Shown here piece by piece: positions 1 through 64,000 of a DNA stretch of 64,000 bases (positions within the stretch are counted from its first letter, which is position 1; each line of letters starts with the position of its first letter). Origin of the DNA: Geomonas sp. RF6. GTDB lineage: Bacteria > Desulfobacterota > Desulfuromonadia > Geobacterales > Geobacteraceae. Made by a program: the position numbers and the translations under genes. Below the pieces are notes generated by a model, which saw only the letters and a program-made list of their open reading frames with translations, was not told where the DNA came from and ran no database searches. Where the stretch lies: assembly GCF_021044625.1 (NCBI RefSeq), contig NZ_CP087999.1, positions 2,373,001 through 2,437,000 of the forward strand. Direction: 5' to 3'.

Positions 1-1202
1 AGCTCAGAAAGGCGAAGGAGGAGGCGGAGACCGCGAACTGTGCCAAGAGCACCTTCCTCGCGAACATGAGTCACGAGATCCGCACCCCCATGAACGGAAT
101 AGTGGGGATGACGGAGCTTCTGAAGATGACGGAGCTCAGCGAAGAGCAGGCGGAGTACGTGGAGGCGCTCGGCGAGTCGGGAAACAACCTCCTGGACCTG
201 ATAAACGACGTCCTCGATCTTTCGAAAATCGAGGCGCACAAGGTGAGGATCGAGCTGGCCGAGCTGAATCTGAAGCGGTGCATTGAGGACGTCATCCTGA
301 CGCAGAGATCGCTGATAAGCGGGAAAGGACTCACCGTAGCGGTGCAGATCGACCCGAAGATCCCCCCCGTACTGGTGGGGGACCAGCTGCGGCTGAAGCA
401 GATCATCCTGAACCTCCTGGGGAACGCCATAAAGTTCACCTCGCAAGGGGGAATCACCATCTCGGCACAGACCGTGGTGCGCTCGAAGCAGGAAGTGACC
501 GTCTCGATCTCGGTGCGCGACACCGGTATCGGCATCTCCCCTGAATCGATGAACCGCATCTTCGAGCCGTTCTCCCAGGAGGACAGCTCTGTCACGCGCA
601 ACTATGGCGGTACCGGGCTGGGGCTGAGCATCAGCATGCGGCTCGCGCAACTGATGCGCGGGCAGATCTCGGTGGAGAGCGAGCGGGGGGAAGGAAGCTC
701 CTTCACCCTCACCCTCCCGTTCATTCCGGGGCAGACCCCCCCGGCAGAAGGGAAGAAGGCGTGTCCCCCCATCGTGTGGCAGGGGGCGCCCCTCAAGGTA
801 CTTCTGGCAGACGATAACGACATCAATATAAACCTGGCACGGTCTCTTTTGACGCAGCTGGGGCACGAGGTGGTGGCGGCGGTGAACGGGAAAGATTGCC
901 TGGTGGCGCTGAAGAACTCCTCCTTCGACCTGGTGCTGATGGACATCCAGATGCCGGTACTGAACGGCAGGGACGCGCTCCAGGCGATACGCGGGATCGA
1001 GAAGAACACGGCCCTTCATCAGCCGGTCATCGCCGTCACCGCCTACGCGCTGCGCGGGGACGAGGAACGCTTCCTGGAGGACGGCTTCGACGGCTACCTC
1101 TCGAAGCCGTTCAAGCCACAGGAGCTCATCAAGGAGATGCAGCGGGTCATGGAGAAGTTCCCGCCGGCAGAAAGGGGCGGCCGAAAGGGCGCGAATGCGT
1201 GA
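1..1202 (+). CDS. Hybrid sensor histidine kinase, 3' part (truncated by window start)
   Basis: The reading frame is open from base 3, so the gene begins upstream of the window and its sensor part is missing. The visible part starts in a coiled stretch leading into a HisKA box with the phospho-accepting His in [12 protein letters not shown]. An ATPase domain follows, with N box (NLLGNAIKF), DTGIGI and [10 protein letters not shown]. The C-terminal receiver has its phospho-Asp in LMDIQMP and the conserved Lys in LSKPFKP. The expected role is autophosphorylation on His and transfer to its own receiver. A separate single-domain regulator lies 60 bp downstream and may belong to the same pathway. 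The input signal cannot be judged from this fragment. Confidence 0.93.
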
Positions 1203-1262
1203 GCTACCGAGAAAGAGAATGTGCACCACTGCTGCACTTACCGGTATATGTGAGGACCGACT

Positions 1263-1658
1263 ATGAAATCGTTGATTGTAGAGGACGACAAGATATCCGG
1301 CCAGGTGCTGGAAAAGATGATGTCCAGGCATGGCAGCTACGACATCGTGATGAACGGAAAGGATGCACAGCTCCTTTTCGAGAGGGCGCTCCAGTCGGGG
1401 GAGCGCTACGACCTCGTCCTGATGGACATCATGGTGCCGGAGGTAGACGGACTGCAGGCGGTCTTGGCGATCCGGAAGGCGGAGGCGCGCATGCAGATTC
1501 AGCTGGCCGAGCGGGTGAAGGTGATCATGACCACCGCTCTCGATGATCCCCGCACGATCATGAAGGCGCTGTACGAGTGCGACGCCGACTCCTACCTGGT
1601 GAAGCCGATCAGGCTGCAGAAGCTCGAGGAGGAGCTGCGCACCCTCGGCCTCTTCTGA
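1263..1658 (+). CDS. CheY-like single-domain response regulator
   Basis: This 131-residue protein is a lone receiver domain without an output domain. Visible landmarks are the acidic pair in IVEDDK near the N-terminus, the phospho-Asp in LMDIMVP, a Thr in MTTAL, and the conserved Lys in LVKPI. The start follows a GAGGA ribosome-binding site about 6 bases upstream. It lies 60 bp after a hybrid histidine kinase on the same strand, so the two probably form one signalling unit. With no output domain it must act by protein contact, as CheY or a phosphorelay intermediate does. The target is unknown. Confidence 0.88.
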   Translation: MKSLIVEDDKISGQVLEKMMSRHGSYDIVMNGKDAQLLFERALQSGERYDLVLMDIMVPEVDGLQAVLAIRKAEARMQIQLAERVKVIMTTALDDPRTIMKALYECDADSYLVKPIRLQKLEEELRTLGLF

Positions 1659-1835
1659 CCTCCCTTTCGTCGAATCACAGCCACCCGTCCCTCCCGGTGC
1701 TCCCGCTTTGGCGCGCGATTTGCCTGAGGTCTTCCCGCTGGAGTAGAATGAGGAAGAGCGCTTCGACGTGACATCTCTCCCGTGGACAGTGTCGCCCCCG
1801 GGTCGTCGCGTCGGGCCAGGATGAAGGAGGAGACG

Positions 1836-2873
1836 ATGGCTACCTTCAAGGGAACGGTGGAAGGCTCGAGGAGGGGCGGTCCCGGTTATCTGCCGAAGCA
1901 GGAGGGTGAGATTTCCTTCCCGTACGACCGCACCGCATTGCTCGTGATAGACCCGGTGAACGACCTCCTCTCGGAGGGAGGCGCCGGTTGGGATATGACG
2001 AAAAAGACGGTGACCATGAACAACGTCATCGGTCACCTGAAGGGCGCGATCGAGGGGGCGCGACGCTGCGGTATCCCCGTCATTTTCGGCCCCATGGCCT
2101 ACACGGAGGAGGACTACACCGAAGGGCAGCTGCACAGGAGAAGCGGCATCAACCGCCTCATGTACGAGAGGAGGATGTTCCTCGCCGGGAGCTGGGGTGC
2201 GGACTTTCACCACGACCTGCAACCGAAGGACTCGGAGATCGTTCTGGAACCGCACAAGGGGATCGACGTTTTCGAGACTGACCTCCCCGAACACCTGGAG
2301 CGCCTTGGCGTGACCCATCTCGTGATCTGCGGGATGATCGCAAACCTCTGCTGCGAGTCCACGGGGCGCAGGGCGATGGAGGGGGGCTACGACGTCACCT
2401 TCATATCGGACGCCATCGGCGCCTCCAGCATCGCGGCGTATGAGGCCGCGATCCACGTGAACTACCCCCTGATAGCGAACGCCGTTATCACTACCGACGA
2501 GTTTCTCGCCGGCTTCCGGAGCGCAAGAGGAAGGCGGGTGGACGTGCAGGCCGGCGACAGGGTCTTCGGCTCCGACCACGGGGAGATCGGCTTCGTGGAC
2601 GAGGTGTACGGCGACTCCGGCGAGATGGAGGCCCATCTGCTGATCCCGCGCGGCATCTTTACCCACCACGACCTGTACATCCCGCTGGAAGCGGTGGTGA
2701 AGCGTGCCGGTCGGGAGGTCTTCATAAACATCCCGAAGGCCGCGCTGATCCACATGGGGTGGGGGAAACCGCCGTGGCGCACGGCGCGGAGGAGAAAGCT
2801 CGGTCCGCCGGGCGCCGCCGTCGAACGCCTGTACGGCTCCCGCTCTCCCGGCGGGACCGTGACGGGTTTTTGA
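1836..2873 (+). CDS. Isochorismatase-family hydrolase with C-terminal PRC-barrel-like domain
   Basis: This 345-residue protein has a cysteine-hydrolase (isochorismatase/nicotinamidase) fold in residues 30-225. The family triad is visible as Asp39 (LLVIDPVND), Lys141 (EPHKGID) and Cys172 (ANLCCEST). Residues from about 235 form a separate domain (VQAGDRVFGSDHGEIGFVDE, then DLYIPLEAV) resembling PRC-barrel/DUF2171 modules. That is unusual, as most family members are 180-220 residues. The chosen ATG has a strong GGAGGAG ribosome-binding site; an in-frame ATG 54 bp upstream lacks one. The substrate is unknown, since the family includes nicotinamidases, N-carbamoylsarcosine amidases and isochorismatases. 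Confidence 0.85.
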   Translation: MATFKGTVEGSRRGGPGYLPKQEGEISFPYDRTALLVIDPVNDLLSEGGAGWDMTKKTVTMNNVIGHLKGAIEGARRCGIPVIFGPMAYTEEDYTEGQLHRRSGINRLMYERRMFLAGSWGADFHHDLQPKDSEIVLEPHKGIDVFETDLPEHLERLGVTHLVICGMIANLCCESTGRRAMEGGYDVTFISDAIGASSIAAYEAAIHVNYPLIANAVITTDEFLAGFRSARGRRVDVQAGDRVFGSDHGEIGFVDEVYGDSGEMEAHLLIPRGIFTHHDLYIPLEAVVKRAGREVFINIPKAALIHMGWGKPPWRTARRRKLGPPGAAVERLYGSRSPGGTVTGF

Positions 2874-2878
2874 CTTTC

Positions 2879-2898
2879 AGCGCCATGAGAGTGGCGCT
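2879..2898 (+). terminator. Short hairpin after the isochorismatase gene
   Basis: A 7-bp perfect stem (agcgcca/tggcgct) with a 6-base loop begins 5 bases after the stop codon. No long T run follows, so it may only assist the stronger terminator further downstream. Confidence 0.4.
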
Positions 2899-2950
2899 TT
2901 CGAGTGTGGAAGGTCCCCCCAGGAAACGGAGCCCGAGCTTCAAGGAATGG

Positions 2951-2979
2951 CCGGGTCAGGAATGGCCCGGTCTTTTTTT
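2951..2979 (+). terminator. Rho-independent terminator
   Basis: A 7-bp G+C-rich stem (ccgggtc/ggcccgg, with one G-U pair) and a 6-base loop are followed by tc and seven T. It lies between the isochorismatase-type gene and the next plus-strand gene and should end the upstream transcript. Confidence 0.75.
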
Positions 2980-3172
2980 GTCTGCGTTACCGGCTGATTT
3001 CGTTGATTAATCTATGCAAACGGTTCTCCTTCTCCTCCGCGCGGAGCTGCCCCGCCCCTTTTAGGCACACCGGTTGCAATCCTCCAATCCGGAACCGCTC
3101 GGTACACGATGGTTCCCTTTTTTTCCACTGGAATGGCAGTACCCAGGCCGAAAGGGCTGTAGAGGAGGCGCG

Positions 3173-4288
3173 GTGAGCACACGAGAAGTCAGTCACAGGA
3201 GTTCGTACCGGCAGGAGGAGACGCGGGCACCGTACTCGCCGGGGTGGAAGGTCCCGGAAGAGACCGGAGGGGTGGCGACGGTGGAGCAGCAGCTCGCGGA
3301 GGCGAGGTTTCTGGTGGACTTCTGCCGCGCCATCTATGGCGAACGCGACCCCAAAGTGGTATGTGCCATTGCCGCTCAAGCGCTCTACGACTACTTCGGA
3401 TACCGGCTGGCCCAGTTCTCCTTTGTGGATGGGGAGCTCGAGAGTGTTTTCTTCATGCCGAGACGGAAAGGGGAAGGGCGCGGCTCCTGCGATGTCTCTC
3501 CTGTGGAACTCCCGTTGCTGAAAAAGAGGCGCTTTTCCCTTGCCGGGAGCGGGGGTGACTCCGGCTTCGACATCACGGTGCGCTTCCCGATGGGGCTCGG
3601 CCAACTCCGCATCGTCGAGGTGGAGCAGGAAACCCGCGAGGCCTCCGCAGAGTTTTTGCAGCGGATTGCCGACTGCCTTGCGATGGCCCTCGACACCGCA
3701 ATCGAGCACAGCCGGCTGCAGGAGCTTTCGCTACGCGACCCGATGACGGGGCTCCTGAACCGGAGGGCCTTTGAGGATCTCCTCGACATCGAGGAAGAGC
3801 GACGTGACTCCCCGCCGTTGTCGGTGCTGATGATCGATATAGATGATTTCAAGTCCGTGAACGACCGCTTCGGGCATCCTGCAGGTGACGAAGTCATTTC
3901 GTCCGTGGGGAAGGCTATCGTGGAGGCGCTGCGCGGGGCGGACCTGGCGGCCCGCTACGGTGGCGAGGAATTTGCGGTCCTTCTGCCGGCGACCGTGGTG
4001 AAGGACGCCTATTCGGTGGCGGAGCGCCTGCGGTCGCGGATAGCTGCCCTGGCCTTTGATTTTTGCGGGGAGCGGCTGGAAGTCACCGCGAGCCTCGGGG
4101 TGGCGAACCGCACCGTGAAGGAAGATTGCAGCGTGCGGGAGCTTTTGGGGTTAGCGGACCAGGCACTGTACGAGGCAAAAAGACGCGGGAAGAACAGGAC
4201 GCTGATTCAGGACCCTTCCGCGGAAAAAGAAGGAAACGTGCGGCACAGCCGGAAAGGGAGCCATCCGTCGGTTTCCGGAACGTTATAG
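3173..4288 (+). CDS. Diguanylate cyclase with GAF-like N-terminal domain
   Basis: This 371-residue protein is predicted to make cyclic di-GMP. The C-terminal half is a GGDEF domain with active-site GGEEF at about residues 263-267. The inhibitory RxxD site (RGAD) sits exactly five residues before it, so product inhibition is expected. Residues 35-190 look like a degenerate GAF/sensory module; there is no membrane segment. The preferred start is the GTG behind GAGGAGG; an in-frame ATG 99 bp earlier would add a basic, unlikely peptide and has no good ribosome-binding site. It is preceded by an intrinsic terminator, so it is probably transcribed alone. Confidence 0.9.
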   Translation: MSTREVSHRSSYRQEETRAPYSPGWKVPEETGGVATVEQQLAEARFLVDFCRAIYGERDPKVVCAIAAQALYDYFGYRLAQFSFVDGELESVFFMPRRKGEGRGSCDVSPVELPLLKKRRFSLAGSGGDSGFDITVRFPMGLGQLRIVEVEQETREASAEFLQRIADCLAMALDTAIEHSRLQELSLRDPMTGLLNRRAFEDLLDIEEERRDSPPLSVLMIDIDDFKSVNDRFGHPAGDEVISSVGKAIVEALRGADLAARYGGEEFAVLLPATVVKDAYSVAERLRSRIAALAFDFCGERLEVTASLGVANRTVKEDCSVRELLGLADQALYEAKRRGKNRTLIQDPSAEKEGNVRHSRKGSHPSVSGTL

Positions 4289-4345
4289 AGGAAGGTCCCC
4301 GCGGCCCCTCCCTTTCAAGTGAGCGTCGGGGTGGCGGATGGTCCA

Positions 4346-4444
4346 TGTAGGCCGGGATAAGCCGCCAGGCGTTCCCGGCGGTCCACCAAGGCGCAGCCGC
4401 GCGGCAGCAAATGCCGGAAACGCTACCGCTTATTCCGGCCTACA
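4346..4444. repeat. REP-like inverted pair (BIME-like)
   Basis: Two copies of a REP-like palindromic unit face each other. The left copy begins tgtaggccgggataagc. The right copy ends gcttattccggcctaca, its near-perfect reverse complement. Each copy contains an inner GCGTT..CCGG arm. The pair sits between convergent genes (diguanylate cyclase and NlpC/P60 peptidase), a typical place for REP/BIME elements. Confidence 0.7.
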
Positions 4445-4491
4445 ATGCCCGCGCTCCTAACACGATTCCCTACCTTCAGGTCCCCGAAGAT

Positions 4492-5205
4492 CTACGCCAC
4501 CCGCCTCGCTCCCAGATATCTCGCCTTGAAATAGTCCGTGTTCATATCCGACACCGTCACCTCACCCTGGTGCGACGACGCGTGCATCATCTTTCCATTC
4601 CCGAGATAGATCCCGACGTGCGAGGGGTACGACGCATACGTCCTGAAGAAGACGAGATCCCCTTCCTTCAGATCCCCCGGCTCCACGTCCGCCCCCATCT
4701 TTATCTGCTCCCGCGCAGTGCGGGGGAGCCTGATGTTGTGCTCCCGGAATACCTGTTGGACAAAACTGGAGCAGTCGATCCCCTCCTGGCTCTCGCCGCC
4801 GAAGAGGTAGGGAATGCCGAGGAATTGCGAGGCGGTGCGAGTGATGGCGGAGGTATCGCTATCTTGCGCCGTCCCCTCGGCGGGACGGGCCAGCATTGGG
4901 GGAGCCTGCGCCTCACGCGGTGCGATCTCCGCAAAGCGCGCCAGACCCTTGAGAACCGCGGAGAGGGTGGGGCTCGCCACAGAATCCGACCCCCGACTCT
5001 CTCCCGTCAGCGCCAGGGAGTTCTGCATCATCTCGATGCGCAGAAGCTCCGCTGCGATCTCTTCATCCTTCACCGGAGCCTCACTCCCTTCTGTCGCAAG
5101 GCGCGCAAGGAGGTTCTCGAAGGAGGCGCGGCTGGCGGTTTTTCCCGAGGCAGGGTGAATGGCGCGGCCAAGGGGCATGGTGCTCTGCAGGGGATCGATC
5201 GACAT
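4492..5205 (-). CDS. NlpC/P60 family cell-wall peptidase
   Basis: This 237-residue protein has a C-terminal NlpC/P60 domain (about residues 120-237). Its catalytic Cys145 is in GIDCSSFVQQVF and its His196 in YPSHVGIYLG, followed by NGKMMHAS. Such enzymes cleave gamma-D-glutamyl-meso-diaminopimelate or related peptidoglycan bonds. Residues 1-115 are polar with no signal peptide or lipobox, which is odd for a wall enzyme. The start follows AGAGGAGAAAG. It is monocistronic and faces the diguanylate cyclase gene across a REP-like pair. Export by a non-Sec route is possible but only inferred. Confidence 0.88.
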   Translation of the reverse strand: MSIDPLQSTMPLGRAIHPASGKTASRASFENLLARLATEGSEAPVKDEEIAAELLRIEMMQNSLALTGESRGSDSVASPTLSAVLKGLARFAEIAPREAQAPPMLARPAEGTAQDSDTSAITRTASQFLGIPYLFGGESQEGIDCSSFVQQVFREHNIRLPRTAREQIKMGADVEPGDLKEGDLVFFRTYASYPSHVGIYLGNGKMMHASSHQGEVTVSDMNTDYFKARYLGARRVA

Positions 5206-5473
5206 CTTTCTCCTCTGTGGGGATCAGAATGGGCAGTGATTTGACGCTTTAAGTCAATGAGCCGACGCAAAAAGGGACTCCGTCGACAGCACCTTTTCCG
5301 CCGCGGGCGCCGGTTCTCAGGCTCTCCGGACGTGGCTTAGGCTCGTTTTCCGGGGGAAAAGCGCGCCTCCTGCCTGTCCCCGGGATCTGGAGGGCCGTCC
5401 ATGAGGATGCACGGAGGACATGCAGCTCCCCCCGGAACTGCAACTTGCGCTCCAATGCCACACCCCCTGCACA
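5206..5473. other. Intergenic region without recognised gene
   Basis: This divergent space between the NlpC/P60 gene (minus) and the PAS-GGDEF gene (plus) should carry the promoter of the minus-strand gene. I saw no convincing -35/-10 pair for it, no small gene and no RNA motif. Confidence 0.5.
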
Positions 5474-5503
5474 TTGCCATATAAAGGGGCTACGCCTTAT
5501 AAT
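5474..5503 (+). promoter_or_regulatory. Sigma70-type promoter of the PAS-GGDEF gene
   Basis: A TTGCCA box is followed by an 18-base spacer and a perfect TATAAT box. It ends 40 bases before the ATG of the PAS-diguanylate cyclase gene. Confidence 0.65.
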
Positions 5504-5543
5504 TTCCATATGGCTGGACGGTGGTGCCATCGGGGGAAGCGTC

Positions 5544-6512
5544 ATGACGGAAAGTGACGAGCTGGCGGCGAGAAACAAACAGCTGGAGAGCCAGATAGCG
5601 GAGCTCAAGAGCAGGGAGGAGGTGCTGCGCAAGCTCGCGGCGGCGGTGGAGCACAGCCCCATCTCTGTCATGATCACCGACGTGAGCGGCAGGATCGAGT
5701 ACGTCAACCTCAAGTTCTGCGAGGTCACCGGCTACTCCCTGACGGAGGTTATCGGCCACAACCCGCGTATCTTGAAGGGGGACGCCCTGCCGGAGCAGTT
5801 CTACCGCGAGATGTGGACGACCATCCTCTCCGGGCGGGAGTGGCACGGCGAATTTCACAATCGAAACAAGGACGGGAGCTACGTGTGGGAGCTCGCGTCG
5901 ATCTCCCCTATCATGGATCCGTCCGGGGTGATAACGCATTTCGTGGGGGTAAAGGAGGACATAAGCGAGCTGAAGAGGCTGCAGAAGGAGTTGGGGCAGA
6001 TGGCCCACTCCGACAGGCTCACCGGGCTCCCGAACCGGGCGCTCTTTTTCGACCGTCTTGAACAGGCGTTGATACATGCGCGGCGAAAGAGGAGCCGCTT
6101 TGCCCTCCTTTTCCTCGACCTCGACGGCTTCAAGGCGATCAATGATACCCACGGCCATCAGGCAGGGGACGAGCTGCTGCAGGCTGTGGCACACCGTCTC
6201 ACCTTCTGCGTGCGTGAGTCCGACACCGTTGCCCGCATGGGGGGAGACGAGTTCATCATCATCCTCGGCGACATCAACCATTGGGAGGAGCCGGGGCTGG
6301 TGGCGCGCAAGGTACTGGAGGCATTCAGCTCCCCCTTCCACATCGGAGAGATCACCTGCACGGTGGGGGTCTCCATAGGGATCAGCGTCTTTCCCGACGA
6401 CGCCGAGGACGCGAACAAGCTCATCTCCAAAGCCGATTTCGCCATGTACGAGGCGAAACGGAGCGGGAAGAACAACTTCAGGTACAGCTCCATGGAATAC
6501 AGGAGACGCTGA
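5544..6512 (+). CDS. PAS-domain diguanylate cyclase
   Basis: This 322-residue soluble protein starts with a short coiled coil (residues 5-35). A PAS domain (about 37-150, with IEYVNLKFCEVTGYS) and PAC tail (VGVKEDISELKRL) follow, then a GGDEF domain. The active site is MGGDEF near residue 235 and the RxxD inhibitory site (RESD) is in the correct position, so it should be an active, product-inhibited cyclic di-GMP synthase. The ATG lies behind GGGGGAAG. A clear TTGCCA-N18-TATAAT promoter is close upstream. The PAS domain resembles the first PAS domain of the histidine kinase at 8055-9995. The ligand is unknown. Confidence 0.92.
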   Translation: MTESDELAARNKQLESQIAELKSREEVLRKLAAAVEHSPISVMITDVSGRIEYVNLKFCEVTGYSLTEVIGHNPRILKGDALPEQFYREMWTTILSGREWHGEFHNRNKDGSYVWELASISPIMDPSGVITHFVGVKEDISELKRLQKELGQMAHSDRLTGLPNRALFFDRLEQALIHARRKRSRFALLFLDLDGFKAINDTHGHQAGDELLQAVAHRLTFCVRESDTVARMGGDEFIIILGDINHWEEPGLVARKVLEAFSSPFHIGEITCTVGVSIGISVFPDDAEDANKLISKADFAMYEAKRSGKNNFRYSSMEYRRR

Positions 6513-6583
6513 CACCCCCTCCCACCCGTCGGGAGTCCTCGAATCCATACATGCGTCCGCCTCCCCGCGTGCTCCGGGCATTC

Positions 6584-6611
6584 TTGACAAGCATGCGCCA
6601 TTGGTAATGAT
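6584..6611 (+). promoter_or_regulatory. Candidate promoter of the aldo/keto reductase gene
   Basis: A perfect TTGACA is followed after 16 bases by AATGAT (4 of 6 matches to TATAAT). It is 50 bases upstream of the reductase start codon. Confidence 0.45.
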
Positions 6612-6660
6612 TGGAGCGGAAAGGTACCTATCTTCCCGGCAGATAAAAGGAGTGATCGCT

Positions 6661-7677
6661 ATGGAAATGGAAGGGGGACTCACCCGGCGGGAACTGCTGG
6701 CGGCGGCCGCTGCCTTGACCGTATCATCCATCTTTCCTGAGCCGATTCTCGCGGCACTCCGGGACCAGGACATGCCGTACCGGACGCTCGGGCGTACCGG
6801 TGAGAAGGTATCCGTCATCGGTCTCGGTGGCTTCCACATCGGCAAGCAGGAGGATGAGAAAGAAAGTATCAGGATCATCCGCACCGCCATAGACAGCGGC
6901 ATCAACTTCATGGACAACTGCTGGGACTACAACAACGGCGCCAGCGAAGAGCGGATGGGGAAGGCGCTGGAGGGCGCGCGGCAGAAGGTCTTTCTCATGT
7001 CGAAGATAGACGGGCGGGACAAGGCGACCGCGGCGAAGCAGATAGAGGAGTCGCTGCGGCGGCTCCGTACCGATCGCATCGACCTCATGCAGCTCCACGA
7101 GGTGATCCGTGATTCCGACGCGGAGAAGGCGTTCCGACCCGGGGGCGCGATGGAGGCGCTCCTGGAGGCGAAGAAGGCGGGGAAGGTCCGCTACATAGGC
7201 TTCACAGGGCACAAGAGCCCCGCAATCCATCTGAAGATGCTGGAAACCGCCTTCAGCCACGGGTTCACCTTCGACACCGTGCAGTTGCCGCTAAACGTGA
7301 TGGACGCTCACTTCGACAGCTTCGAAAAGAAGGTGCTCCCGGTCCTCCTGAAGCACAAAATCGGGGTCCTGGGGATGAAGTCGATGGGGGACGGGATACT
7401 TCTGCAAAGCAAGGTGGTGACGCCCGTTGAATGCCTCCACTACGCCATGAGCCTTCCCACCAGTGTGGTGATAACCGGCTGCGACTCGGTGCCCATTCTG
7501 CAGCAGGCGCTGAAGGCAGCCCGCGGTTTCAAGCCGCTGAAGGAGGCCGAGGTGGTCGCGCTCCTGTCGCGCACCGCGAAAGCGGCAAAGGACGGTGCGT
7601 TCGAAAAGTACAAGACCTCACGCGACTTCGACGGCACATATCATAACCCGGAGTGGTTGGGGCCGAAAGGGGCTTGA
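6661..7677 (+). CDS. Aldo/keto reductase with Tat-type signal
   Basis: This 338-residue protein is an NAD(P)H-dependent aldo/keto reductase. The family tetrad can be placed as Asp and Tyr in NFMDNCWDYNNG, Lys in LMSKIDG and His in LMQLHEV. The nucleotide-binding end is represented by ITGCDSVPILQQAL. The N-terminus reads LTRRELLAAAAALTVSSIF, a twin-arginine-like signal followed by a hydrophobic stretch, suggesting export in folded form. The chosen ATG follows AAAGGAG; a start 60 bp upstream would bury the signal. The family often has Fe-S-bearing relatives, but no ferredoxin-type Cys cluster is seen here. The substrate is unknown. Confidence 0.88.
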   Translation: MEMEGGLTRRELLAAAAALTVSSIFPEPILAALRDQDMPYRTLGRTGEKVSVIGLGGFHIGKQEDEKESIRIIRTAIDSGINFMDNCWDYNNGASEERMGKALEGARQKVFLMSKIDGRDKATAAKQIEESLRRLRTDRIDLMQLHEVIRDSDAEKAFRPGGAMEALLEAKKAGKVRYIGFTGHKSPAIHLKMLETAFSHGFTFDTVQLPLNVMDAHFDSFEKKVLPVLLKHKIGVLGMKSMGDGILLQSKVVTPVECLHYAMSLPTSVVITGCDSVPILQQALKAARGFKPLKEAEVVALLSRTAKAAKDGAFEKYKTSRDFDGTYHNPEWLGPKGA

Positions 7678-7710
7678 GAGCGCGATGAGCGTACCGTGCG
7701 GGCGCGGGCG

Positions 7711-7757
7711 CCGGAGCGCAGGCATCATTGCCTGGGTTGGCGGCGCAGCCGCCATAG
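7711..7757. repeat. Dispersed repeat, family D, partial copy
   Basis: The stretch ggagcgcaggcatc..ttgcctg followed by ggcggcgcagccgcca matches the left half of the element at 35083-35179. The right half, with its terminal inverted repeat, is missing here. Confidence 0.6.
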
Positions 7758-7788
7758 CATTTCGGCGCATCACATATGGACGAAACAG

Positions 7789-7823
7789 AAACGCCCTCTT
7801 CCCCGCCGGGAGAGGGCGCGTTT
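7789..7823 (+). terminator. Probable terminator hairpin after the aldo/keto reductase
   Basis: An 11-base left arm (aaacgccctct) pairs with agagggcg..ttt, with a 2-base bulge, around an 11-base loop. The T run is short. It lies 110 bases after the reductase stop codon. Confidence 0.45.
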
Positions 7824-7877
7824 GTATCGGTTCATCCTAGGACGGCGCGCTTTTCTCTAGTAGAACAGGAGCCTGGG

Positions 7878-7982
7878 CGTCCCCTCCCTTTCAAGGGGAG
7901 GGACAGGGTGGGGATGGGGTACAGGTTGAAGAGCGCCGCCCCCATCCCCCTCCTGTCCTCCCCCTTGAAAGGGGAGGGACGC
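7878..7982. repeat. Dispersed inverted-repeat element, family A
   Basis: A 43-base arm beginning cgtcccctccctttcaaggg is followed after 19 bases by a 42-base inverted arm. The whole 105-bp element can fold into one long hairpin. Near-identical copies occur at 56972-57075 (complete) and 22229-22271 (one arm). It fills the gap between convergent genes. Confidence 0.85.
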
Positions 7983-8054
7983 GCTGCCGACTGCCCGGCG
8001 CAATCCTCGTCCAGTAATTCCGGATCAACCTTCTAGTCGGCTGCTTCTCATGCT

Positions 8055-9995
8055 CTACTGGAGCGGAAGCCTTACCACCACGCGGGTGCCTTTGCCCGGC
8101 TCTGACTCCACCGACATCCGTCCCTTGTGCACCTGCGTCACGATCCAGAAGGAAACCGACAGTCCCAGACCCGTCCCCTCTCCCACCTCCTTGGTGGAAA
8201 AAAACGGCTCAAATACCCGCTGCCGTACGTCTTCCGGCATGCCGGGACCGTTGTCATCGACCTCGACCGCCATGAAAAGATCTTCCTTCCACAGCTTCAC
8301 CGTGATGCGAGGCGGCTGGTCTCCCGGCGCGTCGCACATCGCCTGAGCCGCATTGACGAAAAGATTCACCAGCACCTGCTCGATTTCCACCGCCACCATC
8401 GGCACCTGCGGCAGGTCCGGCTGGTAGTGGCGCACGATCTCGATGCGGGAGAACTCGCACTTTCTCCTGAGTTCGATGCTGCGCGAGGAGAGGTCGAGGG
8501 CATGCTCCACGACTTCGGTGAGGTTTGAGAGCTGTGCCTGGGCGGTCTCTGCCTGGCTCAGACGCAAGATGCTGTTGACGATGTGCCCGGCGTGGGCGGT
8601 CGACTCGCGGATGGCGTCGATGAACTTCTGGATCTGCCGCTCCTCGAAGTACGCCTGGAGCCGGTCCATGGTGAGTCCGAGAGCGGCGGCAGCCTCCATG
8701 TTGGGGGGGGAATCGTTGCTGAGGCGCCGCTCGATGTTGCGTGCCGCCTGGCTGACCACGTGCAAGGGGTTGTTGACCTCGTGCGCCATCCCGAAGGCGA
8801 GCCGCCCCAGCGATGCCATCTTCTCCGACTGCAGCATGAGCTCCTGCGTCCGCACCTTTTCCGTCACGTCGTCGATCTTCAGCACCGCCCCCTCCGCCTC
8901 GTCGTACGAAAGGGGGTATATCACGATATCGTAGATGTGCCGCTCCTCTCCGCGGTGCAATTCGAACCTCTCGGCGCTCTTCGGCTCATGATCCTGCTCG
9001 ACCTGGGTGCGCAGCTCCGCGACGGTGGCGTGGAACTCTGGCAGCACCTCGCCGAGGAGCCGGCCGAGCGCGTCAGATTCCGAGAGCCCCGTCACCAGCT
9101 CCGCCTGACGATTCCACTGGGTGATATGGTCGTCGGCGCCGATGCCGACGAGAACGGACGGCATGGAGTTTATGATGTCGGCGAGGTAGTTCTTCAGCCT
9201 CTGTATCTCCGCCTCCTGCCTCTTTGCGTCGGTTATGTCCTGCTTCACCGAGACGATGTTGACGATTGCTCCTTCCTCGTCCTTGATCGGAGAGACGGTG
9301 GCGAGCTCGTAGAAGATCTCCCCGGCCTTCTTTTTGCCGGGAAACTCTCCGCGCCAGTCAATCCCCCTGTTCACGGTGCCCCACATCTCCTCGTACGTCG
9401 CGGCCGCATCCGTCGCCAGCTCGCGCTGGTTCATCCCCAACACCTCGTCAGTGGCGTACCCGGTGAACTCGCAGAACTTCGGGTTCACATACTCGATATC
9501 GCCGTCTTTGTCGGTGATCACCACCATGCTCTGGCTCTGCTCGACTGCGCGGGAGAGTTTGCGGATGTACTCGTTCTGGTCGTTGACAAGGCGCTTCAGG
9601 AGGACTTCCTCGATGATCTTGTCCAGGAGGGCGAAAAACTGACGGTGATTGACCGGCTTGAGGATGTAGTGGTCGATCCCTATTTCTATGGCGCTGAGGA
9701 GAAAGTTGCTGTCGGAGTGGGCGGTGACGGCGGCGATGATGACCTCGCGATTGTGCCTTTTGATCTCGCGCGCCATCTGGATGCCGTCCATGACCGGCAT
9801 GCTGACGTCGGTGACGACGATCTCCGGCCGGTGCTGGAGGAAAAGCTCAAGTCCCATAGCGCCATTTTCGGCCTGGTGCAGGGTGAGGCCGGGGTACTTG
9901 AGGGAGATGCTTCTTCCCATCATGTTGCGCGCCTGCGCCTCATCCTCGACAAGGAGGAGGGTCACGCCGCGTGTTTCCTGCGCCCGGTTCACCAT
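8055..9995 (-). CDS. Sensor histidine kinase: receiver-PAS-PAS-HisKA-HATPase
   Basis: This 646-residue soluble kinase starts with a receiver domain (phospho-Asp63 in VVTDVSMPVMDG, Lys in ILKPVNH). Two PAS domains follow (about 145-258 and 265-385). A HisKA box carries His405 (GMAHEVNNPLHVV) and the C-terminal ATPase has DDNGPGM and GEGTGLGLSVS. Kinases beginning with a receiver usually read an upstream phosphorelay as well as PAS ligands. There is no membrane segment. The ATG follows AAAGAGG. It lies downstream of the minus-strand chemotaxis block but is separated from it by 317 bp and a terminator, so it is likely a separate transcript. Confidence 0.92.
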   Translation of the reverse strand: MVNRAQETRGVTLLLVEDEAQARNMMGRSISLKYPGLTLHQAENGAMGLELFLQHRPEIVVTDVSMPVMDGIQMAREIKRHNREVIIAAVTAHSDSNFLLSAIEIGIDHYILKPVNHRQFFALLDKIIEEVLLKRLVNDQNEYIRKLSRAVEQSQSMVVITDKDGDIEYVNPKFCEFTGYATDEVLGMNQRELATDAAATYEEMWGTVNRGIDWRGEFPGKKKAGEIFYELATVSPIKDEEGAIVNIVSVKQDITDAKRQEAEIQRLKNYLADIINSMPSVLVGIGADDHITQWNRQAELVTGLSESDALGRLLGEVLPEFHATVAELRTQVEQDHEPKSAERFELHRGEERHIYDIVIYPLSYDEAEGAVLKIDDVTEKVRTQELMLQSEKMASLGRLAFGMAHEVNNPLHVVSQAARNIERRLSNDSPPNMEAAAALGLTMDRLQAYFEERQIQKFIDAIRESTAHAGHIVNSILRLSQAETAQAQLSNLTEVVEHALDLSSRSIELRRKCEFSRIEIVRHYQPDLPQVPMVAVEIEQVLVNLFVNAAQAMCDAPGDQPPRITVKLWKEDLFMAVEVDDNGPGMPEDVRQRVFEPFFSTKEVGEGTGLGLSVSFWIVTQVHKGRMSVESEPGKGTRVVVRLPLQ

Positions 9996-10270
9996 TTCAT
10001 GCCTCTTTACCTATGTGCTGTGCCATTTCCATAGTATACGGCTTTCGCTGGTTCGAGTGCAGGCTCCTTAATGTTGAAGACGCCAAAAAGTTAACACAGA
10101 GCGGCTCCGTTGCAACGGCGCCTGTCAGAGAAAGGGCAGGGAAGGGATCTCGAAGATGATTCTGGAGAGACGAAGTTGCAGCGGGGGAAGAGAAGGAACA
10201 GGTCGCCGCTCATTCGAGGGAACAGACGGTGCCTGCCTGTTTCAGTATGAAGCGGGAGGGGCCGAAAAAA
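9996..10270. other. Intergenic region
   Basis: This is the gap between the histidine kinase start and the end of the first chemoreceptor gene, both on the minus strand. A TATACT-like -10 lies at 10033-10038 on the minus strand, without a convincing -35. I saw no small gene or RNA. Confidence 0.4.
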
Positions 10271-10295
10271 AGGGGGCGCTGTACCGGCGCCCCCT
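10271..10295 (-). terminator. Rho-independent terminator of the first chemoreceptor gene
   Basis: A perfect 9-bp stem (agggggcgc/gcgccccct) with a 7-base loop is followed, read on the minus strand, by seven T. It lies just beyond the stop codon at 10313. Confidence 0.85.
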
Positions 10296-10312
10296 CGCAT
10301 CTTCACGCTGGG

Positions 10313-12904
10313 TCAGAATCTCTCAAACCCTATGTCGCCCGCTGTCCCTGCATCGCCCATTGCTATGCACATTCCGGAACCTTTCCTGCCCGGCTCCGGG
10401 TGCACAAGGAGAGAACGGGTCTTCACCGCCCCTTTCGGGACCGGACGGCGCCGCGGCTGCGCACTTTCCGAGCCCGCCACCTTAAAAAAGGAGACCGCCG
10501 CCTGTAACTGCTCTGCCTGGCTTGCGAGTTCCTCTGCCGTGGAACTCATCTCCTCCGCCGCGCCGGCGTTTTGCTGGATAACCTGGTCTAGCATCTGGAT
10601 CGCCTTGTTGATCTGCAGCGCACCTGTGTCCTGTTCCCTCGATGCCGCGCTGATTTCCTGCACCAGTTCCGCGGTCTTCTGAATGTCCGGAACGAGCCGG
10701 TTCAGCATTTCCCCGGCCTCTTCTGCCACCGCCACGCTGGTGACCGACAGCTCGCTTATCTGCCCTGCCGCGGTCTGGCTTCTTTCGGCAAGCTTTCGCA
10801 CCTCGCTCGCCACCACGGCAAAACCCTTGCCGTGCTCCCCTGCGCGCGCCGCCTCGATGGCAGCGTTCAGCGCAAGCATGTTCGTCTGCCGCGCGATCTC
10901 CTCGATGATCCCGATCTTCCCTGCGATCTCCTTCATCGCGGCGACTGTCTGCTCGACCGCCTTCCCCCCTGTCAGGGCATCGTGGGCGGATTTCATGGCA
11001 ATCTTCTCGGTCTGCAGCGCGTTGTCCGCGTTCTGCCTGATGTTGGCCGACATCTGCTCCGTCGATGACGACGCCTCCTCCGCAGCGGCCGCCTGCTGCG
11101 TGGCGCCCTCCGAAAGGGACTCCGCGCTTGTGCTGAGCTCGCCACTGCCGGAGGCGACGTTGTCGGCGGCAGCCTTCACCTCGCCCACCACGTGGGAGAG
11201 CTGCTGCACCATCGAGGCGAGTGCCTGCATAAGCTCGTCTTCCGGGGAGCGTTCTTGTACCTCCACCAGCAGGTTTCCTTCGGCGATCGCCTGCGCCGCT
11301 GCGGCGATGGTGGTCATGGAGTCAATGAGGGCGTTCAGGTTTTCCTTGATGACATTGTATTGGCCGAGGTACTGCTGGGTGACCTTCGGGGGGATGTTCC
11401 CCTTGCTGATGCGGTCGATGTACTCGGCGGTGGACATGAGGGGGGTAACGATGTTGGTCACCGTGTCGTTTACCCCCTGCACCAGCCGGTGCCACTCACC
11501 CACAAAGAGGGAGGCATCCGCGCGCTGGTCCAGCCTCCCCTCTGCGGCAGCGGTTATCAGGATCCGCGTCTCCGTGAGGAGGTCGTTCATCGTAGCGACG
11601 AGCCCGTTCAGGTTGTTCTTGATCAGATTGTACTGCCCCCGGTACTCCTCCGTTATGGCGGGGGGGATCACCCCCTTAGCGACCTGGTCCAGGTATCGCG
11701 CCGCCAGCATGAGGGGGGAGACGATGTTCTCCACGATGTTGTTCATGCCGCACACCAGCTGCTGCCACCCGCCTACAAAACGCTCCCCGTCCGCCCGCTC
11801 GTCGAGCTCACCGCGAGCACAGGCACCGGCCAGGCGGTCCGCCTCCGAGAGGAGGTTATTCATGATGTCGATGCAGTTTTTCAGGTTGTTCTTGATCTCG
11901 TTGAAGTCGCCCCGGTAGGAGTCGGTAATCCGCGGCGGGATGTCCCCCTTCGAGATGCGGTCGACGTACTCCGCCGCCACGCTGAGCGGAGTCACCACCG
12001 CGTCCAGTGTCTCGTTGACACCGGCGATGATTTTCCGGAAGTCGCCCTGATGGCGCGAGGCGTCGGCGCGGCTGGAGAGGTTCCCGGCCAGGGCATCCTC
12101 GGTGAGCGCTGAGGCATCCTCAATGACGGAGCGCACGGAGACAGCCATCTTCTCCATCGCCCTCTGCAGCATCCCCGTCTCGTCATGGGCGGAGGTGTCG
12201 AACTCGACCCCCATGTCACCCTCCGCAATGCGTTCCGCGGCACTGATGCAGCGCCTGACGGGGATAAGGATGCTGCGGGCTAGGTACGCCGCCACACCGA
12301 GGGCGAGTGCAATGGCAAGCCCCAGCACTGCGGTGACCGTGATGAGTGTGGTTTTCGCCTGCGCTGCCGACTCCCCCTTCATCTTCTGCATTCTCGCATC
12401 GATCCCGGTGGCGAACTCGGTCACCATCTGCTCACTCTGGTGTGTTGCCTCCTTGTACTGCCCGATGGCGGTGGAGGCTTCCTGCGGGCTCCTTATCTTT
12501 CCGGCCTGCACGTCCTGCAGGACCCGATGGTATCCAGCCGCGTAGGCATCGGCCGCCTGACGTATGGCAGCAACGACGGCGCTGTCGCGGGGGTCGCTGA
12601 GGAGCTTTTCGACGGCGGCGAGACGTGAGCGGAAGTGCTCCAGCGACTGGTCCCACTTCACGCGGTACTCCTCTACCTTCGCAGCGTTCCCCACACTCAA
12701 GAAACTGTCCTTTTCGTAGCGCCGCATCATGTTGATGTTGGCCCGCGCCCGCTGGGCGTATTCCACGAGCTTCGCCTCGCGGTCTATGAGGCGGCTGTTC
12801 AGTGCAGAGAGTTGGGACAGCTCGTACACACCCATTCCGCCGACGATGGCGAGAAAGAGGATGTTGATGGCCGAGGCGAGGAAGAGTTTCTGCCCGATTT
12901 TCAT
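10313..12904 (-). CDS. Methyl-accepting chemotaxis protein, three HAMP-like repeats
   Basis: This 863-residue receptor has a membrane segment at about 8-28, a periplasmic four-helix-bundle sensor (30-180), a second membrane segment (185-208) and a HAMP domain. Three repeats of about 95 residues follow, marked by [38 protein letters not shown] and [19 protein letters not shown]. The signalling domain (590-810) has the conserved hairpin tip [20 protein letters not shown]. The last five residues, GFERF, fit the x-aromatic-x-x-aromatic tether pattern used by CheR/CheB in some receptors. It is a paralog of the next receptor. The ligand is unknown. Confidence 0.95.
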
Positions 12905-13113
12905 GCTGGTACTCCTATGATGATATTAGCTGCCGGCATTTCCTGGAGGGGAATCGGGTACGGAAAAGGGAGAGCTTCTGTTGGGACGCCGTCGCCCCCT
13001 CCGGAAGAGTGGAGGGGGCTGTACCGTGGCGTGCGGGTGCCCCTTCTTGCGAAAGGGAGGGTTTCAGGGATATCCGAGTGAAAGGGAAAAACGAAGAAGG
13101 CGCGGTGGAGAAA

Positions 13114-13135
13114 GGGGCGCGGCTTGGCGCGCCCC
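13114..13135 (-). terminator. Probable terminator of the second chemoreceptor gene
   Basis: A perfect 8-bp stem (ggggcgcg/cgcgcccc) with a 6-base loop is followed by TTT on the minus strand. It lies 29 bases past the stop codon at 13164. Confidence 0.5.
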
Positions 13136-13163
13136 CCGTTGTCCCTACCTTTTCAGGTGCTGA

Positions 13164-15374
13164 TCAATACCGCTCGAACTCTCCGTCCGGCAGGGCCGAT
13201 CCTTCACCCATTACCAGGGAGTGTCCCTTTCTCGAGCAGGAATCCTGGTGCGCCAGCGGGTGCTTCGGTGTCGCCACCGGCTTGGCGCGGCGCTCCGCGT
13301 GTCTTTGCACGACTCCTGTGGTCTGCACCTTGAAGAAGCCGACCGCCCCCTGCAACTGCTCTGCCTGGCTCGAGAGCTCCTCCGCGGTGGAGCTCATCTC
13401 TTCCGCCGCGCCTGCGTTTTGCTGGATGACCTGGTCGAGCTGCTGGATCGCCTTGTTGATCTGCACCGCTCCCGCATCCTGCTCCTTGGAGGCGGCGCTG
13501 ATCTCCTGCACCAGCTCTGCGGTCTTCTGGATGTCCGGCACCAGCCGGTTCAGCATGGCGCCGGCCTCTTCGGCAACTGCTACGCTGGAGACGGAGAGCT
13601 CGCTGATCTCCCCTGCTGCGGCCTGGCTTCTCTCGGCCAGCTTTCTCACCTCGCTCGCCACCACCGCAAACCCTTTCCCGTGCTCCCCTGCGCGCGCTGC
13701 CTCGATAGCCGCGTTCAGTGCCAGCATGTTCGTCTGGCGCGCGATCTCCTCGATGATGCCGATCTTCCCTGCGATCTCCTTCATGGCGACCACCGTCTGC
13801 GCCACCGCTTTCCCGCCTTCGAGCGCGTCGTGTGCCGACTTCACGGCGATCTTCTCGGTCTGCAGCGCGTTGTCGGCATTTTGCCTGATGTTTGCCGACA
13901 TCTCTTCCATGGAGGAGGATGCCTCTTCCGCGGCCGCCGCCTGCTCGGTGGCGCCCTGGCTCATGTTTTCGGAGCCCGAGCTCATCTCCATCGCCCCTGC
14001 AGCGACGTTGTCGGCCGCCGCCTTCACCTCGCCCACCACACTGGAAAGCTGCTGCACCATGGCGGCGAGCGCCCGCATCAGCTCGTCCTCGTCGGAGCGC
14101 TCCCTGATCTCGACCAGGAGGTTTCCTCCGGCGATCTCCTTGGCGGCCTGGGTGATGGTCTTCATGGCGTCGATGAGGACGTTGAGGTTGTTCTTGATGG
14201 TGTTGAACTCGCCGTTGTAGGCCTCGACGATCCTCGGGGGGAGATCCCCCTTGGATATCCGCTCGACGTACCCTGCTGCGACGTTCAGCGGGCCGATGAC
14301 CGCGTCGAGCGTGTCGTTCACCCCCTGCACGATCCTGCGGAAGTCGCCGCTGTGGCGCGAGGCGTCGGCACGGGTGGCGAGTTTACCCTGCACGGCGCTC
14401 TCGGCCAGGAGATTTGCGTCCGCCACGAGAGCATTGACGTTGTCGATACAGTTGTTGAGGTTCAGCTTTATCTCGTTGAAATCGCCCTGGTAGGTATCGC
14501 TTATCTTCGGGGGGATGTCACCTTTGGAGATGCGGTCCACATACCCGGCGGCGACCCTCAGCGGGCCGACCACCGCGTCGAGCGTCTGGTTCATACCCTC
14601 CACGACGCCGCGGAACTCGAAGTTGATCTTCTGCACGTCGCCGCGGGTGCCCAGTTTCCCCTGCACAGCCGCTTCAGTGAGGCGGCTACTCTCGTCCAGC
14701 AGAGACTTGAGTATCCTCCCGATGTTGCGGGAGAGGAAGATCCCCATCCCCATACCGAAGAGGACGCATCCGACGACAAGTGCTATGAGGTACGCCCGGC
14801 TTTCCTTGTAAATCTCGGTGGTGATGTTGGAGAGGTCCTTGGCGTTCCCCTCCTTCAGCTGGGCGAGCTCCGTGAGGGTATCGTCCACCACGGTGATCTT
14901 CTGGCGTCCCTCCCCCATTGAAAGCTCGGCAGACTGCCTGCTCTTCTGGAAGTCTTCACTTAGGGCTAGCTGCACCACCTTCTTGCTCACCGGCAGGTAC
15001 TCGGCCCAGGCCTTGTCGAGCTTCGCCACAGTCGCCTTCCCCTTTTCCGACGTGAAAAGGAGGCGAGCCTTATCCATGTTTTCCGTGTACAGCTTCTCAG
15101 CCGTCTGGTAGAGCTGCAGGAATTTCTCCCGCTCCGTCTTGCTGCTGGAGAGGAGGATGTTCTTTTCCGCCCGCGCCATGTACATGAGGTCGATGTTCGC
15201 TTCCTTGGCATAGGAGAGGCCGCGCAGTTCCTTCAGGTACATCTGGTCGGCCATGTCGTTGATCTTCGACATGTTCCTGATGCCCACGACGCCGACGACG
15301 GCGGTGATCGCGGAGAGGAGGAGGAAGGAGATGAGGAGCTTCTTGCTGATGGTCAGACGGTTGAGCAGGTTCAT
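13164..15374 (-). CDS. Methyl-accepting chemotaxis protein, two HAMP-like repeats
   Basis: This 736-residue receptor has a membrane segment at about 13-33 and a periplasmic four-helix-bundle sensor. A second membrane segment (about 193-217, ending in LSRNI) and a HAMP region follow. There are two copies of the repeat seen in the neighbouring receptor ([19 protein letters not shown] and [19 protein letters not shown]). Its signalling domain is nearly identical to that of the neighbour, including the tip [20 protein letters not shown], and it ends in EFERY, again a CheR/CheB-tether-like pentapeptide. The start has AAGGAGAA upstream. It follows cheA on the same strand after 157 bp, so it may be co-transcribed. 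Confidence 0.95.
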
Positions 15375-15531
15375 GGAGTTCTCCTTTGGTGTGGACAGCG
15401 GAACCGTGTTACGGCGTCATCACTTCCTATCGGCACGAGTGAATCGATGTGGATCAGGCAAAGCCTGAAAGGCGTAAGGGATTACCTCCCTACGAGTGTG
15501 CAGGTTCTAACCGTTTTCGCTCTGTGCGGTG

Positions 15532-17613
15532 CTACTGCCCCTCCAGCTCCACCTGGCGTACCAGCTGCGGTATGTCCAGGATGAGGGCGACCGCACCGTC
15601 ACCGAGGATCGTGGCCCCGGAAACCCCTTCCAGATCCTTGTAGGCGTGCCCGAGCGACTTGATGACCGTCTGGTGCTCTCCGATGACGTGGTCGACCACC
15701 ACCCCGACGGTCGTCTCGCCGACGCGGGTGATCACCACCTGCTCGAAGTCGGGGCGCTTTCCCGCCACGTTGAAGCGCTGCCGCAAGGGAAGGTAGGGGA
15801 TGAGCTGGCCGCGCACCGGTACGAGGTTCCTGCCGTGCGACTTCTCCACCTGGTCCCGGGTGAGGAATACCACCTCGTCCACCAGGGAGAGGGGGATCAG
15901 GAAGCGGTCGCTTCCGATCTTTACGAGGAGCGTCTCGATGATCGCCAGGGTAAGGGGGATGCGCACCGAGATGGTCGCACCGCGGCCGCGCACGCTGCTG
16001 ATCTCGATGGTGCCGCGCAAGGCGTCTATGGCGCGCTTCACCACGTCCATCCCGACTCCCCGCCCGGAGACGCTGGTGACCTTTTGCGCGGTGGAGAAGC
16101 CGGGGGCGAAAATCTGGGCAAAGATCTCCCTGTCGGAGAGCTCCGCCGTCGGGGAGATGAGCCCCTTTTCCACCGCCTTCCCGCGGATCCTTTCACGGTC
16201 CAGCCCCGCGCCGTCGTCGGCAATGGTGATGACCACGCTGTCCCCGGAATGGCGCGCCGCCAGATGCACCTTCCCCTGACGCGGCTTCCCGGCTGCGGCG
16301 CGCGCCTCCGGCGCCTCTATCCCGTGGTCGATGCTGTTTCTGATAAGGTGCACGAGGGGGTCGTTGAGCTTCTCTATGACCGTCTTGTCCAGCTCCGTCT
16401 CCGCCCCCTCCGTGGTCATCTCGATCTCCTTCCCGAGCTCCTGGGAGAGGTCTCGCACCAGCCTCTTGAATTTCGAAAAGGTGCTGCCGATGGGGAGCAT
16501 CCGTATGTTCAGCACGTTGTCCCGCAGCTCGGCTGTAAGCCGCTCCACCTCCTCGGCGATCGACTTCATCTCCGGGTCCTTGCGCCCCGCCGTCGTCTGG
16601 GAGAGTCGCGCCTGGACCGTCACCAATTCCCCCACCAAGTTCACCAGGAGATCGAGCTTGTGGGCCGGTACGCGGATGGAGGCTGACCCCTCCTGGCTCT
16701 GCCGCTCCTTCTGCACCTCCTTTACATGCTGCTGCTCGGCGAGGGCGGAGGCGATCGTCTCCGGGGAGACCAGCCCCTTTTCCACCAGGATCTCTCCCAG
16801 GAGTTTCCTGCTGGCCAGCACCGACTTCATCTCATCGAGGCTCAGGTCCCCGCGCTCCACGAGGATCTCCCCCAGCATCTTGTGGTTCCCCTCTTCAGGG
16901 TCACCTGCGCCATCATCGATGAGGTCGATCTTGAGGGTGCAGTCGTCCTCCACGAAAATGAAGACTTCCTCGATGGCCTCGAGGCCGCGGTCGGTCGTCA
17001 GGACGACATCCCAGAACAGGTGGCAGCTCTCGGCGTCGATCTCCCCGAGCAGGGGGACGGCGGTACTCTGCGCAAAGACCGTGCAGCGCCCGAGCTCGCG
17101 CAGCTCGTTCAGGAGGTGCACAGGGTTGGTGCCCCGGGAGAAGATCTCCGGCGCAGGGGCGAAGCGGATCCGGTAGGTCGCCTCCACCGCGGGAGCCTCT
17201 TTCGCCGCGCCCTTCGCGGGTGCGCCCGGCGCAGCACCTCCCTTTCCCTCGCATAGCCCGCGCAGACCGGCGATGATCGCCCCGGAGCGGTGCAGGTCGA
17301 CGGGGCCGGTGGCATCCAGCATCACGCGGATCTGGTCCCGGGCATCGAGGGTCAGGGTCACCAGGGTCTTCGTGACCTTCATCTCGCCGTTTCGCACCCG
17401 GTCAAAGACCGTCTCCACCTCGTGTGTGAAGGCGGCGATCTCGTCGAAGCCGAACATGGCGCCGGAGCCCTTGATGGTGTGCATGGCGCGGAAAACCCGT
17501 CCAACCAGCTCGATGTCTTCCGGGTTTTCCTCCAGCTCCAGCAGGGACGACTCCAGCTCGCTCAGGAGCTCGTACGCCTCTTCCCGATACGCCTGTGCGT
17601 GCACATCTTTCAT
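15532..17613 (-). CDS. cheA: Chemotaxis histidine kinase CheA
   Basis: This 693-residue protein has a CheA layout. The HPt domain carries phospho-His45 (AMHTIKGSGAMFGF). A CheY-binding-like module (RIRFAPAPEIF.. to ..LKIDLIDD) follows. A linker then holds two LGEILVE(R/K)G modules resembling GspE/MshE N-terminal domains. After it come the dimerisation helices, the ATPase (NSIDHGIE, ADDGAGL, SGRGVGMDVV) and a CheW-like domain. The ATG at 17613 overlaps the stop of the upstream STAS gene (ATGA) and has AGGAGG 8 bases upstream; an in-frame GTG 21 bp earlier is less likely. No cheW, cheR or cheB is in the window. Confidence 0.94.
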   Translation of the reverse strand: MKDVHAQAYREEAYELLSELESSLLELEENPEDIELVGRVFRAMHTIKGSGAMFGFDEIAAFTHEVETVFDRVRNGEMKVTKTLVTLTLDARDQIRVMLDATGPVDLHRSGAIIAGLRGLCEGKGGAAPGAPAKGAAKEAPAVEATYRIRFAPAPEIFSRGTNPVHLLNELRELGRCTVFAQSTAVPLLGEIDAESCHLFWDVVLTTDRGLEAIEEVFIFVEDDCTLKIDLIDDGAGDPEEGNHKMLGEILVERGDLSLDEMKSVLASRKLLGEILVEKGLVSPETIASALAEQQHVKEVQKERQSQEGSASIRVPAHKLDLLVNLVGELVTVQARLSQTTAGRKDPEMKSIAEEVERLTAELRDNVLNIRMLPIGSTFSKFKRLVRDLSQELGKEIEMTTEGAETELDKTVIEKLNDPLVHLIRNSIDHGIEAPEARAAAGKPRQGKVHLAARHSGDSVVITIADDGAGLDRERIRGKAVEKGLISPTAELSDREIFAQIFAPGFSTAQKVTSVSGRGVGMDVVKRAIDALRGTIEISSVRGRGATISVRIPLTLAIIETLLVKIGSDRFLIPLSLVDEVVFLTRDQVEKSHGRNLVPVRGQLIPYLPLRQRFNVAGKRPDFEQVVITRVGETTVGVVVDHVIGEHQTVIKSLGHAYKDLEGVSGATILGDGAVALILDIPQLVRQVELEGQ

Positions 17614-17972
17614 GCCTCCTCCCTCCTGCTCCACACGCAGCTTCCGTTCAGGTCGTTGGCGCAGCGCGCCTTCTCGGCGAATCCTGCCACGATTCGCGCG
17701 GCACTGACCGCCCCATTTTCCAGCCCCTTTACCTCGAGGAGCTTCCCGTCCGCCGTGACCGTGCGGTGCAAGGCGCAGATGAGCTGCAGGCCGATGATGT
17801 CGAGCTCCTCCACCGCCGAAAGATCGAGGACGACCCCCTGCGCGGAGCTCAGTGCGTGCAGCAGGTCGTCCCTGATCTGCGTCGCGTGTTCGACGGTCAT
17901 CGCCCCGGTGACTGTAATGGTCGCTTCGGTACCCTCGGGGGGTACCGCTACTGTCGCGCTGTATCTGTCCAT
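17610..17972 (-). CDS. STAS-domain protein coupled to CheA
   Basis: This 120-residue protein is a single STAS (anti-sigma-antagonist-like) domain with the core VVLDLSAVEELDIIGLQLI. In SpoIIAA-type proteins the loop reads D-S-S-G and the Ser is phosphorylated. Here it is LDIIG, so that control is absent. STAS proteins of this form occur in chemotaxis loci beside cheA. The ATG follows AGGAAA. An upstream in-frame start would add 55 residues of unlike composition. Its stop overlaps the cheA start by 4 bases, implying translational coupling and a shared job, but the partner is not known. Confidence 0.85.
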   Translation of the reverse strand: MDRYSATVAVPPEGTEATITVTGAMTVEHATQIRDDLLHALSSAQGVVLDLSAVEELDIIGLQLICALHRTVTADGKLLEVKGLENGAVSAARIVAGFAEKARCANDLNGSCVWSRREEA

Positions 17973-18357
17973 TGATCTTTCCTGTAAAGGCCTCGGTGTG
18001 CCGCGATTGCGGGATGGTTTCTGTATGAGCGGACGTTCCGACGCTTTGTCAGACATGGAAGAGCGCGAAAGGCAAGAGGTGAGAAATAAATTATTTTTCA
18101 CTAATGCATTTGAGGCTGCTCCGGTCGACCTCGGCACTCCACGTATACAGTCGGCGCCCGGTGAGAATACTTAAGGAGCAAATCGTTATGCCGCCTTTAT
18201 CCCTGTCCTTTCAGCGATTGCACTTAATGGAGGGAGATTCCGGAGCCGCAGGGCGTGTGGGAGCCGCGGCGCGTGAGGCGGGAGCTTGAAATGTTGGAGT
18301 AAGCTAACTATGCGATTGTCAACGTGGTTCTGCACTTATTGTCAGGGGGGGGACAGG
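17973..18357. other. Divergent intergenic region between STAS-cheA and prkA
   Basis: This spacer should contain the promoters of both the minus-strand chemotaxis genes and the plus-strand kinase cluster. A possible 33-codon plus-strand reading frame at 18189 follows AAGGAG but at a long distance, and its peptide has no recognisable character, so I do not call it a gene. An A+T-rich tract lies near 18085-18105. Confidence 0.4.
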
Positions 18358-18384
18358 TTGGCAAACAGGAGATCGGGGTATAAA
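18358..18384 (+). promoter_or_regulatory. Weak promoter candidate of the prkA cluster
   Basis: TTGGCA and TATAAA are separated by 15 bases, shorter than the usual 16-18. The pair ends 74 bases before the prkA start. The short spacing leaves it uncertain, and a stress sigma factor could be used instead. Confidence 0.35.
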
Positions 18385-18458
18385 ATGAATCTGGTTATCG
18401 TTACCAGAAGCGGTTTCAGACAGTGGCGGAGGGGAAAAAAACCTGCGGAGGGAAGCAC

Positions 18459-20519
18459 ATGACTGCCCAGAACAACAATACGCTCCGGCACCACCTGGAA
18501 GCGGTCAAGAAAGGGGACCGGGTCTTCGAAAACGCCTTTCAGGGGATCTCCCGCATGATCCTCGAGGCCGGTTTCGAGAAGGTGGTGGTGAACGCGAAGA
18601 CGACTTATGATTTCAACATCTTCCGGGCCGGGCGCAAGCACACCATCGGCATGTACGACGAGATCAACAGCTTCGTCTCCTTCGTGAAGGACGCGGCGGA
18701 AGGGGGCTCCAGCAAGGAGATGGCCTTCGTCCTCGTGGGAGAACCGGGAAACGGCAAGACCTTCTTCGTCGAATTCCTCTGCGGCCAGTACCGCAACTTC
18801 CTCTCCTCGTCAAAAAACCGCAAGTACACCTTCCGGTTCGTGGGGATGGACCAGATGGGGAACTACGGCAGGATACGGGAGATCGAGTCCCAGACGTACG
18901 AGGATCCGATGATCCTCGCCATGAACCTCTTCGACGACCCGGAGGCGAACCGCCGCTTTCTCGCCGACGAGGCGGGGTTCTCCGAGGAGGACCTGGAGAG
19001 GGTGTACCGGAACTACCGCCCGCTGGGGGCGGACAGCGGCTACATCTGGAACGACCTCCGCATGCACCTGGACGACGACATGGGTGCCATGCTCGACCGG
19101 GTGCAGGTGATCCCGGTGCCGATGAGCGAGACGCTCGGCACCCTGACGGGGAAATACCCGGCGAAGGACAAGATCACCTCCTCGGCTGTCGACCTCCTCG
19201 GTGAGGAGTCGATCCAGCGCCTTTTGCACATCACCGACACCAACAACCCGTACCGCTTCGATCTCAGGCGCGGAGCGCTGGCCCGTGTCGGTGGGGGGGG
19301 GATCCACTTCTCCGACGAGATATTCAAGAACAAGAAGGACCTGGTCCAGGTCTACCTCGGCGTTATACAGAACCGGGCCATCGAGATCGACGGGTACCGC
19401 TGGCCGATCGATTCCATGATCATCGCCACCAGCAACAACTCCGAGTTCAACCGCTTCCTGGCCGAGAAGGAGGAGGCGCCGATCGTCGACCGCTGCCGCA
19501 TCTGCTACGTCTCCCACAACACGAACTACAAGATGCAGGAAGGTCTCACTTCCTACTCCATCGGCGGCGAGTCGAAGACGACGCTGACCCGGGAGGAACT
19601 GCACCAGGACCCGAACCTGAACTACGCGACCTCGGTCTCTGTCGTCCTCACCCGGCTCCCCCGCAGCGAGAAGCTCACCCCCATCGAGACGATGAAGCTC
19701 GCCGCCGGCGAGGTTGCGGGTGAAAAGAGCATAAAAGCGCTCGCCGAGGTCATCGACACCCTCGGCCAGGAGCCGGACATCACGAAACGCTTCGGTCAGA
19801 AGGGGCTCGGGCACCGCAGTCTCGGGCGCTCCATCCAGATACTCAAGGAGAGCTCCGAGACGAACGAGGGGCGCTGCATGACCGCCTACGACATCTTCAA
19901 GGCGCTGGAGCGGGTCGTGCTCGACTATGTGGTGGATACAAACGAGCGCGCCAAATACCTGGAAGATTTGAAGACCGGGAAGAAGCTCTACCGCGAGCGG
20001 ATCATGACGGAGATGTTCAATGCCTATATGGACGAGCCGTTCGCCATCCGCAAGGACGTGATGAACTACGTCAACATGATCATCGGGATCGACGCGGAGA
20101 ACCTGGGGCCGGACCGCATGTGGAAGTACAAGGATCCCCAGTCAGGCGAGCTGAGGGCGCTGAAGATCGACGAGCGCTACGTGAAGAGCGTCGAGGAGAG
20201 GATAGGTCTGAAGACCGAGGAGCAGCGGGCGTCGTTCCGCACCTCCATCCGGAAGATCTACGGGCAGAAGATATCGGTCGACCCCAACTACGACTTCATG
20301 GACAACCTGGAGCTCGTGAAGGCGATCACCGACGTGAGGCTGAAGTCGGACATCGCCGGCGCGGGGAGCCTGATCGGCGCCCTCGCCAACCGCACGAACG
20401 AGGAAAACCAGAAGCTCTACGACCGGATGATCGTGACCATGCTCGGCAAGCTCGGTTATTGCCGCACCTGCGCGACAAAGACCATCGAGTACTTCTGCAC
20501 CCAGGAAGACGAGAGCTAG
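18459..20519 (+). CDS. prkA: PrkA-family AAA+ serine protein kinase
   Basis: This 686-residue protein matches the PrkA family. An AAA+ ATPase module has Walker A GEPGNGKT (94-101), a Walker-B-like stretch (GGIHFSDEIF) and sensor residues (MIIATSNNSEF). The C-terminal PrkA domain follows (from about 410, including FGQKGLGHRSLGRSIQ). In Enterobacteria and Bacillus, PrkA acts with YeaH/YhbH and SpoVR proteins in starvation and sporulation responses, and it has been shown to have kinase or Lon-like protease activity. The ATG has GGAGGGA 5 bases upstream; an in-frame start 36 bp earlier is weaker. It leads a four-gene cluster. Confidence 0.95.
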   Translation: MTAQNNNTLRHHLEAVKKGDRVFENAFQGISRMILEAGFEKVVVNAKTTYDFNIFRAGRKHTIGMYDEINSFVSFVKDAAEGGSSKEMAFVLVGEPGNGKTFFVEFLCGQYRNFLSSSKNRKYTFRFVGMDQMGNYGRIREIESQTYEDPMILAMNLFDDPEANRRFLADEAGFSEEDLERVYRNYRPLGADSGYIWNDLRMHLDDDMGAMLDRVQVIPVPMSETLGTLTGKYPAKDKITSSAVDLLGEESIQRLLHITDTNNPYRFDLRRGALARVGGGGIHFSDEIFKNKKDLVQVYLGVIQNRAIEIDGYRWPIDSMIIATSNNSEFNRFLAEKEEAPIVDRCRICYVSHNTNYKMQEGLTSYSIGGESKTTLTREELHQDPNLNYATSVSVVLTRLPRSEKLTPIETMKLAAGEVAGEKSIKALAEVIDTLGQEPDITKRFGQKGLGHRSLGRSIQILKESSETNEGRCMTAYDIFKALERVVLDYVVDTNERAKYLEDLKTGKKLYRERIMTEMFNAYMDEPFAIRKDVMNYVNMIIGIDAENLGPDRMWKYKDPQSGELRALKIDERYVKSVEERIGLKTEEQRASFRTSIRKIYGQKISVDPNYDFMDNLELVKAITDVRLKSDIAGAGSLIGALANRTNEENQKLYDRMIVTMLGKLGYCRTCATKTIEYFCTQEDES

Positions 20520-20538
20520 AGCCTTCGCTGTCCCCTTG

Positions 20539-20662
20539 GATGGGGGGGCGGGAAAAGGTAGGGCGGGACCGGAAAAGACCGTTCCGGACGGCCGAGGCGC
20601 CGGGGCGGTGAGAGCGTAATGCCCGCCCTTAGGCACCAAGCCTTTTCCCGCCGTCCCCCATC
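20539..20662. repeat. Imperfect inverted-repeat element between prkA and the DUF444 gene
   Basis: The outer arms gatgggggggcgggaaaagg (20539-20558) and its near reverse complement (20641-20662) enclose an inner pair agggcggg/cccgccct (20560-20567, 20622-20629). The 124-base segment could fold into one long stem-loop in the cluster mRNA. It may be a mobile repeat or a processing/attenuation structure. Confidence 0.6.
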
Positions 20663-20787
20663 GAGGGAGAAAGGGACCCGCCGCATGATACCCATACTTC
20701 CCCGCGGCTGGGGGAGAGGGGAGTCCGGCCGGTTGGCAGTGACGGTGGCCGAAGAGATGATCAGACAAGGGGTGACCGGCGGACGCC

Positions 20788-22170
20788 ATGGCTAAGAGAG
20801 ATCTGCAAAAGTACCTGGAAAAGTTACGGCAGGCCGGGCTTGACCCGGAGCGGGAGGCGCGCTTCTTGGCGGAAGTGGAGAGCGCCGACGTCGGGCATGA
20901 GACAGCGGCAGGTGAAGGTCGCCGCAACAGGACGGGGGATCCTCCGTCGCTGTACGCCTGGCAGGACATGGCGGTGCTGCAGCGCCAGCCACCCCTGCGC
21001 CCCGATCCGACCACGCAGCTCAAGTCGCTCGACGAGCTGCTGGAGCGGGACAGGCAGCGCGAGGCGGACGGCTTCCCGCGAAAGATCAAGATGGGAAAGC
21101 TCGTCAAGCCCGGGAAGGGGATGAAGGGGAAGGTTGTGGTGGTCCCCTCCACCGAGGAGGAGAAGTTCTACCACGACCCGTCGGTGCGCCCCCCGGGGGA
21201 AGAGGGGGGGACAGGGGGGAGCGGCAAGGGTGACGAAGGGGAGGTAATCGGGGAGTCGCCGGTACGCGAGAGCCAGGAAGGGGAAGCGGGCGCCGGGCCG
21301 GGGCAGGGTGAAGGGGAGGCCCACGAGATCGACGCGGGCGCCTACCAGCTCGGCAAGATCCTCACCGAGAAGTTCCAGCTGCCGAACCTGAGGGAGAAGG
21401 GGAAGAAGCGCTCCTTCACCCATTACACCTACGACCTCACAGACCGCCACCGCGGCTCCGGCCAGATCCTGGAGAAGAAGGCGACGCTGCGACGCATCAT
21501 CGAGACGAACATCGCGTTGGGAAACCTGCCTGACCCCTCGAACATAGACCTCACGCGCTTTCTGATCTCTCCCACCGACAAGGTGTACCGGGTCTTTTCC
21601 GAAGAGAAGGACTTCGCGCCGCAGGCCCTGGTCTTTTTCGTGCGCGACTACTCCGGCTCCATGTCCGGAAAACCGACCGAGCTCGTGGTGACGCAGCACG
21701 TCCTCATCTACTCCTGGCTCCTGTATCAGTACGCCGGGCAGGTGGAGACGCGTTTCATCGTGCACGACACCGAGGCGAAAGAGGTGCCCGATTTCTACAC
21801 CTACTACAACTCCCGGGTCGCCGGGGGAACCGAAGTCGCCTCCGCCTACAAGCTGCTGAACCAGATCGTCGCGGAGGAGAGCCTCGCCACCGACTACAAC
21901 ATCTACGTCTTCCAGGGGACCGACGGTGACGACTGGGACACCGGCGGCGACAAGGCGATACCGGAGCTCATAAAGATCCTGTCGTACGTGAGCAGGATGG
22001 GGGTGACCATCGCCGAGCACGGCGGCTACACCCGCCAGACCGAGGTCGCCGCCTATCTGGAGAAATCGGGGCTCCTGCGGGACAAGAAGGAGATCCTCAG
22101 GATGGACGTCATGTCGGACGACTCCGACGAGGCGCGCGTCATCGAGGGGATCAGGAAGCTCCTGCTGTGA
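20788..22170 (+). CDS. DUF444 / YeaH-YhbH family protein
   Basis: This 460-residue protein belongs to the YeaH/YhbH (DUF444) family always found with PrkA. The N-terminal half is charged and low in complexity, with a Gly/Glu-rich segment at about 130-180. The C-terminal half is a von Willebrand A-like domain with the metal-binding DYSGSMSG at about 287-294 and AGGTEVASAY further on. Its biochemical role is unknown; the co-conservation suggests it works in a complex with PrkA and SpoVR. It starts 268 bp after prkA, beyond an inverted-repeat element, on the same strand. Confidence 0.9.
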   Translation: MAKRDLQKYLEKLRQAGLDPEREARFLAEVESADVGHETAAGEGRRNRTGDPPSLYAWQDMAVLQRQPPLRPDPTTQLKSLDELLERDRQREADGFPRKIKMGKLVKPGKGMKGKVVVVPSTEEEKFYHDPSVRPPGEEGGTGGSGKGDEGEVIGESPVRESQEGEAGAGPGQGEGEAHEIDAGAYQLGKILTEKFQLPNLREKGKKRSFTHYTYDLTDRHRGSGQILEKKATLRRIIETNIALGNLPDPSNIDLTRFLISPTDKVYRVFSEEKDFAPQALVFFVRDYSGSMSGKPTELVVTQHVLIYSWLLYQYAGQVETRFIVHDTEAKEVPDFYTYYNSRVAGGTEVASAYKLLNQIVAEESLATDYNIYVFQGTDGDDWDTGGDKAIPELIKILSYVSRMGVTIAEHGGYTRQTEVAAYLEKSGLLRDKKEILRMDVMSDDSDEARVIEGIRKLLL

Positions 22171-22228
22171 TGCCGGCAGACGGCAGCTGCGCCAACTCTA
22201 CCCGGGAGAGCCTGAGCAGCAGAAATCA

Positions 22229-22271
22229 CGTCCCCTCCCTTTCAAGGGGAGGGACAGGGTGGGGATGGGGT
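22229..22271. repeat. Dispersed repeat, family A, single arm
   Basis: One 43-base arm identical to the left arm of the elements at 7878 and 56972 lies in the 165-bp gap between the DUF444 and SpoVR genes. The inverted partner arm is missing. It is inside the presumed polycistronic transcript. Confidence 0.85.
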
Positions 22272-22335
22272 CAAGCGGGCGAAAGAGCAGGGGGGCCGGC
22301 GGGCGCAAACGCCGGGACCTGACTCGGGGTAAACC

Positions 22336-23976
22336 ATGGAACTGATCAGCCAGCACACCAAAGACATCATGGAAGGTTGCAAGGAGCGGGCGCGTGCCGC
22401 CGGGCTCTCCTTCACCAACGAAAGCCTGGAGTACATCGTCACCAACCGGGACCTCCTGGAGCTCTCTCCGAAGATCATGATCCCCACCCTCTACGACTAC
22501 TGGGTGCACGACGTGGAGGTCCTTGCGGCGAAGGGGAGATACGAGCTCTACCCGCACAACCCGTACGAGACGGTCATCAACACCCGTCCGCCGATCTCCT
22601 TTTACAACGACAACAACCCGGACTGGCTGAACGTGATGATCTTTTACCACGTGATCGGGCACATCGACTTCTTCCAGAACAACCTGTACTTCAGGCACAC
22701 CTGGGACATAGACTTCACCGGCGAGGCGCTGTCGGACAAGAGGGTGATAGCGAAGCTGCGCGCGGAGAAGGGGCATTTCGTCGACTACATCATCGAGTTT
22801 GCCCGCTCCATCGACAACATCGTGGCGTACCAGTCGGAGCTCTCCCCCCTCTTCTTTCCCGAGGAGGTCGCCTCCTCCAGCCGGATCGACTACTACTTCG
22901 ACGTCTTTCTCCAGGTGGAAAAGAAGCTCGGGATCACCGATTACCTGAAGGAGATCAACCGCTACAACGAGACGCTGAGAAATTACGGCGACCAGGCGGA
23001 GCGCGTCTTCTTCGGCGATCTGGAGGGGAAGTACCCGGAATTCGAGGCGCACTACCTGAAGGCGCAGGGAAACAGGAAGAAGGAGCGGCGAGACCTTTTG
23101 CGCTTCCTGGTGGAGGAGTCGGAGTTCCTGCACCGCGACGAGAACCTGTGGATGCGCTCGATCCTGGAGGTGATCCGCAAGACCTCCATTTTTTTCCAGC
23201 CCCAGATACGCACAAAGATCATGAACGAGGGGTGGGCGAGCTACTGGCACGAGAAGCTCTTTCTGGAGGACGACCGGATCCAGGGGCACGAGGTCGATTT
23301 TGCCCGCATCCACGCAGGGGTCACCGCCATGCCGCGGGTGGGGATGAACCCCTACGCCCTGGGGATGCGCCTCTTTCACTACATAAAGGCGATGGCCGAC
23401 GCCGGGAAGAACAGCTACGAGTACCAGCGCCTGAGAGACATCGAGGAGCGGCGCCACTTCGACAAGAAGACGGACGACGGGGAGGACTTCATCTTCCAGA
23501 TCCGCGAAAATCTCTGCGACTACCTCTTCATCAAGAACTACGTGGACCAGGACTTCGTGGACCAGCACAAGCTTTTCGTGACGGGGAAGAGGCTGAACCA
23601 GCAGCGGATGGTCTGGCAGTACTACGTGAAGAGCCGCGCCGCCGACGAATATCGCCAGATGGTGCTCAACTCCCTGTACCACCCGCCCACCATCGACATA
23701 GACACGGAGCGAAACGACGACGGCTCGCTCTATCTCGTGCACCAGTTCGAGGGAAAGCAGCTGGTGAAGGAGTACATCGCCAACACCATGGTGGGGATCG
23801 AGTACCTCTGGGGGCGGCCGGTGCACCTGGAGACGAGCGAGGCGGTCTTCACGGTCGGGAAGGACCCGTCGGCGAGGGAAGGTGAAGAGCAGATGGAGAT
23901 GACCTGGGAGCGGGTCCTGTACACCATGAAGGACAAGGTGCTGACGCGGCAGGTCCTGGAGCAGACGGCCTCCTGA
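22336..23976 (+). CDS. SpoVR family protein
   Basis: This 546-residue protein matches the SpoVR family (YcgB in E. coli). It has the typical N-terminus, an Asp/Asn-rich stretch (FYNDNNPDWLN, then FYHVIGHIDFFQNN) and the family signature NEGWASYWHEKL. SpoVR is needed for the spore cortex in Bacillus, but in non-sporulating bacteria it accompanies PrkA and DUF444 proteins with unknown biochemistry. It lies third in the cluster, 29 bp before the next gene, so co-transcription is very likely. No signal peptide or membrane segment is present. Confidence 0.93.
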   Translation: MELISQHTKDIMEGCKERARAAGLSFTNESLEYIVTNRDLLELSPKIMIPTLYDYWVHDVEVLAAKGRYELYPHNPYETVINTRPPISFYNDNNPDWLNVMIFYHVIGHIDFFQNNLYFRHTWDIDFTGEALSDKRVIAKLRAEKGHFVDYIIEFARSIDNIVAYQSELSPLFFPEEVASSSRIDYYFDVFLQVEKKLGITDYLKEINRYNETLRNYGDQAERVFFGDLEGKYPEFEAHYLKAQGNRKKERRDLLRFLVEESEFLHRDENLWMRSILEVIRKTSIFFQPQIRTKIMNEGWASYWHEKLFLEDDRIQGHEVDFARIHAGVTAMPRVGMNPYALGMRLFHYIKAMADAGKNSYEYQRLRDIEERRHFDKKTDDGEDFIFQIRENLCDYLFIKNYVDQDFVDQHKLFVTGKRLNQQRMVWQYYVKSRAADEYRQMVLNSLYHPPTIDIDTERNDDGSLYLVHQFEGKQLVKEYIANTMVGIEYLWGRPVHLETSEAVFTVGKDPSAREGEEQMEMTWERVLYTMKDKVLTRQVLEQTAS

Positions 23977-24005
23977 GGCAGGCGGAGGGGGGAAGGGAAG
24001 AGCTC

Positions 24006-26297
24006 ATGGCAGAAATCGAAAGCGTACTAAAGCAGCTGGGTCAAACGATCGTGGAGCGGGAAAAGGGAGAGGTGCTGAGCTTCGACGAGTACCTGCGCCT
24101 CCTCGCCGAGCGCCCCGCGGCCATGATGCGTAACGTCTTCCAGCTCTTTCACGACATGGTGAAGAGCTCGGTGCACCTTATGCCGGACGAGTACCCGGAC
24201 GACCCGGAGTCGATCAACTACGTCAACTACGACACCCGCAAGCTCTTTGTGGAGGATTCGGACCGCCCGTTCTTTGCCGACCGGCTCTTCGCAAACAGGC
24301 TCATGAGCCATGTCTCCGCCATGAAGAGCGGTGCGCGTCAGAACAAGATCTACATCTTCGAGGGGCCTCCGGGGTCCGGGAAGAGCACCTTTCTCAACAA
24401 CCTCCTCATGAAGTTCGAGCAGTACGCCAACACGCAGGACGGTCGCTGCTACGAAGTGGTGTGGCACCTGGACCGCAGGACTCTCGGCCGCTTCAAGGAG
24501 CACCAGGTCGGGCCGTTCCTCGAGAAGCTCTCGCACCTCCTCGACGAGTACGAGCTGGAGAGCCAGGAGTGGATCCACTCCCGCAACATCCTGCAAAGGA
24601 GCGGCGATTTCGTGGAGGTGAGCTGCCCCTCCCACGACAGCCCGCTCCTCATGATCGACAAGCACCAGCGGCGCGCCTTTTTCGACAACCTGTTCCAGAA
24701 CGACGCCTTCAAGTGGGAGCTCTTCACCGACAAGGAGTACGAGTGGGTATTCAGGGATTCGCCGTGCACCATCTGCACCTCGCTCTTCCAGGCTCTCGCC
24801 GCCCGGCTCGAGGACCCGGAGGACCTCTTCCGCATGATCTACGTGCGCCCGATGCGCTTCAACCGTCGCCTCGGCGAAGGGATCACCGTGTTCAACCCGG
24901 GTGACCGCCCGATGCGGCAGAGCATCCTCACCAACGACATGCTGCAGAAAAAGATCGACCTCCTGCTGGGGGATTCCAACGAGGTGAAGTACCTCTACTC
25001 CAACTTCGCGAAGACCAACAACGGGATCTACGCACTGATGGACGTGAAGAGCTTCAACGCAGAGCGCCTCCTGGAGCTGCACAACATCATCAGCGAGGGG
25101 ATCCACAAGGTGGAGGACATAGAGGAGAACGTGCGCAGCCTCTTCATCGCCCTCATGAATCCGGAGGACCAGCGCACCATCGAGGGGTTCCACTCCTTCA
25201 CCGACAGGATCGAGTTCATCAACATCCCGTATGTCATGGACCTGAACACGGAGGTGGAGATCTACCGGAACATCTTCGGGAAGCAGATCGACAACATGTT
25301 CCTGCCGCGCGTGCTGCACAACTTTGCCCGCGTGATCATCTCCAGCCGGCTGAACATCAAGTCAGACGCGCTGCTGGAGTGGATCGGAGATCCCGAGAAG
25401 TACCGGCTGTACTGCGACGAGCACTTGCAGATCCTGAAGATGGAAATCTATACCGGGCACATTCCGGCCTGGCTGACGGAGGAGGACCGCAAGAGGCTCA
25501 ATGCGAAGCGAAGGAGGAAGATCATCGCCGAGAGCGAGCACGAAGGGGACCACGGCTTCTCCGGGAGGGAATCGATCAAGATCTTCTCCGACTTTTTCGC
25601 GGCGTACGCCCGGCGCGACAAGATGATCAACATGTTGCACCTTGCCACCTTCTTCACCCGCTGGCGGAAGGATCTCCGGGACTCCATACCGGAAGGGTTC
25701 ATCGACTCGCTGGTGCACAACTATGACTATGCAGTGCTGCAGGAGGTGAAGGAGTCGCTCTACTACTACAACGAGCAGCAGATCGACCGGGATGTCCTGC
25801 ACTACATGTTTGCGGTGAACTTCGAGCCCGGCTCTGTGCAGGTGTGCAGCTTCACCGGCGAGAAGCTGGAGATCACCGAGGACTTTCTCGCGGGGATCGA
25901 GGGGAGACTTTTGGGGGCGAAGGTCGATCGCTACACCCGGATGGCCTTCAGGCAGGAGACGCAGAAGGAGTACACCGCGCGGACCCTGACGCAGGAGATC
26001 ATGGTGGAGGGGAAAGACCCGAAGGATACGGGGCTTTTCCAGTCGCTGAAGGAGCGGTACGTCTTCAACCTGAAAGAAAAGGTGCTCGAGCCGTTCCTGG
26101 AGAATGCGAACTTCCGGCGCGCCATCAAGGACTTCGACACGGACGCGTTCAAGACGTACGACAAGCGGATCAGGGACGACGTGACGTTCCTTATCAACAA
26201 CCTGTCCACCAACAAGTACCACTACACGAAGCAGTGCGCTAAGGAAGTGTGCGTCTACGTCATCGACAACGACCTGGCGAAGAAGTTTCAGACCTGA
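24006..26297 (+). CDS. Second PrkA-like AAA+ serine kinase family protein
   Basis: This 763-residue protein has a P-loop GPPGSGKS (120-127) after an N-terminal helical region, with the flow of a PrkA-type ATPase. Examples are [20 protein letters not shown] and, later, [20 protein letters not shown]. Its C-terminal domain ([20 protein letters not shown] and following) is also PrkA-like, but the sequence is clearly diverged from the first gene of the cluster. It probably acts in the same complex, perhaps as a partner or regulator kinase. It begins 29 bp after the SpoVR gene and ends the cluster before an intrinsic terminator at 26411. Function is inferred only from family and context. Confidence 0.85.
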
Positions 26298-26326
26298 CGC
26301 TGAAAGTGCCGACGTGCAGCGATCGT

Positions 26327-26430
26327 ACCCCCTCCCTTGACGGGAGGGGGACAGGTGGTGGGTGAAGCTGCCATCTGCTGAACTGGAGCCACCTTCCCCC
26401 CCACCCTGACCCTCCCCCGCAAGGGGGAGG
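26327..26430 (-). repeat. Dispersed inverted-repeat element, family B, copy 1
   Basis: Read on the minus strand, this 104-bp element matches the one at 28388-28494, which lies inside the AsmA-like gene. Shared blocks include agggtgggggggaaggtg, cttcagcaga and gcagcttcaccc. Both ends are G+C-rich short inverted repeats. It sits directly downstream of the PrkA cluster. Confidence 0.8.
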
Positions 26431-26437
26431 TTTTTTT
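26411..26437 (+). terminator. Rho-independent terminator of the PrkA cluster
   Basis: A perfect 8-bp stem (cctccccc/gggggagg) closed by a gcaa tetraloop is followed by seven T. The stem is one end of the family-B repeat, so the repeat supplies the terminator. Confidence 0.85.
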
Positions 26438-26460
26438 GTGGACGCAGCCGGACGCAGTCG

Positions 26461-26559
26461 GACCAGTCGGGCCAGTCGGGCCAGTCGGACCAGTCGGACC
26501 AGTCGGACCAGTCGGACCAGTCGGACCAGTCGGACCAGTCGGACCAGTCGGACCAGTCG
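26461..26559. repeat. Period-9 tandem repeat (11 units)
   Basis: Eleven consecutive 9-base units of gaccagtcg occur; units 2 and 3 read ggccagtcg. Less regular gacgcagtcg units precede them. Because 9 is a multiple of 3, all six frames stay open: one minus-strand frame reads Gly-Pro-Thr repeats and others read Ser-Arg-Thr or Trp-Ser-Asp. No frame has the setting of a gene. It is a minisatellite prone to slippage. Confidence 0.9.
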
Positions 26560-26639
26560 CGCTTCCCGAGGCGCCTCCGCGCCGCACCCTTGTCAAAACG
26601 CGCCTTTGCGGTTAAAGTGTCGTCGGGGGATGCGGCCGC

Positions 26640-29600
26640 ATGGAGGAAAGCTTCAAGAGTGAAGGAGGTGCCAACAAGGGGAGAAAGATCCTTCTCGTAG
26701 TACTCCTGCTGTTTGTGGCACTTGTTACTCTCGCAATCCTCGCCATAAAGGCCTACCTCGCTTCCCCCTATCCCGCAGCAGAGCTTTCCCGCATCCTCTC
26801 CGACTCGCTGAAAGAAGAGGTCCGGGTCGCCCGGATCGAGAGCTCCGGCACCACGATCTACCTCCGGGGGGTGCGCATCCTCAATCCCCCGGGCTTCCCC
26901 GCCGGTAACCTCGTCTACGCAGATTCGCTCGCCATCGCGCCGGACTGGCGCCTGTTCATGACCGGAAAACGCTACTTCCGTCTTATCGGCCTCGAAGGGA
27001 TCCGCCTCAACGCACTCCAAAACCGCAGCGGCGAGTGGAACTTCTCGCGCCTCCAGAGGCACATGGCCGCGCAGAAGCCCTCCCCCATGGAGACGGTGAT
27101 CCGCCACCTCGCGGTGAAGGGCGGAGCCCTCAGCGTGAACGGACGCGGCGTCGACGGGCTCTCCCTCGATGTCTTCGACCTCACCAGCAAGGGCTCCCGC
27201 GATTCTTCCCTCTCCCTCACCTTCCAGGATGCCTGGCGCAACCGCTATGCGGTGAAGGGGAAGGCCCGCCCCGGCCCGACGCCGTCCCTAGCCCTCTCCC
27301 TGACCGCCGATCCCTTTTCCCTCGATCCCCTGGTCTCCCTCCTCCCCCCCGACAAGAGGGGGCGCATAAGAGGCGGCAAAGGGAGACTCGACTTCCAGGG
27401 CGCTCTGGAGGCTGGTCTCTTTACCGGCGACGGGCAGCTCGACTTCCGCGACCTGCGCGTCGCCGCCGCGGGACACGTCATTCCCCTCTCCGGCCGCCTG
27501 ACTCTCGCCGGCGGGTACGACCAGAAGTCGGACCAGGCGACGCTGAAGAGTATGGTGCTGGCGCTGGACCACCTCACCACCGTGCGCGGCACCGGCACGG
27601 TCAGGAAGCTGCGCCACGAGAAAGCCTTCGCGGCGGAGCTCGCCATGGACGAGGCGGACCTTTCCCGGCTCGCCTTTCTCCTGCCGCAGCAGGAGCGGGC
27701 CACCACGAGGGTCGGCGGCAAGGTCAGCTGCCGGACCGTGCGTGTGGCCGGGACCGGGGCCGGGGGGCTCTCTGTTGCCAGCGGCGCCCTCGTATTGCGT
27801 GACGGGCGCCTGCAGAGGGAGGGTCGCACCTTCATCTCCGGCCTCGATGCCACCGTCGCCCTGCAGCGTGCCAAAGGCGGCATCGTCGCCACCGGGCGCG
27901 CAGACGGGCGCGCCGCGGAGCCCGCCCTGGTGGAGCGGATCAAGGGGGACTTTCAGGCCGCCTTCTCCGCCAAACTCAAACCACTCTCCGCGCGCGCTAA
28001 CATCCCCGCAGCGCGGGCAAGCGGCACCGATTTCTCCGCGCGACTGCGCTTTGACGCTGCCTCTCCGGCCCCGTACACCGTCTCGGCGGAAGTCCCCGCC
28101 GCGGGGGCTGCCGCCCTCAACCCTCTCCTTTCCCGCTACAACCTGAAGCTCGGCTCCGGGACCGCTGCGGCAACCCTCTCCGGCAGCGGACGCAGCGCCG
28201 CTGACTTCGCCGCGAATGTCTCCTGCCGTCTCTCCGGGATAGACGGCAGCCGCGGGGCACAGCATTTCGCACTACGTGGGGGGAGGGTGGAAGGGCGCCT
28301 GCTCCGGAAGGAGAAACATCTCGAGTCGGCGGGGAAGGCGCAGCTCTCTTCCTTTTGGTGGGGTGAAAAGGGAGACGCATGGAAAGTCCCCTCCCCCCGT
28401 GCGGGGGAGGGACAGGGTGGGGGGGAAGGTGCCACCACTTCAGCAGACCGCAGCTTCACCCGCCCCCTGTCCCCCTCCCGTCAAGTGAGGGGGGATATCG
28501 GAATCGAGACACAAACCGCAAAAAAGGGGGATGCCGAATTCTCCTACCGGGTGATCGACGATGCCGTCACTCTGGAGAACGGCACCGTGAAGTACGGGGA
28601 TCACACCGCCTCATTTGCCACACTCCTCGCCCAGATCCCGCACAAGGACGGGAGCGGCTACCCTGTCTCCGTTGAGGTGAAGGGAGGCTCCCTGCGTAGC
28701 GCCGATGTGGAGGCGAAGGGGATCGCCGCCACATTGCACGGCCGCTACCTGAGCGACCCGAAGGGGAACTGGCTGGAAGGTGACGCGGTCCTCTCCACAG
28801 GGGGAGCTTCCTGGAAGGGGAAGGAGGTCGGTGCGCCGAGTGCGCGCCTCACCTTCGCCCGAAATGGAGGGAAAGGTACTCTGGGGGGAACCCTCTTCGG
28901 CGGAGCCCTCGTCGCGGACGTGGCTTTCCGCCCGATGGTACCGGAGGAGGAAGAGTTCACCTTCTCCATCGCGGGTGCCCAGGTAAAGGGCCTCTCCCCC
29001 TTCCTCCCGGCCACGAAGGGGCCGCGCCTTTCCAGCGGGGTGCTCGACCTGCGCGCGAACGGCAGCTATTCCCGCCGCGCCGGGATCAACTGTCGCTTTC
29101 AGGGGAAGGGGAAAGGGATCGAGGTAAAGGATGAGAAAGGGAAGGCTCTTCTCTCCGACGCGGGGGTGACGGTACAGGGTGCGCTGGCGGGAGAGAAGCT
29201 CTCCCTCGCTGCCGCCGAGATCTCCGCCGGCGCGGGGGCGCGACTGCTCGCACAGGGGGAGGTGGAAAAGGTCTTCTCGCCGCAGCGAAGCGGCCGCCTC
29301 GCCTTCTCTGTCCCGCGCACCTCGGTAAACGACCTCATCGATCCCTTCGTGAGCATGATGCCGCGCATGCTGCAGGAGGCGAACACGGCGGGGGCTTTGT
29401 CAGCGGACGGCACCATGGTACTGCGCGACGGGCAGGATCTGCTGGAAGGGTCGGTGGCGCTTGAGGAGGTCACGCTGGAGGTCCCCTCCCAGAAGGTCGT
29501 GCTGAAGGGGGTGAACGGGAAGATCCCCGTGTCGCTCGAGCTGGCCGGGAAGGAGATAGGCAAGCCCGGCGCGGGGCTTGCGGTCAGCAGGGAAAACTAT

Positions 29601-30347
29601 CCAAAGCTTTTGCAGCAGCTGAAGGAAAAAGGGACAGCGGGGACTCCGGTCACCATCGCCAAAGTGTCGTACGGCACGCTCGACCTTGGCTCGGTGACGA
29701 TGGAGCTGCAGGCGGAGAGCGGCCTCACAGAGATCAGGTCGCTGCGGGCGACCCTCTACGACGGCGTCGTCTTTGGGAAAGGGAGCGTCTCCATGAAAAA
29801 GGGGGGGACGTTCAGGGTCGATCTGCTGGCAAACGGTGTGAGCCTGAGGAGCCTCTGCAACGACGTCCCCAATATAAAGGGATACATCTCGGGGAGGATC
29901 GACGGGTTCCTCAGCGTCACGGGGACCGGCGGGGGATTGAAAGGGCTCGTTGGCTACACGGAGTTTTGGGCGCGTGAAGGGAAGGGGGAGAAGATGCTGG
30001 TCAGCAGAGAGTTCCTGCAGCGGCTCTCCAACCAGAAGCTGAGCGGCTTCTTCTTCAGCACCGATCGCCCCTACGACCGCGCCGAGATCCGGGCGCTGCT
30101 CCAGGAGGGGGACCTGACCTTCCAGGCGCTCGACATCCAGCACACCAATTTCATCGGAGTCCGCGACCTCAGCGTCTCGATCGTGCCCACCCAGAACCGC
30201 ATCGCTCTCGACCATCTCCTTGAGTCGGTCCGGCAGGCGGCCACCCGCGGGAAGGCTGCGACAGGGGCGGCTCCAGCGGAAACGGCGCCCTCGACGTCAC
30301 CTTCGCCAGCTCCGGAGGCTCAGCCTGAGTTCAAGTGGCAGGATTAG
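26640..30347 (+). CDS. AsmA-family envelope protein
   Basis: This 1235-residue protein has a single N-terminal membrane anchor (about residues 17-38, KILLVVLLLFVALVTLAILA) and a long periplasmic body. It begins with an AsmA-type domain (YPAAELSRILSDSLKEEVRV) and ends with AsmA-like repeats and an Ala/Pro-rich tail. AsmA-like proteins are proposed to bridge inner and outer membranes and carry phospholipids. Residues about 583-618 are encoded by an inserted family-B repeat and are unlike the rest (Gly/Ser/Arg-rich, [20 protein letters not shown]). The gene is otherwise intact and monocistronic, starting 81 bp after the period-9 array. Confidence 0.85.
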   Translation: MEESFKSEGGANKGRKILLVVLLLFVALVTLAILAIKAYLASPYPAAELSRILSDSLKEEVRVARIESSGTTIYLRGVRILNPPGFPAGNLVYADSLAIAPDWRLFMTGKRYFRLIGLEGIRLNALQNRSGEWNFSRLQRHMAAQKPSPMETVIRHLAVKGGALSVNGRGVDGLSLDVFDLTSKGSRDSSLSLTFQDAWRNRYAVKGKARPGPTPSLALSLTADPFSLDPLVSLLPPDKRGRIRGGKGRLDFQGALEAGLFTGDGQLDFRDLRVAAAGHVIPLSGRLTLAGGYDQKSDQATLKSMVLALDHLTTVRGTGTVRKLRHEKAFAAELAMDEADLSRLAFLLPQQERATTRVGGKVSCRTVRVAGTGAGGLSVASGALVLRDGRLQREGRTFISGLDATVALQRAKGGIVATGRADGRAAEPALVERIKGDFQAAFSAKLKPLSARANIPAARASGTDFSARLRFDAASPAPYTVSAEVPAAGAAALNPLLSRYNLKLGSGTAAATLSGSGRSAADFAANVSCRLSGIDGSRGAQHFALRGGRVEGRLLRKEKHLESAGKAQLSSFWWGEKGDAWKVPSPRAGEGQGGGEGATTSADRSFTRPLSPSRQVRGDIGIETQTAKKGDAEFSYRVIDDAVTLENGTVKYGDHTASFATLLAQIPHKDGSGYPVSVEVKGGSLRSADVEAKGIAATLHGRYLSDPKGNWLEGDAVLSTGGASWKGKEVGAPSARLTFARNGGKGTLGGTLFGGALVADVAFRPMVPEEEEFTFSIAGAQVKGLSPFLPATKGPRLSSGVLDLRANGSYSRRAGINCRFQGKGKGIEVKDEKGKALLSDAGVTVQGALAGEKLSLAAAEISAGAGARLLAQGEVEKVFSPQRSGRLAFSVPRTSVNDLIDPFVSMMPRMLQEANTAGALSADGTMVLRDGQDLLEGSVALEEVTLEVPSQKVVLKGVNGKIPVSLELAGKEIGKPGAGLAVSRENYPKLLQQLKEKGTAGTPVTIAKVSYGTLDLGSVTMELQAESGLTEIRSLRATLYDGVVFGKGSVSMKKGGTFRVDLLANGVSLRSLCNDVPNIKGYISGRIDGFLSVTGTGGGLKGLVGYTEFWAREGKGEKMLVSREFLQRLSNQKLSGFFFSTDRPYDRAEIRALLQEGDLTFQALDIQHTNFIGVRDLSVSIVPTQNRIALDHLLESVRQAATRGKAATGAAPAETAPSTSPSPAPEAQPEFKWQD
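28388..28494 (+). repeat. Family-B repeat inserted in frame in the AsmA-like gene
   Basis: About 107 bp match, in opposite orientation, the intergenic element at 26327-26430. It begins cccctcccccc and ends near tcaagtgaggggg. The reading frame stays open across it, adding about 36 residues of low-complexity sequence. Confidence 0.85.
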
Positions 30348-30362
30348 GACTCCTGCTAGCGA

Positions 30363-30773
30363 CTACTCCTCGTCTGCTGCCCCGCGGGAATGACGTGCTC
30401 GCGGCTGTCCCCTTTGCGGCAACGGCTGGGGCTGAATCTGCGGGGGAGCGCTCTGCTGGGCCTGTGGCGCCACGGGAGCAAGCGCGGGTTGCGCGGGGAG
30501 GGGCTGCACTGCCTGCGGCTGTGCGGGAAGCTGGGGAGGTTGAGCCGCGGCGCCCCCTGCCGGTGCGGAGGGTGGCGCGGCGGCGGCCGCAGCGGAGATC
30601 GGCAGCTTCTTCCCCGTTGCCACGTCGTACACCTTGGCGCGCGAGCGGTAGCGGGCGGGGATGTCGTACTGGCTGCTGACGTAGTGAGTGGTACCCTTGG
30701 AGTCGGTCCAGGTGTACATTTCAGCGTAGGCGGTAGAGGCGACGAGGAGCAGCATAAGGGCGAGTCTCTTCAT
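30363..30773 (-). CDS. Secreted DUF4124-domain protein
   Basis: This 136-residue protein has a Sec signal peptide (MKRLALMLLLVASTAYA, cleavage before EMYTW). A short DUF4124 module follows (MYTWTDSKGTTHYVSSQYDIP), then a Pro/Ala/Gln-rich tail from about residue 65. DUF4124 proteins are small envelope proteins of unknown function. The ATG follows GAGGGAG; an upstream in-frame start would place 32 residues before the signal and is rejected. It converges with the AsmA-like gene (15 bp apart) and diverges from the EVE-domain gene. Confidence 0.8.
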   Translation of the reverse strand: MKRLALMLLLVASTAYAEMYTWTDSKGTTHYVSSQYDIPARYRSRAKVYDVATGKKLPISAAAAAAPPSAPAGGAAAQPPQLPAQPQAVQPLPAQPALAPVAPQAQQSAPPQIQPQPLPQRGQPRARHSRGAADEE

Positions 30774-30867
30774 TTTTCTCCCTCGAAAGTGGCGGTTGGC
30801 GCACATCCTTGTCATATCGGATCGGGAAACCTTTTTCAACAGTGAAAGATTGCAAAAGGAGAGCATC

Positions 30868-31350
30868 ATGTCTGAGCGTCGCTACTGGCTCATGAAGTCG
30901 GAGCCGTCCTGCTTCTCGTTCGACGACCTGAAGGCCCGGCCCGACTCTACCGAGCACTGGGACGGTGTGCGCAATTTCCAGGCGCGAGGGTACCTGAAGG
31001 ATGAGATGAAGGTGGGGGACCGCGCCTTCTTTTACCACAGCAACATCGCCGATCCCGCGATCGTGGGGATCGTGGAGGTGGTGAAGGCGGGATACCCGGA
31101 CTGGACAGCATTTGACCCGGAGAACGAGCACTTCGATCCCCGAGGCAGCAAGGAGAAGCCGCTCTGGTTCATGGTGGACGTGCGCTACGTAGCGCCGCTG
31201 CCGAGGCCGGTCACCCTTCGTGAGCTGAAAGGTGTGCCGGAAGTCGGCGACATGGTCCTTCTGAAGCGGGGGAGACTTTCGGTGCAGCCGGTACGCGAGG
31301 AGGAGTGGCGGGCGATTTTGCGTCTGGCGGGAATGCAGGAGGAACCGTAG
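30868..31350 (+). CDS. EVE-domain protein (thymocyte nuclear protein 1-like)
   Basis: This 160-residue protein is a single EVE domain: RRYWLMKSEPSCFSFDDL at the start, WDGVRNFQARGYL, DRAFFYHSNI, and the end VGDMVLLKRGRLSVQPV. EVE domains bind modified bases in DNA or RNA, and some act in modification-dependent restriction. This stand-alone form is a widespread bacterial protein of unknown role, with no restriction partner nearby. The start follows AAAGGAGA 5 bases upstream. Confidence 0.9.
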   Translation: MSERRYWLMKSEPSCFSFDDLKARPDSTEHWDGVRNFQARGYLKDEMKVGDRAFFYHSNIADPAIVGIVEVVKAGYPDWTAFDPENEHFDPRGSKEKPLWFMVDVRYVAPLPRPVTLRELKGVPEVGDMVLLKRGRLSVQPVREEEWRAILRLAGMQEEP

Positions 31351-31496
31351 CCTCTTTCCATATTTGTTGCACCGTTATGTGCTGTAATGAAGCCTTCGGA
31401 TCCACGACAGGGCACTTTTGAAGCGGGTGGTAAAGGAGCGATGACCTCGCCTACACCCCGCACTCACCGCCTGTCACCGTGGACGAGGAGGCTCCC

Positions 31497-31784
31497 ATGA
31501 CGCGCAAGCTCGTTTTTCCGGTGCTGGCGGTGCTGATGGGCGCGACCCTCTCCGGTTGCGTCATCGATACCGGATACTACGACGCCGGATACTATGGAGG
31601 ATATGGGCAGAGCTACATAGAACGGCAGTACTGGAACGGGCCGTACTATGGTCCCGGATACTACAACTATGGATACGGGCATCGCCACTACTACAGGGAT
31701 TACGGATACGGAGGTCGGCACTACTACAGGGATGGCCCATCCTACGGGGGGCGCAGCGACTTCCGCTACGGGTACCGCCGCTAG
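31497..31784 (+). CDS. Small Tyr/Gly-rich lipoprotein
   Basis: This 95-residue protein starts with a lipoprotein signal ending in the lipobox LSGC (VLAVLMGATLSGCVID). The mature part is rich in Tyr, Gly and His (GYYDAGYYGGYGQSY and similar). The ATG lies behind GAGGAGG. It and the next small gene share the signal (GA(T/S)LSGCVI) and similar upstream DNA, so they look like a tandem duplication. It is probably anchored in a membrane; function is unknown. Metal binding through His/Tyr is possible but not shown. Confidence 0.75.
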   Translation: MTRKLVFPVLAVLMGATLSGCVIDTGYYDAGYYGGYGQSYIERQYWNGPYYGPGYYNYGYGHRHYYRDYGYGGRHYYRDGPSYGGRSDFRYGYRR

Positions 31785-31968
31785 CGGGCAGCTCCGCTAA
31801 CTTCCTGACTTTCCTTATTTGCTGCACTCTTCTTGCACCGTGCCGTGTTGAAATAAAGCCAGTTGTTCCTAAAGACACGAAATGTCCCGAAGCGGGTATC
31901 GGGGAGGTGACGGGTGGCCCGACAGCACCGACCACCCCCGCTGGTGACAGTGGACAGGGAGGCTGGCA

Positions 31969-32133
31969 ATGAGAAGAAGGCTTGGCATGGTCGTGGCGCT
32001 GGTGCTGCTTGGCGCGTCACTCTCCGGATGTGTTATCGAACCGTGGGACATGGGGTATGGCGGTGGACACCATCACCACCACCACGACGACTACGGCCGC
32101 GGCGGCGGATACCGCCACGGCGGCAGGTACTAA
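31969..32133 (+). CDS. Very small His-rich lipoprotein, paralog of the preceding gene
   Basis: This 54-residue protein starts at an ATG behind GGGAGG. It has a basic N-terminus (MRRR), a hydrophobic stretch and the lipobox LSGC, and continues VIEPWDMGYGGG into a run of six His and a Gly/Arg/Tyr tail. The signal and the DNA before it resemble the gene 184 bp upstream. The His run suggests metal binding (inference). It is short enough to be missed by automatic annotation, but the lipobox and ribosome-binding site support it. Confidence 0.7.
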   Translation: MRRRLGMVVALVLLGASLSGCVIEPWDMGYGGGHHHHHHDDYGRGGGYRHGGRY

Positions 32134-32151
32134 AATACCGCGTTTAAAAAG

Positions 32152-32180
32152 AAGGGGCGGGGATCATCTCCCCGCCCCTT
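32152..32180 (-). terminator. Intrinsic terminator between lipoprotein genes and pepN
   Basis: A perfect 12-bp stem (aaggggcgggga/tccccgcccctt) with a 5-base loop is followed on the minus strand by CTTTTT. It therefore ends pepN transcription and may also act on the plus strand for the small lipoprotein gene. Confidence 0.85.
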
Positions 32181-32206
32181 TCTGCGTCGTTCTCTCCAGC
32201 GTCGTT

Positions 32207-34846
32207 CTACAAACTCTTCACCACCAGCTCGTGCACGTCGCGCACCAGGTTCGGCCCGACGAGGATGCGCTGCAGCTCGTTTTTCATCAGATCCTGCCGG
32301 CCGGGGTCGAAGCGGCGCCACCTCGTCAGTGGCGTCACCATGCGGGCGGCGATCTGCGGGTTTATCTCGTTCAGGCGCAGCACCTGGTCGGCGAGAAAAC
32401 GGTACCCTTCACCGCTGCGATCGTGGAACCGTACCTGGTTCTGGGAAAAGGCCCCTACAAGTGCCCGGACCCGATTCGGAACACGGATGTCGAAGTCCGG
32501 GTGGGAAAGGAGGGCATTGACCTCCTGAAGCGTTCCGGGGAGGTGTGAGGATGCCTGCAGCCGGAACCACTTGTCGATAACCCCGCGGTCCTCGCGCCAC
32601 TTGATGTAGAACTGCGCCAGTGCCTCGTTCCTCTGGGGGCAGTCGCAGTCGACGAGCGAGTGGAGGGCCCCCATGGTGTCGGTCATGTTGTCTGCGGCCT
32701 CGAACTGCTCCATGGCGAGCTCGATCCCTTCCGTGTCGCCACCCGCGGTGAGGTAGGCGAGGCAGAGCCTGCGCAGGCGCCTCTCCCCGAAGCGCCCGTC
32801 GTCCGGTGCATACGGCGCCTTCGGCGTGCAGGAGCGGTACAGGGAGAGGAATTCCTCGCGCAGTCGCGCCCCCAGTACCTCGCGCACCAGTTCCCTCGCT
32901 TCGTGGATTCCCTCCGGATCGATCGTCTCCATTTGCTCCGCCAGATACCCCTCGCTCGGAAGTGTCAGCGCCTCCGCCTGGAAGGCATGTTCCATCGATC
33001 TGTCGGCGAGGGTGCTGGCGAAGGCGGAGACGAATTCCTCCGGCACCAGCATGTGGCGCCCCGACTGACGGTCAGCCACGAGCTCGAGTATGAGCTTCAC
33101 CCCCTGGATCTGCCCCGCTTCCCAGCGCACGAACGGGTCGCTGTCGTGCGCCATGAGGAAGGTGAGATCCTCGTCGCTGTAGCAGTCGGCGAGTTTCACC
33201 GGCGCGGAGAAGTTGCGCAGGAGGGATGGGACCGGAGGGGCGGGGACGTCGAGGAAACGGAAAGTCTCAGTCTCACGGGTAAGCTCCAGTATGCGCGTGG
33301 TCCCCTTCGGGGCATCCTCACCCTGGAGACGCAGCGGCAGGTCGCCCCCGTCCGGCCCGAGGAGCCCCACCGCGAGGGGGATATGCAGGGGGAGCTTCTC
33401 CGGCTGCCCCGGCGTGGGGGGCGTCTTCTGGGTTGCGGTCAGGAGGTAGCTCATCTCGTTCTCGTCGTACTCTCCCGAAACTGTGAGGACCGGGGTGCCC
33501 GCCTGATCGTACCAGCGCATGAACTGCGTCAGGTCGCGCTCCCCTGCGTCCGCCATCGCCTGTACGAATTCGTCCACCCGCACCGCCTTCCCGTCGTAGC
33601 GCTCGAAGTAGAGATCCATACCTTTCCTGAAGCGCTCCTTCCCGAGGAGGGTGGCGAGCATGCGGATGACTTCCCCCCCCTTGTGGTAGACGGTCATGCT
33701 GTAGAAGTTGTTGATCTCGACGTACGACTCCGGGCGCACCGGGTGCGCCAGCGGACCGGCGTCCTCGGCAAATTGGGAGAAGCGCAGCCCCCGCACGTCG
33801 GCAATGCGCTTCACTGCGCGGGACTGCATGTCGGAGGAGAACTCCTGGTCGCGGTAGATGGTGAGCCCTTCCTTCAACGAGAGCTGGAACCAGTCGCGGC
33901 AGGTGATGCGGTTGCCGGTCCAGTTGTGGAAGTACTCGTGCCCGATCACCTCCTCGATGGCATGGTAGTCGTCGTCGGTGGCGCTCTCGGGGCTGGCGAG
34001 GACGTAGATGGAGTTGAAGATGTTGAGCCCCTTGTTCTCCATGGCCCCCATGTTGAAGTCGTCGACCGCCACGATCATGTATGTGTCGAGATCGTACTCC
34101 CGCCCGAACTTCTCCTCGTCCCAGCGCATGGCGTGGGCCAGTGAGGTCAGGGCGTGGCCGCACTTGTCGCGGTTTTTCTCCTCCACGTAGATCTCCAGGC
34201 TCACGCTGCGCCCGCTCATGGTGGTGAAGGTGTCGGAGATCTCCACGAGGTCCCCGGCGACGATGGCGAAGAGGTACGAGGGTTTCCTGAAGGGGTCGTG
34301 CCACACCGCGTAGTGGCGCTCGTCCGGCAGGTCCCCTTTTTCCATGAGGTTGCCGTTGGCAAGGAGGACGGGGGCGCTTTCCCGGTCCGCCTCCAGCCGC
34401 ACGGTGTACACCGCCATGACGTCGGGGCGGTCCGGGAAGTAGGTGATGCGCCGGAAACCCTCCGCCTCGCACTGCGTGCACATCATCGGGCCGGAGAGGT
34501 ACAGCCCCTCCAGCGCCGTGTTGCTGCGAGGGCTGATCTCGGTTATCACCTCGAGTGAGAAACGCTCAGGGACCTGGCGGATCGTGAGCTCTTCCCCCTC
34601 GATGTAATAACTCTCCGGGGGGAGCTCCACGCCGTCAAGCTTCAGCGAGACGAGCTTCAGTTCCGCGCCGTCCAGCAGGAGGGGGCGAGGCCCCGGTGGG
34701 CGGTCGGGGTTGGCGCGCATAGTCAGCCGGCTGGTGACCCGGGTGAGATCCTCATCGAGGTTGAAGCTGATGTCGACGGTGTCGACGAGATAGTCGGGGG
34801 GAGTATAGTCTTTCTGGTGGATGGTCCGGTGTTGCGTGTGCGACAT
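32207..34846 (-). CDS. pepN: Aminopeptidase N (M1 family)
   Basis: This 879-residue zinc aminopeptidase has the M1 exopeptidase motif MGAMENKGLN and the zinc site HEYFH at about 303-307 (EEVIGHEYFHNWTGN). The third zinc ligand Glu lies in SLKEGLTIYRDQEF. The length and the C-terminal helical domain match the E. coli PepN type, a broad-specificity cytoplasmic enzyme that completes peptide breakdown. There is no signal peptide. It ends at a strong terminator and appears monocistronic. A TATAGT-like -10 lies upstream near 34910 without a clear -35. Confidence 0.95.
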   Translation of the reverse strand: MSHTQHRTIHQKDYTPPDYLVDTVDISFNLDEDLTRVTSRLTMRANPDRPPGPRPLLLDGAELKLVSLKLDGVELPPESYYIEGEELTIRQVPERFSLEVITEISPRSNTALEGLYLSGPMMCTQCEAEGFRRITYFPDRPDVMAVYTVRLEADRESAPVLLANGNLMEKGDLPDERHYAVWHDPFRKPSYLFAIVAGDLVEISDTFTTMSGRSVSLEIYVEEKNRDKCGHALTSLAHAMRWDEEKFGREYDLDTYMIVAVDDFNMGAMENKGLNIFNSIYVLASPESATDDDYHAIEEVIGHEYFHNWTGNRITCRDWFQLSLKEGLTIYRDQEFSSDMQSRAVKRIADVRGLRFSQFAEDAGPLAHPVRPESYVEINNFYSMTVYHKGGEVIRMLATLLGKERFRKGMDLYFERYDGKAVRVDEFVQAMADAGERDLTQFMRWYDQAGTPVLTVSGEYDENEMSYLLTATQKTPPTPGQPEKLPLHIPLAVGLLGPDGGDLPLRLQGEDAPKGTTRILELTRETETFRFLDVPAPPVPSLLRNFSAPVKLADCYSDEDLTFLMAHDSDPFVRWEAGQIQGVKLILELVADRQSGRHMLVPEEFVSAFASTLADRSMEHAFQAEALTLPSEGYLAEQMETIDPEGIHEARELVREVLGARLREEFLSLYRSCTPKAPYAPDDGRFGERRLRRLCLAYLTAGGDTEGIELAMEQFEAADNMTDTMGALHSLVDCDCPQRNEALAQFYIKWREDRGVIDKWFRLQASSHLPGTLQEVNALLSHPDFDIRVPNRVRALVGAFSQNQVRFHDRSGEGYRFLADQVLRLNEINPQIAARMVTPLTRWRRFDPGRQDLMKNELQRILVGPNLVRDVHELVVKSL

Positions 34847-35014
34847 GGTAAGTTTCCTCGCAGTCTTCGGTGATAGTGGGGCGATATGAAGCGGGGCACG
34901 TACTCATCTACTATACAATATCTCCGGGTGCAAGCCGGGAGTGGACAGGATGGGGACCTCATCGGATTCCGGAATCTCGAAAGAGTATGCACGAAGCAGT
35001 ACAGGAGAACCCGC
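34847..35014. other. Promoter-side spacer of pepN
   Basis: This 168-base stretch separates pepN (minus) from the repeat block before the sulfite reductase-type gene. No gene or RNA was recognised. Confidence 0.4.
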
Positions 35015-35058
35015 GTTCCCCCCTTTTCAAAGGGTCTTCCGGGATTCTGGGGAACGCG
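35015..35058. repeat. Dispersed repeat, family C, copy 1
   Basis: A 44-bp element has inverted ends gcgttcccc and ggggaacgc and the inner block ttccgggattctgg. Related copies lie at 35224, 50631 and 50700. Confidence 0.6.
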
Positions 35059-35082
35059 CTACAAAGAATCCGGGTGTCCCCA

Positions 35083-35179
35083 CGCTGGAGCGTAGGCATC
35101 TTGCCTGCGATGGCGGCGCAGCCGCCACAGACCGCGCGGCTGGCGCCGCGGTACAGGCTGGGAAGCCTGTGCTCCAGCG
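35083..35179. repeat. Dispersed element, family D, complete copy with terminal inverted repeats
   Basis: A 97-bp element is bounded by a perfect 9-bp inverted repeat (cgctggagc/gctccagcg). It contains two further small palindromes, ggcggcgcagccgcc and acaggct..agcctgt. Its left part recurs at 7711-7757. Confidence 0.7.
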
Positions 35180-35223
35180 CGGCGCCACTAGTGTCCCCTC
35201 ACGTCAACGGAAGCGACCGGGCT

Positions 35224-35267
35224 GAATTCCCGGAATTCCCGGATGTACCTTCGCAAAGGGGGGAACC
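35224..35267 (-). repeat. Dispersed repeat, family C, copy 2
   Basis: Read on the minus strand, this matches the copy at 50631 almost base for base: ctttgcgaaggt, then catccgggaattccggg. Confidence 0.7.
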
Positions 35268-35398
35268 TCACGGTCGGTCCTATCCTATAATGACGGGCGA
35301 CATCGGTGCCAGAAAAACCCGCCAGAACCTTTTTTGATGACAGCGGCAGACCTTGCACGGTAAAAAGATCCATCACTGTGACTACAAGGAGGGTTCCG

Positions 35399-36682
35399 AT
35401 GGCAACTCCACCACATCTGCGGCTCGAAGGAATTTATACGCAGCGGCAGGCCGGCTTCTTCATGCAACGCATAAAGCTCCCCGCAGGGCTGATCTCGTCG
35501 GAGCAGGCGCGCAAGGTTGCCGACATAGCCGACAAGCACGCACGCGGCGTCGTGCACCTCACCGTCAGGGAAAGTATCGAGCTGCACTGGCTCACCGAGG
35601 AGGCTCTCGTCCCCGTCGCGCGTGCGCTCACTTCCGTTGGTCTGGTGAGCCGCGGTGCCTGCGGCGGCGCGGTGCGAGGTGTGGTGTGCGGCGCGCTGGG
35701 ATGTGCGGGCGCTCCCCGCCTTGAGGCGCTCTCGCGCCGGATGCACCGTCACTTCACCGGGAACCCGCGCTTCGAGAGGCTCCCCAAGAAGTTCAAGATC
35801 GGGCTGGAAGCGAACGAGTCGAGCGGGCGGCACCTGATCCAGGACATCGGAATCGTCCCCGCCGGCGACGATACCTACAATATATATTGTGCGGGCGGGC
35901 TCGGGCGCGAGCCGATGCCCGGCTTTCTCCTTGCCGAGGGGGTGCCCGAAGGGGGGCTCATCCCCCTCATCGAGGTCGTCGTCGACATATACGCGGAGCG
36001 GGGAGCGGCAGGGAAGCGCCTGAAACACCTGGTGGCGCAGCTTGGGCGCGAGGCCTTCCGCGACCTCGTCTTCTCCGACGCACATGCCCGAGAAAGCTTC
36101 CCATCCACCGCCAGCCATTTTGACACGCTCCTTCCGCTGGCAAACGGTGCTGAAGGGCGACTTGAGGCTTCGGTCTTTGCCGGTGAGCTGCAGGCCGACA
36201 GGTTGCGGGCTCTCGCCGCCTTTGCCGATCGCTGGAGCGGCGGGATCCTCACTGTCAACTCCGACCAGAACATCGCCTTCTACCTCGGCGCCGATGCGCC
36301 AGCCGCCGAGGCGGAAACGGCCCTGAAGGACGCAGGTTTTGCAGCGGCGACGAGCGCAGGGGAGGTCCCCTTCCGCGTATGCCCAGGTAACCACGAGTGC
36401 ATCCTTGGCCTCGCCCCCACACGCGACGTTGCAGCAGCCCTCGTGGAGGCGATGGGGGAAGAGGGGCGGGCGCTCACCTGGGCCCTCTCCGGATGCCCCA
36501 ACTCCTGCGCGCAGCCGCAGCTTGCAGATGTGGGGATCATCTGCGCCCGCACGGAGAAGGAAGGGGAGGAGAGGGTGCCGCGCTTCGATCTCCACCGGAA
36601 GGGGGAGGGCGCATTCGCGGAGGCGGTGGAGAAGGGGCTCACGCTGACCCAGCTATTAGACCGGGCAAATAACGTGCGATGA
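35399..36682 (+). CDS. Siroheme nitrite/sulfite reductase-family protein
   Basis: This 427-residue protein has the two-fold ferredoxin-like and siroheme layout of the nitrite/sulfite reductase family. The four Cys that hold the coupled [4Fe-4S]-siroheme centre are seen as C-x5-C in RVCPGNHEC and C-x3-C in SGCPNSCAQP. The N-terminal half carries YTQRQAGFFMQRIKLPAG and HLTVRESIELHWL. It should catalyse six-electron reduction of nitrite or sulfite. It is shorter than plant-type enzymes (over 500 residues) and no partner electron-transfer or siroheme-synthesis gene is next to it. The ATG follows AAGGAGG. The substrate is undecided. Confidence 0.88.
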   Translation: MATPPHLRLEGIYTQRQAGFFMQRIKLPAGLISSEQARKVADIADKHARGVVHLTVRESIELHWLTEEALVPVARALTSVGLVSRGACGGAVRGVVCGALGCAGAPRLEALSRRMHRHFTGNPRFERLPKKFKIGLEANESSGRHLIQDIGIVPAGDDTYNIYCAGGLGREPMPGFLLAEGVPEGGLIPLIEVVVDIYAERGAAGKRLKHLVAQLGREAFRDLVFSDAHARESFPSTASHFDTLLPLANGAEGRLEASVFAGELQADRLRALAAFADRWSGGILTVNSDQNIAFYLGADAPAAEAETALKDAGFAAATSAGEVPFRVCPGNHECILGLAPTRDVAAALVEAMGEEGRALTWALSGCPNSCAQPQLADVGIICARTEKEGEERVPRFDLHRKGEGAFAEAVEKGLTLTQLLDRANNVR

Positions 36683-37038
36683 CGGTATTCCCCGCAGGGG
36701 AGGTGTTCTTCTGCCGTCGGCTGCGGCGTGGCCGGAAAGGGCGTAAAACTGCATCTCCGGCACGACTTAGGCCACCTTTCCGCATGATCCCGCTCCTGCC
36801 GCGGCTCCGTGGCATGGTGATTGCTTTTGTATACGGAATAGCGTACACTGGGCTTCCTTTGAACGGGTGGTTTTAGAACGTTTTAGCGTTCTCTCATCGC
36901 TACCGGCAGCATTCCGAGGCGTCGGACACTCTCTGTAAATGTTTGAATTAAAGAAGCTTGTGACGGTTTTCAGACTTCCGTCGCAGTTTTTTTGACGCAC
37001 GCTTGACAAACAGAAAAATGTATGGCCTTAAATTTTTG
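36683..37038. other. Upstream region of the nuo operon
   Basis: This spacer contains a G+C-rich stem-rich stretch after the reductase gene, then a long A+T-rich tract (about 36880-37035) unusual for the window. A second TTGACA lies at 37003-37008 without a good -10. No gene was recognised. Confidence 0.5.
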
Positions 37039-37067
37039 TTGACATGGCGACGGGCAAATGACATAGT
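37039..37067 (+). promoter_or_regulatory. Promoter of the nuo operon
   Basis: A perfect TTGACA, 17-base spacer and CATAGT (4 of 6 to TATAAT) precede nuoA by 138 bases. The A+T-rich DNA upstream could help as an UP-type element. Confidence 0.65.
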
Positions 37068-37069
37068 GT

Positions 37070-37094
37070 TTTACGTAAACATGTCTACATGTCT
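37070..37094 (+). promoter_or_regulatory. Possible operator at the nuo transcription start
   Basis: A perfect palindrome tttacgtaaa (37070-37079) is followed by two direct copies of acatgtct (37079-37086, 37087-37094). They lie just where transcription should begin, so a regulator bound here would block the promoter. No regulator gene is adjacent. Confidence 0.45.
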
Positions 37095-37204
37095 ACACGG
37101 CTTGGGATACAGTATCCCAAGACCACTTGGACCATCACTGACGCGGAAATATTAGGCAAAATGCCCCTCTTACCGGAGGTAAATTCCTGTTCTATGAAGT
37201 GCAT

Positions 37205-37570
37205 ATGAGCCCATATCTAATTTTCCTCATCTTCGTAATCGCTTCCCTTGGTTTCGTGGGCCTGATCGTTGGCCTGAACGCGCTCCTTGGGCCGAGAGTC
37301 GTGTCCTCCGCAGTAAAGATGGAGCCCTTCGAGTGTGGCTCGCGGCCGCTGCAGATCCGCAACGTGCGCCCCCTCTCCATCAAGTACTACCCGGTGGCCA
37401 TCTTCTTTCTTCTCTTCGACCTGGAAACGGTGCTCCTCTTCATCTGGGCCGCATCGACCGGTAACCGCGAGCTGGCCACAGTCTCCCTTTGCTCCTTCCT
37501 CTTCTTCATGGGAGTTCTGGCGCTGGCTTTTGTCTACGTCTGGAAGGAGGGCGCACTGGAATGGCGCTAG
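37205..37570 (+). CDS. nuoA: NADH-quinone oxidoreductase subunit A
   Basis: This 121-residue membrane subunit of complex I has three hydrophobic helices and the conserved loop KMEPFECGSRPL. It helps couple quinone reduction to proton pumping, next to the quinone channel with NuoH and NuoJ. The ATG at 37205 is preferred; a GTG two codons earlier is possible, and a ribosome-binding site is weak for both. The end overlaps nuoB by 10 bases. It is the first gene of the 14-gene operon nuoA-N. Confidence 0.95.
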   Translation: MSPYLIFLIFVIASLGFVGLIVGLNALLGPRVVSSAVKMEPFECGSRPLQIRNVRPLSIKYYPVAIFFLLFDLETVLLFIWAASTGNRELATVSLCSFLFFMGVLALAFVYVWKEGALEWR

Positions 37571-38049
37571 ATTTTCTCACCACCAGAAAAGACGAACTGA
37601 TCGGCTGGGTCCGCAAGTTCAGTCTCTTCCCCTATCCGTTTGTTACCGCCTGCTGCGGCATGGAGTTCATGTCCGTCGCATCCACCATCTATGACACCGA
37701 CCGTTTCGGCGCGGCGCTCCCCCGCTTTACTCCGCGGCAGAGCGACCTCCTCATGGTGGTAGGTACCATTACCCACAAGGAAGCACCGGTCATCAAGAAA
37801 GTGTATGACCAGATGTGCGATCCGAAGTGGGTCATGGCGTTTGGGGCGTGCGCCACCAGCGGCGGCTTCTACCGCAACTACTCCGTCGTGCAGGGCGTGG
37901 ACAAGATCATCCCGGTCGATATCTACATCCCGGGTTGCCCGCCGCGTCCGGAGATGGTCATCGACGCGATCATGAAGCTGCAGGACAGGATCGCCGGCGA
38001 GCACCATCCGATCCTCCCGTTTGAAGAGCAGAACCCGGTAAAGATTTAA
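37561..38049 (+). CDS. nuoB: NADH-quinone oxidoreductase subunit B
   Basis: This 162-residue subunit carries the N2 [4Fe-4S] cluster that passes electrons to quinone. The cluster ligands appear in TACCGMEF, in GACATSGG and in PGCPPRPE. It sits in the connecting fragment with NuoC, NuoD and NuoI. The ATG overlaps the end of nuoA by 10 bases. A 221-bp gap to nuoC follows, the only large gap in the operon. Confidence 0.97.
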   Translation: MALDFLTTRKDELIGWVRKFSLFPYPFVTACCGMEFMSVASTIYDTDRFGAALPRFTPRQSDLLMVVGTITHKEAPVIKKVYDQMCDPKWVMAFGACATSGGFYRNYSVVQGVDKIIPVDIYIPGCPPRPEMVIDAIMKLQDRIAGEHHPILPFEEQNPVKI

Positions 38050-38270
38050 GGCTCTCCCGCGAGCCTGGCAGCGACCGACCGCGGTCCTCCCGGTAGTACT
38101 CTGAAAATCTGCCGAAAAAAATCCCTCACCCGCAGTGAGTACCCTCGATGAAGAGGCAAATTGGCGGGAAATCCCCGGGGTGTAATTCTGCGCCATAAGG
38201 GGGCGGTGGGAAAAGATTAGTCACTTGGGCTAGATGCGAGCTTTGCCAATCCATAAGTAGAGAGAAAAGC
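38050..38270 (+). other. Unusual 221-bp gap inside the nuo operon
   Basis: All other neighbours in the operon overlap or lie within 10 bp. This gap has no open frame with a good start, and contains small palindromes such as ctctcccgcgag and ccgaccgcggtc. It may hold an internal promoter or a processing site that sets nuoAB apart from nuoC-N; no -35/-10 pair is convincing. Confidence 0.45.
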
Positions 38271-38735
38271 ATGGTCTACGAAACCATAAACACCGAGTTG
38301 AAAGGCCTCTTCGAGAGCTCGTGGGACTCACACGGCATGCTGGTGCTGGAGACCCGTCGCGAGGATCTCGTTCCCCTGGTGACCCGGCTGAAGAACGAGC
38401 TGGGCTTCAACGTCTTCCTGGACGTCACCGCCATCGACTACCCGGAGCGCGAGCCGCGCTTCACGGTCGTCTACCACTTCCTCTCCACCACGCAGAAGAC
38501 GCGGATCCGCCTCAAGCTGCAGGTGTCGGAGAGCGATCCGACGGTGCCGACCCTGACCGGCCTGTACAACTCCTCGCGCTTCATGGAGCGCGAGTGTCAC
38601 GAGATGTACGGCATCAAGTTCACCGGGAACAACGACCTGCGCCCGATTCTTCTGTATGAGGGCTTCGTCGGCCACCCCTTGAGAAAAGACTACCCCATCG
38701 ATCAGGAGCAGCCCCTGGTCGACTATCGGAAATAG
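38271..38735 (+). CDS. nuoC: NADH-quinone oxidoreductase subunit C
   Basis: This 154-residue subunit of the peripheral arm, family 30-kDa subunit, has the conserved end FMERECHEMYGIKFTGN.. and HPLRKDYPI. It supports NuoD and has no cofactor. It is a separate protein here, unlike the NuoCD fusion of E. coli. Its ribosome-binding site is AGAGAGAAA. NuoD begins directly after its stop. Confidence 0.95.
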   Translation: MVYETINTELKGLFESSWDSHGMLVLETRREDLVPLVTRLKNELGFNVFLDVTAIDYPEREPRFTVVYHFLSTTQKTRIRLKLQVSESDPTVPTLTGLYNSSRFMERECHEMYGIKFTGNNDLRPILLYEGFVGHPLRKDYPIDQEQPLVDYRK

Positions 38736-39956
38736 GTGAGGAAAGTGGAATATAAATCCCCAGTTCGATCTTACCTAGAAGAGACGGCGGACCCGAACCA
38801 CGTGGTGGTGAACCTCGGGCCCTCGCACCCGGCAACCCACGGCACGATCCAGATCATTGCCGAGCTGGATGGCGAGACGGTGAAGAAGGCCGACATTCAC
38901 TGCGGCTACCTGCACCGCGGCTTCGAGAAGGAAGCTGAGCACCACACCTACCACAAGGTGATCCCCTACACCGACCGGCTCAACTACTGCTCCAGCCTCA
39001 ACAACAACTTCGCCTACTGCGCGGCCGTAGAGCAGCTGCTCGGCATCGAGATCACCCCGCGCACGAAGTACATCCGTACCCTCCTCGCGGAGTACAACAG
39101 GATCTCCGACCACGTCTGCTGCATCGCGGCGACGGTCATGGAGTGCGGCGCGATGACCGCCTTCCTGTATCTCATGACGGTGCGCGACTACATCTTCGAG
39201 CACTTAAACCACCTGACCGGTGCGCGCCTCACCTACTCGTACGGGCGCGTCGGCGGGCTGGCCCGCGACCTGCCGGAAGGGTGGCTGGTTCGTCTCGAGG
39301 AGATCCTCCAGTTCACGGAGAAGTACCTGGAGAGGATCCACGGCCTCCTGGACAGAAACCGCATCTTCATCGACCGCACGAGAAACGTCGGCGCCATGAC
39401 CCAGGAACACGCTTTCGACTGGGGCTTCACCGGCGTCATGCTCCGCTCTACCGGCGCGAAGATCGACATCCGCAAGGACAACCCGTACCTCGCCTACGAC
39501 GAGCTCGACTTCGAGGTGCCGGTCGGCATCAAGGGTGACAACTACGACCGGTACTACGTGCGCATGCGCGAGATCGACGAGTCGATCCACATGATCCGCC
39601 AGCTGGTGAAGATGATCCCGGAAGGGCCGATCAACGTGACGAACCACCGGGTCGTCTACCCGGAGAAGAACCTCGTCTACTCCGAGATCGAGTCCCTCAT
39701 CAACCACTTCAAGCTGGTGATCGACGGGATCCAGGTTCCGGCGGGGGAGACGTACGTCTCCCACGAGTGCCCCAACGGCGAGCTCGGCTTCTACCTTGTC
39801 AGCGACGGCACCGGCCGCCCCTACAAGCTGCACGTGCGCGGCCCCTCCTTCGTGCACATGGGCGCCATGCACACCCTTCTCGAAGGGGGGCAGATCGCCG
39901 ACGTCATCGCGACATTCGGCTCCATCAACATGATCGGCGGGGAGTGTGACCGATGA
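38736..39956 (+). CDS. nuoD: NADH-quinone oxidoreductase subunit D
   Basis: This 406-residue 49-kDa-type subunit forms the quinone pocket with NuoB. It carries VVVNLGPSHPATHGT and HCGYLHRGFEKEAEHHTYH, and ends PSFVHMGAMHTLLEGGQIADV. The gene starts with GTG directly after the nuoC stop. A second GTG three codons on is equally possible, and the ribosome-binding site does not decide between them. The stop overlaps the nuoE start (ATGA). Confidence 0.95.
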   Translation: MRKVEYKSPVRSYLEETADPNHVVVNLGPSHPATHGTIQIIAELDGETVKKADIHCGYLHRGFEKEAEHHTYHKVIPYTDRLNYCSSLNNNFAYCAAVEQLLGIEITPRTKYIRTLLAEYNRISDHVCCIAATVMECGAMTAFLYLMTVRDYIFEHLNHLTGARLTYSYGRVGGLARDLPEGWLVRLEEILQFTEKYLERIHGLLDRNRIFIDRTRNVGAMTQEHAFDWGFTGVMLRSTGAKIDIRKDNPYLAYDELDFEVPVGIKGDNYDRYYVRMREIDESIHMIRQLVKMIPEGPINVTNHRVVYPEKNLVYSEIESLINHFKLVIDGIQVPAGETYVSHECPNGELGFYLVSDGTGRPYKLHVRGPSFVHMGAMHTLLEGGQIADVIATFGSINMIGGECDR

Positions 39957-40417
39957 GTTGCCTTAAAGAACAATTCGACGAACTGCGCAAGATCTATCCG
40001 GACGAGATCAAGGACGCCATGGTGCTGCCCCTCCTCCAGATGACCCTGAAGGCGAAGGGGCACCTGGTCGAGAGCGACGCGCTGTACATCGCGGACTACC
40101 TCGAACTCCCGGCCATGCAGGTGAAAGAGGCGATGACCTGGTACTCCATGCTCTACCGCACCCCGGTAGGGAAGCATGTGGTGAAGGTCTGCCGCTCCGT
40201 GGCGTGCTCGCTGCGCGGCGAGCAGCGCATAGTCGCCCACATCTCCAAAAAGCTCGGGATCAAGCCGGGTGAGACGACGGCTGACAACAAGTTCACCCTG
40301 CTCGAGGTGGAGTGCCTGGCAAGCTGCGGCACCGCTCCGATGATGCAGATCAACGACACCTACCACGAAGATTTGACCGAAGCGAAGATCGATCAGATTC
40401 TGGAGGCGCTTCAATGA
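39953..40417 (+). CDS. nuoE: NADH-quinone oxidoreductase subunit E
   Basis: This 154-residue subunit binds the N1a [2Fe-2S] cluster. Its ligands are the pair in VCRSVACSLRG and the pair in ECLASCGTAP. It belongs to the NADH-oxidising module with NuoF and NuoG. Both ends overlap their neighbours by ATGA, which points to coupled translation. Confidence 0.96.
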   Translation: MSCLKEQFDELRKIYPDEIKDAMVLPLLQMTLKAKGHLVESDALYIADYLELPAMQVKEAMTWYSMLYRTPVGKHVVKVCRSVACSLRGEQRIVAHISKKLGIKPGETTADNKFTLLEVECLASCGTAPMMQINDTYHEDLTEAKIDQILEALQ

Positions 40418-41700
40418 ACGGCCATAGGGTCTTCTTCACATTCGACATAACCGAGGACTGCCACACCCTCGACGCCTACAAAAAGCGCGGCGGCTACGAA
40501 GCGCTGGCGAAGGTGCTGAAGGATGGGTTGCAGCCCGCCGACGTGCAGGCGGAAGTTGCCGCCTCGGGCTTGAGAGGGCGCGGCGGCGCGGGCTTCCCCA
40601 CCGCCACCAAGTGGTCCTTCCTGGCGAAGAACTCCCCGGTGTACTACCTCGTCTGCAACGCCGACGAGGGCGAGCCGGGTACCTTCAAGGACCGCTGGAT
40701 CTTCGAGCACACCCCGCACAACCTCATCGAGGGGATGGTGCTGGCCTCGTACGCGATCAACAGCCGCCACTCCTTCATCTACATCCGTGGCGAGTTCGAC
40801 CTCTCCTACAAGCGCCTGATGACCGCGCTGAAGGAAGCGTACGCGGCGGGGCTCGTCGGCAAGAACATCATGGGGAGCGACTTCTCCTGCGACATCATCG
40901 TGCAGCAGGGTGGCGGGGCGTACGTCTGCGGCGAGGAATCCTCGCTCCTCTCCTCCATCGAGGGGAAGAAAGGGTACCCGAAGAACAAGCCCCCCTTCCC
41001 GGCGGTGAAAGGTCTCTTCCAGGCACCGACCTGCGTGAACAACGTGGAGACCCTCTCGGTACTCCCGTGGATCCTTCGGAACGGCGGCGCGAAGTACGCG
41101 GAGTACGGCACCGAGAAGAACAAGGGGACGAGGCTCTTCGGCATCTCCGGGCACGTGAAGCGCCCCGGGATGTACGAGCGCGAGGTCGGCTACCCCTACA
41201 AGAAGATGATCTACGAGGACTGCGGCGGCATCCTCGGCGACAAGGCGCTGAAGGCGGTCATTCCGGGTGGTAACTCCACCCCGATCCTGAAGCCGGAGCA
41301 GATCGAGAACCTGACCATGGACATCGAGGCGGTCGCCGCCCAGGGCTCCATGCTCGGTTCCGGCGGCGTCATCGTCATCGCCGAGGGGACGTGCATCCCG
41401 ACGCTGCTCCAGGTCATGACCCGCTTCTACGCTCACGAGTCTTGCGGACAGTGCACCCCCTGCCGCGAAGGCACCACCTGGATGAACCAGATCGTGACCC
41501 GCATCGCCAAAGGGCAGGGGAAGGCCGGCGACATCGAGAACCTGGAGCGCATCGCGAAGGGGATCATGGGGAACACGGTTTGCGCGCTGGGGGCCGCGGC
41601 GGCCATGCCGGTGCAGAGCTACCTGAAGCAGTTCAGACACGAGTTCGAATACTTCATCGAACACGGCCGGTCCATGTGCGACGGTCGTTTGGAAATCTAG
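40414..41700 (+). CDS. nuoF: NADH-quinone oxidoreductase subunit F
   Basis: This 428-residue subunit oxidises NADH. It shows the FMN/NADH sites GRGGAGFPTATKW and CNADEGEPGTFKDRW and the N3 [4Fe-4S] ligands in ESCGQCTPCREGT. Electrons go to NuoG through the Fe-S chain. The ATG overlaps the nuoE stop. Together with NuoE and NuoG it completes the NADH dehydrogenase module, so this complex should use NADH directly rather than ferredoxin. Confidence 0.97.
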   Translation: MNGHRVFFTFDITEDCHTLDAYKKRGGYEALAKVLKDGLQPADVQAEVAASGLRGRGGAGFPTATKWSFLAKNSPVYYLVCNADEGEPGTFKDRWIFEHTPHNLIEGMVLASYAINSRHSFIYIRGEFDLSYKRLMTALKEAYAAGLVGKNIMGSDFSCDIIVQQGGGAYVCGEESSLLSSIEGKKGYPKNKPPFPAVKGLFQAPTCVNNVETLSVLPWILRNGGAKYAEYGTEKNKGTRLFGISGHVKRPGMYEREVGYPYKKMIYEDCGGILGDKALKAVIPGGNSTPILKPEQIENLTMDIEAVAAQGSMLGSGGVIVIAEGTCIPTLLQVMTRFYAHESCGQCTPCREGTTWMNQIVTRIAKGQGKAGDIENLERIAKGIMGNTVCALGAAAAMPVQSYLKQFRHEFEYFIEHGRSMCDGRLEI

Positions 41701-41710
41701 AAGGCGCTCT

Positions 41711-43120
41711 ATGTCCAATATCGAATTTTCCATCGACGACAAGAAGCTCGAGGCGCTGCCGGGGGAGACGGTGCTCAAGGCGGCACTGCGAAACGGGATC
41801 GACATCCCGTATCTCTGCTACCACCCCTGCCTCTCCATTGCAGGTAACTGCCGCATCTGCCTGGTGCGCATCAAGGGACGCCCCGGCTTCCACCCCTCCT
41901 GCAACCTTCCGGTTGCCCCGGGGATGGAGATCGAGAGCGACTGCGAGGACGTCTCCGCGGTCCGGAAGAACGTGATGCAGTTCATCACCCTGAACCACCC
42001 GGTCGACTGCCCGGTGTGCGACAAGGCGGGCGAGTGCAAGCTGCAGAACTACCACTTCAAGTACAACGGCTCCGCGTCCCTTTCCATCGACGCGAAGAAG
42101 CACAAGCCGAAGTTCTACGACGTGAATGAGCGGATCCTGCTCGACGCGGAGCGCTGCATCCTCTGCTCCCGCTGCGTGCGCTTCACCCACGAGATCTCCA
42201 AGTCGGGGATGCTGGGGATCACGGAGCGCGGCCAGCAGTCGAGGGTCGAGCACCTGGAGAGCGGAGCGGCGAAGGACGACTACTCCGACAACATCATCCA
42301 GAACTGCCCGGTCGGCGCGCTTCTCTCCCGCGACTTCCTGTACAAGAGCCGCGTGTGGTACCTGGAGCCGGTGGCAAGCGTTTGCAACGGCTGCGCCCGC
42401 GGTTGCTCGGTCGATGTGTGGCGCCGCAAGCACCACTGGAAGGTCCGTGCCCTCGGTTCCGAGAAGAACCGCATGGCGTACCGCATCACCGCGAAGCAGA
42501 ACGACGACATCAACGGCCGCTGGATCTGCAACAAAGGTTTCGACCTGAACAAGCAGATCAACGACTTCGCCTCCCGCGCCACGAAGCCGGCGATCGGCGG
42601 GATGGACGCAACGTGCCAGGATGCGCTCTCGGAAGCCAGGAAGCTCATCTTCGAAGCGAAGAAGCCGGCCGCCATCGTCTCGGCACATGCCTCCAACGAG
42701 GAGCTGGAAGCCTTCAAGAAGACGCTCGGCTCCCGCGTGGAAGTGTATGTCCGGAAGGACTACGAGCCGGCGGCAGGTGAGGTGGTGGAGGACGAGCTCC
42801 TCATCAAGGCTGACAAGAACCCGAACAGCACGAAGGTGGAGGAGCTCTTCGGGAAGGAAAGCTTCTCCGCAGCCGCAGGTCACGACCTTGTGCTGGTGTG
42901 GGGTGACAACGTCGAGTACTCCGCCCTCTCGGGCGCCAAGATCATTCATCTCGCCACCCAGAAGCCGAACGGGAACCCGGACGTCCTGATCCCCATCTCC
43001 ACCCAGTTCGAGCGCAAGGGGAGCTATACCAATTTCGAGGGCAAGGTAAACCGTTTCGAACAGGTGTTCGATAAGCCCGAGCTGGTGCTCCATGCCAGCG
43101 ACGTGTTTGGGAGACTGTAG
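41711..43120 (+). CDS. nuoG: NADH-quinone oxidoreductase subunit G, short form
   Basis: This 469-residue subunit carries a chain of Fe-S centres. A ferredoxin-type N1b [2Fe-2S] site (YHPCLSIAGNCRIC) comes first. A His/Cys3 N5 site (HPVDCPVCDKAGEC) and an N4 site (CILCSRCVRF..CPVGAL) follow, then an N7-type site (CNGCARGC). The C-terminal molybdopterin-oxidoreductase-like domain is much shorter than in E. coli NuoG (about 908 residues). The stop is 4 bp before nuoH, so there is no split second half here. Electron transfer should be intact. Confidence 0.93.
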   Translation: MSNIEFSIDDKKLEALPGETVLKAALRNGIDIPYLCYHPCLSIAGNCRICLVRIKGRPGFHPSCNLPVAPGMEIESDCEDVSAVRKNVMQFITLNHPVDCPVCDKAGECKLQNYHFKYNGSASLSIDAKKHKPKFYDVNERILLDAERCILCSRCVRFTHEISKSGMLGITERGQQSRVEHLESGAAKDDYSDNIIQNCPVGALLSRDFLYKSRVWYLEPVASVCNGCARGCSVDVWRRKHHWKVRALGSEKNRMAYRITAKQNDDINGRWICNKGFDLNKQINDFASRATKPAIGGMDATCQDALSEARKLIFEAKKPAAIVSAHASNEELEAFKKTLGSRVEVYVRKDYEPAAGEVVEDELLIKADKNPNSTKVEELFGKESFSAAAGHDLVLVWGDNVEYSALSGAKIIHLATQKPNGNPDVLIPISTQFERKGSYTNFEGKVNRFEQVFDKPELVLHASDVFGRL

Positions 43121-43124
43121 CGCT

Positions 43125-44270
43125 ATGACTCAGGACCTTATCGTTTACTTGGCATTCATGGGATACGCCATCGCCTTCATGGTCGGCCTGGCAACCGTCT
43201 TCACCTGGGTGGAGAGGAAGCAGTCCGCCATCATGGCAGACCGTATCGGCGCAAACCGCGCCTACATCCGTATCCCCTTCACCGACATCAAGCTCACGGC
43301 CATGGGGCTTTTCCACGGGATCGCGGACGGCACGAAGATGCTCCTGAAGGAGAACTTCACCCCGTCGACCTACGACCTCCTCTGCTACAACCTGGCCCCG
43401 TGGCTGGCGGCGGTCCCGGTCCTCCTGGTCTTCTCCATCGTCCCCTTCGGCGGGACGTTGATGCCGGGGCACCTCTTGGACATCCAGTTCCTGAGGGACT
43501 TCTTCGGTGACCGCTCCTACGCCATGCAGGTGGCGCACCTCGATGCAGGTGTCCTCATCATGCTGTCGATCTCCGGCATCGGGATCCTCGGCATCATGCT
43601 CGCCGGCTGGTCCTCCAACAACAAGTTCTCCCTCTTGGGCGCCGGCCGCGCCGCCTCCCAGATGATCTCCTACGAGGTCGCCATGGGGCTCGCGCTGATC
43701 TCGCTGGTGGTGACCTTCGGGACGCTGGACATCAGCCAGATGGTGCGGGCGCAGAGCGAGACGATCGGCGGCATCCTCCCTGCCTGGGGGGTATTCAAGC
43801 AGCCGCTGGCCGCCCTTCTCTTCCTCACCGCGGCGATCGCGGAGAACAAGAGGGTGCCGTTCGACATGCCCGAGTGCGAGTCGGAGCTCGTCTCCGGTTA
43901 CTTCACCGAGTACACCGCCATGAAGATGGGTCTCTTCATGCTCTCCGAGTTCATCACCATCGTTGTGGCCTCGGCCCTCATGGTGACCCTCTTCCTCGGT
44001 GGCTGTAACCTGCCGTACATGAACGACGCCGGCTTCCTCCTCCCGGGGGGGACCCAGATCGCGCTGCCGCACCTGGTGGTGGTCGTGGTACAGATGGTGA
44101 CCTTCCTGGTGAAGGTCTTCCTGACCGGCTGCTTCATGGTGCAGATCCGCTGGTCCCTGCCGCGCTTCCGTTACGACCAGCTCCTCGCCTTCGGCTGGAA
44201 GCTTCTCCTGCCGCTGGCTGCCGCCAATCTTATTGTGACCGCGATAGTTCGCTGGTTCACTCTGACTTGA
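43125..44270 (+). CDS. nuoH: NADH-quinone oxidoreductase subunit H
   Basis: This 381-residue membrane subunit has about eight helices and links quinone binding to the proton pumps. It shows the conserved WVERKQSAIMADRIGANR start, GADGTK-like loop GIADGTKMLLKE, and AENKRVPFDMPECESELVSG. The ATG lies 4 bp after the nuoG stop. It contacts NuoA and NuoB at the quinone channel. Confidence 0.96.
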   Translation: MTQDLIVYLAFMGYAIAFMVGLATVFTWVERKQSAIMADRIGANRAYIRIPFTDIKLTAMGLFHGIADGTKMLLKENFTPSTYDLLCYNLAPWLAAVPVLLVFSIVPFGGTLMPGHLLDIQFLRDFFGDRSYAMQVAHLDAGVLIMLSISGIGILGIMLAGWSSNNKFSLLGAGRAASQMISYEVAMGLALISLVVTFGTLDISQMVRAQSETIGGILPAWGVFKQPLAALLFLTAAIAENKRVPFDMPECESELVSGYFTEYTAMKMGLFMLSEFITIVVASALMVTLFLGGCNLPYMNDAGFLLPGGTQIALPHLVVVVVQMVTFLVKVFLTGCFMVQIRWSLPRFRYDQLLAFGWKLLLPLAAANLIVTAIVRWFTLT

Positions 44271-44277
44271 GGACGAT

Positions 44278-44835
44278 ATGAGGAAGGAATACTGGAACAA
44301 ACCTGAGATGGGCCTCTGGGAGAAGGTGTACATCCTGGAGGTGATCCGCGGGCTCTGCATCACCGGAGGGGTCTTCTTCTCCAACATGTGGAAGTGGATG
44401 ACCTTCCGCAAGGGAGCCCTGACCGCCTATTACCCGGAGGAGCGCCGCGCCGACTACTCCCCGATCAACCGCGGGCGTCACATCCTGACCCAGCGCCCGA
44501 ACGGGAAGGTGCAGTGCGTGTCGTGCAACATGTGCGCGACGGTCTGCCCGGCCTACTGCATCGAGATCGAGTCCGAGGCGGACTTCGACGACGTGGCGCA
44601 CCCGAAGGCCCCGTCCAACTTCTACCTCGACTACTCCCGCTGCATCTTCTGCGGCTTCTGCGTGGAGGCGTGCCCCGAGGACGCGATCCGCATGTCGAAG
44701 GAGACTCCGGACCTCCCCGGTTTCGACCGCGACAACATGTGGGGCAAGACCGACCTGATGATGAACTGGTGTCCGACCAACGACACCAAGAAGCAATACG
44801 TGGCACCGACTGCACACGATCTGGAGGGGCACTAA
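44278..44835 (+). CDS. nuoI: NADH-quinone oxidoreductase subunit I
   Basis: This 185-residue subunit holds two ferredoxin-type [4Fe-4S] clusters, N6a and N6b, with ligands in CVSCNMCATVCP and CIFCGFCVEACP. It forms the electron path from the peripheral arm to NuoB. The stop shares a base with the nuoJ start (TAATG). Confidence 0.97.
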   Translation: MRKEYWNKPEMGLWEKVYILEVIRGLCITGGVFFSNMWKWMTFRKGALTAYYPEERRADYSPINRGRHILTQRPNGKVQCVSCNMCATVCPAYCIEIESEADFDDVAHPKAPSNFYLDYSRCIFCGFCVEACPEDAIRMSKETPDLPGFDRDNMWGKTDLMMNWCPTNDTKKQYVAPTAHDLEGH

Positions 44836-45329
44836 TGGAAACCGCCTTCATCCTCTTCTTCAGCGTCCTGGCCACCGTCTTCGCCGCGCTGGTAGTGATC
44901 GCGAGGCAGCCGATGCGCTCGGCCCTCTCCCTGATCGCCCACATGGTGAGCCTGGCGGCCATCTACGCGACCCTGAACGTACACGTGGTGGCGATCTTCC
45001 AGATCCTCATCTACGTATCTGCGGTCATGGTCTTCATGGTCTACACCATCATGCTCCTGGACGACCGCGACACGAGCTACAAGCAGCGCTTCTCCGCATG
45101 GCTCCTGCCCGGCGTGGTGCTGGCGGCGCTGATCCCGCTCTCCTTGTGGCTCCTCCCCGGTCAGACCGGTGCACTGGTGGCGGCAGGGGGCCCGGAGCGC
45201 TTCTCCTTCGGCGCCTTCGCTCTCGACTTCATGAAGACCTACTGGTTCCACTTCGAACTTGCCACGGTGCTTTTGCTGATCGGCGTAATCGCCGCCTGGA
45301 CGGCGGTCAAGGAGGGACTCGATGGATAA
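44835..45329 (+). CDS. nuoJ: NADH-quinone oxidoreductase subunit J
   Basis: This 164-residue membrane subunit has about five hydrophobic helices, including FQILIYVSAVMVFMVYTIML with the pi-bulge-helix residues typical of NuoJ. Such a helix is thought to gate proton flow. The start overlaps nuoI by one base and the end overlaps nuoK by 8. Confidence 0.93.
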   Translation: METAFILFFSVLATVFAALVVIARQPMRSALSLIAHMVSLAAIYATLNVHVVAIFQILIYVSAVMVFMVYTIMLLDDRDTSYKQRFSAWLLPGVVLAALIPLSLWLLPGQTGALVAAGGPERFSFGAFALDFMKTYWFHFELATVLLLIGVIAAWTAVKEGLDG

Positions 45330-45624
45330 GTACCAGTTCCTCGTCACCCTGGCGGGGGTGCTCTTCACCCTCGGTCTCATGGGGGTGGCGATCCGCCGCA
45401 ATCTCCTGGTGGTCATGATGTGCCTGGAGATCATGCTGAACGCAGTGGTCTTGAGCTTCGTCACCTCGGCAGCCCGCAGCAACACCCTGGCTGGGGTCTC
45501 CATGACCTTCTTCATCTACGTGGCAGCTTCCTGTGAAATCGCCCTGGCCATGGCCATCGTGGTGCTCCTCGTGAAGCGCCACAACACGCTGGACCTGGAC
45601 GCGCACCAGGATCTGAAAGGGTAG
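45322..45624 (+). CDS. nuoK: NADH-quinone oxidoreductase subunit K
   Basis: This 100-residue subunit has three membrane helices. It carries the conserved acidic residues of the family in MMCLEIMLNAVVL and ASCEIALAMAIVV, which belong to the E-channel of complex I. The start overlaps the end of nuoJ by 8 bases; nuoL follows after 7 bases. Confidence 0.96.
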   Translation: MDKYQFLVTLAGVLFTLGLMGVAIRRNLLVVMMCLEIMLNAVVLSFVTSAARSNTLAGVSMTFFIYVAASCEIALAMAIVVLLVKRHNTLDLDAHQDLKG

Positions 45625-45631
45625 GCTCTCT

Positions 45632-47545
45632 ATGAATTCATTGGCGCTCATACTGATACTGCCGTTTCTGGGGTTCCTGATCAACGGCCTCTTCGGCTCG
45701 CGTCTCCCCAAGGCCCTGGTCTCCTTCATCGCCTGTGCCCTGCCGGCCGGCGCCTTCGCGGTCACCGTCGCCAACTACCCGGCGCTCTGTGCGACGAAGG
45801 TCCCGATCGTGGCGGACCTCTTCACCTGGGCCGCTTTCCCGGGCTTCAAGCTGGAGGCTGCTCTCTACTTCGACCAGATCTCCGCCATGATGTGCCTGGT
45901 GGTGACCGGGGTGGGAACGCTCATCCACATCTACTCCGTGGGGTACATGTCCCACGACGAGAGCTTCTCCCGCTACTTCGCGTACCTGAACCTCTTCCTC
46001 TTCTTCATGCTAATGCTGGTGCTCGGGAAGAACATGGTGATGCTCTTCACCGGCTGGGAAGGTGTGGGTCTTGCCTCCTACCTCCTCATCGGCTTCTGGT
46101 TCAAGGACTCGGAGAAGACGGCGGCAGGGATGAAGGCGTTCATCGTGAACCGCGTCGGCGACACCGCCTTCGTGCTCGCGGCCTTCACCATCTTCTACTT
46201 CGCGAAGACCCTGGACTTCCAGGAGATCAACGCCTTCTTCGCCACCGGGCAGGTCTCGGTGGGGATGCTGAACCTGATCGGGATCCTCCTCCTCGTCGGC
46301 GCCTGCGGCAAGTCCGCCCAGATCCCGCTGCACGTGTGGCTCCCTGACGCGATGGCAGGCCCGACCCCGGTTTCGGCACTTATCCACGCCGCCACCATGG
46401 TCACCGCCGGCGTCTACCTGATCTCGCGACTCTCCGGCGTCTTCATGCACGCACCGGGCGCCATGACCGTCGTCGCCTACGGCGGCGCGATCACCGCCTT
46501 CATCGGCGCGACGATGGGTCTTACCCAGTACAACATCAAGAAGGTACTCGCCTACTCCACCATGAGCCAGATCGGCCTCATGTTCCTCGCCTGCGGCGTG
46601 GGGGCGTTCAACGCGGGTCTCTTCCATCTCTTTACCCACGCCTTCTTCAAGGCCTGCCTCTTCCTCGGCGCCGGCGCCGTCATCCACGGCCTGCACGGCG
46701 AGGAGGACATGAGGTACATGGGTGGCCTCGGCAAGAAGCTGCCGCTGACCTTTGCGACCTTCGGCATCGCCACCCTGGCGCTCTCCGGCGTACCCCCCTT
46801 CGCGGGGTTCTTCTCCAAGGACGAGATCCTCTGGAGCGCCTACGCAGGCATCGGCGGCGGCCCGGTCCTCTGGGCACTCGGCTCCGCGGCCTCTTTCCTC
46901 ACCGCCTTCTATATGTTCCGCCTGGTCATCATGACCTTCCTCGGCGAGAGCAGGGTGAAGCCGGAGAAGGCAAAGGGGATCCACGAGGGGCCGGTCACCA
47001 TGAGCGGCGTGCTCGTCATCCTGGCACTCTTCTCCGTCGGCATCGGCTTCATCGGGATGCCCGGCGCGCTGCGCGAGATGCTGCACACCTCGGCACCGTT
47101 CTACGACTTCCTGGCTCCGGCGCTGCCGCACCACGAGGCGGAAGCTGCCAACCACGCGCTGGAGACGACCTTCATGCTCATCTCCATCGTGGTCGCCTTC
47201 GCCGGCATCGCACTCTCCTTCCTCTTCTTCTCCGTGAAGAAGGAACTGGCCGAGAAATCGAAAGCCGCGTTCGGTCCGGTGTACGACATGGTCAGCCAGG
47301 GGTACTTCTTCGACGCATTCTACAACGGCGTGATCGTCGCCTTCATGGACTGGGTCTCCGAGAATGTCCTGGCACGCGGGGTTGAACCGACCCTCGACGC
47401 CAACGTCATCGAGGCACCCTCCGAGACCGTCGGCTACGCATCCAGGCTCTTCGCCAGCCTGCAGGCAGGCAACGTCCAGGCTTACGTCCTCTATGTCTTC
47501 ATTGGTCTCGCCCTGGTCCTTTTGTGGGGGGTAGTACATGTTTAA
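45632..47545 (+). CDS. nuoL: NADH-quinone oxidoreductase subunit L
   Basis: This 637-residue Mrp-antiporter-like subunit has about 16 helices. The signature TGWEGVGLASYLLIGFW and the proton-path stretch AQIPLHVWLPDAMAGPTPVSALIHAATMV are clear. The C-terminal long horizontal helix region follows (from about 560). It is the terminal proton pump in the membrane arm. It overlaps nuoM by 8 bases. Confidence 0.97.
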   Translation: MNSLALILILPFLGFLINGLFGSRLPKALVSFIACALPAGAFAVTVANYPALCATKVPIVADLFTWAAFPGFKLEAALYFDQISAMMCLVVTGVGTLIHIYSVGYMSHDESFSRYFAYLNLFLFFMLMLVLGKNMVMLFTGWEGVGLASYLLIGFWFKDSEKTAAGMKAFIVNRVGDTAFVLAAFTIFYFAKTLDFQEINAFFATGQVSVGMLNLIGILLLVGACGKSAQIPLHVWLPDAMAGPTPVSALIHAATMVTAGVYLISRLSGVFMHAPGAMTVVAYGGAITAFIGATMGLTQYNIKKVLAYSTMSQIGLMFLACGVGAFNAGLFHLFTHAFFKACLFLGAGAVIHGLHGEEDMRYMGGLGKKLPLTFATFGIATLALSGVPPFAGFFSKDEILWSAYAGIGGGPVLWALGSAASFLTAFYMFRLVIMTFLGESRVKPEKAKGIHEGPVTMSGVLVILALFSVGIGFIGMPGALREMLHTSAPFYDFLAPALPHHEAEAANHALETTFMLISIVVAFAGIALSFLFFSVKKELAEKSKAAFGPVYDMVSQGYFFDAFYNGVIVAFMDWVSENVLARGVEPTLDANVIEAPSETVGYASRLFASLQAGNVQAYVLYVFIGLALVLLWGVVHV

Positions 47546-49103
47546 TGCCACGACCGTCATGCTTCTCGTCGCCATCCCGGCTCTCGCCGGGGTCCTGACG
47601 GCGCTCGTCCCGGGGAAGGACTCCTCGGCACCGCGCGCCCTGGCGCTCCTCTCGATGCTTGGTGTGCTCGCCCTTGCCGGCGGCATCTTCCTCGACTTCG
47701 GCGCCGCCACCGACCCCGCGATCTACGACATGAACCTCGAGTGGGTTCCCTCCCTGGGGATCAACTTCCACTTCGGGCTGGACGGGATCAACCTGTACCT
47801 GGTCTTCGTGACCGCGCTGATCTTCCCGGTGATCATGGCCTGTGCCTGGGGTACGAAGGAGGCGAAGGACAAGCTGTACGTGAGCCTCATCCTCTTCATC
47901 CAGGCGAGCCTCTTCGGCACCTTCCTTTCCCAGAACCTGATGCTCTTCTTCGCCTTCTGGGAGCTCGTGCTGATCCCGATGTACATCCTCATCCTCGCCT
48001 ACGGCGGGGAGAAGAGGCGCACCGCGGCGAACACCTTCTTCCTGTACACCATGGCCGGCTCGATCCTGCTGCTCGCGGGGATCATCCTCCTTGGCGTGCA
48101 GGCGCTGCATCAGACCGGCGCCTGGTCCTTCGACTACGCGACGCTGTACACGCTGCATCTTGACTACAACACCCAGGTCTTCTTCTTCCTGGCGGTGCTC
48201 CTCGCCTGCCTGGTGAAGTGCCCGGTCTTCCCGTTCCACTCCTGGCTCCCCCTTGCCTACAACGAGGCTCCGGCCTCCGGCACCGCCATCATGGCGGGGG
48301 CGATGAGCAAGATGGGCGCTTTCGGCCTCCTGAAACTCGCCATCCCGCTCGCTCCCGAAGTTTCGGCGGCCGCCGCCCCCTACGTCATGATGATCGCGGT
48401 CGTCTCCATCGTGTACGGCGCGGTGCTGGCGCTGAAGCAGGAAGACTTCAAGAAGCTGATCGCCTACTCGTCCCTGTCCCACATGGGGTACATCGTACTC
48501 GGCATCTTCGCACTGCAGCAGGCAGCGATCCACGGCGCGCTCTTCCAGATCCTCTCCCACGGCGCCGCGGTGGCAGGTCTCTTCCTGATCCTCGGGCTCC
48601 TGGAGCAGAGAAAGGGTGCTGCGTACCTGAAGATCAGCGCGCTCTCCACGACCTCTCCGAGGCTCGCGGTCACGCTGATGCTCTTCATCGTCGCCTCGGT
48701 GGCGCTCCCCTTGACCTCCGGGTTCACCTCCGAGTTCCTGATCCTCTTCGGCGGTTTCCAGAAGGGTGTGGCAGCGTGGCAGTCCTCGCCCCTCATCCTC
48801 ATCTCGGTGCTGATCGCCTGCTCCGGGATGGTGCTGGGCGCCGGCTACATGCTGCGCTTTGCCAGGGCGATCCTCTTTGGCAAGACGAACGAATCCTCCC
48901 TCGAGGACCTCAACCCGCGCGAAGCGATCGCCTTCCTGCCGCTTCTGGTGCTGATCCTCTGGGTCGGCATCAACCCGGCTCCGATCATGGAAAAGGCCCA
49001 GGGCGCGGTCAACCAGCTGCAGGCTCAGACGACGAGCCCCGCAGCCCTGCCCGTAGCGGCAGTGAACATCATGCCAGGCAACGGGGGCACCAATGGCCAG
49101 TGA
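47538..49103 (+). CDS. nuoM: NADH-quinone oxidoreductase subunit M
   Basis: This 521-residue antiporter-like pump has the conserved Glu of helix 5 in FFAFWELVLIPMY and the proton-path stretch FPFHSWLPLAYNEAPASGTAIM. It is homologous to NuoL and NuoN. The stop overlaps nuoN by 11 bases. Confidence 0.96.
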   Translation: MFNATTVMLLVAIPALAGVLTALVPGKDSSAPRALALLSMLGVLALAGGIFLDFGAATDPAIYDMNLEWVPSLGINFHFGLDGINLYLVFVTALIFPVIMACAWGTKEAKDKLYVSLILFIQASLFGTFLSQNLMLFFAFWELVLIPMYILILAYGGEKRRTAANTFFLYTMAGSILLLAGIILLGVQALHQTGAWSFDYATLYTLHLDYNTQVFFFLAVLLACLVKCPVFPFHSWLPLAYNEAPASGTAIMAGAMSKMGAFGLLKLAIPLAPEVSAAAAPYVMMIAVVSIVYGAVLALKQEDFKKLIAYSSLSHMGYIVLGIFALQQAAIHGALFQILSHGAAVAGLFLILGLLEQRKGAAYLKISALSTTSPRLAVTLMLFIVASVALPLTSGFTSEFLILFGGFQKGVAAWQSSPLILISVLIACSGMVLGAGYMLRFARAILFGKTNESSLEDLNPREAIAFLPLLVLILWVGINPAPIMEKAQGAVNQLQAQTTSPAALPVAAVNIMPGNGGTNGQ

Positions 49104-50484
49104 CCTTTTATTCGGCCTTCTGCCGGAACATCTGCTGCTCGCTCTGATTCTTGTCCTCATGGTGCTGGAGATCTTCCGCGCCAACAGGACCCTCTCCGGG
49201 CTTCTCTACCTCCTCACCCTCTCCACCGGGATGGGCGTGCTCCTCTACCAGTTGAGCTCCGGATATACCCTTACCCTGGTACCGGGTGAGGTCATTGTCG
49301 ACCGCTTCGCCATCCTCGCCAAACTGGTGGTGCTGGCGTGCGGAACGCTGCTCGGCTTCTTCTACCTGACCGCATCCTCGACCCACAAGTCGTGGATGCT
49401 CATCACCTGTTCGCTCCTCGGGGCGCTGGTGATCATGGACAGCGCCGGCTTCATCTCCCTCTTCATCGGGATCGAGATGCTGTCGCTGCCGGGCTTCGCC
49501 CTGATGATCCACGGCCGGAAAGCTTCTGTATCGAGCGAGGGGGCATTCAAGTACCTGCTCCTTTCCTCCGTCGCTACCGCGCTTCTCCTCTTCGGCGTTT
49601 CGCTGGTGTACTCGCAGACCGGCACCCTCGCCATCGCCGACTTCGCTGCAGCGCTGTCGAAGGGTGGCGCGCAGAACTGGGCCGCAGGGGCAATGGTGCT
49701 GACCGCATTCTTCATCAAGGCCTCCGTCTTCCCGTTCCACGGCTGGGCGCCCGACGCATACGACAGCGCCAAGCTGCCGGTGACCGCGTTCCTCTCCTCC
49801 GTGGTGAAAGCGGCCATCGTGCTCGCCCTGGTGCGCATCGTCGCCAACATGCCGCTGAACGACCAGAGCGTCATGACCGTGACGATCCTCTCCGTCTGCT
49901 CCATCTTCTACGGCAACATCGCCGCCATCAGGCAGACGACCTTCAAGAGGCTCCTGGCGTACTCCTCCATCGCTCATGCCGGCTACATGATGTTCGCCCT
50001 CTCCGACGCCACCGGCGGCCGTGTGGAGGCGCTCTTCTACTACACCGCCGTGTACGCAGTCACCACCATTATCGCCTGCGCATCCTTCAGCCTGCTTTGC
50101 GACGGCGAAGAGGACAAGCTGGAGATCATCGAGGGTGCCTTCTACAGGCGTCCGGTTCCGGCACTGATCCTCGCGACCGCTGCGCTCTCCCTGGCAGGTA
50201 TTCCGCCCCTTCCGGGCTTCCTCGCCAAGGTCTTCGTCTTCAAGTCCGTCATCGCCTCCGGCCACCTCGTCCCCGCGGTGCTCGCCTTCACCGGCAGCTA
50301 CCTGGGGGTCGTGTACTACCTCTCCATCGTCTTCAGGCTCTTCAAGAAGGCTGAAGTTACCGAAGAAGCAGGCGCGGCACAGGCAGGTAGCTGGACCTGG
50401 GGCGGCGTGGTGCTCGGCACCGGCGTCCTTGCGGCACTGATGATCTGCCCGGACCTCTTCCACAGGCTCCTTTCCATCGTGTAA
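49093..50484 (+). CDS. nuoN: NADH-quinone oxidoreductase subunit N
   Basis: This 463-residue antiporter-like pump shows IGIEMLSLPGFALM with the helix-5 Glu and FPFHGWAPDAYDSAKLPVTAF. It ends the operon; two hairpins, the second with a T run, follow the stop at once. The gene order A-B-C-D-E-F-G-H-I-J-K-L-M-N is complete. Confidence 0.95.
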   Translation: MASDLLFGLLPEHLLLALILVLMVLEIFRANRTLSGLLYLLTLSTGMGVLLYQLSSGYTLTLVPGEVIVDRFAILAKLVVLACGTLLGFFYLTASSTHKSWMLITCSLLGALVIMDSAGFISLFIGIEMLSLPGFALMIHGRKASVSSEGAFKYLLLSSVATALLLFGVSLVYSQTGTLAIADFAAALSKGGAQNWAAGAMVLTAFFIKASVFPFHGWAPDAYDSAKLPVTAFLSSVVKAAIVLALVRIVANMPLNDQSVMTVTILSVCSIFYGNIAAIRQTTFKRLLAYSSIAHAGYMMFALSDATGGRVEALFYYTAVYAVTTIIACASFSLLCDGEEDKLEIIEGAFYRRPVPALILATAALSLAGIPPLPGFLAKVFVFKSVIASGHLVPAVLAFTGSYLGVVYYLSIVFRLFKKAEVTEEAGAAQAGSWTWGGVVLGTGVLAALMICPDLFHRLLSIV

Positions 50485-50497
50485 CTGAAGTGAAATA

Positions 50498-50524
50498 AGA
50501 AGCGGAGCCACCGGCTCCGCTTCT
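50498..50524 (+). terminator. Hairpin directly after nuoN
   Basis: A perfect 12-bp stem (agaagcggagcc/ggctccgcttct) with a 3-base loop lies 14 bases after the stop. Only CTTCC follows, so the next hairpin probably does the termination. Confidence 0.65.
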
Positions 50525-50533
50525 CTTCCATCA

Positions 50534-50566
50534 GGACTCGCCGGTTTGCCGGCGGGTCCTTTTTTT
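50534..50566 (+). terminator. Rho-independent terminator of the nuo operon
   Basis: An 11-bp stem (ggactcgccgg/ccggcgggtcc, one G-U pair) with a 4-base loop is followed by seven T. Confidence 0.88.
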
Positions 50567-50630
50567 ATGTGCGAAAAGGAAGTGGAGTGCGGTCCTCGGC
50601 TTGAGAAAGGGCGGCTAGTGGTTCCCCCCT

Positions 50631-50665
50631 TTGCGAAGGTTCATCCGGGAATTCCGGGGAGCGTG
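50631..50665 (+). repeat. Dispersed repeat, family C, copy 3
   Basis: It begins gttcccccctttgcgaaggt and continues catccgggaattccgggg, matching the minus-strand copy at 35224-35267. Confidence 0.7.
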
Positions 50666-50699
50666 GGTGCATTGCCACGAAGCACTGAAGAAGGCCTAA

Positions 50700-50737
50700 C
50701 GTTCCCCCCTTTGCGAAGGGGGGACAGGGGGGATTTG
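50700..50737 (+). repeat. Dispersed repeat, family C, copy 4 (variant)
   Basis: It shares the first 20 bases with the copy at 50631 but continues gggggacagggggg, giving inverted ends tcccccc/gggggga. It lies 35 bases after copy 3. Confidence 0.55.
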
Positions 50738-50788
50738 CCTTTTGGTAGGGACTTCAAGGCTTAATGCAACTGCTGAACGTCACACGAA

Positions 50789-50817
50789 AAAAAGCGGAGC
50801 TTTGGGCTCCGCTTTTT
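50789..50817 (-). terminator. Terminator of the soluble chemoreceptor gene (bidirectional form)
   Basis: A perfect 12-bp stem (aaaaagcggagc/gctccgcttttt) with a 5-base loop has a T run in both directions. It lies 27 bases beyond the minus-strand stop at 50844. Confidence 0.85.
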
Positions 50818-50843
50818 CCGATCTCTGCTGAAAATGTCAGGAT

Positions 50844-51965
50844 TTACGCGCTCCTGGTGATCTCCTCCAGGTTCCCCGCAATAACCGTTGCCGTTGCTGC
50901 CTGCTCCTCTGTGGCGGTGGCGATCTGGGAGATCACCCCCTCAATGTCCACGATAGATTCCACGATGCGCGCCAGAGACTCCTCCACCTGGTGTGAGAGC
51001 TGCTCGCTGACCTCCGCCTCCTGTTTTCCCTGCTCGATGGAGTGGACCGCCAGTAGGGTCTCCTGCTGGATCTCGTTCACCATGGTGCGGATCTCCTTCG
51101 TGGAGGCGACGGTGCGGTCGGCCAGGCGGCGGACTTCATCCGCGACGACGGCGAAGCCGCGCCCCTGTTCACCAGCCCGCGCCGCCTCTATCGCCGCATT
51201 GAGCGCCAGAAGGTTCGTCTGGTCCGCGATGTCGTTGATGACGTTGATGAACTCCCCGATCTTTTCCGACTTCGCGCCGAGATTCCCCACCACAAGGGCG
51301 GAACTGCGCACCATATCCGCCACCTTCTGCATTTCCCCCACTGCCTGGCTCACCACCTGCTGCCCCTCGCGCGCCTTGCCGGCGACGATCGCAGCGGAGT
51401 CGGAGGCGCTACCGGCGTTGCGGGCGACATCGTTGACGGTCATGCTCATCTCTTCTACCGCAGTGGCGATCTGCTCGACCCGGCGCTCCAGGTATTCTTT
51501 TCTCTCCACATTGTGCGCCTCGTGCTCCAGCACCGCCTTTTCCGCGGTGATATCGGTCCAGCAGGCCATGAAGCAGAGGATGCGTGAGGGGTCGGTGCTG
51601 TTCCAGATCGGATAGCTCTTCGTGCGCATGGTCATGGAACCTATGGGGATTTCGGCTGAGTGGGGAAGGGAGGTTGAGGCGTTGCTGAAGATGCGCCGGA
51701 TCCTTTCCGGGTCGCGGTGGAACTGGTGTATGGAGTTTCCTTCGGCGTGTGCGACGTCAGCCCCCCTGAGTCCTGCGTTGAGGGCCGCGCGGCAGTCGCG
51801 CATCATCTCCTTCGCGCGCCGGTTCATGTAGAAGATTTTGTTGTCGGTGGTGGTGTCGCAGAGCATGACGATGTTGTCGACGTTGTCGAGCATCTGCGTG
51901 AGTCTGTTGATTTCTGAGGATTGCTCAGCAATTTTCTTTTTGTGTTCAGCGCCGAAAAAAGGCAT
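50844..51965 (-). CDS. Soluble PAS-domain methyl-accepting chemotaxis protein
   Basis: This 373-residue receptor has no membrane segment. A short N-terminal helix leads to a PAS-like domain (about 25-145, [30 protein letters not shown]). A signalling domain with tip [20 protein letters not shown] follows and ends in ITRSA without an aromatic tether. It would sense a cytoplasmic signal. The ATG follows AAGGAGA; an upstream in-frame start nine codons earlier is weaker. A sigma28-type promoter lies upstream, placing the gene under flagellar-class control. Confidence 0.93.
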
Positions 51966-52015
51966 GGGTGTCTCCTTTATGGGGTGCGGCATGTGTGCGG
52001 CAGCCTCATTAAGGC

Positions 52016-52042
52016 GTATCGGCGCAGGAGGCTGAAACTATA
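52016..52042 (-). promoter_or_regulatory. Sigma28 (FliA)-type promoter of the soluble chemoreceptor
   Basis: On the minus strand TATAGTTT, 11 bases and GCCGATAC match the flagellar consensus TAAAGTTT-N11-GCCGATAA at 14 of 16 positions. The predicted start is about 40 bases before the ATG. It overlaps the last codons of the upstream gene. Confidence 0.75.
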
Positions 52043-52649
52043 GGCGATCTTTCTGGTTTCTCGCCGCGGTTCTGAAGCGGTACAGGCGCTCGGTGAAGCC
52101 TCCTTCGCGCTGGAAGGCGAGGGCCTGTGCTGCGAGTTGACGGTCCAGGAGGGCACAGGCCACTGCGATGAGAGTGAGGGCGGCGTTGGCGGCGAGCTCC
52201 TGATAGGTGGACGGTGTGGACGACGTGGACGACGTGGACAGGGTGGACTGGACGCGGCCTCTACTATGCTGCGCCTCTACCCAGGCGGCTACCTCGCCGA
52301 CGCTGGAGCATCGTGCTGCGATGAGGGCTGCGCGGCGCCGGTCATGGTGGGGCCACTGTGGGAGTCCGCGCTGGCGCAAAAAGTCCAGGTAGTCCCGGCG
52401 GAGTTCCTCTAGGCTGGCGCGGGCGACGTTGGTAAGCTTTATTTCGGTCTTTTTGGAGGTGCCGGACGCCTGGCTCCCCTCCACGATGTTTTGGACGCCG
52501 CTGCGCGCCGCCTGCACCATCTGGTCATGGGTCCGGCTGCGCCGATCGATGTAGCGCTTGCAAAAACGCACCGTGACATCGTACACGAGCTCCGCGAGCT
52601 GGAAAGTCTTCAGGCGGCGGTACCCCCCATGTTTAGGAATGAGCGCCAT
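52038..52649 (-). CDS. Four-helix-bundle protein (23S rRNA intervening-sequence type)
   Basis: This 203-residue protein starts with a four-helix-bundle domain of the S23/IVP type (LKTFQLAELVYDVTVRFC, RSRTHDQMVQAARSGVQNIVEG, then KLTNVARASLEELRRDYLDFL). A C-terminal extension follows, interrupted by a Ser/Thr run (TLSTSSTSSTPST) encoded by a period-9 DNA array. Such proteins are encoded in rRNA insertions or in variable loci; their function is unknown. A second array of opposite orientation lies upstream of the gene. It ends on the sigma28 promoter of the next gene. Confidence 0.8.
   Translation of the reverse strand: MALIPKHGGYRRLKTFQLAELVYDVTVRFCKRYIDRRSRTHDQMVQAARSGVQNIVEGSQASGTSKKTEIKLTNVARASLEELRRDYLDFLRQRGLPQWPHHDRRRAALIAARCSSVGEVAAWVEAQHSRGRVQSTLSTSSTSSTPSTYQELAANAALTLIAVACALLDRQLAAQALAFQREGGFTERLYRFRTAARNQKDRL
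52207..52251 (+). repeat. Period-9 array inside the four-helix-bundle gene
   Basis: Five units of gtggacnnn are in the coding sequence and give the Ser/Thr run. They are the reverse complement of the array at 52665-52709. Confidence 0.85.
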
Positions 52650-52664
52650 AAAAACCTCCTATAG

Positions 52665-52709
52665 GTCCACCACGTCCACTACGTCCACATCGTCCATCAC
52701 GTCCACAAT
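52665..52709 (+). repeat. Period-9 array upstream of the four-helix-bundle gene
   Basis: Five units of gtccacnnn (one reads gtccat) start 16 bases before the gene's start codon. Their orientation is inverted relative to the array inside the gene. Confidence 0.85.
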
Positions 52710-52943
52710 ATGATACCACCGCGTAGATCTTAAAAAAGTACCCTCCACCTCCCGAGAAAACACACCATCTCATTATAATCATAATCAACCGCTACCGGAA
52801 AATCGCATCCAGATTAAGCCGCTACACTATCCTCCCTATTTTTTACTGTGTGAGAGTTTTCTTTGCTTGCCTCCATCACAATGCTAGACTTTAAAAAGTG
52901 GGACGAACCGATCCATCCACCAATAGCAAAGGGGGTACCAGCT

Positions 52944-53621
52944 ATGGCAAGCATTAAGCGCCTTCTCTTTAGTACAATCGCCGTTTTGGCAATTTCTGGA
53001 TATTCTTATGCAGCATGCGGGGGCGGGTCTTCTTCCCGTTCCAGCACTGGAAGCGGCACCTCGATGAGCGGCACCGGCACCACCTCCGGTTCGGCAACGG
53101 GCGGCATGGGCACCGGCGGCAGCACGACCAGTACTGGCAGCACGACAGGTACATCCGGCACCACCGGCTCGGGCACCGGCGGCAGCACCAGCGATTTCGG
53201 CTCCGGGTCAGGTACTGGCGGGTCTACGAGTGACTTCGGATCCGGCAGCGGCACAGGCGGCAGCACCGATACTTACGGCACCGGCAGCGGCACAGGCGGC
53301 AGCACCGATACTTACGGCACCGGCTCCGGCACAGGCGGCAGCACCGATACCTATGGCACCGGCTCAGGCACCGGCGGCTCCACCGGCACCATGGGTACCG
53401 GGACCGGTACCGGCACTACAGGGACCGGCACCGGCGGCAGCACCGATACCTATGGCACCGGCTCCGGCACCGGCGGCACTACCGGCACCATGGGGACGGG
53501 CGGTACCTCTGGTACCACCGGAACCGGCACCGGCGGAACTACCGGCACCGGCTCTATGGGGACAGGCACAGGGACCGGCACCGGCGGAACGTCCGGTACG
53601 GGGACCGGCGGCGGGCGGTAA
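52944..53621 (+). CDS. Secreted Gly/Ser/Thr-rich repeat protein
   Basis: This 225-residue protein has a Sec signal peptide ([20 protein letters not shown], cleavage before ACGGG). The rest is almost entirely Gly, Ser and Thr with occasional Asp-Tyr or Met. A 13-residue unit of the type [13 protein letters not shown] occurs five times in direct succession, encoded by 39-bp DNA repeats. The composition suggests an extended surface or matrix protein. An upstream in-frame ATG is rejected because it would precede the signal by 27 residues. A GGGGG stretch serves as the ribosome-binding site. Function is unknown. Confidence 0.75.
53178..53372 (+). repeat. Coding tandem repeat, five 39-bp units
   Basis: The units begin ggcggcagcacc; the last three are nearly identical and the first two differ in the middle (encoding SDFG rather than DTYG). 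Further degenerate copies continue to the end of the gene. Confidence 0.85.
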
Positions 53622-53642
53622 GCGGCGCCCCCGAGCTTCGAT

Positions 53643-53670
53643 GCCGGGGGGCGGAAATTCCTCCCCCGGC
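53643..53670 (+). terminator. Hairpin after the repeat-protein gene
   Basis: A G+C-rich stem (gccggggg/cccccggc) begins 22 bases past the stop codon. No T run follows. Confidence 0.45.
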
Positions 53671-53684
53671 GTAATGGAAAAAGA

Positions 53685-53714
53685 AGCGGGCCATGCCGAC
53701 TGGTATGGCCCGCT
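53685..53714 (+). terminator. Second hairpin after the repeat-protein gene
   Basis: A perfect 10-bp stem (agcgggccat/atggcccgct) with a 10-base loop is followed by CTCATTT. It is the likely end of the transcript. Confidence 0.6.
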
Positions 53715-53867
53715 CTCATTTACGGCATATTCCCGACGGGGCTCCGCCGAGATCATCTGGGACCATGCCGAGAAAGAGACCCCCCTCCAGAAGAGGAAGC
53801 CCACCTTTCTCCCCTCCCGGTACTCGCGCGATCCGCTCTCCACGTCGCTAACTTTACGGGAGTCACC

Positions 53868-55073
53868 ATGAAAGCACTCGTATTCGCAGGTATAAGAAAA
53901 ATGGAGGTGCGCGAGGTGCCTGATCCGGTAATGGATCAGGAGACCGATGCCATCATCCGGGTCACCTCCGCTGCCATCTGCGGCAGCGATCTCCATATGT
54001 ACGAAGGACGCACCAGCGCGACACCGGGAATGGTCTTTGGACACGAGATCATGGGTGTCGTCCAGCAGGCCGGAAAGGCAACCCAGCTGGTGAAGGAGGG
54101 GGACCGGGTCTGCCTCCCATTCAACGTGTCGTGCGGCATGTGCTTCAACTGCACGCGCGGCTTCGTCAACGCGTGCCTCACCACAAACCCCAAAGGGCCC
54201 GGCGGCGGCTACGGCTATGCCGACCTCGGCCCGCATCGCGGCGGTCAGGCGGAGTTGGTACGGGTCCCCTTTGCCGACTTCAACTGCCTGAAACTCCCCG
54301 GCACCCCCGGTGACGACTTCGAGGACGATTTCATAACCCTCGCCGACATCTTCCCCACCGGGTACCACTCCGCGATCATGGCAAACGTCCACCCCGGCGC
54401 CACGGTCGCCATCTACGGCGCCGGACCTGTCGGCTACATGGCGGCGCTCTCCTCCTTCCTCCTCGGCGCGTCCGCGGTCTACGTCGTCGACCGCTCCGGA
54501 ACACGGCTGAGGATGGTGCAGGAACTGGGAGCGGTGCCGATCAATTTCGAGCACGGCGACCCGGTGCAGCAGATACTGAAGCTGCGCAAGGAGAACCAGC
54601 TCCTCCAGGGACGGCTGCGCCCCGGCGAGGAGAAGCTCCAGGGGGTGCTCTGCGGCATAGACGCAGTCGGCTATCAGTCGCTCGACCGGGGAGACCCGTC
54701 GCACGAGAAACCGACCCAGGTGCTGGAGGACCTAGCACAGGTCGTCTGCGCGACCGGCTCCATCGGCCTCATCGGCGTCTACTTTTCGGGAGATCCGGGG
54801 GGTGTCGATCAGAAGGCGAAGGAGGGAGTTTTCAATTACCCGCTGGGAATGCTCTGGGAGAAAGGTATTACCGTGCAGACGGGGCAGGCGCCGGTGAAGC
54901 GCTACAACGCCTTCCTGCGCGATCTGATCATTCAGGGGAGGGTGAAGCCTGGGAAGCTGGTGAGCCATCGCATAGCGCTCGAAGAGGCACCGCAGGCATA
55001 CGAGAGGTTCCTCATGCGCGGTACGGGGGAGGGCGCCAACTTCACCAAGATCGTATTGAAACCGAACGGCTAG
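53868..55073 (+). CDS. Zinc-dependent alcohol dehydrogenase family protein
   Basis: This 401-residue medium-chain dehydrogenase has catalytic zinc ligands in AAICGSDLHMYEG and GHEIMG. A structural zinc site of four Cys lies in CGMCFNCTRGFVNAC, and the NAD(P)-binding motif is GAGPVGYMA. The length and the insert after the Rossmann motif resemble glutathione-independent formaldehyde dehydrogenases and related enzymes rather than simple ethanol dehydrogenases. A strong ribosome-binding site (GGGAG) precedes it. The substrate is not known. It is followed after 37 bp by the M4 peptidase gene. Confidence 0.9.
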   Translation: MKALVFAGIRKMEVREVPDPVMDQETDAIIRVTSAAICGSDLHMYEGRTSATPGMVFGHEIMGVVQQAGKATQLVKEGDRVCLPFNVSCGMCFNCTRGFVNACLTTNPKGPGGGYGYADLGPHRGGQAELVRVPFADFNCLKLPGTPGDDFEDDFITLADIFPTGYHSAIMANVHPGATVAIYGAGPVGYMAALSSFLLGASAVYVVDRSGTRLRMVQELGAVPINFEHGDPVQQILKLRKENQLLQGRLRPGEEKLQGVLCGIDAVGYQSLDRGDPSHEKPTQVLEDLAQVVCATGSIGLIGVYFSGDPGGVDQKAKEGVFNYPLGMLWEKGITVQTGQAPVKRYNAFLRDLIIQGRVKPGKLVSHRIALEEAPQAYERFLMRGTGEGANFTKIVLKPNG

Positions 55074-55110
55074 TGCCGCGCTACGGCGGCTGACAATAGA
55101 GGAGAACAGA

Positions 55111-56151
55111 ATGAGGGTACGACATCATCCATACTGCACCATCATCCCTCCGCACATCCTCGAGGAGGTGGCAAAGCGGGGGACGCAGCAACAGAAGGAT
55201 TGGGCACTGAACAACCTGACACTGGCAGGGTTCCTGAGGGGGCAGCGACACGTCGCGCCGACCTTGCGGATGGCTGCAGCAGCAGGGTTCAAGAACAGGG
55301 TCGTCTTTGACAACCAGAACGAGGGGGGGGATCCGCCGAGGGGGCGACAGGCGCGTATAGAGACCTCCCCCGACAGCCCGGATGCCACCGTCAACGAGGC
55401 TTTCAACGGCGCGGGCGCCACATACGACCTCTACTTCGACGTCTTCCAGAGAAACTCCGTGGACGACAAGGGGCTCACGCTCGTCTCCTATGTCCACTTC
55501 GCCACGGACTTCAACAACGCCTTCTGGGACGGCAGCCAGATGATTTACGGGGACGGCGACAACCAGATCTTCGGCCGCTTCACCAAGTGCATAGACGTCA
55601 TCGGCCACGAGCTCACCCACGGGGTGACCCAGTACGAGGCGAACCTGACGTACTCCGGACAATCGGGGGCACTTAACGAATCGTTCTCCGACGTCTTCGG
55701 AAGCCTCGTGAAGCAGCGCAGCCTGGGGCAGACGGCGGAGACGGCGGACTGGCTGATCGGCGAGGGGCTCTTTACCCCCAGCATCAAGGGGGTGGCGCTC
55801 CGGTCCATGAAGGAGCCGGGGACGGCGTACGATGACCCGGTCCTCGGCAAAGATCCGCAGCCGGGGCATATGAACGACTACGTCAACACCTTCAGCGACA
55901 ACGGCGGGGTGCATATTAACTCCGGCATCCCGAACCGTGCCTTTTTCCTCACCGCAACCGCCCTTGGCGGGAACGCCTGGGACAAGGCCGGGAAGATCTG
56001 GTACGTCGCGCTGCGCGACCGGATGCGCAGCAACTACAACTTCAAACGCGCCGCCCGCGCCACGGTAAGTGTGGCGAAGGAGCTTTTCGGTGACACCAGC
56101 ACGGAAATGAAGGCCGTGCAAGACGCATGGCGCGCCGTAGGCGTGCTATAG
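55111..56151 (+). CDS. Protealysin-like M4 metallopeptidase
   Basis: This 346-residue peptidase shows the M4 zinc site HELTH (166-170) and the third ligand Glu190 in ALNESFSDVFGS, exactly 24 residues after the first His as in thermolysin. The N-terminus has no signal peptide; CTIIPPHILEEVAKRG matches the short PPL-type propeptide of protealysins, which stay in the cytoplasm or leave by other routes. The active-site His appears in NDNGGVHINSGIPNRAF-like SDNGGVHINSGIPNRAF. The next gene encodes the probable inhibitor. This pairing is known for protealysin operons. Confidence 0.92.
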   Translation: MRVRHHPYCTIIPPHILEEVAKRGTQQQKDWALNNLTLAGFLRGQRHVAPTLRMAAAAGFKNRVVFDNQNEGGDPPRGRQARIETSPDSPDATVNEAFNGAGATYDLYFDVFQRNSVDDKGLTLVSYVHFATDFNNAFWDGSQMIYGDGDNQIFGRFTKCIDVIGHELTHGVTQYEANLTYSGQSGALNESFSDVFGSLVKQRSLGQTAETADWLIGEGLFTPSIKGVALRSMKEPGTAYDDPVLGKDPQPGHMNDYVNTFSDNGGVHINSGIPNRAFFLTATALGGNAWDKAGKIWYVALRDRMRSNYNFKRAARATVSVAKELFGDTSTEMKAVQDAWRAVGVL

Positions 56152-56207
56152 TTTGGCTGCTCCCCCTCCTCATGGGGGGGGTATTCCAGCCAACGGAGAG
56201 TGCAGCC

Positions 56208-56522
56208 GTGCAGATCTTCTTCGAGCAAAGCGGCGGTTTCGGGGGGCTCAGGTTCCACGTGGCGGTGGAGACGGAAAAGCTCCCCGCGGAAGAGGCGGAC
56301 CGGGTGAAGGGGCTCCTTGCTGAGGCCGATTTCTTCCACCTCCCGGGGAGGATTGTTTCGCCCCGTCCACAGCCTGACCGGTACCAGTACTTCCTCAAAG
56401 TGGAAGGGGAAGGGAAGTGTCATGAGGTGACGGTAAGCGAGGAGGCGGTGCCCGAGCATCTCGCTCCGCTCATCAAGTGGCTGCAAGGGGAGATGCGGCG
56501 CAGACGGGAGGGCGCGCGCTGA
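56208..56522 (+). CDS. Emfourin-like inhibitor of the M4 peptidase
   Basis: This 104-residue protein resembles emfourin (M4in), the protein inhibitor encoded beside protealysin. It starts QIFFEQSGGFGGLRF after the initiator, and ends with VSEEAVPEHLAPLIKWLQGE. The GTG at 56208 is preferred, with GGAGAG 7 bases upstream. An ATG at 56127, inside the end of the peptidase gene, would add 27 residues that look like a signal peptide; if used, the inhibitor would be exported. It should bind and block the enzyme before release. The family call rests on these motifs and on the operon position. Confidence 0.75.
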   Translation: MQIFFEQSGGFGGLRFHVAVETEKLPAEEADRVKGLLAEADFFHLPGRIVSPRPQPDRYQYFLKVEGEGKCHEVTVSEEAVPEHLAPLIKWLQGEMRRRREGAR

Positions 56523-56549
56523 TCCTCCCGGCGCCCCGGCTTCTCCAAT

Positions 56550-56578
56550 AATCGCCCCGGCAGCAACGGGGCGATTTT
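56550..56578 (+). terminator. Rho-independent terminator of the peptidase-emfourin operon
   Basis: A perfect 10-bp stem (aatcgccccg/cggggcgatt) with a 7-base loop ends in TTTT. It lies 28 bases after the emfourin stop. Confidence 0.8.
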
Positions 56579-56971
56579 AATTCGTGCGCCCTTTCGCGGG
56601 ATCGGATTTTTTGGGGGGGTGCCCCAGGAAGTGTCACGGACCCGGCGTTGCAGGTGGGAAAAGCGTCAAAAAACGGTGATTGCAGGAAGAATGCCGCGAA
56701 AAGTGGACAACTCAGCTTTGGCACCGTGCTCATGACAGCTAGAATGTTGCCACTGGGAGTTCTTCTTTCCACACAGGCTGTGGAAAACCGTGTGGACAAG
56801 AGCCCCTCATTCCTGCCGTGATGGGCTCAACACCGGCCGTTTTTAGCGTTTTGCCTCTTTTTTGTGCAGCTGGAGTGCGTGAAAAAATGGGCAGCGGAGC
56901 CGCACTGGAAGTACCCTGAACGGCTGGCCTCATGCGGCCTATGTTTCCTCCACGACCGCAGGAGCATAGGG
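56579..56971. other. Intergenic region without recognised gene
   Basis: About 390 bases between the emfourin terminator and a family-A element contain no frame with a credible start and family. It faces pyc from the downstream side, so no promoter for a flanking gene is needed here. Confidence 0.45.
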
Positions 56972-57075
56972 CGTCCCCTCCCTTTCAAGGGGAGGGACAG
57001 GGTGGGGATGGGGTTGAGGTTGGTGAGCGTCGACCCCATCCCCCACCTGTCCTCCCCCTTGAAAGGGGAGGGACG
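56972..57075. repeat. Dispersed inverted-repeat element, family A, second complete copy
   Basis: A 43-base arm and a 42-base inverted arm around a 19-base centre match the element at 7878-7982 almost exactly. It again lies between convergent genes. Confidence 0.85.
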
Positions 57076-57132
57076 TACTGCCGGCGGCTGAGGTTTCCCT
57101 GCACCCTCTCTCATACTTCGCCAGGATGCAAA

Positions 57133-57162
57133 AAAGGGGAGCGCCTGCCGGCACTCCCCTTT
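57133..57162 (-). terminator. Rho-independent terminator of pyc
   Basis: A 9-bp stem (aaaggggag/ctccccttt) with a G+C-rich centre is followed on the minus strand by TTT, completing a run of six T with the stem end. It lies 33 bases past the stop at 57196. Confidence 0.8.
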
Positions 57163-57195
57163 CTACTCATCGTCCTCCCTCTCGGAAGGATTCCT

Positions 57196-60100
57196 CTACT
57201 TCATGACAACGAGGAGTTCTTCCTTCTCCACCTTGTCCCCTTCCTTGCAACGCACCTCGGCGATGGTGGCGTCTTCCTTCGCCTTCACGTTTGTCTCCAT
57301 CTTCATTGCCTCGGTCACCACGAGGATCTGCCCCGCCTTTACCTCGTCACCCGCCTTCACGTTCACCTTCAGCACCTTTCCGGGCATCGGGGCGCCTACC
57401 TGCTTCGGATTCCCCTTCTCCGCCTTTTCGTGCGTCGCGGTGTCGGTGACCACGGAGCGGTCGCGCACGATTACGGAGCGGGCGAAGCCGTTCAGCTCGA
57501 AGTACACCTCGCGGGTGCCGTCCGGTTGCACCGGGCCGACGGTGTTCAGCTTGATGATCAGCGTTTTTCCCGGCTGGATCTCGATGGAGGTCTCCTGACC
57601 CGGCTCAAGGCCGTAGAAGAAGATCGGCGTCGGGATGACGGAGACGTCGGAGTACTCCTGGCAGTGCCTGTCGAAGTCGACGTACACGTTCGGGTAAAGG
57701 ATGTAGGAGAGGAGGCACTTGTCGTCCTCGACGGGGCGCCCCACCTTCGCCTCCAGCTGTGCGCGCTGCGCCTCGAAGTCCACCGGCTCGAGGAGCTCGC
57801 CGGGACGGCAGGTAATCGGCTCCTCTCCCTTCAGGATGATCTTTTGCAGCTCTTCGGGGAATCCCTGGTACGGCTGGCCGATCATCCCCTTGAAGAAGCC
57901 GACGACGGACTCGGGGAAGGTAAGCTCGTCACCCTTGGTGAAGACGTCCGCCGGCTGCAGGTTGTTCTTCACCAGGAAGATCGCCATGTCGCCGACGATC
58001 TTCGAGGAGGGGGTCACCTTGATGACGTCCCCGAAGAGCTCGTTTACCTTGCTGTACATATCCTTGCACTCTTCCCAGCGCTCCAGAAGGCCGAGCCCCG
58101 CAACCTGCGGCTTGTAGTTGGAGTACTGCCCCCCCGGGATCTCGTGCTTGTACACCTCGGCGGTGCCGCTTTTCAGCCCCGACTCGAACGGCGCGTAGTA
58201 GTCGCGCACCGTCTCCCAGTAGTTCGCCAGCTGCTGCAGCCCCGCCTCGTTCACCTGCGGGTCGCGCTCGCTCCCCTTCAGCATCGCCACCAGCGCGTTC
58301 AGGTTCGGCTGCGAGGTGAGGCCGGAGATGGAGGAGAGTGCGGCGTCGATGATGTCCACACCGGCAAGGGTCGCCTGCAGCAGCAGCGCGCCGCCGTTTC
58401 CGGAGGTGTCGTGGGTGTGCAGGTGCACAGGGATGCCGATCTCCTCCTTCAGCGCCTTCACCAGCTGGTAGCCGGCAAAGGGCTTCAGAAGCCCCGCCAT
58501 GTCCTTGATGGCGAGGATGTGCGCCCCCATCTTCTCCAGCTCTTTCGCGAGAGAGACGTAGTAGGAGAGGGGGTACTTCGTGCGCTTCGGGTCGGAGATG
58601 TCGCCGGTGTAGCAGATCGCCGCCTCGCACACCTTGCCCGACTTCTGCACCGCCTCCATGGCGACGGTCATCCCCTTCGTCCAGTTCAGCGAGTCGAAGA
58701 CGCGGAAGATGTCGATCCCTGCCGCCGCAGCCTCGGCGACGAACCTCTGCACCACGTTGTCCGGGTAGTTCGTGTACCCGACGGCGTTGGAGCCGCGCAG
58801 AAGCATCTGGAAGAGGATGTTCGGGATCCGCTGCGAGAGGTTGTGGAGCCGCTGCCACGGGTCTTCCTTCAAAAAGCGCATGGAGACGTCGTAGGTCGCC
58901 CCCCCCCACAGCTCCAGGGAGAAGAGGTCGGCGGCAAGCCGCGAGGTCGGCTCGGCGATGCGCAGGAGGTCGTAGCTTCTGACCCGCGTGGCCAGGAGGG
59001 ACTGGTGCGCGTCGCGCATGGTGGTGTCGGTGACGAGGACCTTCTTCTGCTCCATGATCCACCGGGAAAGCCCCTCGGCCCCGCGCTCCTTCAGGATGTC
59101 GCGGCTCCCTGACGGGACGGGCTGGAGGTGGTCGACGTGCGGTGCGTGCGCCTCCAGGAGCTCGGCGGAGCGCAGCGGCTTCGTGACCCCGGCGGAGCCG
59201 TTCACGATGACGTCGCCGATGAAGCGCAGCACCTTGTTGGCGCGGTCCTTCTTCTCGGGGATCACCAAAAGCTCCGGGTGCTTGTCGATGAAGGAGGTGT
59301 CGCAGCCGCCCGCCTCGAAGACCGGGTGGGTGATCACGTTCTCCAGAAAGCCTATGTTTGTCTTCACCCCGCGCACGCGGAACTCCTGCAGGGCGCGGTT
59401 CATGATGTGCGCGGACTCCTGGAAGGAGAGCCCCCAGGTGCTCACCTTCACCAGCAGCGAGTCGTAGTGGGGGGTGATGCGGCTCCCGGTGAAGGCGTTG
59501 CCGGCATCGAGGCGCACGCCGCACCCGGCGGAGGAGCGGTAGGTGGTAAGGGTGCCGAAGTCCGGCGCGAAGTTGTTCGCAGGATCCTCGGTGGTGATGC
59601 GGCACTGGATGGCGTAGCCGCGCTTCTCGATGGCGTCCTGGCTCGGGATGTTGATCTCCGGGTCGGAGAGCCGCTTCCCTTCGGCGACGAGGATCTGCGC
59701 CTGCACGAGGTTTCGCCCGGTGATCATCTCGGTGACGGTATGCTCGACCTGGATGCGCGGGTTCATCTCGATGAAGTAGAACTCGCCGCTTTCGTCGAGG
59801 AGAAACTCCACCGTGCCGGCGTTTCTGTATTTCACCTGGCTTGCGATCTTCAGCGCCTCGGTGCACAGGCGCTGCCTCGTCTCCTCGGTGATGGCGAGAG
59901 AGGGGGCAAACTCCACCACCTTCTGGTGACGGCGCTGGATGGAGCAGTCGCGCTCAAAGAAGTGCACGAGGTTGCCGTAGCCGTCCCCCATGACCTGCAC
60001 TTCTATGTGCTTCGGGTTCTTAAGATAGCGCTCCAGGAAGACGGAGTCGTCGCCGAAGGCGGCCTTCGCCTCGGAGCTCGCGCTCTTCAGCCCCTCGAGG

Positions 60101-60645
60101 AGCTCGCCCTGGTTTGTGGCGACGCGCATGCCGCGCCCGCCGCCGCCGGCGGCCGCCTTTATGATGATCGGGTAGCCGTGCTGCTTGGCAAAAAGGAGCG
60201 CCTCTTCGGCGTGGCGGATCGGATCTTCGGTCCCCGGGACGGTGGCGACGCCGGCGGCCTTGGCGACCTTGCGGGCCGCTACCTTGTCGCCAAGTGCCCG
60301 CTGCATCTCCGCGGTCGGTCCGATGAAGGCGATCCCCGCCTGCTCGCACTTCTCGGCGAACTCGGCGTTTTCGGAGAGAAAGCCGTAGCCGGGGTGAATG
60401 GCATCGACGTCGCGGCTCTTGGCGAGCTCGATTATCTCGTCGATCCCCAGGTAGGCGTCGATCGGGTTTTTTCCCTTCCCGACCTGGTACGCCTCGTCCG
60501 CCTTGTAACGGTGCAAGGAGAGCTTGTCCTCTTCAGAGTAGATGGCGACAGTCGATATGCCGAGCTCGGTGCAGGCGCGGAAGATGCGGATCGCGATCTC
60601 CCCGCGGTTGGCCGCCATGACCTTTTTGAATTTCCTTTGCTCCAT
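57196..60645 (-). CDS. pyc: Pyruvate carboxylase
   Basis: This 1149-residue enzyme makes oxaloacetate from pyruvate and bicarbonate with ATP. It has a biotin carboxylase domain (KVMAANRGEIAIRIFRAC, AAAGGGGRGMRV, FIEMNPRIQVEHTVTE) and a carboxyltransferase domain (DTTMRDAHQSLLATRVR, HLHTHDTSGNGGALLLQA). The biotinyl domain ends the protein with the attachment Lys in TEAMKMET. The single-chain form is expected for bacteria that feed acetate-derived carbon into the TCA cycle. The ATG follows GGAGGAG; an in-frame start 17 codons earlier is rejected. Confidence 0.97.
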   Translation of the reverse strand: MEQRKFKKVMAANRGEIAIRIFRACTELGISTVAIYSEEDKLSLHRYKADEAYQVGKGKNPIDAYLGIDEIIELAKSRDVDAIHPGYGFLSENAEFAEKCEQAGIAFIGPTAEMQRALGDKVAARKVAKAAGVATVPGTEDPIRHAEEALLFAKQHGYPIIIKAAAGGGGRGMRVATNQGELLEGLKSASSEAKAAFGDDSVFLERYLKNPKHIEVQVMGDGYGNLVHFFERDCSIQRRHQKVVEFAPSLAITEETRQRLCTEALKIASQVKYRNAGTVEFLLDESGEFYFIEMNPRIQVEHTVTEMITGRNLVQAQILVAEGKRLSDPEINIPSQDAIEKRGYAIQCRITTEDPANNFAPDFGTLTTYRSSAGCGVRLDAGNAFTGSRITPHYDSLLVKVSTWGLSFQESAHIMNRALQEFRVRGVKTNIGFLENVITHPVFEAGGCDTSFIDKHPELLVIPEKKDRANKVLRFIGDVIVNGSAGVTKPLRSAELLEAHAPHVDHLQPVPSGSRDILKERGAEGLSRWIMEQKKVLVTDTTMRDAHQSLLATRVRSYDLLRIAEPTSRLAADLFSLELWGGATYDVSMRFLKEDPWQRLHNLSQRIPNILFQMLLRGSNAVGYTNYPDNVVQRFVAEAAAAGIDIFRVFDSLNWTKGMTVAMEAVQKSGKVCEAAICYTGDISDPKRTKYPLSYYVSLAKELEKMGAHILAIKDMAGLLKPFAGYQLVKALKEEIGIPVHLHTHDTSGNGGALLLQATLAGVDIIDAALSSISGLTSQPNLNALVAMLKGSERDPQVNEAGLQQLANYWETVRDYYAPFESGLKSGTAEVYKHEIPGGQYSNYKPQVAGLGLLERWEECKDMYSKVNELFGDVIKVTPSSKIVGDMAIFLVKNNLQPADVFTKGDELTFPESVVGFFKGMIGQPYQGFPEELQKIILKGEEPITCRPGELLEPVDFEAQRAQLEAKVGRPVEDDKCLLSYILYPNVYVDFDRHCQEYSDVSVIPTPIFFYGLEPGQETSIEIQPGKTLIIKLNTVGPVQPDGTREVYFELNGFARSVIVRDRSVVTDTATHEKAEKGNPKQVGAPMPGKVLKVNVKAGDEVKAGQILVVTEAMKMETNVKAKEDATIAEVRCKEGDKVEKEELLVVMK

Positions 60646-60761
60646 TACTGCTCCTCCATGTGATGGTGCGCTAATTAGAAGAGTTGCGGTATACACTTCA
60701 CCCCGCTCCGGCGATTTTTCCCTGATTTTCTCGCTGTTTCGGCCGGTGCGGAAAGCTGGCT

Positions 60762-60790
60762 ATTAAATCAGCTACCCGTCCCTTTGTCAA
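60762..60790 (-). promoter_or_regulatory. Promoter of pyc
   Basis: On the minus strand a perfect TTGACA, 17-base spacer and TTTAAT (5 of 6 to TATAAT) lie 117 bases before the pyc start codon. Confidence 0.75.
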
Positions 60791-60997
60791 TATGAAATGC
60801 CGTTATAGCGCAGTCGCTCCGCCCCACCTCCGGCCGCCCGGAAAACGCGCTCGTGGCGCGGCTTTCGCGACTGCTTTTTGCTTGCCTTTCGCGGTTCAAG
60901 CCTCTATCTTTGGTCGGTTGCGGGTACGCCCCGCGCCGGGCCCTCCCGGAGCGGCGGCAGCGCAGGCGGGAGGTGTCTCTCGCGCCCGGTGCCATCC
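60791..60997. other. Central part of the pyc-murI divergent region
   Basis: This G+C-rich spacer lies between the two divergent promoters. No operator-like repeat, RNA or small gene was recognised. Confidence 0.4.
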
Positions 60998-61026
60998 TTG
61001 ACAAGGTCCCGGCGCCCCCCTAATAT
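60998..61026 (+). promoter_or_regulatory. Promoter of murI and downstream genes
   Basis: A perfect TTGACA and a 17-base spacer are followed by TAATAT, with an A+T-rich start region. It is about 138 bases before the murI start. Confidence 0.65.
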
Positions 61027-61163
61027 ATACCTTTTTCCCGCTTATATCAGTACCTTACTGGCTTTCGCGCTGCCCGGGAGAGTCACAGGGTTCTCAAAAG
61101 TCACAGCAGCCGCTGCATGATTGTCATAAAGTACCCGTCTACAGTCAAAAGGGAGCAGTAGTT

Positions 61164-62006
61164 TTGGCCTGGAAAGCTATCGGAATTTTCGACTCCGGCG
61201 TCGGAGGTCTCACCGTCCTCAAAGAGGTGGTGAAAGCCCTGCCGCAGGAGGATACCATCTACCTCGGGGACACGGCTCGCGTCCCCTACGGCACCAAGTC
61301 CCCCGAAACGGTCGTCCGCTACTCGCGCCAGATCGCCGAGTACCTCTTCAGCCGCGATATAAAGCTCCTCGTGGTGGCGTGCAACACCGCCTCCGCCGTG
61401 GCGCTCGCAACCCTGCAGCGCGAGCTGCCGATTCCGGTGGTCGGTGTCATCGAGCCCGGCGCCCGTCGCGCCGCCGCGGTCACCAGGAGCGGGAAGGTGG
61501 GGGTCATCGGGACCGCCGCCACCGTCGGGAGCAGCGCCTACACGAAGGCGATCAAGAGGATTAACCCGGAGATCCAGGTTGTGACCCGCGCCTGCCCCCT
61601 CTTTGTCCCGCTGGCGGAGGAAGGGTGGGTAGAAAACGAGGTGGCGCGCCTTACCGCCTCCATCTACCTCACCGACCTGAAGGCGCAGGGGGTCGACACG
61701 CTGGTGCTCGGGTGCACCCACTACCCGATCCTGAAGGAGGTCATCGCCGAGGTCATGGGTGACGGCGTCACCCTCGTCGACTCCGCACAGGAGACGGCGC
61801 GCACGGTCGCGGAGATCCTCGGTGAAAACGCGCTCCTGCGCCCGGCAGAGGAAGTGGGGAACCATCATTATTTCGTCACCGACGTCCCCGCCGGCTTCAT
61901 CCGGGTCGGCAACCGTTTCCTCGGGGGGCGTCTCGGGGATGTGTACCAGGTGAACCTGGAGGACGAGGGTAAGGAAGGAGGGAGCGGTGAAGAAGAGGAG
62001 CCGTAA
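61164..62006 (+). CDS. murI: Glutamate racemase
   Basis: This 280-residue enzyme converts L- to D-glutamate for peptidoglycan. It has IGIFDSGVGGLTVLKEV, the two catalytic Cys in VACNTAS (Cys73) and LGCTHYP (Cys184), and YLGDTARVPYG. The start codon is TTG, placed by the conserved N-terminus, with a GGGAG ribosome-binding site about 9 bases upstream. The C-terminus is extended by an acidic tail. It overlaps the following gene by 20 bases. Confidence 0.95.
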   Translation: MAWKAIGIFDSGVGGLTVLKEVVKALPQEDTIYLGDTARVPYGTKSPETVVRYSRQIAEYLFSRDIKLLVVACNTASAVALATLQRELPIPVVGVIEPGARRAAAVTRSGKVGVIGTAATVGSSAYTKAIKRINPEIQVVTRACPLFVPLAEEGWVENEVARLTASIYLTDLKAQGVDTLVLGCTHYPILKEVIAEVMGDGVTLVDSAQETARTVAEILGENALLRPAEEVGNHHYFVTDVPAGFIRVGNRFLGGRLGDVYQVNLEDEGKEGGSGEEEEP

Positions 62007-62565
62007 GGCGAAAGGGGTAATCGTAGCCGCCTTCTGCGTCCTTGCCGTCGTGGCGGGTGTGCTGGTGTACAAGAAGTACGAGACGGCCACCGTCCCGCGC
62101 GTGGAGGCGCCGGTGCAGCAGCCGCAGCACCCCCCTGCCGGGGCGCGCGTGGTCTCCCTCTTTTTCGGGGCGCCGGACGGCGAGGGGCTGGTGCGCGAAG
62201 GGCGCGAGGTGGAGACCGAAGAGGGGATGGAGGATTACATCTCCTCGGTCCTCGAGGATCTCATCAACGGCCCCCTCGGGACGAACGCGCCGACCCTCCC
62301 GGAGAACACCCGGGTCCTCGGGGTGCGTCTGAACGGCCCGGTCGCGGAGATAGACTTCAGCAAGGAGCTGCGGGATGGGCTTCCCTCCGGGAGCTCCGCC
62401 GAGGTCGCCGCGGTGTACTCGGTGGTCGATACGGTCACCGCCAACTTCCCGCAGATAAAGGTGGTGCAGTTTCTCATCGAGGGTGAGAAGGCAGAGAGCC
62501 TGAAGGGGCACCTCGATCTCAGAAATCCTATCGCGCCAGACTATTCGCTGGAGCGGAAGTCGTAG
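61987..62565 (+). CDS. GerMN-domain membrane-anchored protein
   Basis: This 192-residue protein has an N-terminal membrane anchor (about 10-28, GVIVAAFCVLAVVAGVLVY). A single GerMN domain follows, with RVVSLFFGAPDGEGLV, LINGPLGTN and RVLGVRLNGPVAEIDFSKEL. GerMN domains occur in the spore protein GerM and in envelope proteins that may bind peptidoglycan. The GTG start overlaps murI by 20 bases with GGAGG upstream, so translation is probably coupled. This fits a wall-related role beside murI, by inference. Confidence 0.85.
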   Translation: MKKRSRKAKGVIVAAFCVLAVVAGVLVYKKYETATVPRVEAPVQQPQHPPAGARVVSLFFGAPDGEGLVREGREVETEEGMEDYISSVLEDLINGPLGTNAPTLPENTRVLGVRLNGPVAEIDFSKELRDGLPSGSSAEVAAVYSVVDTVTANFPQIKVVQFLIEGEKAESLKGHLDLRNPIAPDYSLERKS

Positions 62566-62617
62566 AGCTTTCCCTCGTCCGGCCGAAGTGAGGCCTGATT
62601 TTTCCAAAGGAGTTGCC

Positions 62618-64000
62618 ATGAAATTGCCGTTTTTACAGGCTGTACGGGAGCGGGTGCTTGTCCTTGACGGGGCGATGGGGACGATGCTGCAGGAGCGCGG
62701 CCTGAAGCCCGGGCAGTCCCCGGAGGAGCTGAACCTGGTGGCGCCGGAGATCGTGGCCGGTGTGCATGCCGCCTACATCGACGCCGGAGCGGACATCATA
62801 GTTACCAACAGCTTCGGCGGCAGCCGCTCAAAGCTGGAGCATTACGGCCTTGCCGACCGCGTCGCCGAGGTGAACGCCCGCTCGGTGGAGATCGCGCGCC
62901 AGGTCGCGGGGGAGAAGGCGTACGTCGCCGGCTCCATCGGCCCCACCGGGCGCTTCGTGGAGCCGGTCGGCGACATGACCTTCGACGAGGCCGCTGATAT
63001 CTTCCGGGAGCAGGCGGCAGCCCTCATCGGGGCCGGTGCGGATCTCATCACCCTGGAAACCTTCCTGGACATAAAGGAGATCCGCGCGGCGATCGTGGCA
63101 ATCCGCGAGATCTCCGCGGACATTCCTGTCATGGCCATGCTGACCTTCGAGGAGAAGGGAAGAAGCGTGCTCGGCTCCCCCCCGGAGGCGGCGGCGATCA
63201 CCCTGGAGGCGGTGGGCGCGAGCATCGTCGGCTCCAACTGCGGCCTCGGGGTGGACGGGATCTACGATATTCTGGCGAAGATGCGCGGCGTCACGCGGCT
63301 GCCGCTGATCTGCCAGGCGAACGCCGGGCTCCCGGTCCTGAAGGAAGGGCGCACCATCTTCCCCGCTTCCCCCGAGGACATGACCGCCTACCACGACCGT
63401 CTCCTGGAGCTCGGGGTGCGCGTCATCGGCGGTTGCTGCGGCACGACGCCGGCGCACATAAAGGCGATAAAGGATGCGCTTCACGGGCGCCAGAAGGAGT
63501 TCGTCCCCCCAGCGGAAAGCGGGACGACCTGGCTCTCCAGCCGCGGCTCCTGGGCCGCGGTCGGCGGCGGAGCCCCGGTCGCCCTCATCGGCGAGAGGAT
63601 AAACCCCACCGGGAAGAAACTCTATTCGCAGGAGCTGCGCGAGGGGAAGGTCTCCTACATCCGCCGCGAGGCGCTGGAGCAGACGGCGCTCGGCGCCACC
63701 CTTCTGGACGTCAATGTGGGGACCCCCGGCATCGACGAGGGGGCGGCGATGGAACGCGCCGTCTTCTGCGTGACCGGCGCCGTCCAGACCCCGATCGTCC
63801 TCGACTCCTCCTCGCCGGAGGCGCTGGAGCGGGGGCTGAAGGCGGCCGACGGGAAGGTGCTCATCAACTCGGTGAACGGGGAGGAGAAGAGCCTCGCCGC
63901 CGTTTTGCCGCTGGCGAAGAAGTACGGGGCAGCGCTCGTGTGCCTCACCCTCGACGAGGGGGGGATCCCCGCGGACGCCGACGGGCGTGCACGGGTGGCG
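62618..64000 (+). CDS. metH: Cobalamin-dependent methionine synthase, 5' part (truncated by window end)
   Basis: The first 461 codons are open to the last base. Residues 1-290 are a homocysteine methyltransferase domain with LDGAMGTMLQERGL and the zinc-binding Cys in GSNCGLG and GGCCGTTP. A pterin-binding domain starts near residue 320 with IGERINPTGKKL and DVNVGTPGIDEGAAM. The cobalamin domain would lie beyond the window. The start follows AAAGGAG. It transfers a methyl group from methyltetrahydrofolate to homocysteine. It follows the GerMN gene by 52 bp. Confidence 0.93.
   Translation, partial: MKLPFLQAVRERVLVLDGAMGTMLQERGLKPGQSPEELNLVAPEIVAGVHAAYIDAGADIIVTNSFGGSRSKLEHYGLADRVAEVNARSVEIARQVAGEKAYVAGSIGPTGRFVEPVGDMTFDEAADIFREQAAALIGAGADLITLETFLDIKEIRAAIVAIREISADIPVMAMLTFEEKGRSVLGSPPEAAAITLEAVGASIVGSNCGLGVDGIYDILAKMRGVTRLPLICQANAGLPVLKEGRTIFPASPEDMTAYHDRLLELGVRVIGGCCGTTPAHIKAIKDALHGRQKEFVPPAESGTTWLSSRGSWAAVGGGAPVALIGERINPTGKKLYSQELREGKVSYIRREALEQTALGATLLDVNVGTPGIDEGAAMERAVFCVTGAVQTPIVLDSSSPEALERGLKAADGKVLINSVNGEEKSLAAVLPLAKKYGAALVCLTLDEGGIPADADGRARVA

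Follow-up and report, generated by a model that had tools for sequence, protein, structure and literature searches.

RPE of Rickettsia are palindromic repeats which are inserted in frame within genes and add residues to the encoded proteins (PMC10969869, PMC3733652), and nearly half of them are described as lying in open reading frames (PMC10969869). In Geobacter bemidjiensis, a multicopy family is reported within genes on both strands and in all frames without causing frameshifts (PMC2996986). For G. metallireducens, 49 elements are described, lying inside genes as well as between them, and a class 4 set composed of CCYTC repeats reportedly resembles sequences found in many genomes (PMC2700814). 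In-gene REPs are noted in several species, and CGTC-tagged REPs, which are head-to-head palindromes without a known dedicated transposase, also lie in genes in some cases (PMC3733652). They carry a CGTC tag at one end and a stem of 8-9 bp in which the first two pairs are A-T; how CGTC repeats move without a dedicated transposase is left open there (PMC3733652). A MITE layout around a REP-like core is described for QMITE2 of Coxiella burnetii, which is about 190 bp long with ends of 23-29 bp, direct repeats of 7-9 bp and a core of 113-145 bp, and truncated copies of which are REP-like (PMC10969869). The Chunjie MITE of Geobacter uraniireducens is described with many partial copies and a length of 178-235 bp (PMC10969869). 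Multicopy sequences are also treated in PMC3543383, with nothing decisive for the repeat described here.

We analysed a palindromic repeat of Geomonas sp. RF6, starting from a stretch of 64,000 nucleotides (the window, whose positions are used throughout). In our reading, to which we give a probability of about 0.88, a copy of this family-wide repeat entered an AsmA-like gene after the split from the sequenced relatives and is tolerated as a loop in the protein. The effect, in-frame insertion in genes (the AsmA-like gene and two genes in relatives), is shared with RPE. The coding share, compared by description, is 1 of 60 copies in the genome and 1 of 42 in relatives against nearly half for RPE, so that the likeness to Rickettsia proposed in an earlier, sequence-only reading of this DNA holds for the effect of adding residues and fails for the frequency of coding copies. 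Membership of the RPE is not supported. The in-gene multicopy sequences of G. bemidjiensis and G. metallireducens, again compared by description, come from the same bacterial family and share the lack of frameshifts. Compared with CGTC-tagged REPs, the repeat described here, at 109 bp, is a longer unit, and its first stem pairs are C-G instead of A-T. QMITE2 has a similar layout, although host and core differ and the core described here is found in two unrelated shells. Chunjie is a MITE family of a related bacterium and is likened by description only. In-gene repeats are already known in Geobacter from the accounts in PMC2996986 and PMC2700814. The greater novelty lies in the occurrence of one core in two unrelated shells.

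The AsmA-like gene and its inserted segment

The AsmA-like gene (26640-30347, forward strand) encodes 1235 amino acids with Pfam matches to DUF748 at residues 13-452 and to AsmA at residues 1004-1104. Model-based limits place the 109-bp core of the repeat at 28387-28495 on the forward strand, where it is 94.5% identical to the repeat consensus. A second copy lies on the reverse strand at 26326-26429, in the intergenic stretch that separates the AsmA-like gene from a PrkA-type gene (24006-26297). Together the two copies form an inverted repeat with arms of 100 nt (26328-26427 and 28394-28493) that are 90% complementary, the longest of seven inverted repeats listed for the region 24000-34000. 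The 1235-aa frame is uninterrupted across the repeat, and the composition is of coding type in one frame on both sides of it (GC3 0.81 and 0.82). These results bear out the sequence-only reading in its first claim, that a repeat lies in frame within the AsmA-like gene and matches, in opposite orientation, the intergenic copy 2 kb upstream. No Rfam match was obtained in 24000-34000 at gathering thresholds. Directly beside the intergenic copy, a 9-bp unit (GGACCAGTC type) is repeated in tandem at 26437-26577, and copy L082 elsewhere in the genome is likewise flanked by a 9-bp array (GGGCGGACT type).

Alignment with orthologs, spanning several genera, delimits an inserted segment of about 51 codons (residues 576-626; 28365-28517, forward strand), the ends of which are accurate to within a few residues as the orthologs are distant. 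Residues 576-626 are occupied in none of the 29 aligned family orthologs, whereas all 29 have residues aligned to the neighbouring positions 566-575 and 627-635; a total of 39 family orthologs were found, the other 10 being known as search matches only. A scan of genome contigs with the alignment as query (a single-protein query gave none) yielded 49 named relatives. Between Q571 and Q630, 44 of these have seven residues against 58 in the AsmA-like protein, and the remaining five, each a single frame encoding a shorter form, have no residues aligned in the segment. The two sets share species, and their counts are not to be summed; among the genomes compared, the genus is represented by that of Geomonas sp. 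RF6 alone. Residues 583-618, which are encoded by the repeat and are rich in Gly, Ser, Arg and Pro, are thus missing from the orthologs along with the rest of the segment, as the earlier reading had proposed to check. Its estimate of about 36 added residues is correct for the repeat alone, but the extra stretch relative to orthologs is about 51. Of the two findings that it named as contrary to an insertion, conservation of the segment at protein level in all orthologs and a lack of copies in related genomes, neither was made.

A fold model of residues 401-800, built with 36 ortholog fragments from the named relatives, has a mean pLDDT of 86.0 and a pTM of 0.78. The insertion corresponds to fragment residues 176-226 and lies between predicted strands E160-176 and E230-239. 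Both of its sides are modelled with confidence, and pLDDT falls below 50 at fragment residues 190-211 and 213-224. The model suggests that the insertion is a loop, probably a floppy one, placed where two strands of a long beta sheet turn, a position at which a loop would be tolerated.

Copies, core architecture and shells

The repeat is abundant in the 5.26-Mb genome. A 29-base motif of its left half has 56 matches (29 forward and 27 reverse, with up to 3 mismatches), and the reversed-pattern control has none. At least 60 distinct copies are present (61 were collected, the coding copy being present twice), and these counts are lower bounds, as only 40 of the 211 candidates from the first look were scored in the DNA search, which listed 40 matches. 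Mean pairwise identity among the 60 copies is 0.88 in the core, compared with 0.33 and 0.30 in the 30 bases to its left and right, and the core is therefore the common unit. Across the family, 35 of 48 genomes, including that of Geomonas sp. RF6, have a match to the repeat. Three further stretches of the window, 7860-7976, 56966-57075 and 22218-22264, match the repeat profile less strongly (E values of 5.5e-7 to 3.1e-5) and are possibly decayed copies or relatives of the repeat.

An alignment-based fold of 18 diverse copies (A4) gives three local hairpins with 29 pairs. Converted by hand from the alignment columns, these lie on the forward strand of the coding copy at 28389-28411 (columns 4-26), 28415-28467 (the central hairpin, columns 30-89) and 28472-28492 (columns 94-114). 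Both sides are changed in at least one sequence in 4 of the 29 pairs, and the covariation term is just -0.17 kcal/mol. Folded by itself as RNA, the consensus forms one long hairpin with a z-score of -5.48. The stem of the core has nine pairs, the first three of them C-G, and its left edge reads ACG|TCCCC in most copies and AAG|TCCCC in the coding copy. Stop codons are absent from the three forward frames of the consensus and occur in each of its reverse frames; among the individual copies, 40 of the 60 have an open reverse frame 2.

Part of the copies in the genome are enclosed in a shell with ISL3-type ends. Such ends occur in 12 of the 60 copies (up to 4 mismatches), on both sides in seven, and in none of the shuffled sequences. 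The 20-base end motif has 228 matches in the genome (up to 3 mismatches; none in the control), and each of the three ISL3 (PF01610) transposase genes is bordered by similar ends. Direct repeats of at least 8 bp at 28-50 bases from the core were found in 9 of the 60 copies, where about 0.8 would be expected from mismatched flanks; without the distance limit the figure is 11 of 60, against 7.5% expected. Seven of the nine show ISL3-type ends on at least one side. Copy L072 has degenerate ends, and the direct repeat in L073 looks like chance. The eight copies with both ends at up to 6 mismatches are 184-186 bp long, and a target duplication of 8-11 bp (edge shift of 2 or less) is present in six of them and in none of the other two. 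Part of the copies are thus MITEs, which an ISL3 transposase could mobilise in trans. Elsewhere in the window, ISL3-type end motifs at 50641-50660 and 35227-35246 both adjoin CCCCTTTGCGAAGG. This sequence is also found next to several of the ISL3 or MITE ends in L094-L096, L005 and L070, and is perhaps a preferred target.

A second shell, with TGATGC ends, surrounds the core in other genera. It is found in 8 of 82 distinct copies from relatives at up to 3 mismatches, in 9 of 82 at up to 5 mismatches, and in none of the 60 copies of the RF6 genome. Seven of the nine are in G047 (L117-L122), one in G002 (L195) and one in G045 (L197). Both ends are present in eight of the nine; five of the G047 copies are 159 bp long and one is 156 bp. 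An exact 4-bp duplication occurs in four of the eight, all from G047, and the other four have a duplication of 0 or 1 base. Because the ends and the duplication length differ, these data speak for a transposon type other than that of the ISL3-type shell. The same core is therefore present in two unrelated shells and, most often, in no recognisable shell.

Coding copies in the genome and in relatives

A genome-wide search for coding copies, which the sequence-only reading had suggested, returned many further copies of the repeat, with the copy in the AsmA-like gene the sole coding one among the 60 collected. The search covered frames open for at least 120 bases on both sides of a copy, among which this one alone has coding-type composition in one frame on either side, and the resulting count omits copies at extreme gene edges and in genes broken by insertion. 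The GC-rich DNA yields many spurious open frames around other copies. The frames at L077 and L088 (829 and 831 aa) and those at L010, L015 and L029 were rejected as their GC content by codon position is not gene-like, and L012 was set aside as its downstream side alone is coding-like.

Among relatives, one coding copy was found in 42 copies from 40 loci, which were the top DNA matches and were unselected for open frames. A further 20 loci were chosen mainly for their long open frames, so that no rate can be read from the share of coding copies among them. The coding copy in G021 lies in a 673-aa frame with TPR matches and is read in the same frame as in the AsmA-like gene. The insertion is absent from 12 of 13 orthologs of this TPR gene, and the extra stretch has about the length of the core. 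The G017 ortholog has an insertion close to this site, next to an N and to a piece that is duplicated in the assembly. In G004, among the loci chosen mainly for long frames, the repeat is in frame on the opposite strand within a 488-aa frame matching type III methyltransferases. A search for homologs of this frame gave 29 plasmid records, and the five that were aligned all lack the insertion. This gene may be broken, because the frame has 488 aa where the coding sequences of relatives are about 3 kb long, and it ends near the end of the contig. Frames at L201/L227 and L234 in relatives had the wrong GC pattern and were not accepted as coding. No recognisable shell was found at any coding copy.

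Origin and movement of the repeat

Once the lineage had separated from its sequenced relatives, the repeat copy, with its core of 109 bp, would have inserted into the AsmA-like gene, which would have gained about 51 residues with its frame kept open. The frame would have stayed open because the inserted length is divisible by three and the forward frames of the consensus are stop-free. We infer that the segment was gained rather than repeatedly lost, that the protein remains functional and that transposition is how the repeat moves. The vehicle of part of the copies was likely a MITE shell with the ends of this genome's ISL3 insertion sequence, and a different shell would have served in other genera. 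The notion of a mobile repeat tolerated as a protein linker, put forward in the sequence-only reading, agrees with the absence from orthologs, the many copies and the low-confidence loop of the fold model; its remaining element, movement of the bare 109-bp unit, we infer.

It is conceivable, given that the RF6 genome is the sole member of its genus compared, that the segment is an ancestral part of the protein which other lineages have lost, and that the repeats elsewhere are derived from it. The absence of the segment from every aligned family ortholog and from 44 of the 49 named relatives makes this very hard to credit, as does the occurrence of the repeat in 35 of 48 genomes, yet with aligned AsmA-like proteins that lack the segment. 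A broken or decaying AsmA-like gene, whose open frame is an accident of GC-rich DNA, would fit with the spurious open frames common around other copies and with consensus forward frames that are open anyway. However, both halves of the gene are of coding type in the same frame, orthologs are matched over nearly the whole length and the fold is modelled with confidence before and after the insertion, and we consider decay quite unlikely.

The coding copy may have come as a complete ISL3-type MITE, the ends of which were later lost or eroded, rather than as a bare core. This would accord with the ISL3-type ends in 12 of the 60 copies, with the left flank of the coding copy, which weakly fits the flank profile of the other copies (1.4-2.6% of random positions score equally), and with the MITE copies without ends that are described as resembling REPs (PMC10969869). 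The shelled element, however, measures 184-186 bp plus a duplication against an insertion of about 153 bp, which consists of the core and 44 bp split over both of its flanks, and the extra stretch in the TPR gene has about the length of the core. No ISL3-type terminal repeats and no target duplication were seen at the coding copy, where the right flank has no fit to the profile (65-76% of random positions score equally). Arrival as a MITE is thus a possibility of some substance that we nevertheless doubt. Similar A/G-rich pieces on the two sides of the AsmA-like insertion were examined as a target duplication and rejected, as they give no notable match and are spaced at 156 against the insertion of 153.

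More broadly, and tentatively, since we put it at somewhat less than an even chance, the palindrome may be a cargo module, conserved across genera, that is swapped between unrelated MITE shells (ISL3-type with 8-9 bp duplications, and TGATGC of about 159 bp with 4-bp duplications) and that has also entered genes bare, repeatedly, as an in-frame loop. If this were so, palindromic repeats could spread without a dedicated RAYT transposase. The general point lies in the architecture: a single conserved palindrome occurs as a bare unit, inside two unrelated transposon shells and as part of proteins. With evidence from orthologs and a fold model, the AsmA-like gene is a further instance outside Rickettsia in which a repeat of intergenic type has become protein, and in relatives the same repeat has hit two other genes. 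Whether or not it is a CGTC family, this family makes one kind of answer to the mobility of CGTC repeats testable.

Empty sites were sought in the close pair G014 and G015, whose AsmA-like proteins are 95.3% identical, and none of the four copies compared had a clean bare-core empty site. At one site the core is absent and about 30 other bases are present instead. At another (L264:15605-15713 compared with L289), the core interior has been lost in G015 between two GGGAGGGGG pieces, the pattern that deletion by a hairpin or by slippage would be expected to leave. The remaining sites hold one apparently degenerate version of the core and one other sequence. Linkage to Y1 (RAYT-type) transposases was not seen, with a significant repeat copy at none of six PF01797 loci taken with 1.5-kb flanks. 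At one locus, L066 (G000:C1:4233242-4233472), a Y1-transposase gene lies amid several similar short stretches unrelated to the repeat, and is perhaps a RAYT with a repeat family of its own.
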